Source of the DNA: a bacterium SCSIO 12741 | Lineage (GTDB): Bacteria > Bacteroidota > Bacteroidia > Flavobacteriales_G > Salibacteraceae | Length of the DNA stretch: 64,000 bases | Assembly: GCA_024398055.1 (NCBI GenBank) | Contig: CP073749.1 | Coordinates: forward strand, 4,340,594-4,404,593 | Direction of reading: 5' to 3' | In this document: positions 1 to 64,000 of the stretch, piece after piece | Layout: each line of letters begins with the position of its first letter | How positions within the stretch are numbered: position 1 is the first letter of the stretch | Made by a program: the position numbers and the translations under genes | The notes under the pieces: generated by a model | Told to the model about the DNA's origin: nothing | Databases searched by the model: none | What the model saw: only the letters and a program-made list of their open reading frames with translations

Positions 1-3000
1 CATTACTTGTCCTTCCAACGTTTCCTTTCAGGCATCAACAGACGGCTGTACTGCATTTGCTATCTGGGGACAGCCCAATGTATTTGACAATTGCGGTGTT
101 ACCTCCATTATGGGTTCTCACCGAGCACGCTCTCCCTTCCCGAAGGGCACAACTGCTGTAACCTATACCGTTACCGATGCGTCTGGTAACACGGCCAGCT
201 GTTCTTTCGATGTTAATGTGAACCCTGCCCCAATTGTAGTTACGCTAACTTCCGGCGGTTCCTGTAAAGGCCGAACCGATGGTTATTTGCTTTCTACCGT
301 TCAGGGGGATGCACACCCTACACCTACGCTTGGAGCAACGGGGCAAACACTTCCGACATCCAGCAATTGGCTCCTGGAAATTATACACTCACTGTAACTG
401 ATGTCAACAACAACTCAACCATCACACAGGCTCAAGTTACTACCATCCAAAACATTAGATTTCAATCTACCGCACAAAATCCAAATTGCTCCTCGATCAA
501 TGGTGGAAGCATTAACCTGAGCGCTTCAGGTGGAAATGCCCCTACACTTTTAGCTGGAGCACGGGTGAGTCATCATCTTCGATTAACAATCTTTCCAGTG
601 GATCTTACTCCGTTACCGTAACAGATTCTACCGGTTGCTACCATGACACTTCCTTTACCCTGAGCGGTCCTGCATGCTGCAATGTGACAGCTGCTGGTAC
701 TATTGGAAACGATCAAAACAATTGCGGCGCTTTCGACCCAACAACGATTAATAGCCTTACTCTTCCTACCGGTGGACAAGGATCGCTGGAATATGTGTGG
801 TTGATGAGCGACACATTGGTTCCCAACACTTCAGGAAATCCGCATTGGAAAATTATTCCAGGTGCCACTGGCGACAGCTATGATCCAGGAATGCTAACCG
901 AAACAACTTATTTCATCCGTTGTGCTCGCAGAAGTGGCTGTTCAGAATACGTTGGGGAAAGTAACGTGGTAACCATTGCTGTTAATGGGTCCCCTACTCT
1001 AACTTTAACTCCTTCTAACCCTTCTTGCCCTACCACAGCTGATAGTACGACTACTTGTTCTATCGCACCTTGGAAAGCAAGCAGTCACGCAGGCTGGATC
1101 AAAAGCCTACCAGGAGCAAGCGATCCAAAGTACGTGTTTGCCAACAATTCAGGTAAACTTCAACAATTCCCTAATGGGACGGCAAGAATCACCGGTATTT
1201 TGGTCAACACTACAGATACTTCCAGTAAATGGTCTGTGGATGTTCATTTTTCCAATGGCATGAATTGGACCAGTTGGTCTGCTTTGGGCCGCTTGTACAA
1301 AGACGAACATAACAAAGTAGGTAATCACTACCTCGATTGGACCTACTACGTGATGGATACCAGCAAGACCAATGCCTTTACCGGATTAGGGTCAAATGCG
1401 GGTGAAGTACTCCTGCTAACGCACAGACCATCGAATCTAAAATATGGCCTACAGGTTGGAATGGCCGCCAACAGCAAGGATGCAGACTATGGGTTCTCTT
1501 GTTGGTTTGACTACTCTTCGATCAACGGTAGCTATAGTGGTATTGGAGATTTCAATGCTGATATTTCCTGTTCTTCAGCCCCCGCCTTCAACGGAACGAT
1601 AACCGCCCAGGCTTCATCAGGGCAATCTCCTTATACCTTTATCTGGTCCAATGGAAGCACGGGAAGCACCCTTAGTAACGCAGCTGCAGGATCTTACTCA
1701 GTTACCGTAACCGATGCTAACGGATGTTCCTCACAGCAATCGGCCACCCTTACCTTACCTACTTGTTGTAATGTAACAGCAGCTGGAACCATATCTGGCA
1801 ACCAGAGCAACTGTGGCCCATTTGATCCTTCATCAATCAACAATGTAGCCCTCCCAACAGGCGGGCTTGGATCGTTGGAATATGTGTGGTTGAAGAGCGA
1901 CACGCTTGTACCAAATACCCAAGGTAACCCTCATTGGAAAATGATCGCTGGTTCGAACAGTGCAAGTTACGATCCTGGTATGTTGACGGAGACTACCTAC
2001 TTCATTCGTTGTGCTCGTAGAAGTGGTTGTTCGTTCTACGCTGGAGAGAGCAATGTGATTACCATTGCAGTAAATGATATTCCGACTCTAAGCTTAGTTA
2101 CTATCGATCTAAGTTGTACCGCTCCAAATGGAGGAGGGATCATTCCCAAGGTAACGGGTGGAACTGAGCCATTTACCTATAACTGGTCAACCGGAGATAG
2201 CAGCTCTACCCTCACAGGGCTGAGTGCAGGTGGCTATTCACTCACCATTACCGATGCTAATGGATGTTCTGCCTCTGATTCTTTAAGCCTAACTCTTCCA
2301 AGCTGCTGCAACGTAACCGATGCCGGTTCCATTAGTGGAGCACAAAGCAACTGCGGTCCATTTGACCCGGATACCATAATTAGCTCAGTACTCCCATCTG
2401 GTGGCCTTGGTTCATTGGAGTATGTATGGTTGAAGAGCGACACGCTTGTACCAAATACCCAAGGTAACCCTCATTGGACCATGATCCCTGGATCTAACGG
2501 TGCAAGCTACGACCCAGGTATGTTGACGGAGACTACCTACTTCATCCGTTGTGTTCGTAGAAGCGGATGTTCTTTCTATGCCGGAGAGAGTAATGTGATT
2601 ACTATCGCAGTTAACGATATCCCATCGGTAAGCCTTGCTTCTAATAATGTTAGTTGTGTGGCTCCAAATGGTGGATCTATTACTCCTTCCATTTCTGGTG
2701 GATCTGCCCCATTCACTTATGCTTGGTCTTCGGGTGACACTTCTTCTACCCTTTCTGGGTTGAGCGAAGGTACTTACTCTCTTACCATCACCGACTCCAA
2801 CGGTTGTTCGGCTTCTGATTCAGTTAGCTTAAGTCTTCCTACTTGCTGTAATGTGACTGCTGCTGGTACTATCTCCGGTGATCAGAGCAACTGCGGACCA
2901 TTCGACCCTACCTCTATTAATAGTGCAACTCTCCCTTCTGGTGGATTAGGGGCATTGGAGTATGTATGGTTGAAGAGTGATACACTTGTGCCAAATACCC

Positions 3001-6000
3001 AAGGTAACCCTCACTGGACAATGATCCCTGGATCCAACAGTGCAAGCTACGACCCAGGTATGTTGACGGAGACTACCTACTTCATCCGTTGTGCTCGGAG
3101 AAGCGGGTGTTCTTTCTACGCTGGGGAGAGTAATGTAATTACTATCGCTGTTAATGATATTCCTTCTGTTAGCCTGGCTTCTAATAATGTTAGTTGTGTG
3201 GCTCCAAATGGTGGATCTATTACTCCTTCCATTTCTGGCGGAACTGCCCCATTCACTTATGCTTGGTCTACTGGTGACACCTCTTCTACCCTTTCTGGGT
3301 TAACTGAAGGTGCTTACTCGCTTACCATCACAGATGCTAATGGTTGTTCGGCCTCTGATTCGGTTAGCCTGAGTCTTCCTACCTGCTGTAACGTAACTGC
3401 TGCTGGAACCATTAGTGGCGATCAGAGCAACTGCGGACCATTCGATCCTACTTCTATTAATAATGCAACTCTTCCTTCTGGTGGGCTGGGTTCATTGGAG
3501 TATGTTTGGTTAAAGAGCGACACGCTTGTACCTAATACTTCAGGTAATCCTCATTGGAAAATGATTCCTGGCTCGAACAGTGCAGGCTACGACCCAGGTA
3601 TGCTGACTGAGACTACCTACTTCATTCGTTGTGCTCGCAGAAGCGGATGTTCTTTCTACGCTGGGGAGAGTAATGTGATTACTATCTCGGTTAACGATAT
3701 TCCTTCAGTTAGCCTGGCTTCTAATAATGTTAGTTGTGTGGCTCCAAACGGTGGTTCTATCACTCCATCCATTTCTGGTGGAACTGCTCCATTCACTTAT
3801 GCTTGGTCTAATGGTGACAGCTCTTCTACCCTTTCTGGGTTGAGCGAAGGTTTATACTCACTCACCATTACCGATGCTAACGGTTGTTCGGCTTCTGATT
3901 CAGTTAGCCTGAGTCTTCCTGCTTGTTGTAATGTAACTGCTGCTGGTACTATCTCTGGTGACCAGAGCAACTGTGGTCCTTTTGATCCTTCAATGATCAG
4001 CAGTGCAACTCTTCCTTCTGGTGGCCTTGGTTCATTGGAGTATGTATGGTTGAAGAGTGATACACTTGTGCCTAACACTTCAGGTAACCCTCACTGGACC
4101 ATGATCCCTGGTTCGAACAGTGCAAGCTACGACCCAGGTATGTTGACGGAGACTACCTACTTCATTCGTTGTGCTCGCAGAAGCGGATGTTCGTTCTACG
4201 CTGGGGAGAGTAATGTGATTACTATCTCGGTTAACGATATTCCTTCAGTTAGCCTGGCTTCTAATAATGTTAGTTGTGTGGCTCCAAATGGTGGATCTAT
4301 CACTCCTTCCATTTCTGGTGGATCTGCCCCATTCACTTATGCTTGGTCTACGGGTGATACCTCTTCTACCCTTTCTGGGTTGAGCGAAGGTGCTTACTCA
4401 CTTACCATTACAGATGTTAATGGTTGTTCGGCTTCTGATTCAATTAGCTTGAGTCTTCCTACTTGCTGTAATGTAACTGCTGCTGGTACTATCTCAGGCA
4501 ACCAGAGCAACTGCGGACCATTCGACCCTACCTCTATTAATAGTGCTACTCTTCCTTCTGGTGGACTTGGGTCATTGGAGTATGTATGGTTGAAGAGTGA
4601 TACACTTGTGCCAAATACCCAAGGTAACCCTCACTGGACAATGATTCCTGGTTCGAACAGTGCAAGCTATGATCCAGGTATGTTGACTGAGACTACCTAC
4701 TTCATTCGTTGTGCTCGTAGAAGCGGGTGTTCCATTTATGCAGGTGAAAGCAACATTGTAACCATTGAGGTATTCTCTGTTCCTTCGGTTCAGCTAAGTT
4801 TAACTAATCCAAATTGTCAAGATACCTTGGCGGGAGCCGCAACGGGAATCGTAACGGGTGGAACAGCTCCAATTCATTACCAATGGAGTGATGGCCAAAC
4901 CTCTGAAAATGCTCAGCAACTTGCCGGAGGTTCATACTCTGTTACGGTAAGTGACGCCAATGGATGTTTCTCTATCGATACCTTTAGTCTGGCAAGACCA
5001 GCTTGTTGTAATGTGACAGCTGCCGGTAATATTGGCAATGATCAGGATAACTGCGGACCTTTTGACCCAATGACCATTCAAAGCCGTTCTCTACCTTCTG
5101 GTGGCGTTGGATCTTTGGAATTTGTTTGGTTGGTGAGTGATACTTTGGTTCCAAATACTCAAGGTAATCCTTACTGGAAAATGATTCCTGGTGCTAACGG
5201 TGCGAGCTATAACCCAGGATTCATCACTCAGTCGAAATACTACATCCGTTGTGCAAGAAGAAGCGGTTGTTCCTTCTATGCCGGAGAAAGTAATGTAGTA
5301 AGTATGATCGTTAATTCTCAGCTGACGGTTTCACTTAATGTAACTAATGTATCCTGTGCCCAACCTACAGGTGGGGAAATCGAAGTAGTGACCACTACCG
5401 GTCAAGCTCCATTCCAATATAACTGGAGTCATGGGGCGTCCACTAAAAAGGTAACTGGTCTTCGTCCTGGTCATTACACCGTAACTGTGACGGATGCTAA
5501 TGGATGTACAACCATGGATTCTGCTTCACTGAGTCTTCCATCCTGCTGTAATGTAACTGCCGCTGGTAAGATTGGAAACAATCAAAGCAATTGTGGGCCA
5601 TTTGATCCATCTGCAATTACCAACGTAACCTTACCTACCGGTGGTGTTGGCTCTCTTCAATATGTATGGTTGATGAGTGATACACTGGTAGCAAATACTA
5701 CCGGTAACCCATACTGGAAAGTTGTGCCAGGTGCTAATAACAGTAGTTATGATCCGGGCATGCTAACGGAAACAACCTACTTCATTCGTTGTGCTCGTAG
5801 AAGTGGATGTTCGGTTTACGCTGGAGAAAGTAACGTGATTACCATTGAAGTAAACGACGTTCCATCCCTAAGCCTTCAAAGTACAAATGTAGATTGCGCT
5901 AACCCTAATGGTGGTTCGGTTACAGCTTCTGTAACTGGTGGAACTGCTCCATTCAGCTACAACTGGTCAACAGGTAGCACCTCCTCTACCCTCTCTGGAT

Positions 6001-7883
6001 TGAGTGCCGGAACTTATGCCTTAACCATTACTGATGCTAAAGGCTGCACAACTTCAAGATCAGTAACCTTGAGTTTGCCTGGATGTTGTAATGTTACCGC
6101 AGCTGGAAGTATTGGTTCGGATCAAAATAACTGTGGACCATTTGACCCTGCTCCTATTACAAACATCACACTTCCTTCTGGAGGAATTGGTGCCATTGAG
6201 TATGTATGGTTGAAGAGTGACACCAATGTAGTCAACAGACCTGGAAGTCCATATTGGAAAGTTATTCCTGGCGCCCACTCTGCAAGTTATGATCCGGGCA
6301 TGCTGAATGAAACGACCTACTTCATAAGATGTGCAAGAAGAAGTGGATGCTCGGTTTACGCTGGTGAAAGCAATGTGGTAACTATTACCGTTACTGGAAC
6401 CCCAAGTGTAAGCATCAATTGCCCATCAGATATTTCAGTGGCTTGTAACGGTGCTCATCAAGGTGCCTACGTGAACTGGACAGATCCTCAGGTTACTTCC
6501 TACGATCCATGTAGTCCTGGTTGTCCTACAAGCACTCAAATCTCTGGATTCATTTACTTAGGTGAATTCAACGGACACCGTTACTACTGTTCTAAGCGTT
6601 GTGATTATACCTGGGATCAGGCTAATTCATTGGCTCAGTCATCCGGAGGTTACCTCGCTTCTATTAACTCCTTAGGAGAAAATAGCTTCTTGGCTAATAA
6701 ACTGATGGCCAACGACGCCTGGATTGGATACACAGATAAACAACAAGAAGGTTCCTTTATCTGGATCAATGGCGACCAGAACGTCTTCACACGTTGGAAA
6801 TCAGGTGAGCCTAATGATCGAGGTGGTCAATACTGCGTATCGTCTCATTATGGATCAGGTGCCGATTACACGGTACTAAGACCAAATGGTTACTGGTATG
6901 ATCGCGGAGGTTGTTCTCAATATGAATTCATCATGGAAGTGCCATGTGCCAATACAGTAAGTTTGACTCAAGTGAGTGGACCATCAAGTGGAAGTCTCTT
7001 CCCTGCTGGATCAACAACCATCACTTATGTGGCTACCGATGTTCAATCTGGAGCCAGCGACACCTGTAGCTTTGATGTAACTGTTGGATCTTGCCCAACG
7101 GTGAACTACTGCAATAGTGAAGGGCTAAACAGCTCACACAAGTGGATTGATCGGGTTAAGCTTCACTCAAGCTTTGACTACCATTCTGGAAACAACGGTG
7201 GCTATGGCGATCATACCCACATTATCGGACAGCTTTCTACAGGTCAAACGGCCAAAATGGATCTAACTCCTGGTTATGCCTCCACCATCTATAAATTATA
7301 CTGGAAAGTATGGATTGACTGGAACCAGGATGGTGACTTTGGAGATGCTAACGAGCGTGTATTCTACGACTACGGTAAGTATACCCGTACAGCCTGTTTC
7401 CATGTTCCCACACATGCCAAAGCTGGGACCACACGTATGCGGGTTTCCTTGAAGTATGGAAGTTATCCTTCTTGCTGTGAGCAGTTCTCTTATGGGGAGG
7501 TAGAAGATTATACCATTCAGGTAACTCAATCTACTGCCACTCGAGGTACTGCTAATGAGGAGAACAGTTTATCCATCGCTCCATCAGGCGGTGATCTGAT
7601 TTTCGAAGAGCCGGCTACCGAAAACTCTCTGCTTGTTCTTCGCCTCTACCCTAACCCCTATATGGGCGAAGGTGCGCTGAATATTGAATTGGATGCCAAC
7701 TTCGAATCCGAGACTGATCTTCAAGTGGTGAACGCCCAAGGAAAAGTGGTGTACGAAACTCGAATTGGAGTAGAATTCGGTTTGAATACACTGGAACTTC
7801 ATCCAGAAAATCTGAGCCCGGGTCTGTACCTAATCAAAGCAGACGGATTGGCCGAGCCAATCACCTTTATATACGGGCAATAA
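1..7883 (+). CDS. Giant T9SS-secreted repeat adhesin, 3' part (two apparent frameshifts)
   Basis: The gene enters from the left edge, so its start and signal peptide are not seen. Reading across two apparent 1-nt deletions (G5 run at 304-308, C4 run at 539-542), the order is: HYR domain (about 2-225), two SprB-like modules (about 236-670), ten CCNVT-type repeats (675-6404), a HYR domain split by a C-type lectin domain (HYR halves 6405-6515 and 6950-7090; lectin 6549-6950), a GEVED domain (about 7100-7520, with DWNQDGDFGD and GEVEDYT motifs) and a T9SS sorting domain (about 7617-7883, LYPNPY start). The longest single open frame is 684-7883, but it starts in the middle of a repeat, so it is not a real gene start. 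By family, such proteins are exported by T9SS and act in adhesion or gliding; the ligand is unknown. A terminator follows directly. Confidence 0.9.
304..308 (+). other. Apparent 1-nt deletion in G5 run of the adhesin
   Basis: Upstream the HYR and SprB-like coding is in frame 2 (codons cag ggg gat). Downstream the conserved PYTYAWSNG module is in frame 1. Adding one G restores a continuous SprB-like domain with the expected G-x-x-PYTY spacing. The run length and single-base change suit a homopolymer undercall, although a true mutation cannot be excluded. Confidence 0.75.
539..542 (+). other. Apparent 1-nt deletion in C4 run of the adhesin
   Basis: The frame-1 module runs to GGNAP and then loses similarity. 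From here the expected YTFSWSTG motif and the CCNVT repeat lie in frame 3. One additional C gives GGNAPYTFSW, exactly the consensus of the neighbouring modules. This is the second break of the same kind within 240 nt. Confidence 0.75.
675..6404 (+). repeat. Ten coding repeats of 180 residues, exact 540-nt period from copy 2 on
   Basis: Each unit starts with a CCNVT motif; unit starts are at 675, 1764, 2304, 2844, 3384, 3924, 4464, 5004, 5544 and 6084. From copy 2 the spacing is exactly 540 nt with no indel. Each unit has two parts: about 105 residues (NCGPFDP, EYVWLKSDTLVPNT, YDPGMLTETTYFIRCARR motifs; an Ig/PKD-like Bacteroidota repeat) and about 75 residues of SprB-like fold (GGTAPFTYAWSTG, SLTITDANGC). 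Copies 3-7 are almost identical at DNA level, while outer copies are more diverged. Copy 1 is 549 nt longer because another domain is inserted in it. Copy 10 ends after its first part and runs into the HYR domain. Confidence 0.93.
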
Positions 7884-7907
7884 ATAATTCGCCTTTAGAA
7901 ATAATGG

Positions 7908-7943
7908 AAACCCCATTCGACTTTTCGGATGGGGTTTTCTTTT
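7908..7943 (+). terminator. Rho-independent terminator after the adhesin
   Basis: AAACCCCATTCG pairs with CGGATGGGGTTT around a short CTTTT-type loop (one mismatch or wobble), followed by TTTTCTTTT. It begins 25 nt after the adhesin stop codon. Confidence 0.85.
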
Positions 7944-8313
7944 GCCTAAAAAATCTCGTTTACAAAGGGACTATGTTGATTTCATTTGGAATTACAATGG
8001 TCCTTATAATTTAAGGCGCTAATTCCACTCCTAAAGAGACAAATGCCCTTCTACTCCAACCTAGGATTTCGCCATGAAGATCATACCTATAATCGTGACA
8101 CAGAACTTCTGTCTTAAAAACCACTTAGCATCCTCCGTTAAATCCCTTAGATTCACGAATTAGAAGCCAATAGAGCACCAAGAGTTCACTTTATTCGACT
8201 CTTTGAGTACTGATATTGACAGGCAACTATAATCCCGTAAAAAATGCTCTGTAGTAATAGGATTGAATTCTTAAGAAGCCAATTCAAGACATGACAAAAG
8301 AATGAACAGAAGA
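7944..8313. other. Gene-free stretch
   Basis: About 370 nt of AT-rich sequence between the adhesin terminator and the end of the convergent LamG gene. I see no plausible open frame, RNA gene or clear hairpin. It contains one of only six CTAG sites found in the window (8061). Confidence 0.6.
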
Positions 8314-9972
8314 CTATTCGCTAATCACAACCTTGTGGGTCAAGGAAGTTTCCAATTCAGGATCCGTCATCAAGAAGTAGATACCGGCGGGTTGACTTTG
8401 AACATTGATCTCATTCATCCCTTCACTGAATCTTCCAGCAGTAACCTGAGCCCCAGCTGAATTGAAAAGAATATATTGGTGTGATTCCTTACTTCTCACT
8501 TGAATACGCTCCTTCACCGGATTTTGAATAATGCTTACCGGTCTGAGACTGTTTTCTGGATCAATGTTACCGTGTACAGAGATAATTGGGAATGTTTCTG
8601 ACTTCCCATCAAAATCATACTGTGTAAGTCGGTAATAAGTTACCATGGCCGGGTAAAGATCATTGGCCGTATAGGTGCGTTTTTCGTTGGAAAATCCACT
8701 GGCACTTACCTCAGTCAAGGGTGTCCAGTTTACGCCATCTTCACTCCGCTCCACCAAAAAATAATCGGAACTGATCTCGGATTGAGTTTCCCAGGTCAAG
8801 TCGTTTCCATACGGGGTATTTACACCATAAAAGCTAATCAATTCAACCGGTAACGGATTACCTACACTTCCTAAAATGTATTCTGAATTGAGTCCAGTAG
8901 CGGTTAGCGTGTTCGAGCCCGTATTCTGAGTGGCACTGACCACAGACCAGCTGCTGGTTGAATTGTCTGTTCGTTGGTAAACCCTCAAATCGGATTCTTC
9001 TACGGTATTAATCAGACTATTAGACCCATAATAGTAAGTCATGGTGTACGTAGGTGAAGTACCATTGGCCTTAAACACTCCAAAGTAGTGATCGTTGCCA
9101 CCTACTCCACTCGAACCTGAAGTGGTATTAGGAGCGGTATTCACAGAATACAATACAATTCCATCAGGGTTTCCGGTTACGTTGGAAATAGAAACCGAAT
9201 CTCCATCCGCCGATGCCAGGTAAATGGATTGACCAGACCAGCTGTTGGTGAACAGTTGCTGAGAAGTAGTACCAATAGGTGCACCCGAAGTACTCCAAGT
9301 AGGTGTATTCCTTAAGCTACCATTGTTGGAACCTTTAGAATCGGTTGTTGAACTTCCACTTCCTTCATCCAACTTCCAATAGCTCACCAATCCAGTTTCA
9401 GAACCTGAAAGGGTTTTGCACATACTCTCACGAATTTCGGATTGAGTACGTTCTACATTCCAATAGCGCACTTCATCCATAAAACCATCGTAGTGGTAGG
9501 CGTTATCGCCTCTTCGGGCCAGGTTTAGGCGATCGGAGTTAGTAGGCGGTGTTGACGTTCCGTTGAAGGTAGCTTCCAAAACGCCGTTTACATAGATTTT
9601 AACCGATCCACCTGAACTTCGGGTGGCGGCAATATGTTGCCATTCTCCGGCAGATACTGTTCCAAAATTCGTGTAAGCGATAAGACCATTCGTTCCTGAA
9701 CCATACCATACCTCCACACTGTTGTAGTACAACCAAACACTCGCTGGGCGGTCGCTTACGTTTTTACTGACCAAAGCGTCCCATCCTGAAGGAGTGGCAT
9801 CTGGGTTAATCCAAAACTCAATGGTCCAAGTGGAAGTGATATTCAAACTACTGCTATGGTTCATCCGAACATACTCGTTCGACCCATTGAATCGCAAGCA
9901 GTTACCCGAACCTTGACCAAAGGCAGTTAAGCCGACTAGTGCAGTTAAAGTTATAGTTAGAAGGACCCTCAT
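8314..9972 (-). CDS. Secreted LamG-domain protein with T9SS sorting domain
   Basis: The ATG at 9972 gives an N-terminal signal peptide (MRVLLTITLTALVGLTAFGQ); the longer frame begins with TTG and was not chosen. Residues about 25-225 form a LamG/concanavalin-like jelly roll (LRFNGSNEYV, WTIEFWINP, GEWQHIAATR, YVNGVLEATF and DEVRYWN motifs). A central beta-rich region is followed by the LPVELISF...LTWETQSE...FLVERS segment common ahead of T9SS tails. The last 75 residues or so are a T9SS C-terminal domain (SIIQNPVKERI, PAGIYFL, HKVVISE). Probably a cell-surface or secreted carbohydrate-binding protein; the ligand is not predictable. It stands alone and faces the adhesin gene. Confidence 0.88.
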   Translation of the reverse strand: MRVLLTITLTALVGLTAFGQGSGNCLRFNGSNEYVRMNHSSSLNITSTWTIEFWINPDATPSGWDALVSKNVSDRPASVWLYYNSVEVWYGSGTNGLIAYTNFGTVSAGEWQHIAATRSSGGSVKIYVNGVLEATFNGTSTPPTNSDRLNLARRGDNAYHYDGFMDEVRYWNVERTQSEIRESMCKTLSGSETGLVSYWKLDEGSGSSTTDSKGSNNGSLRNTPTWSTSGAPIGTTSQQLFTNSWSGQSIYLASADGDSVSISNVTGNPDGIVLYSVNTAPNTTSGSSGVGGNDHYFGVFKANGTSPTYTMTYYYGSNSLINTVEESDLRVYQRTDNSTSSWSVVSATQNTGSNTLTATGLNSEYILGSVGNPLPVELISFYGVNTPYGNDLTWETQSEISSDYFLVERSEDGVNWTPLTEVSASGFSNEKRTYTANDLYPAMVTYYRLTQYDFDGKSETFPIISVHGNIDPENSLRPVSIIQNPVKERIQVRSKESHQYILFNSAGAQVTAGRFSEGMNEINVQSQPAGIYFLMTDPELETSLTHKVVISE

Positions 9973-10101
9973 CTTTCGCAGCTGCAAATAAAATCATTTG
10001 TTCGACTCATTCGAAAAAGCGAAAATCAATTTTAGGTAAAACGACAATTTGATCCGATAAATGACAAGGCCACATAGATGTGAATGAGGTAATTATGTGT
10101 A

Positions 10102-13092
10102 TTATTCGCACGCACTGGAGTAATCACAACGATATTCATCCGGCATCTGTTGATTGGACGGCTTTCCGCCAAACCAGGAATTTATTTTTGCTATTTGACG
10201 GCGTACGTCATCATGATAAAGAACCATGGCCTGTTCGTAAGCCACTCCCTGCCTGGAAAGTAAACGAGCTGTAGGCGGTTCCACTACTCCCCACTTCTCG
10301 AAGTCATACAGTTTACCATTCTTGGCTTTTTGAAGAGCTTCGTCAATCTTCCGGTTATTCCTATCGATGCACTGGATCACTTGAAGCGGACATTTTGGTT
10401 CCCCTCCAAATTCTTTGACCACATCTTCATAAGTAAGTCGGAGTGGTAAGAATACCCTCACGCCCTTATAATCATCGGCCCGAGCTTCCAGATGTCGGGA
10501 AACCTTATCGATCTTAGTAGCGGTGTTTAAGATGGCAGACAATTGCCCTACTCCCTTTTCATCTACCTCGCGGTGAATCCAATCTTTAAACAGGTAGCGG
10601 ATGTATTTGCTGCGTGAATTGTTGATCATATAATAACGAACCTGTTCTTCATTGGGAATGGCTCCAGCGTTCAAAAAATCCTCCAATAATTCGAGGGAAT
10701 TCATTAAGCCGGAGTTGTCGTAGTAGCCTCCGTCCAAATAATGTCCTTCTCCCCTGATGGATGCAACCGGACTAAACAAGGGAAACCGGTTACTGGCTGA
10801 AAGTGCTCCATAGTAGGTTAATGAGCTATCCTCTCTACTTCCTTTGATATCCAGTATGTTGGAGGTTCCTCGAAAGATTCTATCCCATCGCTGATCATCC
10901 ATTTTGAGAGAAAAGCAGTTTCCTAAACTACCATCGGCAGACGTGGTGGCAAAAACCATAGAAGGAAAATAGCCAGAGGCCTGATAAATCTGATTATAAC
11001 GACTTCTAAAACTTTGGGTACGATTTGAGATAGCTTCCAAATCACCGGTCATTTGAGCATAGCGGCCCATGGCTTCATAACTTCGGTCACGTCCCTCCCA
11101 TTCACAAGGAAGCAATTGTCTGACCAAATCTCTTCCCAGAAGACTAACAAAATCTATGGACAAGTGATTGAAATTTCCAATTCTCTGAATGCTGCCGGAA
11201 ATGGTATCGTAGGAATGGTCGGGCATCCCCGATCCGTGGTATAGCCAGAGGTTGGCATAATTACCAAAACCGATGGTTCCACCAGAATTGGAGGATAAAT
11301 TTAGGGTTCGATTGAGAAGCTTTCCCTGGGTTTCTTTTTGCAATTCATGGAGTACCAACATGGCCCATAAATCGGCCATAAGCCCACCTCCGTAGCTGGT
11401 TCCCATGAGATACACCTCTTGTCCGGAGGTATCGCGCTGGGCCTGTTCCTTCCAGGTATTGATGAATTTGGAATAAGCCATTGGCTCGCTCTTCAATTCA
11501 GGCACTTCATTCAAGTAATGAAGATCGTTGAAAATGGGTCTTTTGGCCTGAATCCAAATGAGTAATAGAATGGGAATAAGCGGGATAATGAATCGAAGCT
11601 GATTGTTTCTGCGCAACGGATTGTCATAGAAAAACTGAACATGCTTTGAGGATATACTTACCAGACCGTAGAGATTGATCAGGTAAAGGAGCAGCAAGGT
11701 AACCGGCCCAATCCACTGATGCGTAAAATCGAGAAATAAATTGAGCAGAACAATGGCAATCATGGTTCCCCAGCCAAATACGCCCATAAAAAACACCAAG
11801 CCTTTGTTTCCCACGCCAAATGCTTTTTTACGAAGGATACGATAGGTTATGTAGGTAATCAAAACACCCGTCAAGGTGATTAGGGTGAAATAAACCAGCA
11901 CTTTCGACCAACCATCCAAGAAAGAAATCAAACTGGTGGTGATCAAAAGGATAGCTGTAATCAAGGACGAAACGAACAGAAAGCCCCTCACCTTTTCCGT
12001 TTTCTTTTCCCATTTAGAAAGGGCGTTGTAGTAAACAATTGCACCAATAAGTAAAAGTGCTACCAAGGAAGGAGGAAGAGGAAAATTATATACCTCATTG
12101 GCCGTAAACAAAACGGCATACATCAGAGCCAGAATAACTAAGGAGCCCAAATGATGCCTATACATCCTGGCTCTGGGATCAAATAGGGTCTGCCCTTTAA
12201 AATCGTCATTAACCCGATAATAGACGAAACCTAAACCCAAATTTCTGGCGGACCACTTTAAGAGTGGCCAATCCTCAATCATGAACCAATCCAATTTGGG
12301 TTTCATCTCTTCGCGCCGAGCTTCAAAATAGGCAGGATAGTGAGAAACGACCAAAGCCAAAAAACTGATCAGAATAACCATGAAAAAGAGGTTCTGTCCA
12401 GAAGCCAAATCATGAACAACCACAGTTATACCTTGAGGAATAAAGGTGAGGATGCCTGCAACAATAATCACGGTAAGGATACTCAAATAGGAAGAAGAAA
12501 GGAAAATACGAATCGATCGCTGCTGGCTTCTTTTGAGATTGGGCATTAGGTTCCAATATTTCCAACAGCCGTACAAGAGGACTAAAATGGCCAGCCCATA
12601 GGCCACTGTTTTACCAGTAACAATATCGCTCAAATTCGTACCCCAACCACATACGTAATGCACACCTTCCACAAAATCCAGCAGGTAAGCCACTACAATT
12701 AACAATAAGTAGATACCCGGAACGAAATCAGGCGTTTTGCTTCTGGGGTAATCTTCTGCCCGTTGTTTAGTATCCTGTTTATCCGAATCTATCTCCCGAT
12801 TGAGCTTTAAAGTAATCAAGACATGAAGTCCCCAGGATAGCAGAATAGGAGCCCAAATAGCATCGAGTACAAAAAAGGCATAGTACCATTTTTTATGGTC
12901 ATGTCCTTGGATGAACTGATAGATATTAGCAAAATCCTCAAACCGGGCATGTTGTGGGTGATTGATGTACCCATTGATGGAGAATAATCCAGCAACGGTA
13001 GCCAGTAAGATGGTAAAAACCAGAAGAATCCAGGAATGCCAGGTCAAACCTTTAGGATGGTTTGATACCCAGGATATCAGGCGAGTAATCAT
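10102..13092 (-). CDS. Polytopic membrane protein with C-terminal patatin-like phospholipase domain
   Basis: The ATG at 13092 opens a 996-aa protein. Residues about 20-515 contain roughly a dozen hydrophobic segments; residues 535-990 are soluble and patatin-like. I see an oxyanion-type loop MGTSYGGG (563-570), a candidate nucleophile in SNSGG (601-605, Ser603, where the usual first Gly is Ser) and the DGG catalytic aspartate motif (787-789). The family hydrolyses acyl esters of phospholipids. Fusion to a large membrane domain suggests action at the inner membrane, but this is inference. It is monocistronic, with about 220 nt upstream. The altered first position of the GxSxG motif leaves activity uncertain. 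Confidence 0.75.
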   Translation of the reverse strand: MITRLISWVSNHPKGLTWHSWILLVFTILLATVAGLFSINGYINHPQHARFEDFANIYQFIQGHDHKKWYYAFFVLDAIWAPILLSWGLHVLITLKLNREIDSDKQDTKQRAEDYPRSKTPDFVPGIYLLLIVVAYLLDFVEGVHYVCGWGTNLSDIVTGKTVAYGLAILVLLYGCWKYWNLMPNLKRSQQRSIRIFLSSSYLSILTVIIVAGILTFIPQGITVVVHDLASGQNLFFMVILISFLALVVSHYPAYFEARREEMKPKLDWFMIEDWPLLKWSARNLGLGFVYYRVNDDFKGQTLFDPRARMYRHHLGSLVILALMYAVLFTANEVYNFPLPPSLVALLLIGAIVYYNALSKWEKKTEKVRGFLFVSSLITAILLITTSLISFLDGWSKVLVYFTLITLTGVLITYITYRILRKKAFGVGNKGLVFFMGVFGWGTMIAIVLLNLFLDFTHQWIGPVTLLLLYLINLYGLVSISSKHVQFFYDNPLRRNNQLRFIIPLIPILLLIWIQAKRPIFNDLHYLNEVPELKSEPMAYSKFINTWKEQAQRDTSGQEVYLMGTSYGGGLMADLWAMLVLHELQKETQGKLLNRTLNLSSNSGGTIGFGNYANLWLYHGSGMPDHSYDTISGSIQRIGNFNHLSIDFVSLLGRDLVRQLLPCEWEGRDRSYEAMGRYAQMTGDLEAISNRTQSFRSRYNQIYQASGYFPSMVFATTSADGSLGNCFSLKMDDQRWDRIFRGTSNILDIKGSREDSSLTYYGALSASNRFPLFSPVASIRGEGHYLDGGYYDNSGLMNSLELLEDFLNAGAIPNEEQVRYYMINNSRSKYIRYLFKDWIHREVDEKGVGQLSAILNTATKIDKVSRHLEARADDYKGVRVFLPLRLTYEDVVKEFGGEPKCPLQVIQCIDRNNRKIDEALQKAKNGKLYDFEKWGVVEPPTARLLSRQGVAYEQAMVLYHDDVRRQIAKINSWFGGKPSNQQMPDEYRCDYSSACE

Positions 13093-13312
13093 GTTTGATA
13101 CGTTTAGTAGGTGTGGCCCAAAGCCATTATCTAACCCATCGGCCGGATAAGCACTTCGGGATTATAGTTCATTCGTTCCCGTTATATCCAAAGCTGATGC
13201 ACTCGCCGCTTTCAGATTGTAGCTATGGATGAATTGATAAACGGAAATTAAAACTTTTTACGCAGCTGATAATCACTCCAAAGGATGATAATTAAACGTA
13301 AGGAAGGAAAAA

Positions 13313-13558
13313 TCAGACGGGCTGTTCCTTGTTGGGAGAAACCAGTTTTATAACTGTGAGCAGTAGAGCCACAACAAGCCACACCCAAGGAACACCATGT
13401 AGCAAGGTATCAAACCAGTCCATCGGCTTCATCCCTACCGCTCCACCGGCAATCCAGTGTAGTTTACCTACAATATGAGGTTCAGGTACAAACGGGGCTA
13501 ATCCTAAGGTGAGTGAAGTGACAGCTGCTAATTTCCAGTTTTCGAGTATCTCTTTCAT
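13313..13558 (-). CDS. Small two-segment membrane protein
   Basis: About 81 residues from the ATG at 13558; an in-frame GTG at 13588 would add ten residues, but the ATG leaves a normal leader after the TACTTTTG promoter element. Two hydrophobic segments flank a GKLHWIAGGAVGMKPMDWFD loop. Similar small proteins occur in Bacteroidota next to Crp-type regulators; their role is unknown to me. It lies directly downstream of the Crp/Fnr gene on the same strand and may be controlled by it. Confidence 0.65.
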   Translation of the reverse strand: MKEILENWKLAAVTSLTLGLAPFVPEPHIVGKLHWIAGGAVGMKPMDWFDTLLHGVPWVWLVVALLLTVIKLVSPNKEQPV

Positions 13559-13608
13559 GTCTGTGTAAGAAGGCGGTAGAGTTACCACCTATCGTTTTAA
13601 TTGTTCCA

Positions 13609-13616
13609 CAAAAGTA
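13609..13616 (-). promoter_or_regulatory. Putative -7 promoter element (TACTTTTG) for the small membrane protein
   Basis: On the minus strand this octamer fits the Bacteroidota TAnnTTTG -7 consensus. It lies about 50 nt before the chosen ATG at 13558. No good -33 TTG is seen at the usual distance. Confidence 0.4.
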
Positions 13617-13648
13617 GATCGGCTTACTGGCTCCCAGCGTGACTCAAG

Positions 13649-14284
13649 TTACAATACCTGAATCCTGTTTCGTCCCAATTCGATTTTCCCTTGTTTTTCC
13701 AGCTGTTTAAGAAGCCTGGAAATAACCTCTCTGGAGCTGTGCAGATCTTGAGCAATACTCTGATGGGTAGTATGAATTTCCTGGGTTTGGGTGGCTCGTG
13801 CCTTTTCATGAAGGTAGTCCAAAAGACGTTGATCCAATCGATGAAAAGTAATGCCGTCGATGGTATGCAGGAGCTCCGAAAACCGCTGACTGTAGGTAGT
13901 AAGAACAAAATCCCGCCATCCCTTTTGCTGCTCCATCCAGGTATCCACCCATTCGATCGGAACGGAGATCCATTCGGTTTCAGCATCGGTAACGGCTCTT
14001 ACCTGACTTTTCGCTTGAGTCATGCAGCAATCCACCGTCATGGCACAGCTTTGTCCAGGATGTAGGTAATATAGAAAAACCTCTTCTCCCTGGTCATCTT
14101 CCCGAATCACTTTGATGGCTCCTTTGGTAACCAGCGGCATAAACCGAATATAGCTACCAAAATCCATAAGCGTAACTCCTTCTGGAGCGGATACAATACG
14201 GGCGTGGCTCTCCAATTCCTGGATCATCTGAACCTGATTGAGTAGTGGAAAGTGTTCCCGAATATGATCAGCAATTTGCCCCAT
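13649..14284 (-). CDS. Crp/Fnr-family transcriptional regulator
   Basis: A 211-aa protein with an N-terminal cyclic-nucleotide-binding-like beta roll (about residues 25-120) and a C-terminal winged helix (about 150-211, with SIAQDLHSSREVISRLLKQL as recognition region). Length and layout are typical of the family. No Fnr-type four-cysteine cluster is present; C79, C85 and C86 lie in the roll (GQSCAMTVDCCM), which could be a redox or nitric-oxide site, but that is speculation. Neighbours are a small membrane protein downstream and a lipoprotein upstream. A TACTTTTG element sits 13 nt before the start codon. Confidence 0.9.
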   Translation of the reverse strand: MGQIADHIREHFPLLNQVQMIQELESHARIVSAPEGVTLMDFGSYIRFMPLVTKGAIKVIREDDQGEEVFLYYLHPGQSCAMTVDCCMTQAKSQVRAVTDAETEWISVPIEWVDTWMEQQKGWRDFVLTTYSQRFSELLHTIDGITFHRLDQRLLDYLHEKARATQTQEIHTTHQSIAQDLHSSREVISRLLKQLEKQGKIELGRNRIQVL

Positions 14285-14296
14285 TTGCAGTCAGGA

Positions 14297-14304
14297 CAAA
14301 AGTA
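14297..14304 (-). promoter_or_regulatory. Putative -7 promoter element (TACTTTTG) for the Crp/Fnr gene
   Basis: It is identical to the element ahead of the small membrane protein gene. It matches TAnnTTTG and would give a very short 5' leader. A -33 match is not obvious. Confidence 0.4.
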
Positions 14305-14332
14305 GCCAAGACGGGCTTATAGAAAAGGATTT

Positions 14333-14701
14333 TTAAGGAAGTTCTGGTGATAAGGCCTCACTTTCCTCCACCTCACCTTCAGCAACGCTTTTCTGCTGAC
14401 AGTCGATCGTAATCACGTGTTTAGTGGCCTTTTTATGGTAACAATCTCCTTGGTAGCAAACGGTTTTAACGGCTTCATTGTCACAACTACCGTCTCCGTA
14501 ATCCACTAAGGCAAGCGTCTTCCCCTTTACGTACTTTACCTTTCCGGAAACAATGCAACCGCACTGCTCGGAGAAGACCAAATCTTCATAAACATATTTC
14601 TGGCATTTGGTGCCTTTGCCCCCTTTACCAAAATCCAATTTTTCACAAGAACTAAACAGAAGTAAGGTGGAAACAGCGAGAAATACAGAAACAATCTTCA
14701 T
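14333..14701 (-). CDS. Cysteine-rich lipoprotein
   Basis: A 122-aa protein with a lipoprotein signal (LLLFSSC, lipidated Cys near residue 19). The mature part has about eight further cysteines, including QCGC and CYQGDCYHKK, suggesting a small disulfide-bonded periplasmic domain. The C-terminus is acidic. I recognise no family. It is upstream of the Crp/Fnr gene with about 50 nt between them, so cotranscription is possible. Confidence 0.72.
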   Translation of the reverse strand: MKIVSVFLAVSTLLLFSSCEKLDFGKGGKGTKCQKYVYEDLVFSEQCGCIVSGKVKYVKGKTLALVDYGDGSCDNEAVKTVCYQGDCYHKKATKHVITIDCQQKSVAEGEVEESEALSPELP

Positions 14702-14853
14702 AGCAGCACGATTTATAAGTGATTAAAAATAAAACAATTAGATCAAACAATCACCTAAAATCAAGGGAATGGGATTTCGAACCATCCAATTTGGTGCTCT
14801 TAATTCGAGATTTTATAAATTGGCCTTCCTTTTGAACCAACAATTACAATTGG

Positions 14854-17800
14854 ATGAACACCCTATACCCACCCGGGCCCAAGTCTGTTCCAGATGACCT
14901 GACTCGCCCATCCTCTAAATACCGGAAGCATGTATGGATTGCTGTTGGCGGTATTCTCACCTTTGTTATTCTCTATGTAGGCCTCACTTGGTGGTTTATC
15001 AATAAAGCTCTCGAGTTTATTCAGGCTCTGGTTGAAGGATCAGGAGATGGTTTAATCACCTTTTTGTTCGCCTTTGTCAATACGTTTTTAGCCGTATTCA
15101 TGGTCAAAGCGCTTTTTTTTCGAATTCAAACCGACAATAGCGGCCAAGTAGAAGTAACTCGGGAACAGGAACCCAAATTATTTCGATTCATAGATCAATT
15201 GGTCAAGGACTCAGGTGCACCTAAGCCTCACAAAGTATACATCACCGATAATGTTAATGCAGCCGTATTCTACAACCTTTCCATTTTCAACCTGCTTTTT
15301 CCATCCCGCAAGAACCTGTTAATAGGCCTGGGTCTTGTGAACGTGTTAAATCTCGGGGAGTTTAAAGCCGTGTTGGCTCATGAGTTTGGACATTTTGGAC
15401 AACGATCTATGCTGGTTGGTAGATGGGTTTACGTGGCTCATCAAATTGCTGCCTATATCGTGGCCAAGCGTGACTTTTTGGATAAAGTTCTGGGCTTCAT
15501 TTCCGGTTTTGATCTGCGTATAGCCTGGATTGGTTGGATTCTGTCCATTATCGTTTGGTCCATTCGGTCGGTAGTAGAAATTGCCTTCCGATTGGTGGTT
15601 ATGGCCGAACGTAAGCTTTCACAGGAAATGGAATTTCACGCCGATTCTGTTGCTGTATCCCTTACGGGTAGCGATGCCTTGGTTCACGCCTTACAGCGAC
15701 TGGGTGTGGGTGATCGCGGGTATAATTCGGCGATAGACGACGTGAACAAGTTGGTGGGAGAAAAACACCGAATTCCAGATATCTACGATTTTCAGAGCAA
15801 CGCTATCCAAAAGCTCTCTGGCATTTACAACCAATCGGAATGGTTGCGTTCCCCTCAGGTTCCGGAAAAAGATCCCGAAAAATTTCGGGTATTTAAAAGT
15901 CGATTGGCTCAACCTCCAAAAATGTGGGCCACTCACCCACCCGATTTTGACCGGGAAAATGAAGCCAAAAAACGCTACATCCCTGCAACTATTGATGATC
16001 GATCAGCTTGGGAATTGTTTCAAAAGCCTGAAAAATGGAGAAAAGACATTACGGAAAACCTGTACCGTAATGTGGAGGGTGAATTGAGTCTACTTTCTTC
16101 TGAGGATGCGCTATCGAGACAGAATCAGGAATACGAAAAACTCTTTCTACAACCAAGATACAGGGGACTCTATCGTTCGATTTCGCTGTTTCAATCGTTC
16201 AAAAAACCAGAAGATATTTACAGCAGGCAAGTTTCGATTGCCAATCTCCAGGAATCCCTGCAAGGCTTGTATCCTGAAAATTTGGGACAATGGATCGAAG
16301 ACCGAGAAGGCCTGTTTGAAGAAACGAACATGCTGGAAGGGGTTAAAAGCAAAGCTCTTTCTACAACCGGTCCAGAGCTGATGCACCGTGGAAAAATTGT
16401 GAAGCGGAAAGATCTTGATGAAGTAATTGCAGGCGTCAAAAAAGAAATCGACGATCTGGAAAACAAAATCAACGAACACAACATCAATTGTCAGTCCACC
16501 TATATGATGGCTGCCGAAAAGGTAGGCGAAGGCTGGCCAGCCTATCTTCAAGGCTTAATGCGCCTAATTCACTATGCCGAGCATTCGTCCCGGGAAATAA
16601 CGGACTCGATGAATAAATTGGGTAATGTGGTTGCCATTGTCACGGCCGACAATCGGGTATCGAGCTCGGAAATGGTTCAACTTCTGCAGGCTTGCAATGA
16701 TGTACAACTCAATTTGGACTCCGTATTTACCAAAAAAGACAAAATCAAACCCGATGAGCTTATTCTCCAAAAACTCAAACTCAAAGAATGGGGCGACCGG
16801 TTAGAAGAGTTTGGCTTAGTGGGCCCTGTGGAACAAAATGTGGGCAGCTGGCTTGAAGTAGTCGACGGCTGGGCTGCTGTTGCCTTAGGAGCATTGAATG
16901 ATCTTCGGTTTAGCGCACTGGAAACTCTCCTGGAATCTCAGGATAAAATCGCCCAGGCACTGGAAGGCAAGCAAACCATGATGCACGCTCCGGTTCCTTC
17001 ACAGGTAGCTCTGGAATATCGAACCCTGATGCCTGGAGAAGAACGTGAAATTCAAACCAAGTTAGGCTGGTGGGATAAAATTCACACCGCCGATGGCACC
17101 GCCGCTACCCTGCTACGATTAGCGGCAGCTTCGGTCATCATTGGAGGTACCGTTTCACTCGGTGCAATGTTTGACGAAAAAGAGCTCGTTATTTACAACG
17201 GATTTTCCAAAACGGTTGATGTAAAAGTTGATGATTCCTACTATGCGGTGCTTCCACATTCTTCGGTAAGAACTGAAATATCTCCAGGTGATGAGCCGAC
17301 GATTGAGGCCTACATTGCAGGGCAACTGATCGAAGAATTTGAACCCGAATTAGAGCGAGGACGTGAAACCTATGTCTATAATGTAGCTCGCAGCGCTGTA
17401 ATTTATAACTACCAGGTGTGGTATGGTCATCAATACAAAGATGGTGGCCTTGAACCTGACCCGGGAACTTCTACACGATTCACCAGCTCCAACCTGGATT
17501 ATGTATTGAAAGAGCCTCCTTCTTCCATTCAATCCAAATCGGGAATTTCGATTAAAAATGTGCTCGACGCCTTTTCGAGTACCAATCCCTACGAAATGGT
17601 GGATATCATGAGCGATGCACATGAAATTAAAGCGTTGGTAACTACCCATGGAGTGTGGGAACCCTACGATTCACCTCAACTTACTTCCTGGTTGCAACTG
17701 GCTGCTCAATTTGCCAACCTGGACTCCATCGTGGCTATGCGTCAAATAAGATACCCAGGTGAGTTGGCAAGCTATCGAATATTGATGGACAACAATACCG

Positions 17801-18699
17801 ATGCGGGCAAGGATTCTCTTTGCACCTACTTCCACCAAATGAAGCTGGAAGATCCCGAAAATGCTAACTGGAGCTACCTGGCTTGTAGATGTGAGAAAGA
17901 CAATCCGGATCAGAATCAAATGTTTATTGATGGGCACCTTCAGTTTCCCGAACACGATTGGTTTATGCTAGCTGCGAGCTATAGTTACACCAATCAAAAT
18001 GAATGGGAAAAGGCTTATGCATTGATGAGTGACCTATGCGTAAAACACCCACACCTTGCCGATTATATCTCCAGCACGGCTGAACGGGTCTATCGGGTGA
18101 TAAAGCTAAGAAATGCGGATGTGCTCACTCAACGACACGATTGTCAATCCAGTCATGTTGACAATATAAAGTCTCAGGAACAACGAATGACGGAATTGAG
18201 CCTTAGCGATGATCCTCCGGTCTTGTGGTACTTAATCAATGGGCAGATTGATGCTGGTATAAGCAGTTTGGACAAAGACCATGGTTCCTATTATGTTTTT
18301 TACCACCTACTGGGTGCATCCGATGGTGCAACGGTAAGGCAAAACAAAGACGTAATAAACCTGAGATTGGAAGATGGCTTGAACCTCAATACCGTGTGGT
18401 CTACTTGGGGGTTGCGTCTGAAGTATGACAAAGATTGCTCTGAAATAGAATCCTACATCAAGAAAGAATACGACGAACGATCTGAACGCATTATCAAAGG
18501 AGTGCGTTGGATAAAAGCAGGAAACTTCAGTGAGGCTGAAAAAGAAATCAAAGAGCTTGAACCCTACACCAGATTTGCCGCATACAGCGTTGCCCGTGTG
18601 CTCTATGGACAACAAATTCCAAAGGAATGGCAAGACTGTATCGAAGGAGGACTTTTTGTGGGTGAGAAACCATTTTTTGTTTCCAGAACTTCTTCTTGA
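14854..18699 (+). CDS. Large membrane-anchored M48-family zinc metallopeptidase
   Basis: A 1281-aa protein. Two membrane segments (about 28-52 and 66-88) precede an M48 domain with the zinc motif HEFGH (176-180) and third ligand Glu260 in EFHAD; two further hydrophobic segments lie at about 183-200 and 222-245. After a long helical region (400-740) there is another membrane segment (about 748-772) and a C-terminal roughly 500-residue part with TPR-like helices. M48 enzymes of the HtpX/Ste24 type degrade membrane proteins; the tail is far longer than in HtpX (about 290 aa) and may recruit substrates. The gene stands alone, convergent with MATE (10-nt gap). Confidence 0.87.
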   Translation: MNTLYPPGPKSVPDDLTRPSSKYRKHVWIAVGGILTFVILYVGLTWWFINKALEFIQALVEGSGDGLITFLFAFVNTFLAVFMVKALFFRIQTDNSGQVEVTREQEPKLFRFIDQLVKDSGAPKPHKVYITDNVNAAVFYNLSIFNLLFPSRKNLLIGLGLVNVLNLGEFKAVLAHEFGHFGQRSMLVGRWVYVAHQIAAYIVAKRDFLDKVLGFISGFDLRIAWIGWILSIIVWSIRSVVEIAFRLVVMAERKLSQEMEFHADSVAVSLTGSDALVHALQRLGVGDRGYNSAIDDVNKLVGEKHRIPDIYDFQSNAIQKLSGIYNQSEWLRSPQVPEKDPEKFRVFKSRLAQPPKMWATHPPDFDRENEAKKRYIPATIDDRSAWELFQKPEKWRKDITENLYRNVEGELSLLSSEDALSRQNQEYEKLFLQPRYRGLYRSISLFQSFKKPEDIYSRQVSIANLQESLQGLYPENLGQWIEDREGLFEETNMLEGVKSKALSTTGPELMHRGKIVKRKDLDEVIAGVKKEIDDLENKINEHNINCQSTYMMAAEKVGEGWPAYLQGLMRLIHYAEHSSREITDSMNKLGNVVAIVTADNRVSSSEMVQLLQACNDVQLNLDSVFTKKDKIKPDELILQKLKLKEWGDRLEEFGLVGPVEQNVGSWLEVVDGWAAVALGALNDLRFSALETLLESQDKIAQALEGKQTMMHAPVPSQVALEYRTLMPGEEREIQTKLGWWDKIHTADGTAATLLRLAAASVIIGGTVSLGAMFDEKELVIYNGFSKTVDVKVDDSYYAVLPHSSVRTEISPGDEPTIEAYIAGQLIEEFEPELERGRETYVYNVARSAVIYNYQVWYGHQYKDGGLEPDPGTSTRFTSSNLDYVLKEPPSSIQSKSGISIKNVLDAFSSTNPYEMVDIMSDAHEIKALVTTHGVWEPYDSPQLTSWLQLAAQFANLDSIVAMRQIRYPGELASYRILMDNNTDAGKDSLCTYFHQMKLEDPENANWSYLACRCEKDNPDQNQMFIDGHLQFPEHDWFMLAASYSYTNQNEWEKAYALMSDLCVKHPHLADYISSTAERVYRVIKLRNADVLTQRHDCQSSHVDNIKSQEQRMTELSLSDDPPVLWYLINGQIDAGISSLDKDHGSYYVFYHLLGASDGATVRQNKDVINLRLEDGLNLNTVWSTWGLRLKYDKDCSEIESYIKKEYDERSERIIKGVRWIKAGNFSEAEKEIKELEPYTRFAAYSVARVLYGQQIPKEWQDCIEGGLFVGEKPFFVSRTSS

Positions 18700-18709
18700 T
18701 TGATAAGAC

Positions 18710-20128
18710 CTATCCCTTTCTTTTAACCAGTGCTGCAACACCTGAAGCGATGGATACCAAATCATCGCGGTAGGATTCTACCGGGTTCTTTTGGGCCAAA
18801 GGAGAATTGACCATTTTGAGCTGCTTTCTCATCAGGTAGGCGGCATAGATTCCTCCTGCAACATTGCTTAGTGCCAGGCCAATGAAAATTCCGAGTACAC
18901 CAAAATAGGCTCCTATCAGCCCCAATGGGATGGTGAAGCCAAGCGTTTTAACCAAGACTATGCGCATGGCCTTTTTGGGCATTTGAAGTCCGTTGAAAAT
19001 AGAAGCCGTTATGAGGTAAAAACCATAAAAGGTATAGGATAGGCTCACCCAGTAGAAATAGGTTTTGGTGTAACCAATTATGGCAGGGTCATCACTGAAT
19101 ATACGTGCAATAGGTCCCACTGCCACTACCATCACAATCATCAACAAAAAGCCAAGGTAAAAGGCTGATTTTCCTCCAAAGATGACTGCTTCATCGATAC
19201 GTTCGTGTTTTTGAGCTCCAAGATTCTGGGCAATAAATGGTGTTGAAGCGGTACAAACCGCCATGATTCCGATCATCATAAGCGTTTCGATTCGCCCAGC
19301 CACCCCAAATGCAGCCACGGCTTCGGAAGTTTCTTGTCCCAAAAGGAAGGTAACATACAACAAGGTGAATGGTCCTACCAATTGAGTAACTCCGGTGGGT
19401 ACTGCCAAAGCCAATAGCTCCTTGAGCAATACGCCAGTCTCGGTTCCGAATAATCCTTGGAAATTGATTAATCGGCTTTTTACCAAGTAGATCAATACCA
19501 AAACCAACATCACAATCCAGGAGACTACCGTACCTACAGCTACTCCCTGAATACCCATTTCAGGAAAAGGTCCGGTACCAAAAATGAGCACGTAATCGAG
19601 AATCACATTGATGATCCCCCCTACTCCAAAGATTATTTCAGGACTTCGAACAAAGCCATTGGATCGAAGTACAGCCCCTCCTGCCATGGCTATGGCCAGA
19701 ATAGGCAAGCCTAAATACATAGGAATTAAATATTCTCGTATGGGTTCAATCAGATCGGGTGTGGCCCCCAATAGGCCAAACAAGGGGTCGATGCTAAACA
19801 ACCCAAGAATGGAAAACAGGGATGACAGCACCCAGGATACAGCCATACCAATTAAGGCTGCCCTGTGGGCCTTGCTCCCCTGCCCTTCACCAGCAAGGCG
19901 TCCCACTTGAATGGACACGGCTACGGAAACACCAATGTAAAGACCCACCAAAAGGAAATAGACCGTAGATGCAAAACCCAAAGCTGTGAGCTCTCGGGTT
20001 CCCAATTGCCCAACAAAATAGGTATCCACGACCTGAAAGAGAATCGTTGAAATCATTCCCAAACTAATGGGAATACTCATTCTTAGTAAAATCTTGTTGG
20101 TTTTGTCCTGTAAAAAATCTGCTGCCAT
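18710..20128 (-). CDS. MATE-family multidrug/cation efflux transporter
   Basis: The ATG at 20128 (MAADFLQDKTNK) was chosen over an upstream in-frame start. About 472 residues with roughly twelve membrane segments in two repeats, and characteristic MATE motifs (IPISLGMISTILFQVVDTYFVGQ-type opening, LGAQKHERIDEA in the middle loop). These proteins export cationic compounds using a Na+ or H+ gradient. The AraC-type regulator lies 87 nt upstream on the same strand and pirin is above that, so the three may form one transcription unit. Confidence 0.92.
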   Translation of the reverse strand: MAADFLQDKTNKILLRMSIPISLGMISTILFQVVDTYFVGQLGTRELTALGFASTVYFLLVGLYIGVSVAVSIQVGRLAGEGQGSKAHRAALIGMAVSWVLSSLFSILGLFSIDPLFGLLGATPDLIEPIREYLIPMYLGLPILAIAMAGGAVLRSNGFVRSPEIIFGVGGIINVILDYVLIFGTGPFPEMGIQGVAVGTVVSWIVMLVLVLIYLVKSRLINFQGLFGTETGVLLKELLALAVPTGVTQLVGPFTLLYVTFLLGQETSEAVAAFGVAGRIETLMMIGIMAVCTASTPFIAQNLGAQKHERIDEAVIFGGKSAFYLGFLLMIVMVVAVGPIARIFSDDPAIIGYTKTYFYWVSLSYTFYGFYLITASIFNGLQMPKKAMRIVLVKTLGFTIPLGLIGAYFGVLGIFIGLALSNVAGGIYAAYLMRKQLKMVNSPLAQKNPVESYRDDLVSIASGVAALVKRKG

Positions 20129-20214
20129 GATTCTAATGTTTTGTGGAAACAAAGAACCTGAATACACCAACCTCGATCAAGGTAGAAAAGGGACAAGAAA
20201 GGGTAAAAATGAGA

Positions 20215-21087
20215 CTAATTGGAAATACGGAACTCCTGCGGCGTCATTCCGGTATGCTTTCGAAAGTACTTAAATAGGTTCGTAGGCTCCCCGAAACCCA
20301 GTTCGTAGGCTATGGTTTTAGCAGGTTTTGAACTTCCACGAAGCTGCCTTTTGATTTCCAGCATCCTACGTTGATCAATAACAGCCTTGGGTGAAAGTCG
20401 GAATTTCTCTCGGGTCAACCGTGCTAAAAGTTTGGGATGAATTTGAAGCTTTTCTGTATAAAAATCCACCTTAAACTCCGTTCGAAAGTGCTTCTCTAAA
20501 AAACGGGTGAACCGCCAAAGCATTTTGGAATCCTCATCAAATTCCTCCTGAGCATTAAGCAGAGGATCTTGCAATCGTTCACAAACGGTAAGAAACAGAC
20601 AAAGAGCATGGTAGAATCCAACTTCACGGGTTTCCCCCTCCCACTCCCGAAAAATCATTTTCATTTGATCCGAGAATTGTTCTAACAACAGCTTCTCCCT
20701 CTGCCCGATGTTCAACACCTGAACGCCAACCAAGGGACTTCCCATGTTGAATTGAAACAAATGCCGGATATCGTTGTCGTTGCGGTAAATGAAATCGGGA
20801 ACAAAAGCGATGGATTGAATCTCACAGGAATTGCGATCAAACTCTTCAAAATACTGCAGCTGATCTTTAGAAAGCAAGAGCAGTGTATCCGGCTCAAATT
20901 CGTACTCTTTAAAATCGACGTAGTATTTACCTCCCCCTTTTTTAAACCAAAACAACACGTGAAAATCCCGCAAGGAAGGCACAAAAATATCGTCCGATTG
21001 CATCAGCGTGGTATGATCCACAATGGCAAAAGGCAGGCCTTGTCCAGTATCTTTCGAGCTAAAAAAAGTAAGTTCTTCCGGGTTCAT
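20215..21087 (-). CDS. AraC-family transcriptional regulator
   Basis: A 290-aa protein with an N-terminal cupin-like sensing part (about 1-150) and a C-terminal AraC double helix-turn-helix (about 190-288; IAYELGFGEPTNLFKYFRKH and GMTPQEFR are diagnostic). The start codon overlaps the stop of pirin (TAATG), so the two are translationally coupled. Its likely targets are this operon and the MATE gene downstream, by position only. Confidence 0.93.
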   Translation of the reverse strand: MNPEELTFFSSKDTGQGLPFAIVDHTTLMQSDDIFVPSLRDFHVLFWFKKGGGKYYVDFKEYEFEPDTLLLLSKDQLQYFEEFDRNSCEIQSIAFVPDFIYRNDNDIRHLFQFNMGSPLVGVQVLNIGQREKLLLEQFSDQMKMIFREWEGETREVGFYHALCLFLTVCERLQDPLLNAQEEFDEDSKMLWRFTRFLEKHFRTEFKVDFYTEKLQIHPKLLARLTREKFRLSPKAVIDQRRMLEIKRQLRGSSKPAKTIAYELGFGEPTNLFKYFRKHTGMTPQEFRISN

Positions 21088-21905
21088 TAAAGCAAATTCC
21101 GACCAATGTTACGGATTCTTTCTAAACTGCGGTTTAACGCTTCATGATCCGTATGAATTTGCCCGCCTGAAGCAATGGTTGGCCAGGGTGACAGCTTGGC
21201 CAAAACCACAACGAATTTAGCTTTACGAGCTCCAGCCATAAGCTCCATTTTCCCCTCATTATGCTCCAAAACGGCCATTCCACCTTGAGCCAATTCCTCT
21301 TGCTGAATGAGTAGATCTCCCTCTCGAACAAAAATGAATCCCGTCGTTTGATTCGGCGGAGTTTCAAAAGACCAGCTTTCTTCAGGACTCAAGGTTACAT
21401 CCAGGTAAGTCATATTTACAGGCGGATTTAACCTTCCCTGAACTCCCTGGTAATTGCCCACCAAAACCTTCACTTGGTCTTTCGAGGGAATATCTTCTTT
21501 GCTCAATTGACCATACTCTACTTCACTTTCCTCCCATTCCGGCGGTAACTGTAACCACAATTGATGAATCGCTCCGGTCCATGTGCCCTCTACACCAGGT
21601 TTACGTTGATATCCCTCCTCGTGCCATACCCCACCACCGGAACGAATCCATTGTGCACCTCCATCTTGAATAACTCCTTCATGTCCTCCACTATCCCGGT
21701 GATGAAGATCCGTTCCTTCGAAATAGGTAATAATTCCAATGCCTGAGTGCGGATGAAATCCCACCTTAAATCCATTGCCCTCCTGGGTAAATTTTCCAGC
21801 ATCAAAAAAGACCAGGGGTTTTAGCTCCTCTCTCACTCGAGGAGATACGATAAATTGAACATCATTTTTAGCCGGTTGTTGGTACAATATTCCTCTTGTT
21901 TTCAT
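21087..21905 (-). CDS. Pirin-family protein
   Basis: The ATG at 21905 (MKTRGILYQQP) is preferred; the longer frame begins with an unlikely Cys-rich stretch. About 272 residues with two cupin folds; the N-terminal cupin shows HPHSGIGIITYFEG, HRDSGGHEGVI and GGVWHEEG, matching pirin metal-binding motifs (His/Glu ligands). Pirins bind iron and are reported as quercetinases or transcription cofactors; the function here is unknown. It is first in a unit with AraC and probably MATE, suggesting a response to aromatic or xenobiotic compounds. Confidence 0.9.
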   Translation of the reverse strand: MKTRGILYQQPAKNDVQFIVSPRVREELKPLVFFDAGKFTQEGNGFKVGFHPHSGIGIITYFEGTDLHHRDSGGHEGVIQDGGAQWIRSGGGVWHEEGYQRKPGVEGTWTGAIHQLWLQLPPEWEESEVEYGQLSKEDIPSKDQVKVLVGNYQGVQGRLNPPVNMTYLDVTLSPEESWSFETPPNQTTGFIFVREGDLLIQQEELAQGGMAVLEHNEGKMELMAGARKAKFVVVLAKLSPWPTIASGGQIHTDHEALNRSLERIRNIGRNLL

Positions 21906-22007
21906 CTTACTTTTCTTTTGAAGGAACAAAGGTCTACAGCAGCAACCGGGCAAGAAAGGTAATTCTGGGACTTAAAAGGGTTAAAATGAGATGCGAGAAA
22001 GGAGAAA

Positions 22008-22056
22008 CGAGATGCGAGATGCGAGATGCGAGATTCGAGATTGGAGATTGGAGATT
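22008..22056. repeat. Seven imperfect tandem heptamers (CGAGATG to GGAGATT)
   Basis: The units read CGAGATG three times, CGAGATT twice and GGAGATT twice, in perfect 7-nt phase; degenerate versions extend upstream to about 21988. The repeat lies between the divergent pirin and cyclophilin genes and ends 32 nt before the cyclophilin ATG. It shows a strong strand purine bias. Confidence 0.88.
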
Positions 22057-22088
22057 GACAATTGCATTTTCGGTTCTACTTTTGGGGC

Positions 22089-22877
22089 ATGAAGAAATGG
22101 ATGCTCCTCATATTGATTCCTGCGCTGGCTTGGTCTTGCTCAGAAGAACCTAAACCAGAAGAAAAACCTGCCCCGCCTAAAAAGAAGGTTGTTCAACCTA
22201 AACCAAAGCCAAAGCCCAAACCCAAAAAGCCACGCGGTTGGATCAACAACGGCAATGTGGTGGAACGCCTGACTCAATATGGCAAAGAGAATCCTGAGAC
22301 CATTGTAGACATCTATACCACTTTTGGAAAGGTGCGGGTGCGACTCTACAAAGACACGCCTTTGCACCGAGCCAGCTTTCTACTTTGGGCTAAGAAGGGC
22401 TTTTACAACGGGAGCGTATTTATGCGAGTAGCCCCCGACTTTATTGCTCAGGGAGGAGCCACGCATACCGATGAACAGCAGGCAATCAAACGCGAAATCG
22501 GGAAATACACCATTCCACCCGAATTTCACAAACACCATTTTCACAAAAAAGGAGCCTTGGGTGCGGCGCGTCACTACAAAGACAATCCAGAAAAACGCTC
22601 AGATTCGCACCGTTTTTATTTCGTTGAAGGCACCCGATACAACGAACCTACCTTAGCCAAATACGAGGAAACAAACGGATACAAATACACCAAAACTCAG
22701 CGGGATTACTACTTAGGAGAGAACCAGGGAGCAGCTCATATTGATGGCCAGCACACGGTTTTTGGAGAAATTATTTCCGGGTATTCGGTAGTTCCCAAGC
22801 TTACCCATGTGGAAACCGATTCCAAGGATTGGCCTATTGACGACCTGTTTATCGATAGCGTAAAGGTGATTCGTTGA
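22089..22877 (+). CDS. Lipoprotein cyclophilin-type peptidyl-prolyl isomerase
   Basis: The ATG at 22089 gives a lipoprotein signal (LIPALAWSC); an upstream TTG start was rejected because it precedes the signal peptide. A Pro-Lys-rich linker (PKPKPKPK) at about residues 25-50 leads to a cyclophilin domain (FGKVRVRLYKDTPLH, FMRVAPDFIAQGG, HTVFGEIISGYSVV). The domain has an insertion of about 60 residues rich in His and Tyr. Predicted to speed prolyl isomerisation of envelope proteins on the periplasmic face of a membrane. No operon partner. Confidence 0.9.
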   Translation: MKKWMLLILIPALAWSCSEEPKPEEKPAPPKKKVVQPKPKPKPKPKKPRGWINNGNVVERLTQYGKENPETIVDIYTTFGKVRVRLYKDTPLHRASFLLWAKKGFYNGSVFMRVAPDFIAQGGATHTDEQQAIKREIGKYTIPPEFHKHHFHKKGALGAARHYKDNPEKRSDSHRFYFVEGTRYNEPTLAKYEETNGYKYTKTQRDYYLGENQGAAHIDGQHTVFGEIISGYSVVPKLTHVETDSKDWPIDDLFIDSVKVIR

Positions 22878-22959
22878 TCCACTAATTAGCAAAGAACTCT
22901 CCACCGAAGTATGCGGCCGGTGAAAAGCCCTTCGCTAATAAACACAGGTTCTTTTTTCC

Positions 22960-23943
22960 TTAGTCACAAGTGCAATCATCGTTTCCATGCACTTTTACAT
23001 GAATGTTGTATGGTCCGGATTCTTCCGTGTAGTCAAAGGAGATGATGATTTTACCAAATGAATCCGTTTTGATGACGTGGTGGGAGTCATCTCCCCTTAA
23101 GTTGAGACCAATTTTTCGAATTTGGCCAGCCTTATCATACTTCAGCGGTTTGAATTGCAACTCCAGGTTGTAATCTTCCATGGTTCGAACCAATTCTTCC
23201 AAATCGATTTCTGACTCATCTCCTGAAATCTCAAAATAGAAGTTGGAGTTGTGATGCAATTCATCATGCTCATGGTGATTTTCTACAAAAATTCCTGAAG
23301 AATGGATCACCGTTGTTGTGGATACGGCATGTTCATCCCAGAGTCCAGGTGCCGGAGGTGCAGGTGGAGTCGGCGGTTCAGGCACATCGGGCAGCTCCGG
23401 TAATTCAGGTAATTCGGGAAGTTCTACCTCTTCCAACGATTCCAAAATTTCTTCGGGTATGGGTACAGGTTCGTCCAGCACATCTGGTTTAGTGGGCGGT
23501 TGTTCTTCCGCTTCGGGTTGTGGGGTTGGAGCCTCCTGGGTTTCAGGTTCCTGAATGGGGGAATCATCAGTAACCGGTGTGGGGGATTTCGCTTCTGTAT
23601 CCAGGGGCTCCAATATGGGTTTAATGTTCGTTTCCACCGGTGGCGGGGTGTCCTGAGGAAAAACCAATAAGCTGTCGGTCTGTTCTTCAGGTTGAACCAT
23701 AATGGGATTTTCTTTTAAAGGAGGCGTAGGTTCGGGTTGATTCGTCTGAATACCCAACCAAAGTGCTCCACCGGCAGCAGAGGTTAACACAACCGCCGTT
23801 AGCGGTTTTATCCACCCCAAAAGGCTTACAGCCCCACCAGCAATGGCGGCGCCGGCAATTAGGTTATCCACCTCGTCCAATGACATTTCTGCTTTTAAGC
23901 TGGCCCGGCCAGCCTCAAAATAGTGGTCCAATGAATGGCTCAT
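22960..23943 (-). CDS. Probable membrane anti-sigma or sigma-linked partner, proline-rich
   Basis: A 327-aa protein whose ATG overlaps the stop of the sigma gene (ATGA). The N-terminal 38 residues are cytoplasmic in prediction, one membrane region spans about 40-65, a Pro/Glu-rich stalk covers about 70-210 and the C-terminal domain (about 215-327) has a His-rich patch (NHHEHDELHH). There is no HxxxCxxC zinc motif of classical anti-sigma factors. The pairing with sigma and the single membrane region make an anti-sigma role likely, but this is inference from context. Confidence 0.65.
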   Translation of the reverse strand: MSHSLDHYFEAGRASLKAEMSLDEVDNLIAGAAIAGGAVSLLGWIKPLTAVVLTSAAGGALWLGIQTNQPEPTPPLKENPIMVQPEEQTDSLLVFPQDTPPPVETNIKPILEPLDTEAKSPTPVTDDSPIQEPETQEAPTPQPEAEEQPPTKPDVLDEPVPIPEEILESLEEVELPELPELPELPDVPEPPTPPAPPAPGLWDEHAVSTTTVIHSSGIFVENHHEHDELHHNSNFYFEISGDESEIDLEELVRTMEDYNLELQFKPLKYDKAGQIRKIGLNLRGDDSHHVIKTDSFGKIIISFDYTEESGPYNIHVKVHGNDDCTCD

Positions 23944-24452
23944 GCTACGGATTTTTTTTCGATTAATAATTGCTTCAAAGCTTCCCGTCCACGAACAATT
24001 CGGGCCTTCACAGCCGAGAGGCTGTCGCCTTGAATAGCTTGAATTTCTTTTTGAGAAAAGCCAGATAGCTCAAATAAAATCAGGGCCTCTCTTTGTTTTT
24101 CCGGCAATTGGTTCAGGGCTTCATGGAGAAATCGCACATCAGCTTGCAAGGATGGATCGGCTCCTGAATCCTGGGCATCTCCTACTCTACCGGTTTCTAT
24201 GGATTCCCATTTATTCTTATGCCTCAAATGTTTTGAAAAGCGGTTGCGAGCTACTCCAATGAGGTAGGATAAAAAGGCATCTTTTTTCTTGATTTTGTGG
24301 TAATTCTCCAGCGTTACCAGTACCGAATCTGACAGAAGATCTCTTGCCGATTCGGGTTCTCCGGTCAATACTTCACAATACCTTAAGAACTTGGCATGTA
24401 CTTCTCGATATTGTTCGGTAAACTGCTGCTTGTATTTTTCTTGAGGAGTCAC
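23940..24452 (-). CDS. ECF RNA polymerase sigma factor
   Basis: A 170-aa protein with sigma region 2 (about 20-85, including SARDLLSDSVLVTLENYHK and FLSYLIGVARNRF) and region 4 (about 110-165, LPEKQREALILFELSGFSQKEI). No region 3, typical of ECF factors. It is coupled by a 4-nt overlap to the downstream membrane partner. Target promoters are not identifiable here. Confidence 0.93.
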   Translation of the reverse strand: MTPQEKYKQQFTEQYREVHAKFLRYCEVLTGEPESARDLLSDSVLVTLENYHKIKKKDAFLSYLIGVARNRFSKHLRHKNKWESIETGRVGDAQDSGADPSLQADVRFLHEALNQLPEKQREALILFELSGFSQKEIQAIQGDSLSAVKARIVRGREALKQLLIEKKSVA

Positions 24453-24552
24453 AATAGGATAGTCCCTCTACGGAAGAAAAAGTTACATGGACTTCACAAC
24501 TTTTTCGCAAAAAACAAATAACACACTAAATAACAGCGCATTATATCCAAAA

Positions 24553-25410
24553 TTATTTTCGCAATAATTCAAGCATTTTGCTTTCCCAAGGCTCAAAACC
24601 CATCTCATCGACCACTTCATGACCTGCACCTTCTACGATCACTGCATCCTTGAGGGGGTTCTTATAACCTTCATAAACATGGAGCATATTGGGGTAGGAA
24701 GCCACATCGTCTGCCGTACCATGAATCCATAGGAAGTGCTTTTGAAATTCTCCCAAGGCCGAAGGAATATCGTAACCAAAATCGGTTACATAAGTGGCTG
24801 AAAGACTTAGGCTACCCGTGGCATCTTGCAGCAACACATCGTCCGTGGTTTGTGGTGCTTCCAATACCATCCAGGGAGTTCGCATAACATCCGAAAAGGC
24901 ATTTGCCTCTGCTGCTGGCATGGTTCCCAAACTATGACCATAAAGTAGCAAACGATCCTGGGTAAGGCCATGTTCCTTGAGCCAAAGCATACAAGCATCC
25001 ACATCAGCCAACATGGTTTTGATGTGTTCGGTCTTTCCTTCTGAATTACCAAATCCGCGGTAATCAAACATCATAACCCCAAACCGGTGTTGGCCACCGA
25101 TATTAGCAAAATCAGCAGCTCGTTGCCAATAGTCATCCATGTTTGGTGCATTGCCGTGCAAATAGAGAATGATGGTATCCTGGCTAATCAACCCCAGATC
25201 ACCGAGGTACACACACTCCAATTGTGCTTTACTTCCCTGGTAGTTGGAAGTAACCTGAAACCGATGCACCAGACTTTCATCTACGAAACGATTACTTAGC
25301 TCGGCATTGGTAAACTTGTATTCACCAGGCTCTCCCTTTAGCATGAGTTGGTCCACATCGTTGTTACAGCCCCACAAAAACCCTAAAGTAGCGACCATTA
25401 AAATCTTCAT
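24553..25410 (-). CDS. Alpha/beta hydrolase lipoprotein
   Basis: The ATG at 25410 was chosen because it lies 1 nt after the upstream gene's stop and gives a good lipoprotein signal (LGFLWGC). The ATG ATG at 25425 is an alternative. About 285 residues: oxyanion-side LYLHGNAPNMDDYW, nucleophile motif GHSLG, an acid in TADDV and a histidine in GAGHEVV, all in the normal order. A BAAT/FrsA-like or DUF-type serine hydrolase; substrate unknown. In an operon with the barrel-like lipoprotein. Confidence 0.85.
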   Translation of the reverse strand: MKILMVATLGFLWGCNNDVDQLMLKGEPGEYKFTNAELSNRFVDESLVHRFQVTSNYQGSKAQLECVYLGDLGLISQDTIILYLHGNAPNMDDYWQRAADFANIGGQHRFGVMMFDYRGFGNSEGKTEHIKTMLADVDACMLWLKEHGLTQDRLLLYGHSLGTMPAAEANAFSDVMRTPWMVLEAPQTTDDVLLQDATGSLSLSATYVTDFGYDIPSALGEFQKHFLWIHGTADDVASYPNMLHVYEGYKNPLKDAVIVEGAGHEVVDEMGFEPWESKMLELLRK

Positions 25411-25411
25411 C

Positions 25412-26086
25412 TTATTGAGCATCACCTATCTCCTTTCGATTAAAACGATAAGCCACTTTCAAGTAAATACCGTATCCTCCATAACCTCCAATAGAATTGA
25501 CCTTGGTTTGAGGGATGAGTAATTTCTTATTGAAGTTTAACCATTTGTATTCTGCGCCCAGGACCCACTTTTTGGCTTCGTACTGATACCCCACTTGTAG
25601 GTTAGGATGGAAAAAAGTAGACTTATCCAATTCAGTTTCCAGCAGGTGCCAGTCATACCATTGGGTAAAACCCAAATAGATCTGACTCTTCTTCCAAACG
25701 GTCCAGTAGGCATTAACGGTAGTTTCCGGATAGATTCGGAAGGATCCATTTCTAAAAGCAACCATGGGATTGATAACGAGGTTCGCACTAATTCCGGGCC
25801 GCCATCCCTGCGGTTGAAGCAAACCAAAATTTGCTCCTAAATCCAATTGAAGGGTATTGAAGGATAAGGCTGAAGTGTGCAAACCTCCAAAAAGGCTAAC
25901 CTTGTCTGTAAGGCCATGTGCCGCAGAAATGCTGGTGAGCGGAATGGGTGTGTTAGCCGCAAAGGGACCTCCTGCATCAGCGGCAATACGCCACTCCCCT
26001 TTTTCTAAGGGTTTAATTACCCGGGTGGTAGAGCAACTGGTGACCAATAAAAGGACCATTGCCCCCAAGAGAATTTGTACTTTCAA
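25412..26086 (-). CDS. Barrel-like outer-membrane lipoprotein
   Basis: A 224-aa protein with lipobox VTSC. The rest is rich in alternating hydrophobic residues and aromatic girdle residues (about ten amphipathic strands), ending in an aromatic-containing strand (GIYLKVAYRF), like small outer-membrane barrels. The function is unknown. It is followed by the hydrolase lipoprotein with only 1 nt between stop and start. Confidence 0.7.
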   Translation of the reverse strand: MKVQILLGAMVLLLVTSCSTTRVIKPLEKGEWRIAADAGGPFAANTPIPLTSISAAHGLTDKVSLFGGLHTSALSFNTLQLDLGANFGLLQPQGWRPGISANLVINPMVAFRNGSFRIYPETTVNAYWTVWKKSQIYLGFTQWYDWHLLETELDKSTFFHPNLQVGYQYEAKKWVLGAEYKWLNFNKKLLIPQTKVNSIGGYGGYGIYLKVAYRFNRKEIGDAQ

Positions 26087-26107
26087 GATGGAAAACAGAT
26101 TTTAGGA

Positions 26108-26521
26108 TTATGACTGAAGACCGGGGCTTAGATGAAGGTTTATTTCCATTCCATGCTCCAGCACCTTATGGACGGGACAGCGCCCAGCTACTCGATTTAA
26201 CCTTCCCCATTGATTATCATCGAAATCGCCTTCAATGATCACGTGTACATCAAACCGGTTTTGAGGACCTTTTTCATCGGAAGGACGAGAAACTTTGGCC
26301 GTAACTGCGCCATATTCCCAGCCTTTGTGATTGAGGTACATTTTAAGCGTGATCACTGTACAAGAAGCCAATGAACCGGCCAAATACTGAAACGGTGTAG
26401 GTCCTAATTCACCTCCTCCCTTTTCTTCAGGCTCGTCGGCCAACAGATGATGATCATCGATGTAGAGATGTGTTTTGAAATTGGGTTCATTGGAATCCAG
26501 GGAAGCTTCAATGGGTTTCAT
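26108..26521 (-). CDS. OsmC/Ohr-family protein
   Basis: A 137-aa protein of normal family length. The two reactive cysteines are visible: LASCTVITLKMYL (about residue 53) and GRCPVHKVLEHG (about residue 116). OsmC-type proteins reduce organic hydroperoxides by a thiol mechanism in the cytoplasm. The gene lies 36 nt downstream of the FAD oxidoreductase gene on the same strand. Confidence 0.92.
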   Translation of the reverse strand: MKPIEASLDSNEPNFKTHLYIDDHHLLADEPEEKGGGELGPTPFQYLAGSLASCTVITLKMYLNHKGWEYGAVTAKVSRPSDEKGPQNRFDVHVIIEGDFDDNQWGRLNRVAGRCPVHKVLEHGMEINLHLSPGLQS

Positions 26522-26557
26522 ATTCGTTATTTCTCAATCAGGCTAAAGGTAAACAAC

Positions 26558-27676
26558 CTAACCGAGTTCCCCGGCCAAAAGGGCAGCCCTCTTTCCAGTC
26601 TCCATTCCCAGGGCTACGCCCATTCCCCCTAAACGGACCGCGCACCCCACCCGATCAGAGACAGGTGCTATCCAAGGTGACTTACTACTCCCCACCCCCA
26701 TAATTCCAGACCAGGAACGTTCCAATTCCCATTTCTGCCCGGGAAGAATGACCTCGTTCATCAATGTTCTCAAGTCAGACTGGATGAGATCTGTTGTTAC
26801 CATTTCAGTGGTAGTTTCCCCTTGTTTATCCAGTTGGCGACCGCCTCCGAGCAATACTCGACCGTCAATATTCCGAAAATAGTAGTAGCCTCGATCCAGG
26901 TGAAAGGTCCCCTGGATATTCAAATGGGGCATCGGTTTAGTTACCAAAACCTGAGCCCTGGCGGGCTGAACCGAATCACCTAACCAGGATTGCGCAAACC
27001 CGTTGCTACAAATAAGTACCCGCGAAGCTTGAATATCTGGATGACCCTGCACCGAAATGGTGACCTGTGAAGGGTTTTCACTCCACTCCTCCACTTGTGC
27101 TCCATTCAAAACCAATATGCCCGATCGCTGAACCATTTCCAAGAGGCATTGCATTAACCTCCCCGTGTCCAGTTGTCCCTCGAGGGGATTAAAAAGCAGT
27201 CCCTGAATACCAGAAAAACCAAAGGTGTTGTCAGTCTGGCGAAACAATTCCGGGCCCAAGTCATACTTCAGCCAATCATTAATCCGCTCCCGATTGGCAA
27301 GAGCTTCTTCCCAGGCCTCCGAATCTCTGAATAATTCATACCCACCCCATCGATGAAACCCGATCCGGTCTGTTCCAAACGTGGATAGCAATCCTTGAAG
27401 GCCCTGGTAACGCTGAAGCACCAATTGTTTTATCTCTTCCGGGTCATGGTGATTCAGATCATCCAGCAATTCACCCAAGGAACCAAAACAAGCAAAACCC
27501 GCATTGCGACTACTTGCTCCCCAAGGTAGCATACCTCTTTCCAAAACCAGAATATGCCAGTCGGGATGTTGTTTTTTGGCAAAATAGGCAGCCGACAGAC
27601 CCGTAATTCCACTCCCGATAACCACGAGATCGGGTTTTCCAATCCATTCCTTTTGTTCCCAGTAGCTGAAATTCAT
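26558..27676 (-). CDS. FAD-dependent amine/amino-acid oxidoreductase (DAO family)
   Basis: The ATG at 27676 (MNFSYWEQKEW) was chosen; the longer frame adds 28 residues unlike the family. A 372-aa protein with an N-terminal dinucleotide-binding motif VVIGSGITGLSAAYFAKK and WGASSRNAGFA; the C-terminal motif RSWSGIMGVGSS-to-GGMGVALGME fits the family's second FAD contact. Resembles the GlpO/glycine oxidase-like or gamma-glutamylputrescine oxidoreductase group; the substrate cannot be told. Cotranscribed with OsmC, which may cope with peroxide produced, by inference. Confidence 0.88.
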   Translation of the reverse strand: MNFSYWEQKEWIGKPDLVVIGSGITGLSAAYFAKKQHPDWHILVLERGMLPWGASSRNAGFACFGSLGELLDDLNHHDPEEIKQLVLQRYQGLQGLLSTFGTDRIGFHRWGGYELFRDSEAWEEALANRERINDWLKYDLGPELFRQTDNTFGFSGIQGLLFNPLEGQLDTGRLMQCLLEMVQRSGILVLNGAQVEEWSENPSQVTISVQGHPDIQASRVLICSNGFAQSWLGDSVQPARAQVLVTKPMPHLNIQGTFHLDRGYYYFRNIDGRVLLGGGRQLDKQGETTTEMVTTDLIQSDLRTLMNEVILPGQKWELERSWSGIMGVGSSKSPWIAPVSDRVGCAVRLGGMGVALGMETGKRAALLAGELG

Positions 27677-27804
27677 GTCGTTGTGTATCCGATATGGGGT
27701 AAAAATATAGAACCACAAAATAATGGAATGAGCAGAAGAATCCCTGCACTTTGACCGCATTTAACTGAGGGTGCTGCCTCTCAATTGTATTACATTTGGC
27801 CGAG

Positions 27805-30068
27805 ATGAGTTCATTTGGAAAAACCTTCGAACGATCCTCGCCCTACCTTGCCTTGACCTTGTTTGGCTTTGCCCTGTTTTATGTTTTGTTTCAAAGCAGA
27901 TGGTCGGTTCAAAACAACTCTCGAAAAATTCTTAGTGAAATCGCCAGTACACCGGAAGAAACCGTTTCTCGGTTTATGCAACCCGTTTGGCAATCCTTCG
28001 ACCTGGTCAAAGAGCAATTTCCCGGCGTTTACCCACTCTTGGATGTAGGCGATGAACAACAGCTGCGAAGTTTGATGACTCCAGTATTGCACCAAACCGA
28101 TCGAATCACCTGTATTCGTATAGCTTCTGACTCCCTCGAATTTTTACTCACTGAAACCGAAAATCTGCTCATAACCCGCACCATTAAAGGAAACAGCCCT
28201 AACAACCACCTTACGCTCAATTTCAAACCAACCAACAAGGTTATTTCTCACCAGGATAGTGCAGATTACGATCCTCGGGAACAAAGTTGGTATCAGGGAG
28301 CCTTGAGCAGGCCCGTGTCTGCCCCCTTGTTTATGAGCGAGCCTCATCAATTGTTTTGGACCGGGGTACCAGGAATAACAGTTAGTCGTGTCATTCCCGG
28401 TCGTGCTTCCAATTTTGCTGTCCTTGCCTATGACATTCCATTAAGTGCTATATCGGACTTCACCTCACACCTGAAGGTTTCTGAAAACGGACAATTCTTC
28501 ATTTTGGGTAAAAACGGGCAATTCATGGGACTTCCCCACATGGCCCGTGATTTGGCCTCAGATACCCTGAATCGCTTACTGCTCAAAAAGCCCGAAGACG
28601 CGGGGTTACCGCTGTTTGGCGCCTGCTACGATCGATTTTCTGAAAACGAGCAGGACTCAGCCCTGTTTGAAATCACCTTTGAAGGTACTCGTTGGTGGTG
28701 TCGGATGCGGTCGATGAAACTCAATGATGAAAATGCCATCACCTTTGGCGTATTGGTTCCCGAAAAAGACATGCTCGGAATCATTCAAAAAGGCCAGCGA
28801 AATATAATCATCACCTTTGTTATTGGCTACTTGATGCTCATCTGGATCTTCTGGCTCTATCGCCGGACCCGAAACATGAACCGCCGGATTCGGAAGCAGA
28901 AGAACGTGATTGAGACCAAGAACGATGAGCTCATGCTCAGCATCAACTATGCTCACCGTATTCAAAGTGCCATTTTGGATGCCGAACTTCGGTTGAAGAA
29001 GCATTTTCCAAATTCCTTCCTGTGGTCAAGACCGAGAGATGTGGTTGGCGGTGATTTTCTTTGGTATGAAAATGTAGAATTCAAAGCACGAGGGTTTCAA
29101 CAGCGAATTCACTTCCTAGCCATGGTCGATTGTACGGGACATGGAATTCCGGCTGCATTTATCACCCTATTCTGCCAAGCTGCGCTCAACGAGGCCATTG
29201 AAAAAGAAACCTGCCCTTCTCCCCCCGATTGCTTAAGCGCCTGTATCGCACACTGGAAGAGTCTTTGGGAGAATCAGGGCAACTTCGCGATGGATTTGAC
29301 ATTTCACTGATTGCTATTCCTGAAGGCTACAACTCCCTGTATTACTCCGGAATGAACTCCAACGCCTACCTCTATCCGAAAAGTGGCAGCCCCATATACC
29401 TAACCGGTGATCGATCGTTGCAAACAGAGCGCTTAGGGGCACATACCTTCCGTTGCCAGGAAATAAGCTTGGAAAGCGAGGCAGAACTCTTCCTATTCTC
29501 CGATGGAATCAAGGATCAATTCGGCGGAAGCAAAAACAAGAAGTTTACCGCCAAAAGACTTAAACAACTCACCTTGGAAATCAGCCAAATGCCAATTCAG
29601 GAGCAGCAAGCCCAAGTAGAAAAACAACTGTGGAATTGGAAAGGCGATAACGAGCAGACCGACGATATCATTCTGGCCGGAATCCGTATAACGGCTGACG
29701 GTAAAGCCATTAGCAAGACCTTGCCCGTTGAGAAGTCCACCATTAGCATCCAAGAGCCCAAAGCTCGATTGACGGTATCAAGCTCGCAGGAAGATTGGAA
29801 TGGGGAGCATTTAACCCATCTTTTACAGAAATTGAAGGCTTCCCCCGCAAAAAGCCTTATCATCGATTTATCGGCCATTAATTCTCTGGATGAGCAGGGT
29901 GCCACTATCCTTCTGGAAAATCTAAACGATAGGCTACAAAATCATTCGATGGAGCAAATCACCATAATCGCTCCTTCCAATCTATTTGATAGGTGCGCCT
30001 TTTTCCATAGCCTAAACGAGGTTAACCCTCAAGCTCTGGCCCAATCTGAAATCTTGCTAAAAGATTAG
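27805..30068 (+). CDS. Membrane sensor - SpoIIE-type phosphatase - STAS protein (one apparent frameshift)
   Basis: The ATG at 27805 is used; an upstream TTG overlaps a promoter-like TACATTTG. Membrane segments at about 12-30 and 333-352 flank a Cache-like extracytoplasmic sensor domain. A coiled coil and SpoIIE/PP2C domain follow (AHRIQSAIL, VVGGDFLW, DCTGHGIPAAF). The frame breaks at the C6 run 29221-29226; one added C joins it to the second half (LFLFSDGIKDQFGG, DDIILAG metal motifs) and a C-terminal STAS domain (about 29780-30060). PP2C enzymes of this class dephosphorylate STAS anti-anti-sigma proteins; here both are fused. The usual phospho-serine (DSSG) reads DEQG. No cognate kinase is in the window. 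Confidence 0.88.
29221..29226 (+). other. Apparent 1-nt deletion in C6 run of the SpoIIE-STAS gene
   Basis: Frame 1 carries the first half of the phosphatase and ends at 29310 with unrelated residues. Frame 3 carries the second half from about 29229. One extra C gives a continuous domain (SPPRLLKRLYRTLEESLGE). Both halves have full family motifs in the right order, so this is a broken single gene or a base-call error. Confidence 0.8.
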
Positions 30069-30083
30069 AGAAGTACTATAAAC

Positions 30084-31598
30084 TTAGAAACGACGACGAA
30101 GATTGTACTTCAACTTACGCTGGTAATCTTCTGTCATCCAGTCCATAAAGTTGGTCGTACTCTTACTGATGCAATGGCAATAATGCTTGACCCGATCGCG
30201 TATATCGTCGTACAGGTGCTCTGCCAATTGAAGCGCGTCGAACATATCCTCCGAGTTCTCTACACAAATCTGCGTATGCTGCTCAATAGAATTATCGATA
30301 GCTACCCGAGGACGCTGACCACTTTGAATAACCCGCTTATACTCTTCCTTGATGTTAAACTCAATGCTCTCTGACTTGGCAAACTTTTCTCTGATCTCAT
30401 CCGGCATGATGTACTTGAAGTTGCGCTGAATATCTTCATCCGAAGCCAGGCTTTCCAGGTATAGATTAGGATTTCGGAAGATATCGTGCCAATCAACTGG
30501 AGCATCCCACTTACCAAAACGGTAGGCGTTGTTACCCAAATCGATTACCGTAAACTCAGACTTCCCAGGCAAAATACGAGAACCCCGACCGATCATCTGG
30601 TGATAAAGCGTCAAAGACTTTGTAGCCCGATTCAGAATGATGGTTTCCACCGTTGGTTCATCAAATCCAGTGGTCAAAATTCCTACAGAGGTCAAAATCG
30701 CATCCGGCTTTTCTTTAAACCACTGCAATATTTCTTTTCGCTCTTTGGATGAGTTGGTATTATCCAGGTGTTTAACGTCATAACCGGCATTGCTAAAGGA
30801 CTCATAAACCTCTCTGGACGTGTTGATACCATTATTAAAGATCAATGTTTTCTTGCCCTTGGAACGCTCCTCATATGCATCCAAAAGCTTTTCCTGCATC
30901 AGGTAATTGGTGTATAGGCGTTCGGAAGATCGAACGGTGTAATCCCCGTTGATACCTACCGAAAGGGATTTGAGGTTTACATCGTAAGAAAAAGTAGATG
31001 CTTTAGCCAGGAAGCTCTTTTTGATCAAGGTACCAATGGAATCTCCTACAATTAGTTCATCGTAGTTATCCTTCATCGGAAGCTTGATATTGGAGCTAAG
31101 CGGAGTAGCTGTAACGCCCAGAATCATCTCATTTTCGAAAAACTTAAACAGCTTTCTAAAAGAGTTGTAGTGAGCCTCATCCACGATGATCAAGCCAACA
31201 TTCGTCACTTCAAACACATCATCGTTTAAGCGGTTGTTGAGCGTTTCCACCATGGCCACAAAACAGGAATAACTTTCCTGGTCGGGTAGCTCTTTTACCT
31301 TGCTGTCGATGATTTTATTAGGAACCTCAAACTCGCTTAACACGTTGGATGTCTGGGCACAAAGCTCAATTCTATGGGTTAGAATGAGTACTTTTTTTCC
31401 CGTTTCGCGAATGTATTGCTTGGCGATTTCAGAGAAAATTACCGTTTTTCCTCCCCCGGTAGGTAGCTGATACAGCAAGTTGTACTTCTCTTTCTTATCA
31501 CGAAGTCGATCGAAAATGCGTTCCATCGCCTCGTGTTGGTAGTCGTACAACTCCTTCCCTACTTTCTTATCTAACTTTTCGGTGGCTTCAACCGGCAT
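30084..31598 (-). CDS. DEAD/DEAH-box helicase (superfamily 2)
   Basis: A 504-aa protein with motif I PTGGGKT (46-52), motif II DEAH (140-143), motif III GVTATP, and motif VI HQMIGRGSRI. The layout is like the ResIII/SSL2 group of helicases. The C-terminal about 120 residues are helical with no recognised domain. Likely nucleic-acid remodelling; the pathway is not clear. Converges with the SpoIIE-STAS gene 15 nt away. Confidence 0.92.
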   Translation of the reverse strand: MPVEATEKLDKKVGKELYDYQHEAMERIFDRLRDKKEKYNLLYQLPTGGGKTVIFSEIAKQYIRETGKKVLILTHRIELCAQTSNVLSEFEVPNKIIDSKVKELPDQESYSCFVAMVETLNNRLNDDVFEVTNVGLIIVDEAHYNSFRKLFKFFENEMILGVTATPLSSNIKLPMKDNYDELIVGDSIGTLIKKSFLAKASTFSYDVNLKSLSVGINGDYTVRSSERLYTNYLMQEKLLDAYEERSKGKKTLIFNNGINTSREVYESFSNAGYDVKHLDNTNSSKERKEILQWFKEKPDAILTSVGILTTGFDEPTVETIILNRATKSLTLYHQMIGRGSRILPGKSEFTVIDLGNNAYRFGKWDAPVDWHDIFRNPNLYLESLASDEDIQRNFKYIMPDEIREKFAKSESIEFNIKEEYKRVIQSGQRPRVAIDNSIEQHTQICVENSEDMFDALQLAEHLYDDIRDRVKHYCHCISKSTTNFMDWMTEDYQRKLKYNLRRRF

Positions 31599-31620
31599 GA
31601 ATTGTTCTCCAAAATTTTTG

Positions 31621-31628
31621 CAAAAATA
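31621..31628 (-). promoter_or_regulatory. Putative -7 promoter element (TATTTTTG) for the helicase
   Basis: Minus-strand TATTTTTG fits TAnnTTTG and lies 22 nt upstream of the start codon. A -33 element is not visible at the expected spacing. Confidence 0.35.
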
Positions 31629-31744
31629 GGGAGTTTTTTATGCCCAGGCAGAAGATAAAAACGGGTTATGCACAATTCTTTTTTACACCCACGCGAAAAT
31701 CTTCCAAGAATTGAAGTCTTCCCTTATTATTAGTTTCCTGATAA

Positions 31745-32419
31745 TCAGGAAATGAGGGAACGATTCAGGTAATCGTCCAAAGGTTTGAGTCCTTTGAAGA
31801 CGGATGCACAGTGTTTCAGAAAATCGGCCGAAGTCACCAATTTATCCTCCATTTGATGCGAAGCCAGGAAACTTTTGTACCGTAGAAGCTCAATTTCCGG
31901 GTGATCTTTGGCAAAGCCTTTAGGAGCCGTTTTAAGCTTCTCTCCTTCCAGTTCGCCAAAGTATTTTTTGAAGGTTTTGTTTTGAATGATGGCTTTAAAC
32001 TCATCCGGATCATGAGCGATATCATCCCGAATGGATTTGATCCATTTGGATTCGGGCATGTAGGCTCCACCGGCCAGCATAGATTCTCCCGGTCCAATAT
32101 GGATGTAGTAACCCGCACGAGAGTGAATCTCTGACTTTTTCTCAGCGGCCGTAATATGAGCGCCAAAATGCGTTTTGTACGGCGACTTGTCCTTAGAAAA
32201 TCGAACATCTCGGTAAATGCGGAAGGCTGCCGCCTTACCCGAATGATGAGAAATGGAAGGATCGAATTTGGCAATCTCCCGAATCAATTCATCAATGAAC
32301 TCGATAAACTCCTGATGTACCTTTTGATAGGTCGGTTTATTATCCATAAACCATTCACGGTTGTTGTTTTTCTTAAGTGTCTTGAGAAAGGTGAAAGTGT
32401 CTTTGCTGAGGGTAGCCAT
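31745..32419 (-). CDS. DUF2461 (TIGR02453-type) family protein
   Basis: A 224-aa cytoplasmic protein of normal length for the family, opening with TFTFLKTLKKNNNREWF and containing FRIYRDVRFSKDKSPYKTHFG and GYYIHIGPGESMLAGG, both characteristic. The biochemical function is unknown. A strong hairpin lies between it and the upstream VOC gene. Confidence 0.92.
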   Translation of the reverse strand: MATLSKDTFTFLKTLKKNNNREWFMDNKPTYQKVHQEFIEFIDELIREIAKFDPSISHHSGKAAAFRIYRDVRFSKDKSPYKTHFGAHITAAEKKSEIHSRAGYYIHIGPGESMLAGGAYMPESKWIKSIRDDIAHDPDEFKAIIQNKTFKKYFGELEGEKLKTAPKGFAKDHPEIELLRYKSFLASHQMEDKLVTSADFLKHCASVFKGLKPLDDYLNRSLIS

Positions 32420-32439
32420 AGTGAATCAGATAATTAAAA

Positions 32440-32467
32440 GTTCACCGCTACCGAAGCAGCGGTGAAC
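32440..32467 (-). terminator. Terminator hairpin with UUCG-type tetraloop
   Basis: On the minus strand GTTCACCGCT pairs perfectly with AGCGGTGAAC; the inner bases GC-TTCG-GT make a classic C(UUCG)G loop. It is followed by CTTTTAATTAT. It ends transcription from the VOC gene, about 100 nt downstream of that gene's stop, and separates it from DUF2461. Confidence 0.85.
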
Positions 32468-32565
32468 GCTAAGTTAAATCGAAATGTCTTTGGGTAAAGA
32501 GCGATTTTTAAACGGTGAAGCAAGAAAAATTGAACGAGAATTACTTCCTGCTCTTCGTTTTCCTC

Positions 32566-32949
32566 TTATCCCATAGAATGAAAGGCAATGCGGTTACCCT
32601 CCGGATCCATGAATTGAGCAAAAAATCCATTCTCCCCAATCGAAGTTTTAGGAATTGTTATGGTTCCACCAGCGGCCTCAACGCGTCCCAAAGGAATGCT
32701 TAGATCATCTCCTCCATTAAGATAAACCAAGGCACCGCTTGAGCCAGGCTCCATACCTTCGCCGGTAACTACGGCTCCGCCAACAACGCCAGGTTCAGAT
32801 CCTGGAAGAAATCCCATTCTGAAGTCTCCTCCATCTGGGCTGTTCATTTCCATTTCTTGTACAGGTCCATCCAATACTGCACCATAGAATTTGCAAGCTC
32901 TATCGAAATTTTTAGCTGGAATTTCGAACCAGTTAATCACATTAGCCAT
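32566..32949 (-). CDS. VOC-family (glyoxalase/bleomycin-resistance-like) protein
   Basis: A 127-aa single VOC domain with the usual start (NVINWFEIPAKNFDRACKFYGAVL) and end (GFFAQFMDPEGNRIAFHS). This subgroup is common in Bacteroidota and usually annotated only as a VOC protein; enzyme activity is unknown. Stands alone, with a terminator downstream. Confidence 0.92.
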   Translation of the reverse strand: MANVINWFEIPAKNFDRACKFYGAVLDGPVQEMEMNSPDGGDFRMGFLPGSEPGVVGGAVVTGEGMEPGSSGALVYLNGGDDLSIPLGRVEAAGGTITIPKTSIGENGFFAQFMDPEGNRIAFHSMG

Positions 32950-33112
32950 TAGAAATAGATTTTAAGAATTAGCATTATTTCTCTACGAATGTAGATGGGG
33001 TGATTCGCGACGGCAAATCAAAAAATCCAAAAACTTAAATTTCTAATTTTAATATTTTTACCAATAACTTGCTCAATAAGTGAATTTATTACGCCCAATA
33101 ATTAAGTTTTAA

Positions 33113-34579
33113 ATGAAAAAAAAGGAAGTTCTATTTTCCTTAATTCACTCCCTCAATCAGAGTGAAAAGCGGTATTTCGTCCTGGATTGCACCCGGCAAA
33201 AAAATGGAGACAACTATCTTCGGTTGTTTCGAGCCATTGAGCAACAAAACGAATATGATGAGGGCGCCATTCGCCAGTTGTTTGAAGGAGAGACCTTTCT
33301 CAACCAACTTTCGGTTACAAAGAACTACCTCTACAAGCTGCTGCTAAAAAGCCTACGCAACTACCACCACCACTTAAGTAAGCAGGCAGAGCTCAAAGAT
33401 TTGCTGCGCAATGTAGAAATCCTATTCAATAAAGAACTGTACCAATTATGTGATCAGGAGTTGAAAAAAGCGGAGAAACTGGCTCTCAAATATGAATTGA
33501 CCGCGGGATTGTATGAAATCTATGACTGGCAGCGAAAATTGCAGCAGAATCAAAACCCTCACCAATATGCCCAGTTTCAAGCAACGCTTAAGCAGCAGGA
33601 ACAGGCGTTAAAACAATTGGAAAACCAGCACCAATACATGGAACTCATCGTGGGCGTTTCCCGCTCCATAATGGAAAATAGTGATAGTCCGGTTCCTTAC
33701 GAACAACTCTTGGAAGCTCCGGAAAACGCTCTTACCGAGGATGCGGCCACCATGCATTACAACGCTCTCTATTTTAAAAGCATTCTTCAAAACCAAAGTA
33801 AACAGGCCCTACAATCGATGCACGAACTGATCGATCGTATGGAAAAATACCCTCATCGAATTATTGAAGCGCCTTCGCTATACGCTGGAAGTGTGAATAA
33901 TGTGGTGAGTTACTATGTGTTTAACCAGGACTACGATCAGGCCATGAGTTGGATTCGTAAAGCGCAGCAGGTTTATCAAAAGGTAAAAAGCCGGAGCGAG
34001 AATCGAACCGTGCTCAAGCAGATGCTCAGAACTTACAACATAGAACTCGAGATTTACCGGGAACAGGAAAATGCGGATATCGATATTCAACACATCGAGG
34101 ACTTTGTGATCAGCAAAACCTATAAAATGCCGCTGGACTACCTCTTCTCCTTTCGCTTTCAGCTGGCGTATATATACTTTAAGCGAGGTAAATTTTCCCA
34201 GGCCCTTCAATGGGTGAATCTGGTGCTTCAAAGCAAACACCGACAGGTGCGCCCCGATGTTCAGGTCAATGCACGATTCCTAAATCTGATGATTCACCTG
34301 GAATTGCAAAACCTCTTCGTGCTACGCTATTTCGTAGACAGCACCCGACGGTATCTCAAAAAGTGGCCTATTAAAGACCCAAGTGTACCGCATGTTCTCA
34401 GTTTCTTTTCACGAATTAGTAAGGCTCCATTGCTAGAGTATGAGCAACAATACCGATGGTTGTATGAGCGGTTGTACCCCAATGGCTATGAAGCACCTCC
34501 TACTCCCGATGGCGGGGATTTTATTCATTACAAAAGTTGGCTGGAGCAAAAGCTGGGCATCACGGCATCGACGTTGTAA
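33113..34579 (+). CDS. Uncharacterised helical-repeat (TPR-like) protein
   Basis: A 488-aa cytoplasmic protein with no signal peptide or membrane segment. It is strongly helical with repeated paired-helix patterns (for example AQALQWVNLVLQ-like and DYDQAMSWIRKAQQVY), suggesting TPR repeats from about residue 100 to 460. The opening MKKKEVLFSLIHSLNQSEKRYF resembles conserved Bacteroidota proteins of unknown function. The AT-rich region upstream probably carries its promoter, but no clear match was found. Confidence 0.75.
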   Translation: MKKKEVLFSLIHSLNQSEKRYFVLDCTRQKNGDNYLRLFRAIEQQNEYDEGAIRQLFEGETFLNQLSVTKNYLYKLLLKSLRNYHHHLSKQAELKDLLRNVEILFNKELYQLCDQELKKAEKLALKYELTAGLYEIYDWQRKLQQNQNPHQYAQFQATLKQQEQALKQLENQHQYMELIVGVSRSIMENSDSPVPYEQLLEAPENALTEDAATMHYNALYFKSILQNQSKQALQSMHELIDRMEKYPHRIIEAPSLYAGSVNNVVSYYVFNQDYDQAMSWIRKAQQVYQKVKSRSENRTVLKQMLRTYNIELEIYREQENADIDIQHIEDFVISKTYKMPLDYLFSFRFQLAYIYFKRGKFSQALQWVNLVLQSKHRQVRPDVQVNARFLNLMIHLELQNLFVLRYFVDSTRRYLKKWPIKDPSVPHVLSFFSRISKAPLLEYEQQYRWLYERLYPNGYEAPPTPDGGDFIHYKSWLEQKLGITASTL

Positions 34580-34674
34580 GCGGGAAAGATTTTTTGGGAA
34601 GCAATTAGACCATTGGTTGAATTTATTTAGATTAGTCACAACTAATTAAGTAATTAACCCAATTTCCTCTCCTG

Positions 34675-36312
34675 ATGAATGCTCTATTTCACGTACCTGC
34701 CTTAGGCAGAAGAAACTCTTTCATCCTTAAACTTGCTTTATTCTCACTCCTTATAATTTTATCTGGCCCGGGCTTCGGCCAAAAGCTTAGCTGGTCCGAA
34801 ATCCTTGAAGATCCCAAACGGGAAGGCTGGAACGACAATCTGTATGAAGGAAAGTACTACAGTTATCACCGCGCAGATGGTGAGTTTACCCTCATCCGTC
34901 GTGACTTAAACATGAAGGAAGAAGCTCGTGAGACTTTTACCTACAAACACGAAAGTGCACCTGGAAAATTCACCGAGCCCCGCTTTCGCTGGATGGGAGA
35001 TCGTCTCGTGGTTTTTACCCGATTCAAGGACAAAGACGAAGAAACCTTCCACCTCTACTACCAGATATATGACTTGAGTACCATGCAAACCAGCGGCCCC
35101 GAAGAGTTTATGGACATAGACTTCATTGGTAAATTCCGCTACGAGGACATTCTGGTTAAAGTATCACCCGATGCTACCAAGATGGCCATTTCCTACTTCA
35201 CTTCTCCGGAAAGGGGAAAATTTGAACGGGAAGATCTGACCCACCATCTCAAAGTATACAACAATGAAATGCAAGAGCTTTACAAAGCAGACTTGGTAGA
35301 AGATGACCGCGAAGAGCACATTGAAATTAACTACTACACCGATTTTTCCTGGTTTTCAGACGGACGCATCCTCTTCCTAAAATCTCGCTGGGTAGGAACC
35401 GATGAGGACGACGAAGTGCAGGAAGATGTGGATGAAGATGAAATCACTCCCAGACTCTTTACCCTGATCGAATTTGACGACAAAGGTTCTCCTTTGGATC
35501 ATCAATACCTCGAGGTGGGTCAGGTATACGTAAACGACATTAGTGTTTTGGTGGATGAGAACGATAAAGTAGCCATTGCCGGTGTATACTCCAAGATATA
35601 CAGTTCCAGTATGGGCGGAGTTTTCTTTGCCAAGGAAGGTGGCAACGGTAAGATTGGAGAATTTGAATTTATCCACTTATCCGAGGACCAGGTATTCGAG
35701 CTTACTCCTACCAAGCAGGCTGATAAAATCCGCAAGAAGGCCGAGAAAAAAGCCGCTAAAAAAGGACGTGACGTGATTTATGAACTCAGCAACATGGTTT
35801 GGAGAGGATTCATTGAGCGCGGTGATGACTATGTGTACATTCTGGAAAAATACCGCTACTGGCAAACTCAAAGTACCGATGCCAACGGTAACACCACCAC
35901 TACAAATCACTACAAGTATGGTGAAATCATGACCTGGTCATTTAGCAAAAACATGGAACTTAACTGGATGTCGAGAATTCCGAAAAGCCAGTACACCAAA
36001 AACGATGGTGGCTCCAATTCCTCTTTCGTCTATGGATATACTGATGATAAGATGTACTACATCTACCACGATTTGGAGGAAAACCTAAAGAAACCGAAAA
36101 ACGAAACGATTACGGTAAACACCCGGAAAAAAATTCCACTCATGTTGGCTGAGGTCGATTCAGAAGGAGATTTCGATCGACAAGTAATTGGGACAGAAAA
36201 AGACACCAAGCTGGATATCCGTCCAAGAAGCGGAATGCACATCGAAGGCGATAGAATCATCCTTATTGCCAGAGATAAACTTAAGTGGACCCATGCCTCT
36301 TATGAGTTTTAG
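34675..36312 (+). CDS. Secreted or periplasmic protein of unknown function
   Basis: A 545-aa protein with a signal peptide after a charged start (LALFSLLIILSGPGFGQ, about residues 20-36). The rest is beta-rich and strongly acidic/basic, with repeated strand pairs that may form a beta-propeller. A Lys-rich stretch (KKAEKKAAKKGRD) is at about residue 350. No T9SS tail. Convergent with the next gene, which ends 2 nt away. I do not recognise the family. Confidence 0.75.
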   Translation: MNALFHVPALGRRNSFILKLALFSLLIILSGPGFGQKLSWSEILEDPKREGWNDNLYEGKYYSYHRADGEFTLIRRDLNMKEEARETFTYKHESAPGKFTEPRFRWMGDRLVVFTRFKDKDEETFHLYYQIYDLSTMQTSGPEEFMDIDFIGKFRYEDILVKVSPDATKMAISYFTSPERGKFEREDLTHHLKVYNNEMQELYKADLVEDDREEHIEINYYTDFSWFSDGRILFLKSRWVGTDEDDEVQEDVDEDEITPRLFTLIEFDDKGSPLDHQYLEVGQVYVNDISVLVDENDKVAIAGVYSKIYSSSMGGVFFAKEGGNGKIGEFEFIHLSEDQVFELTPTKQADKIRKKAEKKAAKKGRDVIYELSNMVWRGFIERGDDYVYILEKYRYWQTQSTDANGNTTTTNHYKYGEIMTWSFSKNMELNWMSRIPKSQYTKNDGGSNSSFVYGYTDDKMYYIYHDLEENLKKPKNETITVNTRKKIPLMLAEVDSEGDFDRQVIGTEKDTKLDIRPRSGMHIEGDRIILIARDKLKWTHASYEF

Positions 36313-36314
36313 CA

Positions 36315-37409
36315 CTACTCTACCCTGAAACGCAGCAGCACCGATTCCTGTCTGCGTTTCATTTGCTCCAGGTTGGTACTTTCAAAAGGACGATCTAACT
36401 GATTTTGAGCCAAATCTGCGGTCAATTCAGGAAGAATGAAAAGGTAGTTTCCAATTTCCCAGGGTGCATCGGGAGTAAAGCTCCAACTTCGTTCTTCCTG
36501 CTCAGACTGAAATGTTCCTTGAATAACCTCCCCTTGAGCCGAGGTTAGTTGCAATCCTTCTAAAAGGCTCCCATAGCACATGGGTTCAGAAAAACGAACG
36601 GATACAGCCTCTTTACTTCCAGGCTTGACCGGACCTTTTTGAAATTCCTCAATACTTGGCAACAGCGTATCGGATTCGGTAATGGTATAAGTAATGGCAT
36701 AGGAGCACTCAGCCCAACGATTGTTGACGCCCTGAAAGGCTTTTCCCAATTGTAACGTGACCCTTTCACCTGGATAAAAGATTTCACCGTACTCATCCAA
36801 ATAGCGAATGTCTTTTTTTACCCGGCCCGGATGAAGCATCAAAGCCACAACGGTATAATCTTCATTCCAGGCTACTTTGTGCCGCCAAACCAAGGGACGA
36901 TCCAGGCCCAAACTATCCAGTATTTTAACCTCCTTCAGGTCAAATACATCCGGATCCATCGGCTGGTCGAACTTGAGGTAAAAAAGCAAAGTGTTCTCAG
37001 GAATAGCCTGAGCACTTGGATAATGGGCCAAAACCTGTGGTGCGAAAGGATTAAGCTCCGGTTGTGGCGGTGACTTGAATCGTTTTCTAAATTCCTCTCC
37101 CCGACTTTGCAACCGAACTTCAAAAGTCAGGTTGGATCCGGCATCGGATGTCGATGTGAAGCAGAGGTATTGCCCTTTTATTTTGTAGCGCCCCAGAACG
37201 GGCTGATCAACGGTTACATTATCCACAATCCAATGGACGGATAGAAAGCGTCGAAAGGCAACTGGATCATTCTTTTCCGAGAGATACTTAAGCTCAGATG
37301 GCAAAAGCCTGCCGGCCACTTCAAATCGGGCCGAGTCCAAAATTTCGATTCGCTCTTGCCCTAACATCATCATGGGACAAGCCAAGAGGACCATTAAGAT
37401 GATTCGCTT
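36315..37409 (-). CDS. Periplasmic protein with SbsA-type Ig-like domains
   Basis: The ATG at 37409 gives a signal peptide (MKRIILMVLLACPMMMLG). About 364 residues. Two Big_5/SbsA Ig-like modules are suggested by LFYLKFDQPMDPDVFDLKEV and AVSVRFSEPMCYGSLLEG. No T9SS tail and no lipobox, so it is probably periplasmic. The gene upstream is a T9SS protein on the same strand, 57 nt away. Confidence 0.72.
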   Translation of the reverse strand, partial: KRIILMVLLACPMMMLGQERIEILDSARFEVAGRLLPSELKYLSEKNDPVAFRRFLSVHWIVDNVTVDQPVLGRYKIKGQYLCFTSTSDAGSNLTFEVRLQSRGEEFRKRFKSPPQPELNPFAPQVLAHYPSAQAIPENTLLFYLKFDQPMDPDVFDLKEVKILDSLGLDRPLVWRHKVAWNEDYTVVALMLHPGRVKKDIRYLDEYGEIFYPGERVTLQLGKAFQGVNNRWAECSYAITYTITESDTLLPSIEEFQKGPVKPGSKEAVSVRFSEPMCYGSLLEGLQLTSAQGEVIQGTFQSEQEERSWSFTPDAPWEIGNYLFILPELTADLAQNQLDRPFESTNLEQMKRRQESVLLRFRVE

Positions 37410-37465
37410 CATAATACCTGCAAAGAAAGTCGAATCCATACAATCCGACTTTCTTACCCCGGTTT

Positions 37466-38854
37466 CTATTTCTTAATGATTTGGGTCGTGTAGGGCGTTC
37501 TGTTTTCCGCACTGATCCGAACTATATATTGACCCGCCGGATACTCCTTCAAGGAGAATTGAATATTTCCACCACTAACCTGGCTTTCGCTTTGAAGTAC
37601 GCGGCCTTTGAGGTCCATTAACTCTACTTGAGCATCGGATCCGGGCCAGGCCACCTCCAACCGGTCACTCACCGGATTCGGGTATACCCGAACTCCATCA
37701 ATCGGTTGTTGGATAGCCTGAGCGTTCAATGTAAATACCGGATCCTTGGTCCCAACCTTTAACATCTTTAGTGTAGCATCAGAGGTTAATACCAGTAAGT
37801 TGTGATTGTCGTAAAAAGAAATGGTTCGGTAGGTTTCTGGATACACCTTAATATCCGAATCTGTCATACCGGTAGCGGGCTGTCCGGCATTGTCGCGTAA
37901 TCTTACCGCGTTGTTGTTAATCTGATTGTTGTTCTCTGGTGTTCCATCAATCCAGTGCTGGCCAATGCGCATCAAAACCTGGTTGTTGATTCCATTATCG
38001 CGATGAAGGTTGTAGAGGTAATGCATCCCATCTTGATTGACTGCTACCACTTTTGAAGGCAAATTGTTGTGCACATTAAATTGCTCGTGCACTTGTAGAA
38101 CTCCAGCTCCATTAATCGTTGCCGGGTCGAAGGAAAACCCAGGTGCACAAACGGTTACCCCCATCAAACGGCTTTGTCCATTAATTTCGGTATAAGCCAT
38201 CTTTTCGAGTGGTGCATTGGTGTGGTATCCTCCGCCCCAATTGGTTTTGTACAAGGTAGTTGCTCTACGAACCACTTGAGTCTGATGCTCAAATGGAGCA
38301 TTTACTGCAGCTACTTCTCCCACCAATCCTCCGAAGAGCTCTCCAGACGATACATATAAGGTACCGTTACCCCAGGTAATGTCCTGCACGGTAAATCCAT
38401 TATTAGAATAGGACATTTCGCAGTAAGTCACTTGGCTCAAATCGAGAATCTGCAAGTCATTTCCTCCATTCGTAGCCACCATTACCCGACGCTGAGCGCC
38501 ATCATTGACCAAAAAATACACTGAGCCCGAAAGTGGGTTCACTTCCATATTCATCACATGAACCGATCCTACGCCCAAAGCGGCGCTGATCTTAGTGGTG
38601 TAATTGGGAATGGAATCTACCAGATTCTGGTGTCGATCTGCTACGTTGTTGTCATTTAGCGCAATCGCATATAATTTGAACTTGACCCCATCGGCTACGA
38701 TGAGTACCACCTCCTGACCATCGGTGATCAATTTAATTTGATCAATGGTTCCCGTTCCAATCGGATTTCCAGTTTGTGGATTTTTTAGCAAAGACTGGGA
38801 GTAAATAGCCCCTGAGAGAAGCAACAATAGTGCTGCAGTGATTATCGATTTCAT
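37466..38854 (-). CDS. T9SS-sorted secreted protein, possible beta-propeller
   Basis: A 462-aa protein with a signal peptide (ITAALLLLLSGAIYSQ) and a T9SS C-terminal domain over the last 75 residues (VRVYPNPVSDRLEVAWPG, QYIVRISAE, TTQIIKK). The middle has strand repeats with Gly/Asp turns (VYFLVNDGAQRRVMVATNGG, LYVSSGELFGG), typical of propeller-like folds. The function is unknown. Divergent from YebC with about 190 nt between them. Confidence 0.88.
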   Translation of the reverse strand: MKSIITAALLLLLSGAIYSQSLLKNPQTGNPIGTGTIDQIKLITDGQEVVLIVADGVKFKLYAIALNDNNVADRHQNLVDSIPNYTTKISAALGVGSVHVMNMEVNPLSGSVYFLVNDGAQRRVMVATNGGNDLQILDLSQVTYCEMSYSNNGFTVQDITWGNGTLYVSSGELFGGLVGEVAAVNAPFEHQTQVVRRATTLYKTNWGGGYHTNAPLEKMAYTEINGQSRLMGVTVCAPGFSFDPATINGAGVLQVHEQFNVHNNLPSKVVAVNQDGMHYLYNLHRDNGINNQVLMRIGQHWIDGTPENNNQINNNAVRLRDNAGQPATGMTDSDIKVYPETYRTISFYDNHNLLVLTSDATLKMLKVGTKDPVFTLNAQAIQQPIDGVRVYPNPVSDRLEVAWPGSDAQVELMDLKGRVLQSESQVSGGNIQFSLKEYPAGQYIVRISAENRTPYTTQIIKK

Positions 38855-38983
38855 GGTAAGTCGTTTTTTTGAGTGTTTCCCATTTCACGCTGCTAACTTT
38901 CTGATCGTTTGGCCTTAAGCACCCATTTGTGATAAGCGGTTCTGAGGGATTAGCGGTCAAACCGTTCATCACAGGACTTTGAT

Positions 38984-39015
38984 TTTGGTAAAAAACTTCG
39001 TGATTTCTATGTTTG
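38984..39015 (+). promoter_or_regulatory. Bacteroidota-type promoter for the YebC gene
   Basis: TTTG at 38984-38987 and TATGTTTG at 39008-39015 are separated by 20 nt, a full match to the Bacteroidota -33/-7 consensus. The YebC ATG lies 30 nt after the -7 element. This is the best promoter seen in the window. Confidence 0.8.
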
Positions 39016-39044
39016 CAGTTCGAACAAGCTAAACAAGTACCCCT

Positions 39045-39755
39045 ATGGGAAGAGCATTTGAATACCGAAGAGCTGCTAAAGAAAAACGCTGGGGCAAGAT
39101 GTCCCGAATATTCCCCAAACTGGCTAAAGCCATTACCCTGGCCGCCAAAGAAGGTGGAACCGATCCGGAAATGAATGCTACCCTGCGTACGGCAATTGCC
39201 AACGCCAAGGGACAGAATATGCCTAAAGACAACATTGATGCTGCCATCAAGCGTGCGGCCTCAAAGGACATGGGTGACTTTACCGAGGTGAACTACGAAG
39301 GCAAAGGGCCTCATGGGGTATTGGTTTTTGTGGAATGTGCTACAGACAACACCACACGTACCGTGGCCAACGTTCGCTCTTACTTTAACAAAGCCGGCGG
39401 TGCACTCGTTCCTTCCGGATCTTTGGAATTCATGTTTGACCGCAAGGCCGTTTTCGAATTTGAAAAAACCGAAGACCACGATTTGGAAGAACTGGAATTG
39501 GAATTGATCGATGCCGGTTTGGAAGAGATCGAGGAAAATGAGGGTATGATCTACATCTACGGTGAGTACACCCAATTTGGTTCCCTGGCAGCTGCTTTGG
39601 AAGGACTGAACATTGAGGTTAAAAAAGCTTCCCTGAACCGCTACCCTACTTCTCCGGTTGAATTTTCGGAAGAGCAGATGGTGGACATCGAAAAAATGCT
39701 GGACAAACTCGACGACGATGACGACTGCCAGCAGGTGTTTACCAACATCGGTTAA
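39045..39755 (+). CDS. yebC: YebC/PmpR-family DNA-binding regulatory protein
   Basis: A 236-aa protein with the family opening [37 protein letters not shown] (quoted only by its first part: [15 protein letters not shown]) and the [14 protein letters not shown] segment. Family length is about 240 aa. These proteins act as DNA-binding regulators and, as reported recently for some members, in translation. A clear promoter lies 30 nt upstream. The next gene converges 9 nt away. Confidence 0.95.
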
Positions 39756-39764
39756 GCCTCTCGC

Positions 39765-40109
39765 TTAAGTTCCGTACTGATCCTTTTCTTTTCGCTCATT
39801 TACGGTGAGCATTCTTAGGTCGCGTACAATGACCAAAGCAAATCGGGTACCCGGTTCAATCCATTCCCGCTGAATTTGGCTAATGGCCGTGTCTATCTCA
39901 TACACCTTGTAACTGGGATCGTAGCGGCAAAAATCCATCCAACCCGACAGATCGCGGTGATAGTCCAGGTAATTACCCCAGGTTTTGTAAAACGATACGT
40001 AAGGTCCTTTACGAGCGACGATTTCAAATCCAAAATCGCGAAAGAAAATGTGCTCTTTTTCTGTGATTTCGTGAAGCTTACCAGCTCCACTATACTGTTT
40101 TCCAACCAT
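39765..40109 (-). CDS. Small conserved-looking protein of unknown function
   Basis: A 114-aa soluble protein rich in aromatic and charged residues (GPYVSFYKTWGNYLDYHRDL, GTRFALVIVRDL). No signal peptide or known motif. Convergent with YebC. A coding frame is supported by codon pattern and by the tight convergent spacing, but I recognise no family. Confidence 0.6.
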   Translation of the reverse strand: MVGKQYSGAGKLHEITEKEHIFFRDFGFEIVARKGPYVSFYKTWGNYLDYHRDLSGWMDFCRYDPSYKVYEIDTAISQIQREWIEPGTRFALVIVRDLRMLTVNERKEKDQYGT

Positions 40110-40267
40110 GGTGGTTACTTTATGGGGTTCGTGATTGGGTTGGAATCAGGTTACAAAATTTTGAATTTTTCGCCGGTTAGAAATGAAAAAATTGAGATTG
40201 CTAAAAATGCTGGCTTTTTTCCCGAAATGGGACGGGTGGGTTATCTTCGTTTGACCAACAAAGTCAG

Positions 40268-40498
40268 ATGAGATCGATTGACCAAATTGTACTGAAAGCT
40301 ATTGTAGGGGGGCTCTTCCTAACCATTAGCTGGGCCATAGATCAAAAGGAAGCCATCTGGAGTAGAAACTACCAATACCCGGGAGCCGAGGCCTTTGAGA
40401 TTTTAATCTTGGAAAAACTATGCCTGATTGCTGGAATAGTGCTGCTTGTATTAGCATTAACCAACCTAATTCGCCTCCTTAGAAAACGAGACCACTAA
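40268..40498 (+). CDS. Small membrane protein of unknown function
   Basis: A 76-aa protein with two hydrophobic segments (about 8-22 and 48-67) and a basic tail (RLLRKRDH). Its stop overlaps the end of the convergent coiled-coil gene by 4 nt. Short, so evidence is mainly the membrane pattern. Confidence 0.5.
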   Translation: MRSIDQIVLKAIVGGLFLTISWAIDQKEAIWSRNYQYPGAEAFEILILEKLCLIAGIVLLVLALTNLIRLLRKRDH

Positions 40499-41397
40499 AG
40501 CGCATTCTGAGCGGCGAGCAACTTAGCTTTTACACTCTGAATCCAGTCGTACTGGTCGCTGCGGCGTTTGTCTACTCCTTCCTTCTCTTTCAAGCTCTTA
40601 GCCAGCTCTTCTTTGAGATCGGTAATACCAGATTCGGTTTTGAATATGTTTTTGCTGATTTTCTTGTACTGCTTTTTCAGTTGCTTCAAATCCGACTTAT
40701 AGGTCTTGAGTTTGTCTTTTTCAGCTGAAGCCGAAACCTTATCCGTGGGATCCACTTTTTCAACCGCCGCTTTCTGATCTTGAATTTGGTTTACCTTGTT
40801 TTCCCGGTCTTTTTCATTGATGGTCAGGTCATCCTTCATACCTACCACATCTAATTCCTCTTCTTTGATTTCCAGGCGAATTTTGTCTTCTTCCTTTTTG
40901 AACTTAGCCTGTTCCTTTTCAATCAAGAGCAACTTCTTTTCTTCATTTTTCAATTCCTCCTGTACGGCATTGATGTATTCGCTGAGCGCAATGTCTTTGA
41001 TGAACTTGCGAATAAATACATCGTATTCGTGGTGAGAAGCTGATCCGAGACACAGGGTATCCATCCAAAAGGCAAAGAATACCCGGGTACCTAATTTATC
41101 GGCTTCAGATAGGGTGTAAATATCCACCGAATCGGTCCAGAAAGCAGACATCACTACTGAATTGGCGGAAATGGCCGACTCGTTTACCTCGCATTTCACC
41201 TCTCCTCCATGCTCAATTTTATGTTCGATCGCCTTGAGGACGTCTTTTTTCTCCGCTTGCAGAATGAGCACTTCGTAGGTGTTATGCATTTGATCACCCA
41301 CCCATTTTTTCTGAATTTCTTTAACCTCAAAACCAGGTTGAGCCAGAAGTAAAGTTGGAAGTAGTAGGTTGATCAAAAGAATAAAGGAGTTTTTCAT
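40495..41397 (-). CDS. Exported coiled-coil protein
   Basis: A 300-aa protein with a signal peptide (SFILLINLLLPTLLLAQ). Residues about 25-150 are a mixed alpha/beta domain with VLKAIEHKIEHGG; residues 150-300 form a long Lys/Glu-rich coiled coil (LLIEKEQAKFKKEEDKIRL and similar). Probably periplasmic; coiled coils of this kind often scaffold envelope complexes. No family recognised. Confidence 0.75.
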   Translation of the reverse strand: MKNSFILLINLLLPTLLLAQPGFEVKEIQKKWVGDQMHNTYEVLILQAEKKDVLKAIEHKIEHGGEVKCEVNESAISANSVVMSAFWTDSVDIYTLSEADKLGTRVFFAFWMDTLCLGSASHHEYDVFIRKFIKDIALSEYINAVQEELKNEEKKLLLIEKEQAKFKKEEDKIRLEIKEEELDVVGMKDDLTINEKDRENKVNQIQDQKAAVEKVDPTDKVSASAEKDKLKTYKSDLKQLKKQYKKISKNIFKTESGITDLKEELAKSLKEKEGVDKRRSDQYDWIQSVKAKLLAAQNAL

Positions 41398-41532
41398 ACC
41401 GCGAATATTTGAAGGCGTAAAATTAGGCCGACCGCCAAAGGCGAAACATAAACGGAACTTCAGTTGCGCAAAACCTCGACCAGTGACGGTTCAAAAGGTT
41501 AAAAGTAAGTTTTATGAGTCGGATTGTTTTCC

Positions 41533-41956
41533 TTAAGCCACCCCTTTGGACTTGAAGAAAGACCGAAGAGCATCAAAAATGAACAGGCACACCATGGCAA
41601 AAAGGGCCAGGGTAAAGTAATTTGTTTCGGGGCCTTGAACGGGTATATAGCTTTTAACAACAGGCATGAGATATACCAGTAAAAGGGCAAACGCCAATCC
41701 CAGAAAAACCGGAACGAAGGAACCTACATTTGACAGGGTACCCACCTTTTTGGGGATAGATGGTTGAGTACCGCTTCGGCCAGGTCCACTTTACGATTGG
41801 GGACAATGGATTGTTCTACCCAACCGTTAAGCGCTTTTTCTTCGGCCACCAAAGCCTGACAATGGGAACATTGGCTATAATGAGCCTTCGCTTCTGGGGG
41901 ATGTCCCATTCATTGCTGAGAGCAAATACTTCTTCCGGACTCAGGTGATTATCCAT
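41533..41956 (-). CDS. Zinc-type anti-sigma factor with two membrane segments (two apparent frameshifts)
   Basis: The ATG at 41956 overlaps the sigma gene's stop by 8 nt. Three frames in series give one sensible protein: MDNHLSPEEVFALSNEWDIP, then, after a G5 run (41896-41900), PEAKAHYSQCSHCQALV with the HxxxCxxC zinc motif, then, after T5G4 (41747-41755), VGTLSNVG and two membrane segments. Adding one base at each run gives about 140 residues ending FFKSKGVA. Zinc-type anti-sigma factors hold the sigma at the membrane. Read as they stand, the frames encode three fragments. Confidence 0.78.
41747..41755 (-). other. Apparent 1-nt deletion in adjoining T5/G4 runs of the anti-sigma gene
   Basis: The zinc-motif frame ends at 41724 with WVPCQM, whereas the membrane part begins at a GTG in the next frame (41745) overlapping it. 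One added base (A5 to A6 or C4 to C5 on the coding strand) gives LSPKKVGTLSNVG and a single continuous protein. Confidence 0.65.
41896..41900 (-). other. Apparent 1-nt deletion in G5 run of the anti-sigma gene
   Basis: The start that overlaps the sigma stop reads MDNHLSPEEVFALSNEWDIP and then must shift to reach the zinc motif. Adding one C on the coding strand gives EWDIPPEAKAHYSQCSHC. Confidence 0.75.
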
Positions 41957-42503
41957 GGCGCAAATCATTTAGTAGTTCCGCATCCCGATCTGTAATTCGA
42001 GATTTGAGCGCTTGACGCGCCCGAAACAAATTTACTTTAATAGAACCTTCGGTCTCACCGGTAAGGGCAGATATTTCCTTTAGGTTCAGTTCATTCAGAT
42101 AAAACAAAGTCACCAACTCCCGTTGCTTCTCGGGCAATGAGCCGATGAATTGCCTCACCCATTTCTTTAATTCTTTCTTATCGGAGGGTGACTCAAAACT
42201 TCCGTGAGTTTCGCTGTTAAACTCCAAGGTCTCGGGTGCACTCTTCCGTTTTCTTAGTTCATTTAAGGCATGGTTTCGGGCAATTTGATAGACCCAAGTA
42301 CTCAACCGAGAACGGCCTTCGTAACGATCCATTTTTCGAATACACTGTAGCAAAACATCCTGCGTAGCTTCTTCTGCCCATACTTCCTGCTGAAGCATTT
42401 GGCAGCAAAGTGCAAAAATCATTTGCTGGTAACGAGCCACAAAGTAGCGAATGGCCCCAGGTGAACCAGCTCGAATGCCCTGTATCAAATCTTGTTCGTT
42501 CAA
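41949..42503 (-). CDS. ECF RNA polymerase sigma factor
   Basis: A 184-aa protein with region 2 (about 20-90: AEEATQDVLLQCIRKMDRYE, WVYQIARNHALNEL) and region 4 (about 125-175: LPEKQRELVTLFYLNELNLKEI). Translationally coupled to the anti-sigma gene by an 8-nt overlap (the anti-sigma ATG lies before this stop). The region upstream (42504-42620) has no convincing promoter match. Confidence 0.94.
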   Translation of the reverse strand: MNEQDLIQGIRAGSPGAIRYFVARYQQMIFALCCQMLQQEVWAEEATQDVLLQCIRKMDRYEGRSRLSTWVYQIARNHALNELRKRKSAPETLEFNSETHGSFESPSDKKELKKWVRQFIGSLPEKQRELVTLFYLNELNLKEISALTGETEGSIKVNLFRARQALKSRITDRDAELLNDLRHG

Positions 42504-42717
42504 CGTAAACGCGAATCGCTTTTGGGGTTAGACACCCTTTGGCTGGGGAAGGTTACACTAATCTAGGATTTTTTTGTGTGCCCTTTCATTTTTTCTAAAA
42601 ATCAGCCAAGTTGTATATAGAGGTATAGACAAGCCAATCGCAAAAAAAAATTCAAAATCCTGTAACCTCTCTTCCTAAGCTGGTGTCTAATGGGCAAACA
42701 CTTAAAAATCGAATCCT

Positions 42718-43131
42718 ATGGAAGGAGTTATTGCAGTTTCGTTACCCATTATTATCTCATTGGCCTCATTTGTTATGATCGTATTTCTCAGAAGATATGA
42801 GAACGCTGAAAAAATGAAAATGATCGAAATGGGATTTAACCCCAAAGACATGGTTGAACCTCCCAAGAAAAAAGGCCTCATGCTCAAGTTTGCCCTCATT
42901 GCTGGTGGTGTTGGTGTAGGGTTGTTAGTCGGCAACTTCCTCGATCAGTATACAGGCATAAATGATGACGTGGCCTACTTTTCCATGTGTCTCATCTTTG
43001 GTGGTATAGGTTTGTACATCGCAGACCAAGTGATGCAAAAGCGTCTCAAAGAGGCCGAAGAGGCCGAAAAGAATGCGCAGAATGAAGAATCCAAGTCGAC
43101 TTCTACTCCACTCACGCACCACAAAGATTAG
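42718..43131 (+). CDS. DUF6249-like small membrane protein
   Basis: A 137-aa protein with a hydrophobic N-terminus (about 4-23), two central membrane segments (about 60-77 and 87-107) and a charged coiled C-tail. The ERYENAEKMKMIEMGFNP-type motif after the first helix is typical of DUF6249 proteins, often found near sigma/anti-sigma pairs. Its role is unknown. Convergent with the ABC permease gene. Confidence 0.75.
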   Translation: MEGVIAVSLPIIISLASFVMIVFLRRYENAEKMKMIEMGFNPKDMVEPPKKKGLMLKFALIAGGVGVGLLVGNFLDQYTGINDDVAYFSMCLIFGGIGLYIADQVMQKRLKEAEEAEKNAQNEESKSTSTPLTHHKD

Positions 43132-43135
43132 TGTT

Positions 43136-44824
43136 TTAGCTCCGTTTTGGGTAGGCCAGCATTCGGTTGGCCCGCCCCTTAACCAAGGGCACTAAAACCA
43201 AATAGAAAAACAAAATGCCTCCCACAATACACATCACCAAGTAACCGACAATTTGAGCCCTGAGTTCATCATCCAGCTTATCCAGCCTTTTCCTTTCCGC
43301 CTCAAAATCCTCGTAACTAATTTCATCGGATTGATACTTTAAGCGTAAAGCATCGATTTGAACATCGTACTGATCTCTATCAAAATAGTCGAACTGACGA
43401 TCCAAAATATGAAAGCCCACAGCCGGAATAAAAGGCATGGCGGCGATGAGTAAAATCCAAAGCGTGGATGCAATGTGGGAATGAACGCGGCTCACTCCCA
43501 AAAGGAATGCGACACCAAGAAGCAACCAAAAGAGTCCGAAGAACTCCATGGCAAGTAGGTTTTCTTCGTTGTAGTATTCCACGAAGGCTAAGCTTAACCC
43601 CATAAAAATGGAAATCACAATTCCGGTAGCCACAGCGGCGAGAAAGTTTTGCCAGCGAAAGGAAGTAAACAGAAACAATAGTCCGGTGATGCAAAAGACA
43701 ACCACGGTCATCATCCACCAATATCCGGATTTGAAGAAATAATGGTACTTCATTTTGGCATCGACAATACGACTGATATTCGTCCCAAAAGAGGGAGCTG
43801 AACTGTTGGAAAAGTTGGTCGATTCTGCCGGGAACATCCAAGTGGCTTTGGGATTGGATTTACTGATGTATTTCCCATGAAAATAGGCGTAATAATCCGC
43901 GTAAACCTGAGGGTCCCAGCGGTAGGATCTACCGTACTTCTGAGCTACTTCGATTCGGGCCAAAAGTTTGCGTTGAGCATAAGAAACGGGCTCACCCAAG
44001 GCCTTGACATAACTGTCCAATAATCCCTGGCTATCTAACAACTTGGGAAACCTTTCTTCAGAATAATGATAAGGATAGAATGAATTGAAATACTTCGAAT
44101 GATCCCTTTCCAAACTCTGCCAGAGATTTCGATAATGTAAAATACTATCCCTAAACATCATCGTATCCATTCGTCCATCAATAACCACTCTAAACTCATC
44201 CTCACGCTCCTGGGCCTCCGCAATCAGTAATTCCAATGAACTTGGAAATTCCGGATAATTAATCGCACGGTAATTCGTGTCATTATCAATGTCGATTTTA
44301 CGCTGAGCCCGCCTCACAAAATCTTCTTTACTAAAGAAATATTCGTAATCATTCAATTCGTCCATTTCAAAGGGCTGCCCCATCTCGAGCGTATTCAAAT
44401 CGTTTTGAAAATCTTCATCACTTATCAAGTGAGAAACCCGATAGCTCATAATCATGGTAGGCGTAAAAGACAGACTGATTATCAAGAAGATACTTATAAA
44501 CCAGAGCAGAAATTGAATCTGAGCATGGTAAAACTTCCACCGCCCAAAATTCTTGTCTGAATTGAAACGCAACATCCGATACACCCAGAAGCAGAAATAG
44601 GTAGCCTGCAAGATGAAAAGAAGAGCAAACAGGAGTTCCAGATCGGGAATACGATCGAAATGCAAGGGCCACACCCAAGCGATTGCTGCCAACAGGAGGT
44701 TGACCAAAAGCAATATCCAGATGTGGTAATGAATTTTAACCTGCCATAGCCAAGGCGCATTGATCAAAAGTTTGTGGTCGATTTGCTGCAGAAAACCGGG
44801 GAGAATTTTTTTCAGGATTTTCAT
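43136..44824 (-). CDS. Probable ABC transporter membrane subunit with large extracytoplasmic loop
   Basis: A 562-aa protein. Hydrophobic segments at about 33-52, 60-82 and 108-130, a long soluble loop (about 135-370) and four to five more (about 378-400, 405-425, 435-452, 458-476, 530-550). The start overlaps the stop of the ABC ATPase (ATGA), so they should form one complex. Sequence is not clearly like standard ABC-2 permeases. The substrate is unknown. Confidence 0.72.
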   Translation of the reverse strand: MKILKKILPGFLQQIDHKLLINAPWLWQVKIHYHIWILLLVNLLLAAIAWVWPLHFDRIPDLELLFALLFILQATYFCFWVYRMLRFNSDKNFGRWKFYHAQIQFLLWFISIFLIISLSFTPTMIMSYRVSHLISDEDFQNDLNTLEMGQPFEMDELNDYEYFFSKEDFVRRAQRKIDIDNDTNYRAINYPEFPSSLELLIAEAQEREDEFRVVIDGRMDTMMFRDSILHYRNLWQSLERDHSKYFNSFYPYHYSEERFPKLLDSQGLLDSYVKALGEPVSYAQRKLLARIEVAQKYGRSYRWDPQVYADYYAYFHGKYISKSNPKATWMFPAESTNFSNSSAPSFGTNISRIVDAKMKYHYFFKSGYWWMMTVVVFCITGLLFLFTSFRWQNFLAAVATGIVISIFMGLSLAFVEYYNEENLLAMEFFGLFWLLLGVAFLLGVSRVHSHIASTLWILLIAAMPFIPAVGFHILDRQFDYFDRDQYDVQIDALRLKYQSDEISYEDFEAERKRLDKLDDELRAQIVGYLVMCIVGGILFFYLVLVPLVKGRANRMLAYPKRS

Positions 44825-46032
44825 AGGGTGTCGGAAAATAATTTGCGGGTGGAACGGCTGATATTTCGGAAATACTCTACTTCAATGGACTGCTCAACAA
44901 GATGCAGTAAAAGTTTTTGCGTGGTCCATTCAATCGGAGTTTCAAGGGTAAATGAGGTTCCGTTGTCCAGCACTTTTACCCCTGAAGCAGATTGCATAGC
45001 GTTTTGAAGATCGATGAAACTAAAGGGGCCTGAAAGCTGGTAGGTATTGTGCTCCCGATCGTCTCCAAACGAACCGGATTGCCCAGAATACAAGGCTTTT
45101 CCATTTTTCAAAAACACAATTTGATCGGCTACACTTTCAATCTGGTGCAACTGTTGCGAGCTCAAAATAATACCCAAGGGATATCGCGTGGAACTGGCCA
45201 GGTGTGATAAATCCTGAAGAAACTGCTGCTGTGCCACTAAATCGAGGTTTGCAATGGGTTCGTCCAACACCAAAAACTGAGGTCTCCATACAATCATACG
45301 AGCCAGTTCAAACCGAAGTTTATACCCCGATGAAAGCTGCGACCAGGTTAAGTGCTGAAACCGCGTTAGTCCCAATCGGTGTACTACGAAGCGCACCCGT
45401 TCTTCATTCTCTTCACCAGTTACTCCATGTATGGCGGCAGCAAAGTGTAGGTTTTGAAGCAAGGTTCCATTCCAACGTTTAAGCCGTTGCGGAATGAAGG
45501 CAATGCGTTGTTTTCGTTCATAATCAGGCAAGTTGTTGAGCCCTATGCCCTGGTAGTCTATATCTCCAGTGTCTGGAGCGGTCTCACGGGCCAAAATTCG
45601 TAACAGGGTGGTTTTTCCATTTCCATTCTCCCCTACTACACCACATATTTCCCCGGATTTCAAACTCAGGTTAATGGGGCCCAAGTCGAAATTGTGACCG
45701 CCATTTCGGTAATGCTTTTGTAAATCCCGGATCTCAACTACGGTTTTGGCGGGTGAAGTTGTTTCTGAAGGATCATCGAGCTTCATTTTTTCAACCGCTG
45801 CCGTAAAGGCGCTTAGTCCTTGAATCACCTGGTTTTTCTGTTCCCCGCTTAGTTCGCCTTCTCCCAGGCCCCTAAGCTGATTATAATGGGCTCTTACTTC
45901 GGTTACTTCATCACGAAATGAAGCTAACTCATCCATGTCCACCGTAAGATCCATGGCCCTTCGGGTGGCTAAACTCAGGTTTTCACTGGAGACAAATCGC
46001 AGGTATTCTTCCCGCTGCTGGTTTTTCGACAT
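44821..46032 (-). CDS. ABC transporter ATP-binding protein with extra N-terminal helical domain
   Basis: A 403-aa protein. Residues about 98-330 are a standard ABC ATPase: Walker A GENGNGKT (134-141), signature LSSGYK, Walker B FLVLDEP. Residues 1-90 form an extra all-helical domain (TRRAMDLTVDMDELASFRDEV, LSGEQKNQVIQGL) that weakly recalls effector-associated domains of bacterial conflict systems; this resemblance is by eye only. A C-terminal 70-residue extension follows. Coupled to the membrane subunit by a 4-nt overlap. Likely export or maintenance of an unknown substrate. Confidence 0.88.
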   Translation of the reverse strand: MSKNQQREEYLRFVSSENLSLATRRAMDLTVDMDELASFRDEVTEVRAHYNQLRGLGEGELSGEQKNQVIQGLSAFTAAVEKMKLDDPSETTSPAKTVVEIRDLQKHYRNGGHNFDLGPINLSLKSGEICGVVGENGNGKTTLLRILARETAPDTGDIDYQGIGLNNLPDYERKQRIAFIPQRLKRWNGTLLQNLHFAAAIHGVTGEENEERVRFVVHRLGLTRFQHLTWSQLSSGYKLRFELARMIVWRPQFLVLDEPIANLDLVAQQQFLQDLSHLASSTRYPLGIILSSQQLHQIESVADQIVFLKNGKALYSGQSGSFGDDREHNTYQLSGPFSFIDLQNAMQSASGVKVLDNGTSFTLETPIEWTTQKLLLHLVEQSIEVEYFRNISRSTRKLFSDTL

Positions 46033-46165
46033 ACCTATAAAAAATAGAGGATTAAAAACTCCCTTGCTGGTTGTTTAGCTTTCTAAACTATAAAATGCCA
46101 GAGAAATTGCGAGCTCTTGGCTGTGATCTTAACATTTATTTCCGGATTCTATCTACTTTCGAATC

Positions 46166-47212
46166 GTGCTCAAAACAACGCATAAAGTCATCCACCGATC
46201 TGCGCAAAAAATGGAGGAAATCGCAGATGAATCCATCCCCCTGATCGTTACTTCCCCACCTTACCCCATGATAGGAATGTGGGACGAGTTGTTTGTGACA
46301 CAAAACCCTGCCATAAGCACTGCCCTCGAAAAGAACATGGGCATGGAAGCATTTGAAGGAATGCACCAGGAACTGGATTCCGTTTGGCGGGAAGCCTACC
46401 GGGTTTTGCAACCAGGAGGAATTGCAGCAATCAATATTGGAGATGCAACTCGTACTCTTGGAAAAACCTTTCGATTGTATTCCAACCACAGCCGAATCAT
46501 ACAGGCCATGGAAGATCTGAGCATGAGCATACTTCCTTCTATCCTGTGGCGCAAACCAACCAACTCTCCCAATAAGTTTATGGGTTCGGGCATGCTCTCT
46601 CCGGGAGCGTATGTCACCCTCGAGCATGAATTCATTCTACTGTTTCGCAAGGGAGGTAAACGCAACTTTACCTTAGAAGAAGACAAACAACGGCGCCGTG
46701 AAAGTGCCTATTTCTGGGAAGAACGAAACCAGTGGTTTAGCGATCTCTGGGAATTTACAGGTACCCGCCAATCGACTCGAAAATCGGCAGGTCGGGAACG
46801 CAGTGCGGCCTATCCACTCGAACTCCCCTGGCGACTCATTCAGATGTTTTCAGTTATTGGCGATGTGGTTTTAGACCCGTTTTTGGGAACCGGAACCACT
46901 ACCCGGGCAGCCCTCCTTTCAGGCAGAAGTAGCATAGGCTATGAATTGGATCCTGGACTCACCGAAGAGCTTTTCACCGGCGACCTAAACAGCTGGAAAG
47001 GAGAACAAAACGACTGGATTAAAAACCGCCTGCAAAACCACGAAAAATTTGTGGCTCATCGTAAAGAGACCAAAGGCCCGAATGCTTTTAAACACCACCA
47101 TGAAGCCTGGGATATACCTGTTATGACCTCACAAGAAAAAGAGATCAACTGGCCGGCTCTCAAATCGGTGGAATGTATGGCCCAAGAAATCCATTGCCAA
47201 TTTTCCTGGTAA
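46166..47212 (+). CDS. Site-specific DNA methyltransferase (beta class, N4 or N6)
   Basis: A 348-aa protein starting at GTG 46166. The catalytic motif IV is TSPPYPMIGMWDE and the AdoMet-binding motif I DPFLGTGTT follows at the C-terminal side, the beta-class order (IV before I). The region LQPGGIAAINIGDATRT is also characteristic. From memory, TSPPYPMI-MWD is found in N4-cytosine enzymes of the M.MthZI/M.MjaI type that recognise CTAG; this should be checked. Converges with the restriction endonuclease gene 9 nt away, which completes a type II system. Confidence 0.88.
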   Translation: MLKTTHKVIHRSAQKMEEIADESIPLIVTSPPYPMIGMWDELFVTQNPAISTALEKNMGMEAFEGMHQELDSVWREAYRVLQPGGIAAINIGDATRTLGKTFRLYSNHSRIIQAMEDLSMSILPSILWRKPTNSPNKFMGSGMLSPGAYVTLEHEFILLFRKGGKRNFTLEEDKQRRRESAYFWEERNQWFSDLWEFTGTRQSTRKSAGRERSAAYPLELPWRLIQMFSVIGDVVLDPFLGTGTTTRAALLSGRSSIGYELDPGLTEELFTGDLNSWKGEQNDWIKNRLQNHEKFVAHRKETKGPNAFKHHHEAWDIPVMTSQEKEINWPALKSVECMAQEIHCQFSW

Positions 47213-47221
47213 CTTCCGTAC

Positions 47222-47998
47222 TCAATTCTGAAGAGCTAATCTCATTCTATCCAACACCTCGGTATTGAGCAAGGAACCATCGGTTGTGGAGATTATATCA
47301 AACACCTCACATCCAAACAAACGCTTGTAAGCCTCATTTTTCCGTCGATTCGCTTCCCGGGCTTTTATTAAATAAGGCTGATTTCCCTGCTGGTAGCTAC
47401 GTGGCTTTATTTGAATAGCCGCCACCCTCTCTCCGTTTTTAAACATTTCGTAGTCTACCGCATAGCGATGATCAAACTGACCATCGGTGTTTTTCCAGGT
47501 GCAATCCGGAAAGTAGTCAGCCAAACGCTGAAGCGTGTTTTTTTCGCGCAATACAATTCCATTCCAGGTTTGGCCAATAGTTCGGAACCAAACGCAATGA
47601 AAACACTCCATCAAACTCAAGTCACTTCCCTGGCTGAGCATAAATTGATAAAGAACAGCAGCCCGCTCCATCAATTGTTCCTGCGTACGACCATAAGAGG
47701 TGTTAACTCCACGTAAGGAAGGGTCAATTTTGTATACCTCTTTGGGATGGGTTAAAATGAGGCGAAAATTATTTAGCTGCTGCCGTTCTTGCTCAGCTAA
47801 TTCCAGTAATCGGTTATTCCGCAACTCGCCACTTTGGTAATAAAACGCCTCCCAATCTTCTTTGCTGCGAAAGTCGCGGTATACGATCAGTGAGGAAACG
47901 TAGCCTACGCTCCAGGGGTCATTGAGGCGTAATCGGTTCCAAGGTCCATTCGTTGATTCAAACCTGGATTTTTCAAGAGGATTCTTAAAGGCATCCAT
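47222..47998 (-). CDS. Probable type II restriction endonuclease
   Basis: A 258-aa soluble protein. A PD-(D/E)xK-like core is suggested by YAVDYEMFKNGERVAAIQIKP (cited as VDYEMF then IQIKP, about residues 175-198), with conserved TWNGIV and SYGRTQEQL stretches typical of restriction enzymes. It pairs with the methyltransferase in a convergent arrangement. The family is not certain; a CTAG specificity is inferred from the methyltransferase motifs and from the scarcity of CTAG here. AT-content and codon use look like the neighbours. Confidence 0.7.
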   Translation of the reverse strand: MDAFKNPLEKSRFESTNGPWNRLRLNDPWSVGYVSSLIVYRDFRSKEDWEAFYYQSGELRNNRLLELAEQERQQLNNFRLILTHPKEVYKIDPSLRGVNTSYGRTQEQLMERAAVLYQFMLSQGSDLSLMECFHCVWFRTIGQTWNGIVLREKNTLQRLADYFPDCTWKNTDGQFDHRYAVDYEMFKNGERVAAIQIKPRSYQQGNQPYLIKAREANRRKNEAYKRLFGCEVFDIISTTDGSLLNTEVLDRMRLALQN

Positions 47999-48141
47999 GA
48001 GATCATTAGTTTAAGGTATGAATAGCCTAAATTAACTTTTATCCGGAAACGATAGACATGGCCGTTTCATTAGGCTCTGGCTCATTTATTCTTTAATATT
48101 GCTCCAGTTAACCCTTTTCGCAATCCATCAAATTAGGCCCT

Positions 48142-51100
48142 ATGAGAACCCTGATTGCAACCATCCTAAGCGCACTACTATTTACTTCCATTAGCCTGCA
48201 TGGGCAACAAAAGCACAGCTTGCTTTGGCGAGTAAGTGGAAATGGTTTGGACAAGCCCTCCTACCTTTTTGGAACCATTCACATTCAGGATGAGGAAGTC
48301 TTCCAGTTTGCCGATTCAGTGCTTCTATGCCTGGAGGCTTCAGACGCCTTTGCCATGGAACTTCATCCTGACACCGTATTGCAAGGCCTGTTTACCAAGA
48401 CTTTAGCCGGACGATTTGGTAATGAAGAAGACAGCGAAGACAGTCGATTGAAAGAGGTTTTATCGGAAGATGAATACCAACGATTTGCAAAAAAATTCAA
48501 GGAAGTTACCGGTTTGGATCTGGCGGATATGAACCAAAACAATCCCCTACTCCTGGCCACCATGATGGAGAAAAAGAAGCGGAGTAAATCGGACAAAGAA
48601 ACCTTTATGGATGGCTACCTCTATGGAATAGCCCGTACCTACCAAAAGCCTGTATTTGGCCTGGAAGAATTGGAAGATCAGCTCGGTATGCTTAGAAATA
48701 TGAGTGATGATCAGCTTCGCGACCAGCTTATGGTTACGGTAGATTCTTCGGAAAACTACCAGGAAATGTTGCGCGATTCCGTAGTTCAACTCTACCGGAA
48801 CGGGGACGTTGATGGCATTGAAAAATTGAGTCAAAAAGAACTGGGCAAGAACGGATCCATGCTCAAACGAAATGAGGTAATGGTCAATACTATTGATTCA
48901 CTGGTTAAAAAACAAAGCCTTTTCGCCGCCATGGGTGCCGCTCATCTTCCAGGAAAAGAAGGTGTGGTGGAATTATTGAGAGCCAAGGGGTATAAAGTGG
49001 AAACAGTTGTATCGGCCTACACCGGAATTGCCGAACAGTACAAAGTGGATCCTTCCAAAATTGAATGGGCTAAAAACCGAAACGAAGAATTTGGTTTTCA
49101 ATTGGAGACCCCAGGAAAGCTCTTTTTGATTGAATCCGTCAAGGAAATTCCTACGTTCATCTATCCCGACATCAGTACCGGACAGTTTTACATGATGATT
49201 GCCATGGATTTCCGCGGCAAGGTTAATTCGGATCAATTTGATGAACAACAATTCGTTGACTTATTGATTCAAAACTTTGGAAACAGCCAAGGTGAATTAA
49301 TCCGCAAAAAAAGAGTCAAGATGAATGGATTCGATGCGGCTGAAGCAGTGATCAAAACCAAAGAGGATCAATTTGTTAAATGCCGTTTCCTGATTCGCAA
49401 CAATGTGGTTTACGTACTCACTGTTGGCCCTGAAAAAAGACATTTGGAAGGCCCATCTGTTGATCGCTTTTTTGATTCCTTCCAAAGTTTCAAATCGCCA
49501 GCCTACCTCTCCTCTGATTGGGAGATGTACTCGGAGAAAAAGGCGGCCTTTTCCGTACAATGGCCAAAGGAGCCTGAGACCAAAGTAACGGTGACTCCTA
49601 ATCCCATCGATTCAGAGTCGGATGACTATGTGGTCTACATCCAATATGCGGTGGATATTGCCAACGGATGCAACTACCTACTCCGCTATAACGACAACCC
49701 TTCCGGATACTATATCCCGGACCCAGATGTGATGCTGGAAGAGCTAATCAAGGAATTGCAAGCCAATGCCAAATTGATGGGAACTCCCGATACCATTCAA
49801 ATTGATGGTTACCCGGGACGATCCTTTAACATGATGCTGGCCGATAAGTACTATACCCGAGTCCGAGCCTATGTTCGCGGAAACCGTACCTATGTACTAT
49901 TGGCCCAAAACCTGTTGGAAGGAGCACGGGATTTTACCCGCGATGATTTCTTCGATTCCTTCACCCTTGAACCTTATGCTACTCCTACTTTCAAAAAACG
50001 TCACAAGCCCGAAGGCGAACCCTTTGAGGTGCAACTGTTCTCCAGCCCATACATTCAGGAAGAAGAAGGTGACTCTTACCTGATGACGATGACGGATATC
50101 TTTTGTACCAATCCCATGTCAGGTGGAATGTATCAATTTGAGTATGGTGAATTGCACGATTATTTCCGCATCAACAACCTGGATACTTTCTACCACCAAT
50201 TTGCGAGAGACTACGGTTCTTACTCTGATACCATCGTTCAATTGACACCCGTAAAAATGGGTGACGCTGACGGAATTGATGTGGTTTTGGGCAACCGTTT
50301 TACCGAAAAACAATCCCGGTTTCGTTACTGGATCGATAACAAAAAGTACTTCTTTATTTACTCTGAAGTGTCGAATGATGAGCTTCTGAGTGAGGGTAAC
50401 GATCTGTTCTTTGAGGAGTCTTATGTGAAAACGGACACCTTTGAAACTTTCGACATATATGCCTCCAAGCTGGAAGATATTTATGCCGGGCTGCGTACTT
50501 CAGATACCATTATCTACAACTATTCCATGGATGCGCTCGGCTTTTATGAGTATTCAGAAGATGAGCTACCGGTAGTTTATCAAATGCTTAGTCGGGAGTA
50601 CGAAGATGATACTCTGGATTATGGTGCCCGATGCATTATTCTTGGCGGAATTAGGCCGATTGCCAATGAAGCGACTGTGGAGTTTGTATCGAAATTGTAC
50701 CGCAAGGAATCGACCACCAATGAAATCCGCCAAAACATCCTGTTGCTTCTCGACGACATGGAAGACAGCTTGGGTTTTGAAGCGAGTTATCATTTGCTCA
50801 TGAATGAGCCTTATCTTGATGAAATGAGCTGGTGGATAGGCCAACCGCTAAGAGATAGTCTCCCCTACTGCCAAGAAAAGTGGGATGAGATTTTGGCTTT
50901 GACGGATAAATCGGCTTACCGCAAATTTGCGCTCGACCTTGCCGAAACTCTTTCCCGTAAAGACAGTTCAAGCCATGCCTTGATTAGAGAAAAACAAGAC
51001 CTGCTTTTTGCCCATATCAACGATGATCTGGACATCTATGAAGAACTGGCCAAAGGCGAAGACTATTATTACATGAGTGAGATGAACAACTACTTGGCCA

Positions 51101-51645
51101 TTCAGAGAAACATTACTGGACTAAAGAGTGCCGATCCAGTGACTCAACGTGTGATTGAAATCGTAGGACTGGATTCCTGGATGAGTACACTTGCCGCTCA
51201 AACCCGAATCAAAAACGGACTGGAGGTATCTCCTAAACTGCTCAAAAAGAAGTTTAAAAATGAATACTCCCGTTTCGAAATGATGTCAGAATGCTTTCGA
51301 GCTGGAAGTTCCGATTTGATTCCTAAAAAATACGACACTCAAGAAGAGTTTGCCCGAATGAGTCTCGTCAATTTCATAGGTCTGGACGACGTATTCCCTG
51401 ACAACACGGACCTTTTGGATACCATGATGGTCAACGACTCGGTGTATTATGTTTTCTCCTACAACTTTGATAAGACCAAATACTACGAAGGCGAATTCAT
51501 AGGAATTGCCGGCCCATTTGCTCCTGGAGTTAAGGACTATGGTTATGAAGATTATCCAGCTTATACGGATTGGAATTTCAAGGAAGAAGATTGGCGAGGT
51601 CATGCCTTGAGATTAATTGGCGAAATGGAGGAATACGGGTATTAA
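48142..51645 (+). CDS. Large periplasmic protein with N-terminal TraB/GumN domain
   Basis: A 1167-aa protein with a signal peptide (TILSALLFTSISLHGQ). Residues about 25-295 are a TraB/GumN domain, metalloprotease-like of the Tiki type: opening LLWRVSGNGLDKPSYLFGTIH, acid FAMELHPD, and GAAHLPGKEGVVELL near the end. The remaining about 870 residues are novel to me: about 300-650 mixed alpha/beta, 660-800 beta-rich, and 800-1130 helical. Most relatives are about 300 aa. Followed 2 nt later by a heptamer repeat and an OmpA-type gene. Confidence 0.85.
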   Translation: MRTLIATILSALLFTSISLHGQQKHSLLWRVSGNGLDKPSYLFGTIHIQDEEVFQFADSVLLCLEASDAFAMELHPDTVLQGLFTKTLAGRFGNEEDSEDSRLKEVLSEDEYQRFAKKFKEVTGLDLADMNQNNPLLLATMMEKKKRSKSDKETFMDGYLYGIARTYQKPVFGLEELEDQLGMLRNMSDDQLRDQLMVTVDSSENYQEMLRDSVVQLYRNGDVDGIEKLSQKELGKNGSMLKRNEVMVNTIDSLVKKQSLFAAMGAAHLPGKEGVVELLRAKGYKVETVVSAYTGIAEQYKVDPSKIEWAKNRNEEFGFQLETPGKLFLIESVKEIPTFIYPDISTGQFYMMIAMDFRGKVNSDQFDEQQFVDLLIQNFGNSQGELIRKKRVKMNGFDAAEAVIKTKEDQFVKCRFLIRNNVVYVLTVGPEKRHLEGPSVDRFFDSFQSFKSPAYLSSDWEMYSEKKAAFSVQWPKEPETKVTVTPNPIDSESDDYVVYIQYAVDIANGCNYLLRYNDNPSGYYIPDPDVMLEELIKELQANAKLMGTPDTIQIDGYPGRSFNMMLADKYYTRVRAYVRGNRTYVLLAQNLLEGARDFTRDDFFDSFTLEPYATPTFKKRHKPEGEPFEVQLFSSPYIQEEEGDSYLMTMTDIFCTNPMSGGMYQFEYGELHDYFRINNLDTFYHQFARDYGSYSDTIVQLTPVKMGDADGIDVVLGNRFTEKQSRFRYWIDNKKYFFIYSEVSNDELLSEGNDLFFEESYVKTDTFETFDIYASKLEDIYAGLRTSDTIIYNYSMDALGFYEYSEDELPVVYQMLSREYEDDTLDYGARCIILGGIRPIANEATVEFVSKLYRKESTTNEIRQNILLLLDDMEDSLGFEASYHLLMNEPYLDEMSWWIGQPLRDSLPYCQEKWDEILALTDKSAYRKFALDLAETLSRKDSSSHALIREKQDLLFAHINDDLDIYEELAKGEDYYYMSEMNNYLAIQRNITGLKSADPVTQRVIEIVGLDSWMSTLAAQTRIKNGLEVSPKLLKKKFKNEYSRFEMMSECFRAGSSDLIPKKYDTQEEFARMSLVNFIGLDDVFPDNTDLLDTMMVNDSVYYVFSYNFDKTKYYEGEFIGIAGPFAPGVKDYGYEDYPAYTDWNFKEEDWRGHALRLIGEMEEYGY

Positions 51646-51646
51646 T

Positions 51647-51681
51647 AATTTTGAATGCTGAATTTTGAATTTTGAAATTCG
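51647..51681. repeat. Five imperfect tandem heptamers (AATTTTG type)
   Basis: Units AATTTTG, AATGCTG, AATTTTG, AATTTTG, AAATTCG in 7-nt phase. The array begins 2 nt after the TraB gene and contains the TTG start of the OmpA-type gene. It has the same period as the repeat at 22008. Confidence 0.8.
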
Positions 51682-52178
51682 AAACTTACACCTCTACTCT
51701 CGTTTCTTCCACCTTAGTTCTTTTCCTGGGATTGCTATATTCCTGTTCGGCGCAGGAAACAGGGGGTTATCCAAAGCACTACAAAACCGTAGAGAGCCAA
51801 TCCTTTGCGGCTGGGGACACTTTGGTAATTGAATACCTTTTTGAACTGGATGGATTGAAAATTGGTCCTTCCGAATGGGCGAGCTCCCTCTACTCCTTTC
51901 TATCCAAGCACCCTGAATTCGACTATGTGATTGTTTGCCACACGGATGCTCGAGGCAGCGAAGAGGCCAATGCCGAATTATCAACCAAAAGGGCCGAAAG
52001 GATCAAAAATGAAATGGTGGAACTCGGTTTTCCTGCCGATAGACTGCGCGCTTTGGGTAAAGGCGAGTCAGATCCTGTGATTAAGGAGGAAACAATCGCC
52101 CAGCTCAAAACCAAAGAAGAAAAAGAAAAGGCCCATCAATTAAACCGAAGAACGGAATTGATCCTGATCAAACCTTAA
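51672..52178 (+). CDS. OmpA-family lipoprotein (peptidoglycan-binding)
   Basis: A 168-aa protein. No in-frame ATG exists before the signal peptide; TTG at 51672 inside the heptamer repeat is the best start (an in-frame TGA lies 6 nt upstream). Lipobox LLYSC at about residue 25, then an OmpA-like domain (DTLVIEYLFELDG, VIVCHTDARGSEEANAELSTKRAERI, GFPADRLRALGKGESDPV, RRTELILIK). It should tether the outer membrane to peptidoglycan. The distance to TraB suggests cotranscription. Confidence 0.88.
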   Translation: MKFETYTSTLVSSTLVLFLGLLYSCSAQETGGYPKHYKTVESQSFAAGDTLVIEYLFELDGLKIGPSEWASSLYSFLSKHPEFDYVIVCHTDARGSEEANAELSTKRAERIKNEMVELGFPADRLRALGKGESDPVIKEETIAQLKTKEEKEKAHQLNRRTELILIKP

Positions 52179-52215
52179 TCAAAGGCTTCAACGTTCATCC
52201 GATGGCTATCGCATG

Positions 52216-53991
52216 CTAAACAATCTCCATCTTCTTCAATAGAAATGAGGCATTCATATTCCGGCAGATTCCGGATTTGATCAGGTAGTCGAAATGAAGT
52301 TCGTCGTTTTCTATTCGGGCTTCAAAGAAGTAATTCTTGACCGCCTCTATCCGATCGGCAATTTCGCACAAACTTAAATCATGGGTGGCTATAATTCCCG
52401 TTGATCCCGTGGACACCAGCTTTTCCACGAACTTTTTGGAACCATTCTTTTTATCTTCACTATTGGTTCCCTTCAAGATTTCGTCCAATACAATAAAGTA
52501 CTCATCCTGATTCATTCGATCCACGATGTACTTCAAGCGTTTTAGTTCAGAAAAGAAATAGGATTCGTCCTTTTGAAGTGAATCGGTCGTACGCATGCTC
52601 GTAATGAGCTTAATAGGCCGATACAAATACTTTTGAGCGCACACTGGGAGTCCACTATTGGCCATTACCATAGATAATGAAACCGTTCTCAGGAAGGTAC
52701 TCTTACCCGCCATGTTGGCACCGGTGATGATAAAGAAATTGCGATGATCAATTTTTAAATCATTGTCTACCCTCACGCTGGAGTGAATTAGCGGATGGCC
52801 CATTCCTTCAGCATCCAATCGAATCAGCTCATCGCTGCTCAAAGTTGGGAACGTGAAATCAGGGTGATTGTAGGCATAGTTGGCGAGAGAATGCCAGGCA
52901 TCGAAAGTGGCTACGGTATCGAACCAATGCTCAACGAGTGAACCATACTGGGCAATCCATTTTTCTATTCGTCGGGCCTGAATCAGGTCCCAGAGGAAGA
53001 AACCGTTACCCACAAAGGCAAACAGAAGGTTGTTCCGTTGATCAAGTTGATCCAATGCTCTTGAAAACTTGTAAAGAATTTCAGAAGGCTTCTCCTCTCC
53101 CTGATTAATCCGTTGGCTTTGTTCCTGAAGCAACTTCGATTGAAAACTACTCCCCTCAATCATTTCCATTAGCTGTGAATACTGAGAGAAAGTAGATTTA
53201 ATTCGAGTAGTCGCATTTTGCAACTTGGAAACTGACTTGAAGTAACGACCCACAATCCCGATTCCGATTAAGGTCCAGTAAAAAACCATCATGCCTGAAA
53301 TAACGGATAAGGCCGCCAGAGCTACAACCACTGCTGACAGGATTCCAAAACCCCAGGTAAGCCAAACCGTGGACGAACCTAAAAAGGGTTTATAGTCTTT
53401 CAGAAAGCTCAAGATGCTTTCATTGGATACCTCGTTTTTGACCAAGGAAGCATGTGCCGAATAGTTTTGTCTCCATTCAACCTCATTTTTCAGTTCCTGG
53501 ATAACCTGCTGCTTTTCTTCAATGGAAGCGATATCGTTAGATAGCAACCAGCTCGCCAATTTCTGCTCGCCATCTGGCAAGGCACTGCGATTGAGGTATT
53601 GAAAAAAGGATCCCTGACCGAAAAGATCAATATCGTGGCTAAAAGCATGGTCTCCCGATTGGTAGGCCAAGCCATCCCTAAACTCGGAAACGTCACCCGC
53701 CAAAGCCTTAACCTCAGCTTCATTGATAGCCTGTTTCTTTTGGAAAAACCGTTTACGAGTACTTAATTCTGCCGTAATGCGCACCAGGTAGATAAAAAGC
53801 GCCATTCCTCCAACGCCAATAGCCAGTGCTATTCTCCATTCGTCCCAAACCCAATAGATTCCTCCAACAACGAGCAAAAAGACCAAGAGGCGCAATCCAC
53901 TGATCTTCCAAATACGAGCGGTTAATTGAGTGATTTCTGTTTTACACTCTTCGCTTCTTTTTTCATAAAACTGCTGAAGGGACGTGGCCAT
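52216..53991 (-). CDS. MutS-family ATPase with transmembrane segments
   Basis: The ATG at 53991 was chosen over an in-frame upstream start. About 591 residues; hydrophobic segments at about 32-46, 53-71, 207-227 and 230-249. The C-terminal ATPase has Walker A GANMAGKST (424-432), Walker B YFIVLDEILKGT and the NSEDKKNGSKKF/ATHDLSLCE motifs of MutS domain V. It lacks mismatch-recognition domains. Membrane MutS relatives are known from Bacteroidota, but their job is not settled; a role in mismatch repair is not implied. Convergent with the OmpA gene and divergent from PiT. Confidence 0.88.
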   Translation of the reverse strand: MATSLQQFYEKRSEECKTEITQLTARIWKISGLRLLVFLLVVGGIYWVWDEWRIALAIGVGGMALFIYLVRITAELSTRKRFFQKKQAINEAEVKALAGDVSEFRDGLAYQSGDHAFSHDIDLFGQGSFFQYLNRSALPDGEQKLASWLLSNDIASIEEKQQVIQELKNEVEWRQNYSAHASLVKNEVSNESILSFLKDYKPFLGSSTVWLTWGFGILSAVVVALAALSVISGMMVFYWTLIGIGIVGRYFKSVSKLQNATTRIKSTFSQYSQLMEMIEGSSFQSKLLQEQSQRINQGEEKPSEILYKFSRALDQLDQRNNLLFAFVGNGFFLWDLIQARRIEKWIAQYGSLVEHWFDTVATFDAWHSLANYAYNHPDFTFPTLSSDELIRLDAEGMGHPLIHSSVRVDNDLKIDHRNFFIITGANMAGKSTFLRTVSLSMVMANSGLPVCAQKYLYRPIKLITSMRTTDSLQKDESYFFSELKRLKYIVDRMNQDEYFIVLDEILKGTNSEDKKNGSKKFVEKLVSTGSTGIIATHDLSLCEIADRIEAVKNYFFEARIENDELHFDYLIKSGICRNMNASFLLKKMEIV

Positions 53992-54131
53992 GTATTCGGT
54001 TTTTCTTTGGGATTGCAATATTATCGATTATCCATTGTCCGGGCAATCAGTTTTAGGTTAGAGAATGTGAACGACGGATTATTACCCCATTCTATCACTG
54101 CCACTCTCCCCTCGCATTTCTTAATAATAAC

Positions 54132-54166
54132 TTGACACAGACCTGCCTCACATTGAAATAGCTTTG
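54132..54166 (+). promoter_or_regulatory. Putative promoter for the PiT transporter
   Basis: TTG at 54132-54134 and TAGCTTTG at 54159-54166, 24 nt apart, about 38 nt before the ATG at 54205. The -7 element matches TAnnTTTG exactly; the spacing is slightly long. Confidence 0.55.
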
Positions 54167-54204
54167 GACCACCAAACAAATTGGGTACTGGCCCTTGCAG
54201 GTGG

Positions 54205-56472
54205 ATGGAAACCCTATTATTTACCTTAGTTATTTTAATGTTGGCGTTAGCCGCCTTCGATTTGGTTGTTGGTGTTTCCAACGATGCCGTCAATTTCTTA
54301 ACCTCCGCTATTGGCTCCCGAGCCTCCACTTTCAAAACCATTATGATTGTAGCTTCCATCGGAATTCTGGTAGGCGCAGCCTCCTCCGGCGGAATGATTG
54401 AAATAGCCAAACGGGGAATCTTCAATCCCGGATTCTTTACTTTCCAGAATGTGCTGTTCGTCTATGTAGTGGTCATGCTCACAGACATTCTTCTCTTAGA
54501 CCTCTTCAACTCCCTCAAGCTACCCACATCCACCACTATCTCCATTGTTTTTGAATTGTTGGGTGCTTCTCTGGCCATCTCCTTTTTAGAGGTATATAAC
54601 CAGGATATGGCCCTGTCACAGTGGTTGTCCTTCATCAACACGGGCAAGGCCGTGGAAATGATCATAGCCATTTTCATTTCAGTTATCCTCTCATTCGTGA
54701 TCGGTTGGTTGATGCAGTTCATCATTCGGGCGCTGGTCTCTTTTAAGTACAAGAAGTACATGAAATGGGGCGGATCTCTTTTTGGAGGATTATCCGTGCT
54801 CATCGTGCTCAACTTCATCATTCGAGTTGGCCTAAAGCATTCTCCGTTGAAGGATTCTGGCGCAGTTCTCTGGATGACCGATCACCTGCTAATCTTGTTT
54901 GTCGTAGTCTTTACCATCGCTTTCGTTAGTTTCTTCATTCTATCTGGCGGCAAAAAGAAGGTAGATATCTTTCAGATCATTACCCTTTTAGGGACATTCG
55001 CTCTGGCCATGGCTTTTGCGAGCAACGATTTGGTCAATTTCATTGGCGTACCAGTGGCCGGGTTCGAAGCCTTTCAATTCTGGAAACAATCCGGCCAGCC
55101 TGCCGATGAATATACCTTGGAGGTGTTCAACGGGCCAGCAGGATCTACCACCTCAAATCCCTTGTTTTTGTACATCGCCGGAATCATCATGATCATTACG
55201 CTCTGGACCTCCAAAAAAGCGAGAAATGTGATTCAAACAACGGTCAAGTTAAGCCAGCAATCAGATAGCATTGAGCGGTTTCAGGGCAATGATTTAGCTC
55301 GTAGCGTGGTTCGATTTACCAGTTTTATTGCCTATTTCGTTAGTGCCTTACTGCCTCGAACCTGGCGAGCCTTGATCAACAATCGTTTTGAGTTGCAGCC
55401 AGCAAAAGCATCCCCTACTCGCCCAGCCGTGGCCTTCGACTTGGTTAGAGCCTCAGTCAACCTCATGGTGGCAGCGAGTTTAATCTCCGTGGGTACGAGT
55501 TTAAAATTGCCCTTATCGACCACCTACGTCTCTTTTATGGTGCTGATGGGAACCTCGCTTGCCGATAAAGCCTGGAACCGGGATAGCGCCGTTTATCGAG
55601 TATCTGGAGTGTTAACTGTGATTGGAGGTTGGTTTATTACCGCCTTGTCAGCTTTGAGCATTTCGGCCCTGTTTGCCATTATCTGTTATCAATTTGACTT
55701 TGTAGGCGTAGGTGCCGTTGTCGTAGTTGTATTGGCTGGACTCTTTCTGGTTAACCGATTTACGGATAATGAAGTGCGCCAAGCCGTGCAGGTGGATCTC
55801 ACCGCCCAATGGATCGAAGAATCTCCTCAGGAAGTAGGCTTGCGTTTGAAACAGGTCTCGGCTAAAACGGATCGTGCCTTTCAACTATTTGTTGATCAAC
55901 TCATTCTGGCTGTAGTCAACAACAACGGTCGATTACTCAATACACTTCAAAAAGACCTACAGGCGAAAATCGAGATTAACCACACGTATCGCTCAACCAT
56001 TGCTCAGCTTATAAAGGATTCAGATAGGGCTCGGATTGATAGTGGAAAGTTGCTCATTGACTTCTACATTCTGGAATCGGAAATATGGGACGAGCTGTAC
56101 ATCTCACTGAAAATTGCCCGAGATCATGTATTGAATCTACACGGTCCGTTATCCGAGGAACAGAAGAATTACCTGAAAAAGTTTTCAGAACTGCTCGGCC
56201 AGTACATCAATTCCATTCAACCTTCTGCGGAAAACGAAAACACTTCTGAGATTGCCCGGGAGTATTTGAAACGAATTCAGGATCATGTAGAAGAAGCCAA
56301 ATACCATCAGATTCAGGGTCTTTCAGAAAGAAAGTATTCGTTTAAAAACAGCCAGCTTTTTCTCTCCACCCTCATTCGTCATTTAGATGCCGGGGATTTG
56401 ATCTACCGGATGCATCTCTTGCATTTGGGCGGACAGTACCAGGAAAATGAGGAAGGCCTGTTAACGGAATGA
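54205..56472 (+). CDS. PiT-family inorganic phosphate transporter with PhoU-like tail
   Basis: The ATG at 54205 (METLLFTLVILML) was chosen rather than the upstream start. About 755 residues. Two PHO4 halves with the signature DLVVGVSNDAVNFL (about residue 17) and AFASNDLVNFIGVPVAGF (about 275) and about twelve membrane segments; the usual central loop is enlarged. Residues about 560-755 are a cytoplasmic helical domain of PhoU-like appearance. Imports phosphate using Na+ or H+ gradients; the tail probably regulates. Overlaps the helicase gene by 12 nt tail-to-tail. Confidence 0.9.
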   Translation: METLLFTLVILMLALAAFDLVVGVSNDAVNFLTSAIGSRASTFKTIMIVASIGILVGAASSGGMIEIAKRGIFNPGFFTFQNVLFVYVVVMLTDILLLDLFNSLKLPTSTTISIVFELLGASLAISFLEVYNQDMALSQWLSFINTGKAVEMIIAIFISVILSFVIGWLMQFIIRALVSFKYKKYMKWGGSLFGGLSVLIVLNFIIRVGLKHSPLKDSGAVLWMTDHLLILFVVVFTIAFVSFFILSGGKKKVDIFQIITLLGTFALAMAFASNDLVNFIGVPVAGFEAFQFWKQSGQPADEYTLEVFNGPAGSTTSNPLFLYIAGIIMIITLWTSKKARNVIQTTVKLSQQSDSIERFQGNDLARSVVRFTSFIAYFVSALLPRTWRALINNRFELQPAKASPTRPAVAFDLVRASVNLMVAASLISVGTSLKLPLSTTYVSFMVLMGTSLADKAWNRDSAVYRVSGVLTVIGGWFITALSALSISALFAIICYQFDFVGVGAVVVVVLAGLFLVNRFTDNEVRQAVQVDLTAQWIEESPQEVGLRLKQVSAKTDRAFQLFVDQLILAVVNNNGRLLNTLQKDLQAKIEINHTYRSTIAQLIKDSDRARIDSGKLLIDFYILESEIWDELYISLKIARDHVLNLHGPLSEEQKNYLKKFSELLGQYINSIQPSAENENTSEIAREYLKRIQDHVEEAKYHQIQGLSERKYSFKNSQLFLSTLIRHLDAGDLIYRMHLLHLGGQYQENEEGLLTE

Positions 56473-58914
56473 TACCTGCATCTTCTTAATTCGATCCGCC
56501 AGGGTTTCGGAAGTAATCTTTTCACGTAAGCGATCCACCATGATTGGAAAAGCAAAGGGACTCGGATTATCGGGATAGGTCAGCACGATTTCCTGTTGAG
56601 CAATTCGGTCCAGAACCTGCCTCAATCGAGCTTCCTCAAGTTGAAACTCCATGGCTTCTTCATAGGCCTGTAGCAGCAATAGGTTATCTCCTTCATACTC
56701 ATTAAAAACATCAAAAAAGAGCGACGAAGAAGCTTGAACATGCCTTGTTTTCTTTTGTTTACCGGGGTAACCCTGGAAGATTAACCCAGCGATAGAAGCA
56801 ATATCCCGAAAGCGTCGGCGAGCCATTTCCGTAGCATTGAGACTTCGTTGGATATCTTCCCGCAAATAGTCGGAGCTCAGTAAGTCGCTATCAATTGCCG
56901 TTTCGATAGGAATATCCTGATCAGAAAGCAACTCGAAGCCATAGTCATTCATGGCCATGGAAAAAGAAATGGGTTGCAGTAAGGAGATCCGATACGCCAA
57001 CAAGGCCGCCATTCCTTCATGAACATTGCGTCCGTCAAACGGGAAAACAAAAACGTGACAGCCTTCTTCAGTATAGGTTTTCTCGATGAGCAATTGATTC
57101 TCATTGGGTACAATACTTCGTTCTTGCTGAATGGCCACCAAAGGTTGTAAAGTGGTTAATTCCAGAGAATCCTGCTCTCCATTCGCAATTCGATTGAGCT
57201 GATCCCTTAAGGTTGCCGACATCTGGGAAGACAAAGGCATTCTGCCCCCTTGCCAGGAAGGTACTTTTCCCGTTTTCTGTTTGCTATCAATCACTTCAAC
57301 AGTGAGATCACGGATCTTAACCAACTCCAGATTTCGGCCGGCAAACCAAAAAACATCACCCGGATTCAAACGAGCGATAAACCACTCCTCTACATTGCCG
57401 ATGCGCTTGCCCCGTTTGTATTTGATGGTCATCATGACGTCGCTCACAATGGTACCTATGGAAAGTCGATGCCGCTGGGCCACCTTTCTGCTAACTACTT
57501 TAAAAAGCCCCTCCTGCACGACTACTTTGTGAAAATCGGGATATTGACTCAGGCTTTGGCCTCCGGAAGTAATGAAATCCAAAACCCAATTCCACTCCCG
57601 CTCACTAACGGTGGAATAACAGTGTGTACCCTTAATTTCGGCGTACAGTTCTTCCTGATAAAATCCATCCGAAACAGCCAGGGTTACCAGGTATTGCACC
57701 AACACATCGAAGGAACGCACATAGGGCGTTCGGTCCTCTATCATCTCCTGCTCCATGGCGTAGCGCAATGCGGCAGACTCCACAATTTCCAAAGAATGCG
57801 TAGGCACAAACCAAATCTTACTCGTTGCTCCAGGCTGATGACCACTTCGACCTGCCCGCTGCATAAACCGCGACACGCCCTTAGGACTCCCAATCTGAAC
57901 AATGTTTTCGACCGGTCGAAAGTCTACACCCAAATCCAGGCTCGAAGTACACACCACAGCCTTAAGTTGACCATCATACAAAGCATCTTCCACCCAAAAC
58001 CGAATTTCTTTGGATATGGATCCATGATGCATGGCCATTACTCCAGCCAGTTCGGGCTCCTCAGCCAACAACCGCTGATACCAGATCTCGGCCATGGATC
58101 GGGTATTGGTAAAAATGAGGGTTGATTTACTTTTTCGAATAATGGGAATCACTTTCTTCAACAAGCGAATGCCAATGTGACCCGACCAGGGAAATTCTTC
58201 AATCTCATCGGGCATGAGGGTTTCCACTACAATCTTCTTCTTGATTCTTGATTGAATGATGTGGTGTTTTTCAGGATCAAAGGCTTTGCCCAGCAATACT
58301 TCCAACGATTGGTCCAGGTTTCCAATGGTAGCCGAAATACCCCAGGTTTTTAAGGCCGGATTGAGTCCACGCAATCGACTGAGTAATAACTCAACCAGCA
58401 CTCCCCTCTTGGTTCCAAGCAGATCGTGCCATTCGTCCACTACAACGGCCTTCAGATTTTTAAAATGCCGTGCATAGCCCTTTTGAGCCAACAGGATGTG
58501 AATGGACTCTGGAGTAGTAATGAGAAATTCGGGCATCTGCTTTTTCTGATCCGCCTTTTCCTTTTGGGACGTATCTCCTGAACGAATCGCAACCCGCCAA
58601 TCCAAATCCAACTCCTGAACAGCTCGACTTACCGCTCCTTCAATTTCCTTGGTTAAGGCTCTAATTGGGGTAATCCAAATAGCCTGTAGCCCTGGACGTT
58701 TCTCCCATTTCTTACCTTGAGCCTCCGGGTGATTGTGAATAAATTCCTCCAAAATGGGTAAGGCCAAGGAGTAAGTTTTACCACTACCAGTTGGCGCATT
58801 TACCAATCCCTGGTTTCCCTTTAAATAGGCTTCACGGGCCCGTTCCTGAAAAGGAAAAGGCTTCCAGCCTCTATGGGCAAACCAATCGTGATAAATGGAT
58901 TTTTTGGAGGACAC
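56461..58914 (-). CDS. Lhr-type ligase-associated DEXH-box helicase
   Basis: A 817-aa protein with motif I PTGSGKT (41-47), motif II DEWH (160-163), motif III ISATIGN and motif VI QRAGRSGHQPG. The DEWH box and the long C-terminal Lhr core, with YKRGKRIGNVEEWFI and FPFDGRNVHEGMAALLAYRIS, identify the DNA-damage-response group that normally sits with an ATP-dependent ligase and an exonuclease. Those partners are not in the window; the upstream neighbour is a secreted protease. Function: 3'-5' DNA or RNA:DNA translocase in repair, by family. Confidence 0.93.
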   Translation of the reverse strand: MSSKKSIYHDWFAHRGWKPFPFQERAREAYLKGNQGLVNAPTGSGKTYSLALPILEEFIHNHPEAQGKKWEKRPGLQAIWITPIRALTKEIEGAVSRAVQELDLDWRVAIRSGDTSQKEKADQKKQMPEFLITTPESIHILLAQKGYARHFKNLKAVVVDEWHDLLGTKRGVLVELLLSRLRGLNPALKTWGISATIGNLDQSLEVLLGKAFDPEKHHIIQSRIKKKIVVETLMPDEIEEFPWSGHIGIRLLKKVIPIIRKSKSTLIFTNTRSMAEIWYQRLLAEEPELAGVMAMHHGSISKEIRFWVEDALYDGQLKAVVCTSSLDLGVDFRPVENIVQIGSPKGVSRFMQRAGRSGHQPGATSKIWFVPTHSLEIVESAALRYAMEQEMIEDRTPYVRSFDVLVQYLVTLAVSDGFYQEELYAEIKGTHCYSTVSEREWNWVLDFITSGGQSLSQYPDFHKVVVQEGLFKVVSRKVAQRHRLSIGTIVSDVMMTIKYKRGKRIGNVEEWFIARLNPGDVFWFAGRNLELVKIRDLTVEVIDSKQKTGKVPSWQGGRMPLSSQMSATLRDQLNRIANGEQDSLELTTLQPLVAIQQERSIVPNENQLLIEKTYTEEGCHVFVFPFDGRNVHEGMAALLAYRISLLQPISFSMAMNDYGFELLSDQDIPIETAIDSDLLSSDYLREDIQRSLNATEMARRRFRDIASIAGLIFQGYPGKQKKTRHVQASSSLFFDVFNEYEGDNLLLLQAYEEAMEFQLEEARLRQVLDRIAQQEIVLTYPDNPSPFAFPIMVDRLREKITSETLADRIKKMQVSFR

Positions 58915-58983
58915 GATTCAAAGTAAAGGGAAATTGTGAGGCAGATTTCAAAGCCACCAGGAAACGTATCAAAAGTTGAAAAC

Positions 58984-59014
58984 AAAAAAGGGGCATCTGA
59001 ATCAGACGCCCCTT
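58984..59014 (-). terminator. Rho-independent terminator after the M43 protease gene
   Basis: On the minus strand AAGGGGCGTCTGA pairs with TCAGATGCCCCTT (one mismatch), followed by T6. It begins about 24 nt after the protease stop and lies before the helicase start. Confidence 0.88.
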
Positions 59015-59037
59015 CTTAATGATAAGCTCTATGGTGA

Positions 59038-62000
59038 CTACTTCTTCAATATCAATCTTTCTTGAAGAAGGGCTTTATCAGAAATCACGGTAAGTTGATA
59101 AACTCCGCTATTCAGATGTGTCAAATCCACGGTTAAAGTTGGGTCCTCCCACTCTTTGGGTGACCAGCTATGAACCAGTTTTCCTTGCATATCGTAAATA
59201 CCGGCTTGTTTAACCCCCTTCAAATCGCCTGTCCATTCCAACTGATAAACTCCAGATGAAGGGTTAGGATAAATTCGAATGGATACCGACTCTTCTACTT
59301 TTTCTTCTTGCACGATGGTCAATTGCTGGTTCTCCGTTTTCTGATAGGCACCAGAACTTCCCTGATCCAACAATCGAGCAATGAAGAAATCATCCCCTGA
59401 CAAGGTGCTGCTCATAGTGGATGAGCCAAAAGTGATACCTCCTTTAAACTCACCGGCCAAAAAGGTATAATCTGCAGCTGTGGAGATACATACTGGTTTA
59501 GCAAAATCTCCAGGATTAACCACATAACCCACAGCCGTTGTATTGGCCCAAAGTGTCGTTCCGTTCAAATCATACTTTGCCATAAAATAGTTAGTACTAT
59601 TCGGATTGAGATTCGAGCTAACGAGCTGGATGTTTGGGAAAACCAGTTGAAGCCCATAACTACCCGCTACAAATATTTCTCCATCAGGAGCAATGGATAC
59701 AGAGTTGGCTATAGGTCGAGCATTTGCTCCAGAGTTATTGGTCGTAGCAGTTCTTGCCCAGGTCTCTGTTACAATATTCGAAAACTTAGTAATGAACATG
59801 TCACCCGCTTGGAAAATTCCAGCAAATTGAAAGCCAGTACCATCATGTGCACCAACTACATAATAAGACATGCCATTTTCAGAACAAACCACATCCTGGG
59901 GCTCAAAATTGAACCGTCTTGCCCCTACACAGGTTCCTGAAGAGTTAAATGAGGTAACCATTCCTTGATTCGGAGCTGTGGTTGTTAACGAAAACCCATT
60001 GAGTTGCAAGGTTCCCGCACCATAGACCTGGCCAACCATTTTAACATCACCAAAGCGGTTAACATCAATGGCTTTTCCTTCACTTGGAACAGATAACTGA
60101 TTTTGAGGATCTTCTACGTACCACAAGGATGATCCCGCAGTGGTATATCCTGCCACAAAATAGTGAGGGCTCTTTTTGTGTTTTTGATAACCGGTGATAA
60201 AGACCTTATTGTTTATAGGATCTACAGCGATATCGTTTCCTCGTGAATTCATTGCCCAAGGCGTTACAGCATGAGCCCATTGACATACGCCCGAAGAAGA
60301 ATACTTGGCGATAAAGGCATTTTCGTCTGCAGGCGTTGTTAAATTGACTCCATTACCAAGGTCCATGGCATCACGGAAGAATCCGGTTACATAGACATCA
60401 CCTTGATCATCGATGTCGATTCCATAACCACCCGTGTAGTTACCGTTGTTGTTAAACTGCACCCAATCCAAATCGCAATCATCGTATTTGGCCACAAAGA
60501 AGGTGGTTCCTCCAATGATATTGGTGTGCGAAGTACCCATAAATTCGAAGGTTTCGTAAAAATATCCCGTGATGTAATGCTTACCATTTTCATCGCTGAC
60601 CATATCGGTAATCACTTCCCGTTCTACAGAACCTGATTGTTTGGGCCAAATTCCACCGCCACAGGCAAGATCCACAGGAACCACAATTTCACACTTGTTG
60701 CGCTCAATGATATGTGCATAAACCACTCCGCCTGGAGTTCCAGGGAAATTGGACGGGTTGGTAATCACCTGTGACAATTGAGGATCGAGATACCAGGTAA
60801 TGATGTACCCGGCATTGGTTAATTGCAATTCAGCGGCCGTAAGGTTGAAGGTTCCAGAGGCTGTAGGCTGAATAACGATAGGATTGATCGTTGGAGCAGT
60901 AAAAATTGAGAGGGTAACGGTGGTCTGAATCGTACATCCATCAGGTGTTGTTAAAATCAGAGTAACCACCGTTCCATCTGATGCTTGGTAGGAAATACCT
61001 CCATTGATAGACGTGGAAAGCGAGGCATCTGTGTACCATTGGTATTGAAATCCAGATCCAAACATGTTGGACATAGACCAATCGAGATCAAATAGGGCCA
61101 GGCCATCATTATCGTTGTCACAGGCTTCAATCACGTGATCATTAAAACAGAAATCACTACATGGAGCATTCTGAATTTGTTGATCGGGTAAAACAGCTGA
61201 ATTGCCTGGTACAAGATTATCTACCTGCGATATAGGCTCAATGGACTTAATCGGAGAAAACTGATTGTTTGGTCGCATAGTTTCTATCACTCCACATCCT
61301 GACAATAAGTTCTCATCCAACTTGATCACCTGAAAACTGGTACCACCAAGTGCCGACGTACCATGAACCACATGCATGTATCCACCATTGGGGCTTCGAC
61401 AAATATTCTTCGGAGAACAATAGAAATGCTTAGGGCCAGAATTCTGATCCGGATGCAATGGATAATCCGGGCCGGCGTTTGGTGCGTCGAGCAAACTTAC
61501 CTGGTATTTGCGAGTTACGAAATTGTTCAATAACCCTGTTCCAACCGCACCAAACACGGGCCAGCCCGTTTTTCCAACCATCATCGTTGATGGATTTCCC
61601 GATATATGACCGGTCATGACCAGATTTTGATGATTGGTGGAATGAATCAACTTAAGTCCTAAATATTCTACGCCATGTTTCAACAAATTGGACTCCAGGT
61701 AGCTTTCAATGTTTCCCGTTGCCGGGTCAATCTTGGCCACCAAAATACCATGGGTAACCTTGGTAAAGGATTTCTGGTAAATGCGGTTATCCACTGGATC
61801 ATACAATACATCCGTGGCATAATCATAATCTGGAGAAGAAGGTCCCCATGCATTCATGCTTCCCACGGTCACTCGGTTGTTGGTTTGATGATCCTCTACA
61901 ATAAATCCAGAAATACCTTGATTCATATTCCCGGTTCGTTTGCTCTTGGATCCCCCCAAAAAGTAGGCTGCTTCAAAGGTTCCGGGGTTACTGGAGGTGG

Positions 62001-64000
62001 TATACCCGGTAATCTCGACAACCGAATTGGCAAAATCATAATCCGTACCGTCACCCGATTGGGTAAAGTCAAATTCTTCGATCCACTCCACATCCAGGTT
62101 GTTGTCCAATTTTACCAGCAGTTGCTTTTTGGGATCTGTCGGACTGTAATCGTACAAAATGCCTCCGGCAATAGCAAATCCACCGTCGGTGGTATTGATA
62201 ATTTCTACCCCAACGGAGTTTTGCATATCCAACCCGGTATTGAGGTAATCATTGGAAGTAATTGGAATAGTAACCGCACCTGGGCCACTCAATTGGCATC
62301 CATTTCCATTGTCCAAAATCTGCATAGCCAACACCTCGTAAAAACCTGATCCTGTGCTTGCATATCCCGTAATGATGTAGTTGTCTGTTGCTCCATTCTT
62401 CTTAATGATATCGAAAGCCCGAGCATGCTGAGAACCATTGGGTGCTTCAAACTCCCAATTCCAAACAATCTCACCCATTAGGTTGATTTTGAAAATGACA
62501 ATGCTCTTTTCATTTTGATTCAAATGACGGGTTCCTGAAACGAGATATCCTTCATTGGCCCAATCCACTACAATGGCCAGGTCTGTGATATCATCGCCAT
62601 AATCATACCCCTTGATGAAGCGCAAAGGTGACGCCGAGCAATCTTCCACCACTACCGTGATAGGGTGCGTGTAGTTTACCGACCCGGTGGTACCGTTGTC
62701 ATCATAATTGAGCGTAAGGCTAACCGTATAATCTCCGGCCAGGTAGGTTCCACCTGTGGATAGGGTTACCAATACCGGATTGTTTCCTACTGTAGATAAG
62801 GTTTGAGCGTTTCCACCACCATCAGTTAAGGTAAAGGTCCAACTTACAATTTGAGCACCTGAAGGCAAGTGATCAATGCCCATTCCGGTAAAGGTGATAT
62901 CATCACCCTCACATAGAATTTCTGTACTCAGTTCAAATTCTGCGGTGAACAACTGTGGTGTGTAATTGGGAATACAGCTCGTGGTTTCTATTCCCGTGTT
63001 GATTCGGTTCAGGGTAGAATGGTATTCTGGACGTGCAATATCGATGAAGTTTTGCATCCGTGTAATTTGTCCGGGAATAAACGAATTGGTACCATTCACT
63101 GAAACCTTACAGCCGTCCTCACAGTATTCCATGTGGTTGTTGAAATACAAGTTTGCAGATGCGTCACAAGATATTGGAGATGGACCTCCATAAGCCCCAC
63201 AAGTGTATCCTACATAAGCGCCATTGGGGGGCGCGATTCCATCCAAATAACTCTCAATTTGAGGGGGTGTTCCAGCAACTTGATCACCTGTTAATCCGGC
63301 CCAGTTAGAATTGCAGAGTTGATCTTTTTCAAATACGTGCCCCAATAAAAGCCAGTGCCCTACTTCATGAACAGCGGTTTTTCCCATATTTCCGCCTGAG
63401 ATCAAGGTTCCAGATGGCGTAGTAGCTGTTTCATCCCCTACCGTGTTATGCTTGAGAACCACATCGTTGAACGGGTAACCAACACCGTAAGAAGCTTCGC
63501 CATAAGGCGAGCCACCGGACATGCTTACCACATTATCCACGATGTACATATCCAGGTAATGGTACTCATTCGGTTGATTAAAGGGAACTAACGCTTCCAA
63601 ACTTGTCACTTGGGGAACACTGGTACTTTGAAAAGAAGACAATACGTCATCCACATGGTAGGTTACCCCCACCGAAGTAATCGTATTTCCTCCTCCGGTA
63701 AAGGTTTGCCAACTTCCAGGAACACCCGGAACACCTTCAAAGGAAGGAGGTGCCGTTTGGGCCAGGCAAAATTGAATATTGGCGGATTGGAACTCCGTAT
63801 TCAAGCGGTTAAGTTGATCTTGAATTCGGTCCCAGTTGCCGGCCGGATCGTGGTACTTGGTGTGCATTTGATACTCGGCTGATCCTCCTCCTGACAAAAT
63901 ATTGCTCGAATGAGTAACTACGTGAAATACGACGGGTATCCGATAAATGCCATTAACCGCCCCGCGACTTCCGTTTTCCTCGAGTTGATGAATGTGAGAA
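59038..64000 (-). CDS. Secreted M43-type metalloprotease with propeller repeats and T9SS tail, 5' end outside window
   Basis: The reading frame is open from the right edge (64000) and no start is seen, so the protein is longer than 1650 aa. Just inside the edge is RIPVVFHVV, the usual start of M43 catalytic domains. The zinc motif HEVGHWLLLGH lies at about 63369-63337 and the Met-turn NHMEYCED follows, as in cytophagalysin/pappalysin (M43). A PKD-like domain follows, then two blocks of SBBP-like repeats (about 62540-61330 and 60560-59440; motifs such as VYVTGFF, YVVGAHDG and IFVAGSYG), then a T9SS domain (IRIYPNPSSGVY, QERLILKK). Secreted protease; the substrate is unknown. A terminator follows. 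Confidence 0.93.
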   Translation of the reverse strand, partial: SHIHQLEENGSRGAVNGIYRIPVVFHVVTHSSNILSGGGSAEYQMHTKYHDPAGNWDRIQDQLNRLNTEFQSANIQFCLAQTAPPSFEGVPGVPGSWQTFTGGGNTITSVGVTYHVDDVLSSFQSTSVPQVTSLEALVPFNQPNEYHYLDMYIVDNVVSMSGGSPYGEASYGVGYPFNDVVLKHNTVGDETATTPSGTLISGGNMGKTAVHEVGHWLLLGHVFEKDQLCNSNWAGLTGDQVAGTPPQIESYLDGIAPPNGAYVGYTCGAYGGPSPISCDASANLYFNNHMEYCEDGCKVSVNGTNSFIPGQITRMQNFIDIARPEYHSTLNRINTGIETTSCIPNYTPQLFTAEFELSTEILCEGDDITFTGMGIDHLPSGAQIVSWTFTLTDGGGNAQTLSTVGNNPVLVTLSTGGTYLAGDYTVSLTLNYDDNGTTGSVNYTHPITVVVEDCSASPLRFIKGYDYGDDITDLAIVVDWANEGYLVSGTRHLNQNEKSIVIFKINLMGEIVWNWEFEAPNGSQHARAFDIIKKNGATDNYIITGYASTGSGFYEVLAMQILDNGNGCQLSGPGAVTIPITSNDYLNTGLDMQNSVGVEIINTTDGGFAIAGGILYDYSPTDPKKQLLVKLDNNLDVEWIEEFDFTQSGDGTDYDFANSVVEITGYTTSSNPGTFEAAYFLGGSKSKRTGNMNQGISGFIVEDHQTNNRVTVGSMNAWGPSSPDYDYATDVLYDPVDNRIYQKSFTKVTHGILVAKIDPATGNIESYLESNLLKHGVEYLGLKLIHSTNHQNLVMTGHISGNPSTMMVGKTGWPVFGAVGTGLLNNFVTRKYQVSLLDAPNAGPDYPLHPDQNSGPKHFYCSPKNICRSPNGGYMHVVHGTSALGGTSFQVIKLDENLLSGCGVIETMRPNNQFSPIKSIEPISQVDNLVPGNSAVLPDQQIQNAPCSDFCFNDHVIEACDNDNDGLALFDLDWSMSNMFGSGFQYQWYTDASLSTSINGGISYQASDGTVVTLILTTPDGCTIQTTVTLSIFTAPTINPIVIQPTASGTFNLTAAELQLTNAGYIITWYLDPQLSQVITNPSNFPGTPGGVVYAHIIERNKCEIVVPVDLACGGGIWPKQSGSVEREVITDMVSDENGKHYITGYFYETFEFMGTSHTNIIGGTTFFVAKYDDCDLDWVQFNNNGNYTGGYGIDIDDQGDVYVTGFFRDAMDLGNGVNLTTPADENAFIAKYSSSGVCQWAHAVTPWAMNSRGNDIAVDPINNKVFITGYQKHKKSPHYFVAGYTTAGSSLWYVEDPQNQLSVPSEGKAIDVNRFGDVKMVGQVYGAGTLQLNGFSLTTTAPNQGMVTSFNSSGTCVGARRFNFEPQDVVCSENGMSYYVVGAHDGTGFQFAGIFQAGDMFITKFSNIVTETWARTATTNNSGANARPIANSVSIAPDGEIFVAGSYGLQLVFPNIQLVSSNLNPNSTNYFMAKYDLNGTTLWANTTAVGYVVNPGDFAKPVCISTAADYTFLAGEFKGGITFGSSTMSSTLSGDDFFIARLLDQGSSGAYQKTENQQLTIVQEEKVEESVSIRIYPNPSSGVYQLEWTGDLKGVKQAGIYDMQGKLVHSWSPKEWEDPTLTVDLTHLNSGVYQLTVISDKALLQERLILKK

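Follow-up and report, generated by a model that had tools for sequence, protein, structure and literature searches.

Does a methyltransferase gene that faces a nuclease gene on a bacterial chromosome belong to a restriction-modification (R-M) system, and which word of DNA would such a system recognise? The question is raised by a stretch of 64 kb, here called the window, in which a convergent R-M pair that may recognise CTAG had been proposed from the letters alone. Both genes (M, the methyltransferase, and R, the nuclease) are indeed intact, convergent and adjacent at 46166-47998, the arrangement of a type II system, with their stop codons 9 bases apart (Table 1). The GC contents of M (0.483) and R (0.447) are near that of the window (0.449), so the pair is not marked as foreign by its composition. 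The identity of M to the methyltransferase of plasmid pFZ1, the MjaI-like R and the depletion of CTAG support the proposal, and we conclude that the pair is very probably an ordinary chromosomal R-M system of the MthZI/MjaI type whose predicted site is CTAG. In such a system M would N4-methylate the cytosine of CTAG in both strands and R, a PD-(D/E)xK nuclease, would cut unmethylated CTAG in incoming DNA. Long residence together with R, added to any background bias of the lineage, would have lowered CTAG about tenfold, because every missed methylation would risk a break in the chromosome. Two weak hints are in this way turned into a specific prediction, m4C at CTAG.

Table 1. Positions of the gene pair and its motifs in the window, and of one protein from the phage R slot
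Feature	Position	Strand	Basis or remark
M, beta-class MthZI-type DNA methyltransferase, predicted m4C at CTAG	46166..47212	+	348 aa, GTG start
M motif IV, TSPPY, residues 29-33	46250..46264	+	translation; invariant in 6-sequence alignment
M AdoMet motif, DPFLGTGTT, residues 237-245, C-terminal to motif IV	46874..46900	+	translation; 8 of 9 positions invariant in 6-sequence alignment
R, diverged RE_MjaI-related restriction endonuclease, predicted CTAG cutter	47222..47998	-	258 aa
R active-site stretch, D182 ... Q196-x-K198	47405..47455	-	alignments and structure model
Gap of 9 bases separating the convergent stop codons	47213..47221	.	ORF coordinates
130-aa protein, example	L326:6722-7111		

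The methyltransferase and the nuclease of the window

M scores 143.8 bits against the Pfam model N6_N4_Mtase (cut-off, 26.7) and 473.3 bits against MTase_II, the PADLOC model for type II methyltransferases. Its translation contains TSPPYPMIGMWDE, as the sequence-only reading had noted, and TSPPY lies N-terminal to the AdoMet motif, which confirms the beta-class order of the N4/N6 enzymes. The link to the M.MthZI/M.MjaI group, proposed there, was right: M is 49.8% identical to the pFZ1 methyltransferase over query residues 1 to 327 of 348, or 94% of its length, and thus resembles a characterised MthZI-type enzyme nearly throughout. Among 72,556 plasmid records, the matches of M were methyltransferases of Salinibaculum, Natrinema and Methanothermobacter, with 49-50% identity over 94-97% of the length. 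The Methanothermobacter record is pFZ1 itself (NC_001337), on which the methyltransferase gene is followed by a convergent gene annotated as 'MjaI family restriction endonuclease'; we take this methyltransferase gene to be that of M.MthZI. The pFZ1 system resembles the window pair in its beta-class N4/N6 methyltransferase and its convergent neighbouring R. It differs in that it resides on an archaeal plasmid and not on a bacterial chromosome, that its two genes overlap by 12 bases whereas those of the window are separated, and that its R is only 22% identical to the window R in the alignment. M.MthZI is presented as an experimentally characterised 4mC CTAG methyltransferase, with M.BfaI and M.MjaI as characterised homologues according to REBASE, in the available sections of PMC5867850, whose references include a title on the 'plasmid-encoded mthZIM gene' that fits the assignment of the pFZ1 gene. 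An M of this type need not work with a nuclease, since orphan CTAG methyltransferases of the MthZI family are common in Halobacteria (accessible parts of PMC6471742 and PMC5867850). One of them, HVO_0794, is homologous to M.MthZI, is credited with C(m4)TAG methylation and is without a cognate R according to the same part of PMC5867850, whereas the window M has an adjacent one.

R scores 17.8 bits against the Pfam family RE_MjaI (PF09568), below the gathering cut-off of 22.7, and 5.5e-13 against REase_II, the PADLOC model for type II nucleases. Over residues 1-257 it shares 38.0% identity with a protein of the Paenibacillus plasmid pSC2, and it is 37.5% identical to one of a Brevibacillus plasmid, both annotated as 'MjaI family restriction endonuclease' and both above the RE_MjaI cut-off (29.2 and 28.0 bits), so that homology to the family is established through intermediates. 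Since its own score lies under the cut-off and it shares 38.0% with a protein above it, we regard R as a diverged relative of RE_MjaI rather than as a member of the Pfam family. The RE_MjaI profile matched 1 of 14 named control genomes, that of Methanocaldococcus jannaschii. The AlphaFold2 model of R is confident (pLDDT 95.0), and residues 145-258 align to Hjc, VRR_NUC, Vsr and BstEII at Z scores of 5.7-7.9 (best, Hjc at 7.9), all under 8 and weak if taken alone. D182, Q196 and K198 lie on or beside the core strands of the model, which has the PD-(D/E)xK fold with its catalytic acid and xK, and D182 and K198 are invariant in a 34-sequence alignment. Together with the MjaI-like sequence, the model upholds the earlier view of the partner as a PD-(D/E)xK nuclease, and R is, judged from sequence and predicted structure, such a nuclease, related to yet diverged from RE_MjaI. 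Searches with the R sequence in the PDB and NCBIfam gave no match, and neither did Foldseek searches with its model in the PDB and viral structures at E <= 0.001.

The RE_MjaI nucleases of the phylum share with the window R the PD-(D/E)xK core and the pairing with a relative of M; they include tandem M-R loci, and the window R differs in scoring under the Pfam cut-off. In the R tree, the branch of the window R (support, 100/99) holds G197, L093, L129, L205, L206 and the Paenibacillus and Brevibacillus forms. For the window pair a CTAG site is a well-supported prediction. With the window's genome counted, 32 of 395 genomes from the phylum contain relatives of R. The other 31 gave 29 short loci, and 26 of these also hold a relative of M, that of L048 being fragmentary. 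Seen from the side of M, a scan of the genome collection with an M alignment confirmed at least 578 relatives, the best 80 of which were read as loci. An R-family ORF (one only 89 aa) is present in 26 of these 80 loci, M and R being convergent in 21 of the 26, some with intervening DNA; no R was detected in the other 54, for some of which the fetched stretch is short.

CTAG scarcity in the window, the genome and the family

That CTAG is rare in the window had been part of the original argument, and this held both there and in samples of the genome. CTAG occurs 6 times in 64 kb, compared to a mean of 144.3 (sd 10.9) in 100 dinucleotide shuffles, and its ratio of observed to expected counts (o/e) under a trinucleotide Markov model is 0.053 (113.4 expected), the next lowest palindrome being GTAC at 0.67. 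Ten 20-kb samples of the window's genome (G000) contain 39 CTAG sites against 336.3 expected (o/e, 0.116), and samples and window together, 264 kb, contain 45 against 450.3. The depletion is thus about tenfold and is not confined to the locality of the window.

Both components occur together in exactly two of the 35 genomes of the window's family, G000 and G013, whose R-family matches reach 1.8e-69 and 1.2e-48 and whose MthZI-type M proteins score 592 and 582 bits (next best in the family, 45.7 bits). M and R are separated by a further gene in G013. In the G013 assembly, the left neighbour of the window pair is best matched on contig C234 and M lies on C74, so the site of the pair is not common to the two genomes, as far as the fragmented assembly shows. 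Both carriers are poor in CTAG, G013 with 12 sites against 89.3 expected (o/e, 0.134). Family members without the pair have CTAG o/e values of 0.84 (G007), 0.575 (G001), 0.50 (G002) and 0.229 (G003), CTAG being the lowest palindrome also in the last three, and single samples of 3.8-20 kb from 20 such members gave 0.24-1.07 with a median of 0.73. Across the phylum, the median o/e of 29 pair carriers is 0.16 (range, 0-0.52) in samples of 12.9-120 kb, which differs from the 20 pair-less family members with a Mann-Whitney p of 1.3e-8, uncorrected for kinship. Excluded from the 29 carriers are L069 for its weak M match, L086 and L116 for their shortness, L095 as apparently the same contig as G013 by length and match, four loci from Balneolota (L092, L096, L100 and L122, of which L096 was presumptively placed there from its genus), four from other phyla (L094, L105, L108 and L144) and those 18 of the 31 other R-bearing genomes that are without a long stretch. 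The short loci of G047, which has more distant relatives of M, and of G048 contain no CTAG against 6.5 and 4.8 expected, which counts against the CTAG reading.

G003 (L184, L479-L481) reaches its o/e of 0.23 with no match to M or R. In the available text of PMC4687349, CTAG is under-represented in 55.4% of control site-genome pairs regardless of the presence of an R-M system, and R-M is doubted as the sole cause of CTAG scarcity. Because of these control pairs and of the low value in G003, depletion alone would prove little, and the earlier caution that CTAG can be depleted for other reasons was well placed. Within the window's family, extreme CTAG scarcity, whose cause that part of PMC4687349 leaves open, can be compared between members that have a CTAG system and members that do not.

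Several findings count against CTAG as the site: R scores under the RE_MjaI cut-off, the R of pFZ1 is only 22% identical to it, no close relative of R with a measured site was found and CTAG is low in genomes without the pair. They would fit a true R-M system with a site other than CTAG, such as a longer or shifted word, in which R has diverged from the characterised members and CTAG is scarce from another cause, as it is in many genomes without such systems (PMC4687349, in the part available) and in G003. We consider this improbable, given that M is about 50% identical to the MthZI methyltransferase, that CTAG is the single extreme palindrome of the window and that the relatives of R that are without M track the loss of CTAG and not that of CATG. 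These unpaired relatives, found in phages and megaplasmids with almost no CTAG, support CTAG independently as the likely site. Very improbable is an orphan or epigenetic CTAG methyltransferase beside an inactive R, which the haloarchaeal orphans and the 54 M loci in which no R was detected (some stretches short) would suggest, since R is full length and confidently modelled with D182, Q196 and K198 kept and since both carriers in the family are strongly CTAG-poor.

Nuclease relatives in phages and megaplasmids

The relatives of R that stand without M are a more interesting lead than the window pair itself. A viral scan with R alone gave 4 loci, and a wider alignment gave 153 relatives, of which 80 loci were read. 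In the 79 R-anchored viral loci with no MthZI-type M found (L162-L165, L206-L280), CTAG occurs 2 times in 876,184 bases against 2185.9 expected, and 78 of the 79 have none. Other words in the same loci, as seen/expected, were GTAC at 3494/3858, AGCT at 2681/3488, GATC at 851/3171 and CATG at 226/3072; CATG and GATC are thus also scarce, though not uniformly absent, and 40 of the 79 loci are without CATG. Contig L205 (also L168), which has both M and R, holds 6 CTAG sites against 31.5 expected, and L179, an M-anchored viral locus that also has both, holds 8 against 31.0. Viral loci with M and no R contain 326 against 452 expected, with none in 1 of 14 and low counts in several.

In the fetched stretches of the 79 loci no M match exceeded 62.1 bits, whereas MthZI-type methyltransferases score 330-546 in the same search; weak matches to the M model, 24.5-62.1 bits, were found in 11 of the 79. 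That M had been missed merely because of short stretches was examined in the whole records of 50 R carriers (40 of the 80 R-anchored viral loci, 8 other viral loci and 2 plasmids), where an MthZI-type M was found only on the L205 contig (485 bits), with weak matches of at most 43.5 bits in 15 others; for the remaining 40 R-anchored viral loci the absence of M applies to the fetched stretch. A C5 methyltransferase gene and an N6/N4 methyltransferase gene lie near R in L274, and in view of these and of the weak M-model matches some R carriers may have other protection. Many of the viral records may be fragments. Eight contigs of about 30 kb were read whole, and seven are free of CTAG while the contig of L274 (G488) has 2 against 94 expected; direct end repeats of 66-127 bases are present in four contigs, G487, G490, G491 and G492, that is, in three of the eight and in G487.

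The phage R proteins scored above the RE_MjaI cut-off in 5 of 5 cases tested. All 93 viral R sequences (76 distinct proteins) retain D182, Q196 and K198, and dN/dS has a median of 0.055 over 669 non-independent pairs and ranges from 0.01 to 0.57 in 40 disjoint pairs, so that a decaying gene can be rejected. A tree of 74 R proteins places 32 of the 33 phage sequences in a single clade (100/99); the remaining one (L206) and two plasmid R proteins fall on the branch of the window R, with the warning that long branches meet. Because these three lie outside the main phage clade, R has probably come to stand without M on more than one occasion. A tblastn search of 50,697 phage records with three R queries found no R, which leaves IMG/VR contigs as the sole source of the phage form here, and one phage R tested had no match in PHROGs. 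Among 198 genomes of the phylum nothing matched the exonuclease encoded beside the phage R; this empty answer is uninformative on the host. The TerL of L271 has its best relatives in phages of Persicivirga/Nonlabens and Riemerella, which only suggests a host in the Flavobacteriia for that phage.

For the controls, loci were anchored on the neighbouring exonuclease rather than on R, and those with a visible slot were compared. CTAG is absent from the fetched stretches of 10 of 10 such loci with R (0 sites versus 296.9 expected) and of 15 of 42 without R (397 versus 1250.4; Fisher p 2e-4). Low CTAG is common among the R-free relatives (31 of 42), and within these 31 the word is entirely missing from 15, compared to 10 of 10 R carriers (p 0.003). 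The whole records of 40 of the 42 R-free loci were searched and contained no R. When loci, with R-anchored ones added, were clustered by exonuclease identity, the link between R and CTAG was kept at 85% (12 of 13 R clusters versus 1 of 10 R-free) and at 75% (7 of 8 versus 1 of 7, p 0.01). In the pooled loci the presence of R is associated with the loss of CTAG (16 of 16 carriers versus 52 of 136, p 8.6e-7) and not with that of CATG (p 0.76) or GATC; the pooled and clustered counts hold a few contigs twice (L271/L295, L289/L374). The TerL-anchored set alone, with 2 of 2 versus 25 of 72 (p 0.13), is too small. R-M as the cause of all CTAG loss is rejected by the R-free phage loci that have no CTAG and by the low value of G003 without the pair.

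Megaplasmids of Paenibacillus and Brevibacillus (L078, L079, L202-L204; NC_014628.2, CP139434.1) also carry an R of the MjaI family. CTAG is absent from 100 kb of pSC2 (135.0 expected) and from 58.7 kb of the Brevibacillus plasmid (93.8 expected), and the whole records of these two plasmids hold no MthZI-type M. Four sister plasmids without R have CTAG at 64/74.0, 42/66.7, 26/40.5 and 35/46.1 (seen/expected). In a separate observation, the related megaplasmids L461 and L462 (NZ_CP116888.1, CP009417.1) have stretches without GATC (0 versus 159 and 0 versus 129 expected), in which GGCC is almost gone as well (4 versus 48 and 0 versus 32).

The phage R slot and the possible role of the unpaired R

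In four carriers R is flanked by a small conserved gene on one side and a downstream gene set on the other. Ten R-free relatives have other proteins in its place, a protein of 130 aa in seven, a more distant relative of that protein in two and another protein in one. Of 80 exonuclease-anchored loci, 46 encode the 130-aa protein, always in the absence of R; in a wider set of loci the two occur together in 3. Its model has a fold like that of the Hjc resolvase (best Z, 11.3 over 101 residues), with a pLDDT of 84 for the best of five models that disagree. In the pooled loci the 130-aa protein goes with the loss of CATG (51 of 52 carriers without R versus 43 of 77, p 1.2e-8) and is not linked to that of CTAG (p 0.59). 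The CATG association is not significant in the exonuclease-anchored set alone (42 of 43 versus 16 of 18, p 0.21); it stems from the pooling with TerL-anchored loci (9 of 9 versus 27 of 59, p 0.0025) and from the counts after clustering at 75% (6 of 7 versus 1 of 9, p 0.009), and it is a post hoc association in which kinship is handled only in part. Two phage records with the 130-aa protein (L476, L477; OX376641.1, OX376640.1) have no CATG (132 and 127 expected) and normal CTAG; since AGCT, CCGG, GATC and GGCC are likewise at zero and the records are near copies, they give weak support to the CATG link.

The distribution of R suggests a mobile CTAG cutter, of predicted activity, made safe through the loss of its site. 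On this proposal, phages and megaplasmids would carry a CTAG endonuclease without its methyltransferase, would be protected by having purged the site and would use the enzyme on the DNA of the host or of rivals. The place of R would be an exchange slot for PD-(D/E)xK nucleases, the identity of the occupant predicting the purged palindrome (CTAG for R, CATG for the 130-aa Hjc-fold protein). The other methyltransferases in some carriers and the CATG result lead us to treat the proposal as evenly balanced between right and wrong. If it is true, site avoidance would be a licence to carry an enzyme, beyond an escape from host restriction, and a missing palindrome together with a nuclease gene could give a clue, from sequence, to what unknown enzymes recognise.

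A serious alternative, if less likely than not, is that these phages lost CTAG because their hosts often carry CTAG systems and that the phage R is a Holliday-junction resolvase in a resolvase slot. The C-terminal domain of R aligns best to Hjc (Z, 7.9), the Hjc-like 130-aa protein or its distant relative fills 9 of 10 R-free slots, 31 of 42 R-free relatives are low in CTAG too and 40 of 79 R loci are also without CATG, all of which would fit such a resolvase. What speaks against it is that CTAG is missing from every one of the 10 R carriers and from only 15 of the 42 R-free loci, or of the 31 that are low in it, that R tracks CTAG and not CATG or GATC, and that the CTAG-free megaplasmids with R have CTAG-bearing sisters without it. 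Two readings remain, site-specific cutters exchanged in the slot or resolvases in lineages that avoid several words.

Of the two, the CTAG cutter protected by site loss has its nearest precedent found, by analogy, in the chloroviruses, whose restriction endonucleases are thought to degrade host DNA and whose R and M genes are always adjacent (PMC7019647, as far as its available text goes). The likeness lies in virus-encoded restriction enzymes; unlike the chloroviruses, the phages here have R with no MthZI-type M found and almost no sites. The literature search, with most subscription journals and preprints outside its coverage, found no description of an R without M in nearly site-free phages or megaplasmids. 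In the Nonlabens phage P12024L, a VRR-NUC nuclease gene (L478:18339-18680) adjoins a sigma-70-region-2 gene, and this nuclease is possibly a third occupant of the same slot.
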